Shown piece after piece: positions 1-5,372 of a DNA stretch of 5,372 bases (its first letter is position 1; each line of letters begins with the position of its first letter). The position numbers and the translations under genes were made by a program. The notes beneath the pieces are model-generated. The model searched no databases and had not been told where the DNA came from. It saw only the letters and a list, made by a program, of their open reading frames with translations. The stretch is from Opitutia bacterium. GTDB lineage: Bacteria; Verrucomicrobiota; Verrucomicrobiia; Opitutales; Opitutaceae. Location of the stretch: assembly GCA_003157575.1 (NCBI GenBank), contig PMKA01000331.1, positions 172-5,543 of the forward strand, in the 5' to 3' direction.

Positions 1-182
1 CGCATCAGGTTCGGAGGGTAGAGGAGGCGGACGTCCCCCAATCTCAGTCCGGCGCGGCGGACTCCCCGTTGATTTTGATGGAACAACGATGTTCACGATT
101 TGCGGCGATGCAAAGGGAAACTACGCGGCCCGGCGACAAGCGCCGGCCCTACAAGTTGCTCTCACTTTCACCTATTTCCGCC
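1..182. other. Leader region upstream of the anti-sigma-type gene
   Basis: No complete gene is visible here. The reading frame of the downstream gene is open back to the left edge of the window. It offers a TTG at 69 and ATGs at 78 and 108 as alternative starts, but the residues before position 183 are Arg/Pro-rich and do not look like a protein domain. Another frame closes with TAG at 19-21 after six codons, so the tail of an upstream gene could end there. A sigma factor gene would be the expected neighbour, but six codons cannot identify it. No convincing sigma-70 or ECF-type promoter was found. Confidence 0.4.
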
Positions 183-1004
183 ATGAACTGCCAACGCGTC
201 CAGGAGAGTTTCCTCGATTACCAGGACGGCCTGCTTTCCCCGGCCGACTCGGGCGCCGTGCGCGAGCACCTGAAGACCTGCCTCGACTGCCAGCGCGAAT
301 GGGCCGGCCTGCAGGAGATCTCGCGCAAGATCGACCGCCTGCCGCCCTCCGAGCCCAGTCCGCGCCTGCGCGCCCAATTCTACGCAATGCTGGAAACCCA
401 TCGTCGCGCCGCGGACTCCCCCGGCCCGTTCGTCTCCATGCGCAGCCGCCTCGACCGTTTCTTTTCCGCCCTCCTGCCTGCGCGCCCCGCCCTGCAGTTC
501 GCCCTCGCGTGCTGCATGCTCCTCGCAGGCCTCCTGTTGGGCTCGCGTTTTCTCCACACGGCCGCCGATCCCGCGACCGAAAAGAAGATCGCCGAACTTC
601 AGACGAAGGTCGATTCGATGGCGCCGCTCGTCACCTACTCGGTTCTCCAGCAAAAATCCACAACCGAGCGTCTCCGGACCGTGCTCGCCACGCTCAATCT
701 CAAACAGGATGACCAGCAGGTCGTCAGCGGACTCCTCGCCTCCCTCGCATTCGATCCGAGCGTGAACGTGCGCCTGTCCGCGCTCGAGGCCCTCTACCCG
801 CATGCGGACGAGCCATCCGTGCGCTCCGCCGTCACCGCATCGCTCCCGCGCGAACCCTCTCCGCTTGTCCAGGTGACAATGATCGACTTCCTCGCCGCAA
901 CACGAGACCCCGCGGCTTTTTCAACGATCGAGGGGGTAACCCGTAACCAGAACTACGACCAGGCCGTCCGCGACGCGGCCCGTCGCGCACTCGCCCAACT
1001 CTGA
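183..1004 (+). CDS. Membrane anti-sigma-type protein with zinc finger and C-terminal HEAT-like repeats
   Basis: Encodes 273 aa. Residues 1-40 form a zf-HC2/ZAS-type zinc-binding anti-sigma domain: Cys3, then His29-x3-Cys33-x2-Cys36. This family normally binds and holds an ECF sigma factor in the cytoplasm. A single membrane helix follows at about 103-124, then a charged segment (131-146) that may be a short coiled coil. Residues about 175-270 form helical HEAT-like units (for example DPSVNVRLSALEAL at 191-204), so the outer part probably acts as a protein-binding sensor. The ATG at 183 was chosen because it puts the zinc finger at the N-terminus, as is usual in the family. There is no Shine-Dalgarno sequence, and longer in-frame starts at 69 or 78 cannot be excluded. 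The next gene begins 53 bp downstream on the same strand, so co-transcription is likely. The sigma partner is not in the window. Confidence 0.85.
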   Translation: MNCQRVQESFLDYQDGLLSPADSGAVREHLKTCLDCQREWAGLQEISRKIDRLPPSEPSPRLRAQFYAMLETHRRAADSPGPFVSMRSRLDRFFSALLPARPALQFALACCMLLAGLLLGSRFLHTAADPATEKKIAELQTKVDSMAPLVTYSVLQQKSTTERLRTVLATLNLKQDDQQVVSGLLASLAFDPSVNVRLSALEALYPHADEPSVRSAVTASLPREPSPLVQVTMIDFLAATRDPAAFSTIEGVTRNQNYDQAVRDAARRALAQL

Positions 1005-1057
1005 ACTCCATCCGCCCGTCCAGCGGTTCTCACAACCACCTTCAACTTCTCCCGCCC

Positions 1058-2191
1058 ATGAATGCCAAGATCCGTATCGCCATCCTTCTTCTCTGCCTGC
1101 CCGCCGCTGGCGTGACCGCCCGGTCCGCCACCGCGGCCGCCCCGGCTGCTCCCGCTTCTTCCACCCCCGCGCCGGCGCCTGCCGCGTCCGCTGACGACGA
1201 TGACAACGATGAGCAGGACGCCAAAACCCTTTCACCCACCCACCTCAAATTCAGCGACCCCGCCAAACCCGGCAAACTTCGGCTGCGCGTGATGTGGGGC
1301 GACATCACGGTCACCGGCGCCGACACATCCGACGTCACCATCGTTTCCAACATCAAAAACAAGCAGCAGTCGGCCGCGCCCAAAGCCGGGGGCCTCCGCC
1401 GTCTCGATTCCGAAACCACCTACACCGCGACCGAAAAGGACAATGTGATCACGATCGAACTGGGCGGAGACAGTCCGGACGCGTCCAGCGGCGCCACGCT
1501 CTCCGTCACAACGCCCCGCAACACTTCCGTCGTCATCGAGAACACCTTTGGCGGCAGCGTCGACGTGAAGAACATCGAGGGCGACGCCGACATCCGCAGC
1601 CTCAACGGCGAGGTCACGCTCGACCAGATCGCCGGCTCGGCCCTGGTCGAAACGATGAACGGCGAGATCCACGCAACCTTCGTCAAGGTGACGGAAGGCA
1701 AGCCGCTTTCCTTCACTTCGATGAACGGGGAGGTCGATGTGCGCATCCCGGCCGACACCAAGGCCAACGTGCGACTTCGCACCCAAAACGGCGCGGTGTT
1801 GACCGACTTCGACGAGAAGGCACTCATCACAAAGACCGAACCCGTCCGCGGCCGGATCGGGAAGCGCATCCATGTTTCCACCCATTCCGGCGACAAATCG
1901 GATGGTTTCGACTGGCACGATGATATTCGCGATGCCGTCCGCGAGGCCACCCAGGCGGGCATGGAGGCGGCGCGCGAAGCCGCAGTCGCCGCCCGCGAAG
2001 CCGCCCAGGCCGCCCGCGAAGGCGTGGCCGAAGCCCGGGGCACACCCGCTCCCGCGCCTCTGCCTCCGATTCCACCCGTGCTGCCTTCAATCTCCGGCGG
2101 CAAGGTCGTCAGCGGCACCCTCAACGGCGGCGGACCCGAGATCCAGATCGCGACGATGAACGGCACCATCACCCTGCGCAAAACGCAGTGA
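1058..2191 (+). CDS. Secreted DUF4097-type beta-repeat (adhesin-like) protein
   Basis: Encodes 377 aa. Residues 1-27 look like a signal peptide (KIR, then a hydrophobic stretch, then small residues). An Ala/Pro-rich linker (about 27-45) and an acidic run (DDDDNDEQD, 46-54) follow. From about residue 60 the protein is beta-rich, with recurring (L/M/Q)-N-G turns at Asn183, 201, 223, 244, 356 and 368. These are typical of DUF4097/putative-adhesin beta-solenoids and predict an exported protein in the periplasm or at the cell surface. An Ala/Arg/Glu-rich helix (about 291-328) and a Pro-rich linker (329-343) interrupt the repeats before a last beta segment at 346-375. DUF4097 proteins are often encoded beside sigma/anti-sigma pairs and are thought to belong to envelope-stress regulons. 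The 53-bp spacing from the anti-sigma-type gene fits this. The exact function is unknown. Confidence 0.88.
   Translation: MNAKIRIAILLLCLPAAGVTARSATAAAPAAPASSTPAPAPAASADDDDNDEQDAKTLSPTHLKFSDPAKPGKLRLRVMWGDITVTGADTSDVTIVSNIKNKQQSAAPKAGGLRRLDSETTYTATEKDNVITIELGGDSPDASSGATLSVTTPRNTSVVIENTFGGSVDVKNIEGDADIRSLNGEVTLDQIAGSALVETMNGEIHATFVKVTEGKPLSFTSMNGEVDVRIPADTKANVRLRTQNGAVLTDFDEKALITKTEPVRGRIGKRIHVSTHSGDKSDGFDWHDDIRDAVREATQAGMEAAREAAVAAREAAQAAREGVAEARGTPAPAPLPPIPPVLPSISGGKVVSGTLNGGGPEIQIATMNGTITLRKTQ
1967..2029 (+). repeat. Three tandem 21-bp coding repeats (AAREAAx heptads)
   Basis: Three consecutive 21-bp units (1967-1987, 1988-2008, 2009-2029) encode the heptads AAREAAV, AAREAAQ and AAREGVA in the beta-repeat protein. 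The spacing matches a heptad helix with an Ala face and alternating Arg/Glu. The units probably arose by slippage or duplication, and copy number may vary between strains. Confidence 0.7.
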
Positions 2192-2313
2192 GAAGACGTC
2201 CGGAGATTTGCACAGGAGGAAACCGAGGCGGAGCGATCGTCAGGGGGTTCCCGGGCCTTTTCCGGTAGGAGCCGGATGCTGGCTCGGCGCCACACAACTC
2301 TCGGGTTTGGGCA
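2192..2313. other. Convergent intergenic gap; no clear terminator
   Basis: This gap separates the 3' ends of a plus-strand gene and a minus-strand gene, where a bidirectional terminator would be expected. The clearest structure is a 5-bp inverted repeat, TCCGG (2261-2265) with CCGGA (2272-2276), around a 6-nt loop. It has no T-run on either strand, so it is not a convincing intrinsic terminator. The CCCGGG at 2250-2255 is a simple palindrome. Confidence 0.35.
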
Positions 2314-2694
2314 TTACTTTGCCAACGCTGCCGGGATGTTCGGAGAGAATGGATTGGGAATCACCTTTCTCTCGGGCGGCGATACGACCAAATCCATGTC
2401 CTCCATCTGGACCGCCCCGAGCAGCACCTGATCTCCCATCACGATCGCCCCGCCGAAACATCCCCGATTGCCCAGTATGACTTGAACCGGACCGACGTAG
2501 GGGACCACGTGTCGCTTCCCATCTGCAGTGGTGACCTCCCGCTTGTAGATTTCCTTCAGTTCCAGCTGCGCGGCCACATGTTCTGGAATGCAGAGGTGCA
2601 AAGCTCCGGTATCGGCCAGCGCATCGACATCAAGCGACTGAAGAGCAGGGTTGCTGGGATTCTTCAGCGTGATCCTGGCGAATGCGTAGCCCAT
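2314..2694 (-). CDS. Retropepsin-like (clan AA) aspartic protease, single domain
   Basis: Encodes 126 aa. It begins MGYAFARITLKNP and carries the catalytic triad ALADTGA, with Asp28-Thr29-Gly30. A central segment (REVTTADGKRHVVPYVGPV, 52-70) fits the flap region. The second hydrophobic-hydrophobic-Gly element is LLGAV (91-95), and the C-terminus is EDMDLVV...NPFSPNIP. This is a recognisable family of small bacterial clan AA aspartic proteases of single-domain length, which would need to dimerise to form an active site. There is no signal peptide, so it is probably cytoplasmic. Its natural substrate is not known. The ATG at 2694 was chosen because the family motif MGY starts there. The frame stays open to 3030, but the extra 112 residues are Arg/Pro-rich and look non-coding. 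There is no Shine-Dalgarno sequence on the coding strand. It stands alone, convergent with the beta-repeat gene. Confidence 0.88.
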   Translation of the reverse strand: MGYAFARITLKNPSNPALQSLDVDALADTGALHLCIPEHVAAQLELKEIYKREVTTADGKRHVVPYVGPVQVILGNRGCFGGAIVMGDQVLLGAVQMEDMDLVVSPPERKVIPNPFSPNIPAALAK

Positions 2695-2838
2695 GAAAGG
2701 AGGATGAACGAAGGCAAAGGATAGGCAAGCGTGCTTCCTTCTGCCCGGGAGTCCCAAGCCCGCCCGCGCTCGCCGACTGACGCGTCCATCCGCCCCTGCA
2801 GGAGGCGTTGTCCATCGGGTCTGTGAGCCGTGTGATGT

Positions 2839-2868
2839 TTTGCGCCTATTTGTGCCTCTTCGTGGCCC
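2839..2868 (+). repeat. Degenerate 10-bp tandem intergenic repeat
   Basis: Three decamers run head to tail: TTTGCGCCTA, TTTGTGCCTC and TTCGTGGCCC. They resemble the GCG-rich octamer repeats at 4429-4452 and 4500-4518, all variations on a TTTGYG-CCT theme. I have the impression that such tracts recur in intergenic DNA of GC-rich environmental bacteria. Their function is unknown. Confidence 0.5.
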
Positions 2869-2998
2869 GCTGTTCCGAGACCTTGGCTCCAGGGGCCAGT
2901 TCTCCGTGACCCTGTTCGAGTCTCCGGTTCCTTCCTCATCATTGTCCGGGCCAGGAGAGCGAAAAAAAGAGCGCCAGCGCGGTGAGAAGAGCTGTGCG

Positions 2999-3014
2999 GG
3001 GTCCTCTCGGACCC
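2999..3014. other. Perfect 6-bp hairpin with 4-nt loop
   Basis: GGGTCC (2999-3004) and GGACCC (3009-3014) are perfect inverted repeats around a 4-nt loop. Read on the minus strand the loop is GAGA, a GNRA-type tetraloop, which would be stable in RNA. No T-run follows on either strand, so it is not an intrinsic terminator. It lies 3' of the cassette-like region. Confidence 0.4.
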
Positions 3015-3051
3015 GGTTTGCTCCGATCATCAGAGGCCTGCCATGGCGGAC

Positions 3052-3111
3052 ACCGGACGCAGCTCGGAGGAAGGAGATTTCTCCGGCATTGGCAGTGGGG
3101 GCTTGTGCGGC
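3052..3111 (-). other. Weak attC-like palindrome after the second cassette gene
   Basis: Read on the minus strand, GCCGCAC (3111-3105) begins 22 nt after the stop codon and GTCCGGT (3058-3052) closes a 60-bp element. The two ends pair with one mismatch and one G-T wobble. The centre contains a GGAG/CTCC hairpin with an AAAT loop. The right flank (CTCCGAGCTGC before GTCCGGT) resembles the corresponding part of the better site at 3513-3603. The length is within the known attC range, but the inner L-box pairing is poor. It may be a degenerate site or a chance palindrome. Confidence 0.33.
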
Positions 3112-3133
3112 CTATTTTCCATAACACCGAATC

Positions 3134-3502
3134 TCACGAGATAAAGTGCATAATTGCGAGATCACCGTAGGCCCAGACAAGTGTCCCAAAACCAACAACA
3201 GCTACACCGCCAATCGTAACCCAAGCTTCTCTTTTCCTTTCTGGTTTGAGTTCGTAGTCCGCAAAGCCACCCAAACCATGATACCGCACAAAGAAATCGA
3301 ACCCCTCTATAAACAAGTCCCGGATAACAATTACGGCTCCAGCAAGACAGAGGATCGAGCCTGACCGAGCAAACGTCACACCTTTATCTTCTGGATGTGC
3401 TACGGAATACCCTGTGGAGTATGCAACAATACCACCTGCAACGGCCGTCAGAGCCGCCCAAAAGAAAATCGCTCTTAACTTGGTTTGCTTTTTGCCAGCC
3501 AT
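3134..3502 (-). CDS. Small membrane protein of unknown function (putative cassette gene)
   Basis: Encodes 122 aa and I do not recognise the family. Three membrane helices are predicted by eye: about 11-31, 46-62 and 94-113. A basic N-terminus (AGKKQTKLR) precedes the first helix, and a charged loop (ELKPERKRE, 84-92) precedes the third. The positive-inside rule would place both on the cytoplasmic side. There is no signal cleavage site and no catalytic motif. The coding strand reads AAGAAGGAC immediately before the ATG, an SD-like run unusually close to the start. The gene starts 10 nt after the end of the attC-like palindrome. Base composition is clearly lower in GC than the flanking genes, which fits recent acquisition. 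It could be a coincidental ORF, but the hydrophobic pattern, composition and boundaries argue for a real gene. Confidence 0.7.
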   Translation of the reverse strand: MAGKKQTKLRAIFFWAALTAVAGGIVAYSTGYSVAHPEDKGVTFARSGSILCLAGAVIVIRDLFIEGFDFFVRYHGLGGFADYELKPERKREAWVTIGGVAVVGFGTLVWAYGDLAIMHFIS

Positions 3503-3512
3503 GTCCTTCTTT

Positions 3513-3603
3513 GCCGAACGCTCTCAGGTCAGGGCGCCGGGCCTCCGGCGCGGTCGAAGCGGACGGGATTGTTCCCGGCGTTCCCTGCAGTGGCTGGTTC
3601 GGC
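3513..3603 (-). other. Candidate integron attC site
   Basis: A 91-bp nested inverted repeat lies between two small genes. In plus-strand coordinates the pairs are 3513-3519 with 3597-3603 (GCCGAAC/GTTCGGC), 3530-3534 with 3583-3587 (CAGGG/CCCTG), and 3536-3541 with 3574-3579 (GCCGGG/CCCGGC). All three are perfect and nested, giving 18 base pairs. On the gene strand the left end (R'') starts 2 nt after a stop codon, and the right end (R', GTTCGGC) lies 10 nt before the next ATG. GTTCGGC fits the R' consensus GTTRRRY except for one base. The preceding CTGACCT matches the L'-side consensus CTKANCT. The order of boxes, length and placement are those of attC. A terminator is less likely, as no T-run follows. 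Confidence 0.62.
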
Positions 3604-3605
3604 CT

Positions 3606-3989
3606 TCATTTTTTTGGCGTCGATTGTTTGCAGAAATCCAGCTGATCAGCAGAAAGGCTGCCGGGTAATGGACTCAGCTCTTCGAGCTGCCGCAGGGCAC
3701 GATCATAGTCATTCGCGATCCGGCAGAGCACCTGTTGACTCTCAGTCTTGTGCTGAAGCTGCCACTGATAGACCTGAAGTCGGCTCTGCAGCACCAAAGC
3801 GCGGAGAGTGCGCTGGTGCTCCAAATCGCGTACCGTCTCTTCTTGGCGGGATCTATTTAGGGTAAAGACCACGACAACAAACCCAAGCCCGGTGAACAAA
3901 CACTCCAACGTCGCGGCATCAAACTCACACTTATGCCAGACGAGCGCGCTCCAAGTGGCTAACACAAATATGAGTGATGCAATGTTCAT
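3606..3989 (-). CDS. Two-helix membrane protein with C-terminal coiled coil, unknown function (putative cassette gene)
   Basis: Encodes 127 aa and I do not recognise the family. Membrane helices lie at about 3-18 and 27-44, joined by a short loop with two cysteines (Cys21, Cys30). After the second helix, residues 46-106 are highly charged and Gln/Glu/Arg/Leu-rich with heptad-like leucine spacing, predicting a long helix or coiled coil, probably cytoplasmic. The C-terminus is short and polar (STPKK). The stop codon is 2 nt from the attC-like palindrome. The start follows a GTTCGGC motif by 9 nt, the same layout as the next gene. No clear Shine-Dalgarno sequence is present. The lower GC of the region suggests transfer. 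Gene reality is supported by the membrane/coil pattern and boundaries, but function cannot be inferred. Confidence 0.7.
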   Translation of the reverse strand: MNIASLIFVLATWSALVWHKCEFDAATLECLFTGLGFVVVVFTLNRSRQEETVRDLEHQRTLRALVLQSRLQVYQWQLQHKTESQQVLCRIANDYDRALRQLEELSPLPGSLSADQLDFCKQSTPKK

Positions 3990-3998
3990 GAGCTTTAT

Positions 3999-4005
3999 GC
4001 CGAAC
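3999..4005 (-). other. GTTCGGC cassette-boundary motif upstream of the first cassette gene
   Basis: On the minus strand GTTCGGC ends 9 nt before the ATG at 3989. It is identical to the R' end of the attC-like site at 3513-3519, which lies 10 nt before the next ATG. It would mark the upstream recombination point of the first cassette. No full attC palindrome is visible on its upstream side, so it might be an attI junction, a secondary integration site, or the remains of an attC. Confidence 0.4.
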
Positions 4006-4230
4006 AGTGTAATATGTCGCTGGGGTGCGTAGTCCGACCAGAAATTTCAGGAGAGGTTTCAAGGCTTCCCGAAGTCAGTCTGCCGGCGTCATCTGATTGT
4101 CTGGAAATGTCTTGAAACTCAAGGGCTGAATGCCGGGAGAGGAACCTCCCATATGCGGGCGCACGAAAAGCCACCCGGCGTGGAATCAACCGGTTTCCTT
4201 TCCCGGGATGGCACAAGATCGGCGTCTCTC

Positions 4231-4266
4231 CTCCGCTGCCTCCGCGAGCTCCTGTGCACATCCGTG
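4231..4266 (+). repeat. Imperfect direct repeat, copy A
   Basis: This is the first of two related copies; the other is at 4550-4587. The first 26 bases agree at 23 positions and share the block GCGAGCTCCTGTG. The 3' ends then agree again in TCCGTG after a small length difference. It begins CTCCGCTGCCTCCGCGAG, a CTCCGC-rich degenerate tandem style. Confidence 0.6.
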
Positions 4267-4312
4267 GTTCGGCAGGCTCACCACAAGTGGATCGCGGGCT
4301 TGGGAACCGAAG

Positions 4313-4340
4313 TTTCAAGTTCCAAGTAACAAGTCCCAAG
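4313..4340 (+). repeat. Four tandem heptamers TNNCAAG
   Basis: Four 7-bp units run without a gap: TTTCAAG, TTCCAAG, TAACAAG and TCCCAAG. The T and the CAAG are fixed and two positions vary. A looser CCAA-rich tract follows, with GCCAAAC at 4348-4354 and again at 4370-4376. Regularity at exactly 7 bp argues for a repeat array rather than chance. Function is unknown. Confidence 0.65.
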
Positions 4341-4428
4341 GAAGACGGCCAAACGCCAAGACTCCAAAGGCCAAACCGGAGCGGTTGTTTCCCGGCCCGG
4401 CCTCCGTTTTCAAGGTCACTTGCCCCTT

Positions 4429-4452
4429 TTGCGCCTTCGCGTCTTCGCGTGA
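4429..4452 (+). repeat. Three tandem octamers of a GCG-rich repeat
   Basis: The units are TTGCGCCT, TCGCGTCT and TCGCGTGA. An inverted relative lies at 4500-4518, and a related decamer array is at 2839-2868. Confidence 0.55.
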
Positions 4453-4499
4453 GCCATCCTCCGTTTGGCTCCGGAACAGGCCTCGCGCCCGCTTCGCTC

Positions 4500-4518
4500 A
4501 AGGCGCCAAGACGCAAAG
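4500..4518 (-). repeat. Inverted copy of the GCG-rich octamer repeat
   Basis: The minus strand reads CTTTGCGTCTTGGCGCCTT, matching the TTGCGTCT/TTGCGCCT theme of 4429-4452 in opposite orientation. The two copies flank about 47 bp and could pair imperfectly in a transcript. Confidence 0.5.
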
Positions 4519-4549
4519 TTGCAGCGTCAAACCTCAATCCGCCTCCCTC

Positions 4550-4587
4550 CTCCGCGACCTCTGCGAGCTCCTGTGGAAACGTCCGTG
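4550..4587 (+). repeat. Imperfect direct repeat, copy B
   Basis: This is the second copy of the element at 4231-4266, in the same orientation and about 320 bp away. It shares the block GCGAGCTCCTGTG and the closing TCCGTG. Confidence 0.6.
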
Positions 4588-4693
4588 TGATTTGCGCCAG
4601 AAGGCCATCGGGCTGTGGAACCAGCCGCCTTGATTCGCCTTGGCGGGTCCCAACCCTTCGCACGCCACGAACACCGCAACGTTGCCGGTCGCC

Positions 4694-4707
4694 CGCCCGG
4701 CCGGGCG
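4694..4707 (-). terminator. GC-rich palindrome just past the apt stop codon (weak terminator candidate)
   Basis: CGCCCGGCCGGGCG is a perfect 14-bp palindrome starting 4 nt after the apt stop codon in the direction of transcription. No T-run follows, so it lacks the second half of an intrinsic terminator. It may instead stabilise the mRNA 3' end. A second 10-bp palindrome, GCAACGTTGC, lies at 4676-4685. Confidence 0.25.
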
Positions 4708-4711
4708 CGGC

Positions 4712-5251
4712 TTACTCATCCTCGGAGAACGCGAACAACGTCCGCACCGCAAGGCCGTCCTCCGCCAGCCGACGCGAACCGCCCAGGTCGGGCAGGTCGA
4801 TGACCGCCGCCACGCCGACGACCTCGCCCTTCAGCGAACGAAACAGCCGCGCCGCCGCAAGAAGCGTCCCGCCCGTCGCGATCAGGTCGTCGACGATGAC
4901 GATCCGGTCGCCGGCGCGACAGGCGTCGGCATGCACCTCGATCGTCGCGCTGCCATACTCGAGCGCATAGTCCTCGGCGACGGTCTTGAAGGGAAGCTTG
5001 CCCTTCTTTCGCACGAGCACGACGGGCCTGCCGAGCTTGTAGGCCAGCGCGCCGCCGAGCAGAAACCCGCGTGCATCCACTGCCGCAATGATGTCCGGCG
5101 CAAGCGGCCCCACGGCTCCGACAAGCGCGTCGATGGTCGCCCGGAACGCCTCCGCATCCTGGAAGAGCGTGGTGACATCGCGGAAGTTGATGCCGGGTTT
5201 GGGCCAGCCGCGCACCGTGCGAATCCGGGATTTCAGGCTGTTTGCGTCCAT
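4712..5251 (-). CDS. apt: Adenine phosphoribosyltransferase
   Basis: Encodes 179 aa, the usual length for bacterial Apt. It is a cytoplasmic purine-salvage enzyme that converts adenine and PRPP to AMP and pyrophosphate. The N-terminus has the family pattern VRGWPKPGINFRDVTTLFQD (13-32). Residues 53-66 (DIIAAVDARGFLLG) form the Apt core motif. RKKGKLPFKT (81-90) is the flexible catalytic loop region, followed by YALEYGSATIEVH (95-107). The PRPP-binding motif VIVDDLIATGGT (118-129) is intact, and no key residue appears to be missing. The ATG at 5251 gives the standard N-terminus, with only a weak SD-like sequence. High GC (about 72% in a counted line) matches the host background. It is transcribed alone within the window. 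Confidence 0.97.
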   Translation of the reverse strand: MDANSLKSRIRTVRGWPKPGINFRDVTTLFQDAEAFRATIDALVGAVGPLAPDIIAAVDARGFLLGGALAYKLGRPVVLVRKKGKLPFKTVAEDYALEYGSATIEVHADACRAGDRIVIVDDLIATGGTLLAAARLFRSLKGEVVGVAAVIDLPDLGGSRRLAEDGLAVRTLFAFSEDE

Positions 5252-5372
5252 GAACCCGCCTATCCCAAAACCCCGGTCGTTGTCACGATGATTCTCCCTG
5301 CCAAACCGTGTCTATTCACCCACCCCGACTTCACTCGTCAACATCGCGCTATCAGGCGATCGATGTAGGAGC
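5252..5372. other. Upstream region of apt
   Basis: No complete gene is present. Read on the minus strand from the window edge, one frame gives SYIDRLIARC before a stop at 5340-5338. This could be the tail of an upstream gene in the same orientation, but ten residues are not enough to claim it. Confidence 0.3.
5313..5341 (-). promoter_or_regulatory. Weak candidate sigma-70 promoter for apt
   Basis: On the minus strand, TTGACG (5341-5336) matches the -35 consensus at five of six positions. A hexamer 17 nt downstream, TGAATA (5318-5313), is a poor -10 match. It would give a leader of roughly 55-60 nt. The good -35 and spacing are the only support. Confidence 0.22.

Follow-up and report, generated by a model that had tools for sequence, protein, structure and literature searches.

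We identified an integron attC site, supported by its sequence and by the pairing of its arms, at positions 3513-3603 of the window, the whole 5,372-nucleotide stretch of an Opitutia bacterium genome analysed here. The site quite probably joins two gene cassettes that were inserted in a chromosomal spacer by an integrase acting from elsewhere. Its kind is already known; the core dialect, together with attI-like regions lacking an integrase, makes it a variant. The window belongs to a contig (C154) of 5,543 bases, in a genome of 3.99 Mb that comprises 546 contigs and is 73.6% complete. The attC at 3513-3603, together with another attC following the second gene, points to two cassettes in tandem; a preliminary description of this DNA had recognized the first site and missed both the second (3022-3111) and the upstream core (3999-4005). 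The features are:

3513-3603, minus strand: attC site between cassettes 1 and 2 (model score 61.7 bits; its closest relative, in an integrase-linked array, is 84% identical over 95 nt)
3603-3597 and 3519-3513, minus strand: its outer arms, R'' GCCGAAC and R' GTTCGGC
3587-3583 and 3534-3530, minus strand: its inner arms, L'' CAGGG and L' CCCTG
3580-3574 pairing with 3541-3535, minus strand: its central stem (CGCCGGG/CCCGGCG, 7 bp), with AA unpaired beside L''
3022-3111, minus strand: attC ending cassette 2 (R'' 3111-3105 GCCGCAC, L'' CTGCCA, L' TGGCAG; 37.7 bits)
3999-4005, minus strand: core GTTCGGC at the upstream boundary of cassette 1, following TATTACACT; exact match to cassette 1 R''
3519-4004, minus strand: gene cassette 1, predicted limits, crossover between G and TT
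3028-3518, minus strand: gene cassette 2, limits predicted likewise; boundary rule holds at 6 of 7 bases
3606-3989, minus strand: cassette 1 ORF (127 aa), which matches no Pfam or NCBIfam family
3134-3502, minus strand: cassette 2 ORF (122 aa), in which no Pfam or NCBIfam family exceeds its cut-off
1058-2191, plus strand: flanking chromosomal gene with a DUF4097 domain, present in 4 of 5 same-genus genomes
4712-5251, minus strand: chromosomal flanking gene encoding a phosphoribosyltransferase domain, beside the DUF4097 gene in three same-genus genomes

Arms, strand and folding of the site

GCCGAAC at 3513-3519 and GTTCGGC at 3597-3603 are exact complements over 7 bp, as first described. Of the three perfect inverted repeats of 7, 5 and 6 bp listed in the preliminary description, the 7-bp and 5-bp pairs are present, while the third proved to be 7 bp long and not 6. 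The box CTGACCT, reported next to R', adjoins the core on the minus strand only, so the site reads R''-L''-L'-R' on that strand, a matter previously left open. ORF positions bear out that the site takes up the gap between the stop of one small minus-strand gene (3989-3606) and the start of the next (3502-3134). As both genes and the site lie on the minus strand, the recombining strand would be the plus strand. Folding of the plus strand as single-stranded DNA, a check proposed at the outset, gave -26.3 kcal/mol (z -2.43, with 4 of 200 shuffles as low), and the minus strand gave -26.0 kcal/mol (z -3.13, 0 of 200).

The genome was also searched for further copies, as proposed earlier. The outer palindrome GCCGAAC-N40..98-GTTCGGC occurs at 10 places versus 2 for the reversed pattern, and by itself is weak evidence for an attC; when the inner-arm motifs were added, 3 places remained versus 0 reversed.

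A covariance model of related attC sites

Outside clear sites, loose script scans hit reversed controls at a similar rate, and a covariance model was therefore used instead. Regions near three more distant integrase matches (L119, L122 and L123) were set aside, their scan matches being no better than controls. The model was built from 11 attC sites, excluding those of the window: 3 from the same genome (contigs C3, C51 and C266), 6 of the 7 in the array of locus L048, and 2 from the same-genus genome G002. The seventh L048 site, being the closest relative of the one at 3513-3603, was withheld. In the consensus structure, which was drawn by hand from those same sequences, 86.6% of 187 cells pair, compared with 23-35% when partners were slid by 1-3 columns, although a hand-drawn structure is expected to beat slid versions anyway. 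All 10 pairs of the L helix, as drawn, vary on both sides, and the unpaired A in L'' is invariant across the 11 sites. In the R helix, columns 2 and 4 are each unpaired in 6 of the 11 sites, for which a crossover within the core, with R'' matching the start of its own cassette, offers a reason.

Against this model, built without it, the site at 3513-3603 scored 61.7 bits (E 2.5e-14 in the window), and it is this score that decides in favour of an attC, as the preliminary description had proposed. The second match, at 3022-3111, scored 37.7 bits, and the third-best only 10.6 bits. In an independent test, the arm score at 3022-3111 was reached by 5 of 2000 shuffles; the last seven bases of this second site (3028-3022) read GATCGGA where a GTT core is expected. 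Under strict filters, 51 of 115 genomes had model matches at E ≤ 0.1. A lack of further similar palindromes in the genome had been named as evidence against an attC; 14 such matches were found there.

That the hairpin might be an ordinary transcription terminator, or a chance palindrome between co-directional genes, would agree with its place after a stop codon and ahead of a start codon, and with its folding better than shuffles. This reading is scarcely credible given the score with a model trained on other sites, the lack of any RNA family match at 3513-3603 in an Rfam search, and the recurrence of model-type sites beside different genes in integrase-linked arrays.

Cassette boundaries and the core variant

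If strands are exchanged between G and TT, the TTNNNN at a junction belongs to the next cassette, and R'' should match the start of its own cassette. Among 18 hand-chosen cassettes the match was exact in 17, the sole exception being cassette 2 of the window (6 of 7 bases), whereas R' of the same site matched R'' in 3 of 13. The count was then extended to 265 of 269 model hits in 34 loci, after dropping three cut by a contig end and one partial match. Here 212 of 237 neighbouring pairs obeyed the rule; within single sites, the halves agreed in 75 of 265. Within-genome shuffles gave a mean of 75.6, and 212 was reached in 0 of 10,000. The rule was weakest in G060 (1 of 4), G002 (1 of 5) and G000 (0 of 1, the pair in the window). 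These counts support a crossover directly after the core G, as read from sequence.

Related palindromes are scattered over several contigs of the genome, as a self-spreading mobile palindromic repeat of REP or MITE type would be. However, in these palindromes a single orientation is kept, a different small gene lies between one and the next, integrases and attI-like regions stand nearby, and the cassette boundary rule is followed, which makes such a repeat very improbable.

GTT begins the core in 244 of the 265 sites, followed by C in 152, G in 46, A in 45 and T in 1; these shares lean toward the GTTC type, since the sites stem from eleven sources, with many drawn from shared arrays, and the model was trained on such sites. 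Only 75 of the 244 GTT-cored sites fit GTTRRRY. Departure from that consensus is thus, in the sites examined, a family trait, in agreement with the lineage-specific attC variant suggested initially: the base in question is C in 152 of 244.

Compared with known attC sites (59-base elements), the site shares the R''-L''-L'-R' arms, spacers of 9-10 bases, an A left unpaired in L'', which is T on the recombining strand, a position after each gene and a crossover after the core G. Its R'' and R' are complementary over 7 bp around a GNT core, with the crossover after G followed in the two cassette counts above; L'' and L' (CAGGG/CCCTG) pair, with AA extrahelical in L''; and the sites follow genes in one orientation in arrays, with 2 cassettes here and 7 in L048. 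It differs in its core, GTTCGGC, which has C at the first R of GTTRRRY, a consensus and not a strict requirement; 169 of the 244 GTT-cored sites also fall outside it. In the available excerpts of PMC8352920, Verrucomicrobiota is not among the names of eleven taxon-specific attC models, and integrons are already on record for this phylum in the excerpts of PMC8618304. Among the papers searched, seemingly none on integrons and attC names Opitut- taxa.

Integrase-linked arrays and attI-like regions

The nearest relative of the site lies in the seven-attC array of L048, whose integrase is 63% identical to that encoded on contig C2 of the window's genome. The two loci have the same layout, which in L048 comprises the integrase, GGCATAAACAAC-GTTCGGC and then seven attC sites. 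The record holding this closest full integron (DMNR01000155.1) is titled Actinomycetota bacterium UBA10799, which may reflect a mislabelled bin or a transfer. Elsewhere, loci L178 and L179 (G018:C1:469000-495500) hold 43 GTT-cored attC matches in about 26.5 kb, with an integrase match near the end. Cassettes in L163, L166 and L174 have GAT instead of GTT cores, and their R'' carries the matching change GCCxATC; among GAT-cored places found by script, a matching GCCxATC R'' follows in 6 of 7.

The C2 integrase ORF matches TIGR02249 with 240 bits, below the family cut-off of 265, and aligns with IntI4 of the PDB over residues 85-398. TATAAACACA-GTTCGGC closes the region before this ORF; a different gene comes next, and then an attC truncated by the contig end. 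Over 308 bases that finish with the last base of GTTCGGC, C2 and C3 share 98.7% identity, and they diverge beyond it, as expected if cassettes enter there. Copies of the C2 attI-like region on C3 and C4 are 99% and 93% identical, respectively, and neither contig has an integrase-family match. Four attI-like copies (L036:7225-7532 on C3, L120:2725-3015 on C4, G002:C169:55216-55448 and G005:C68:31349-31615), 71-99% identical, were seen with no integrase detected alongside, an absence that rests partly on a search at E ≤ 1e-30; a different gene follows GTTCGGC on C3, C4 and G002:C169. On C51, an integrase fragment (L034:3450-4259, plus strand; TIGR02249 positions 32-157, 74.8 bits) adjoins attC sites. 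There is no integrase match on the window's own contig, and the C2 integrase is the enzyme predicted to act on the site at 3513-3603 from elsewhere in the genome.

The cassettes as newcomers at the locus

The gene at 4712-5251 is apt-like on our reading of its domain. In the three same-genus genomes whose contigs extend as far as the apt-like gene, the spacer between it and the DUF4097 gene measures about 75, 830 and 2,370 bases, versus 2,520 here, and shows neither similarity to the window's spacer nor an attC match. Vertical conservation of the two small genes with their spacer, which the preliminary description had set against its own reading, is not what we see: both genes are absent from the locus in the comparable same-genus genomes. 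In a large protein database, the cassette 1 protein has its own entry and three relatives (69-82% identity), and the cassette 2 protein its own entry only; among the 115 genomes the latter occurs in 1, that of the window. No empty site or upstream flank was found in the other genomes of the 115 searched. The cassettes thus appear to be newcomers, likely inserted by an integron integrase.

Since its two attC sites lie within 4 kb of each other and the contig is free of integrase matches, the locus fits the definition of a CALIN (cluster of attC sites lacking an integron-integrase), which calls for at least two attC sites, although it comprises only two cassettes; the neighbourhood in view is short because the contig is 5.5 kb. 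Directly past the terminal attC, on the same strand, lies an ORF (2314-3030, minus) that carries an aspartyl protease domain (PF13650, 29.6 bits); it may be a third cassette lacking an attC, or a chromosomal gene. At the window's edge (1-78, minus), a weak TPP riboswitch match (28.6 bits versus a gathering score of 54.3) is probably due to chance, as it scores only 21.3 bits with the full contig.

Proposed insertion at a secondary site

In the proposed mechanism, the plus strand of the window would fold, and the integrase would bind the R and L arms together with the unpaired base lying between these. With strand exchange between the core's G and TT, the cassette would move as a circle, and off-target entry may have occurred at a place reading about ACACT-GATCGGA, which resembles the genome's attI-like ACACA-GTTCGGC. 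As the cassettes lie downstream of the apt-like gene on the same strand, read-through is predicted to be able to express both.

At the upstream junction, the bases before the core at 4005-3999 (TATTACACT) form no attC arm. A GTTCGGC at 4266-4272 (plus strand) was rejected as a partner of this core: the pair spans 274 bases in all, with no attC arms and no model match. A decayed attI upstream of 4005 was likewise rejected, since similarity ends after about ten bases. The 16 bases before the core bear a modest likeness to the attI-like site, equalled at 5 of the 323 remaining GWT places in the window. The upstream junction is G-TT, with a complete core, and the downstream junction G-AT (G-ATCGGA); both fit GWT or GNT. 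According to excerpts of PMC4618277 and PMC10127599, integron integrases use GWTMW or GNT as secondary sites and have been reported to cleave within GAT. A complete upstream core, a G-AT downstream junction and a non-integron spacer are shared with secondary-site or attG insertion; whereas cases published in these excerpts involve a class 1 or Tn21 integrase, we infer the one in the window. Several findings count against this explanation: the C2 integrase scores below the cut-off, the core lies outside GTTRRRY, the cassette 2 R'' is one base off its own boundary, GATCGGA is close to GAT-type cores, no empty site was found, and the likeness of the upstream junction to attI is modest. attG is reportedly treated by Loot et al. 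2024.

The two cassettes could instead be what is left of a larger integron at this place whose integrase, attI and other cassettes disappeared through deletion or rearrangement; even then the site would be an attC. The downstream end need not be chromosomal, as GATCGGA is one base from GATCGGC, a GAT-type core of real cassettes in family arrays; the same-strand ORF at 2314-3030 follows; and degraded parts occur elsewhere in the genome (the integrase fragment on C51, and attI-like regions without integrase on C3 and C4). We nevertheless regard a remnant as rather unlikely, because no attI-like region extends beyond those ten bases upstream of 4005, the window holds no third attC and its contig no integrase match, and the flanking chromosomal genes are neighbours in three same-genus genomes. 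Off-target insertion at a place like ACACTG/ATCGGA would fit best, and we favour it over a decayed larger array.

Implications

Of the 244 GTT-cored sites examined, 169 would escape a search bound to GTTRRRY, and the cassettes of this family may therefore be under-counted. With the matched-ends rule, crossovers and cassette limits in uncultured genomes could be mapped from sequence alone. Off-target insertion has been put forward as an origin of CALINs (excerpts of PMC8618304), integrase-less clusters of this kind, and the window may offer a natural case of such an insertion. More tentatively, the Opitutia family may have a distributed integron system with its own dialect, in which an integrase would serve attC and attI sites with GTTCGGC and GAT cores, solitary attI regions lacking an integrase would act as extra landing pads in trans, and off-target insertion would seed stray cassettes into ordinary spacers.
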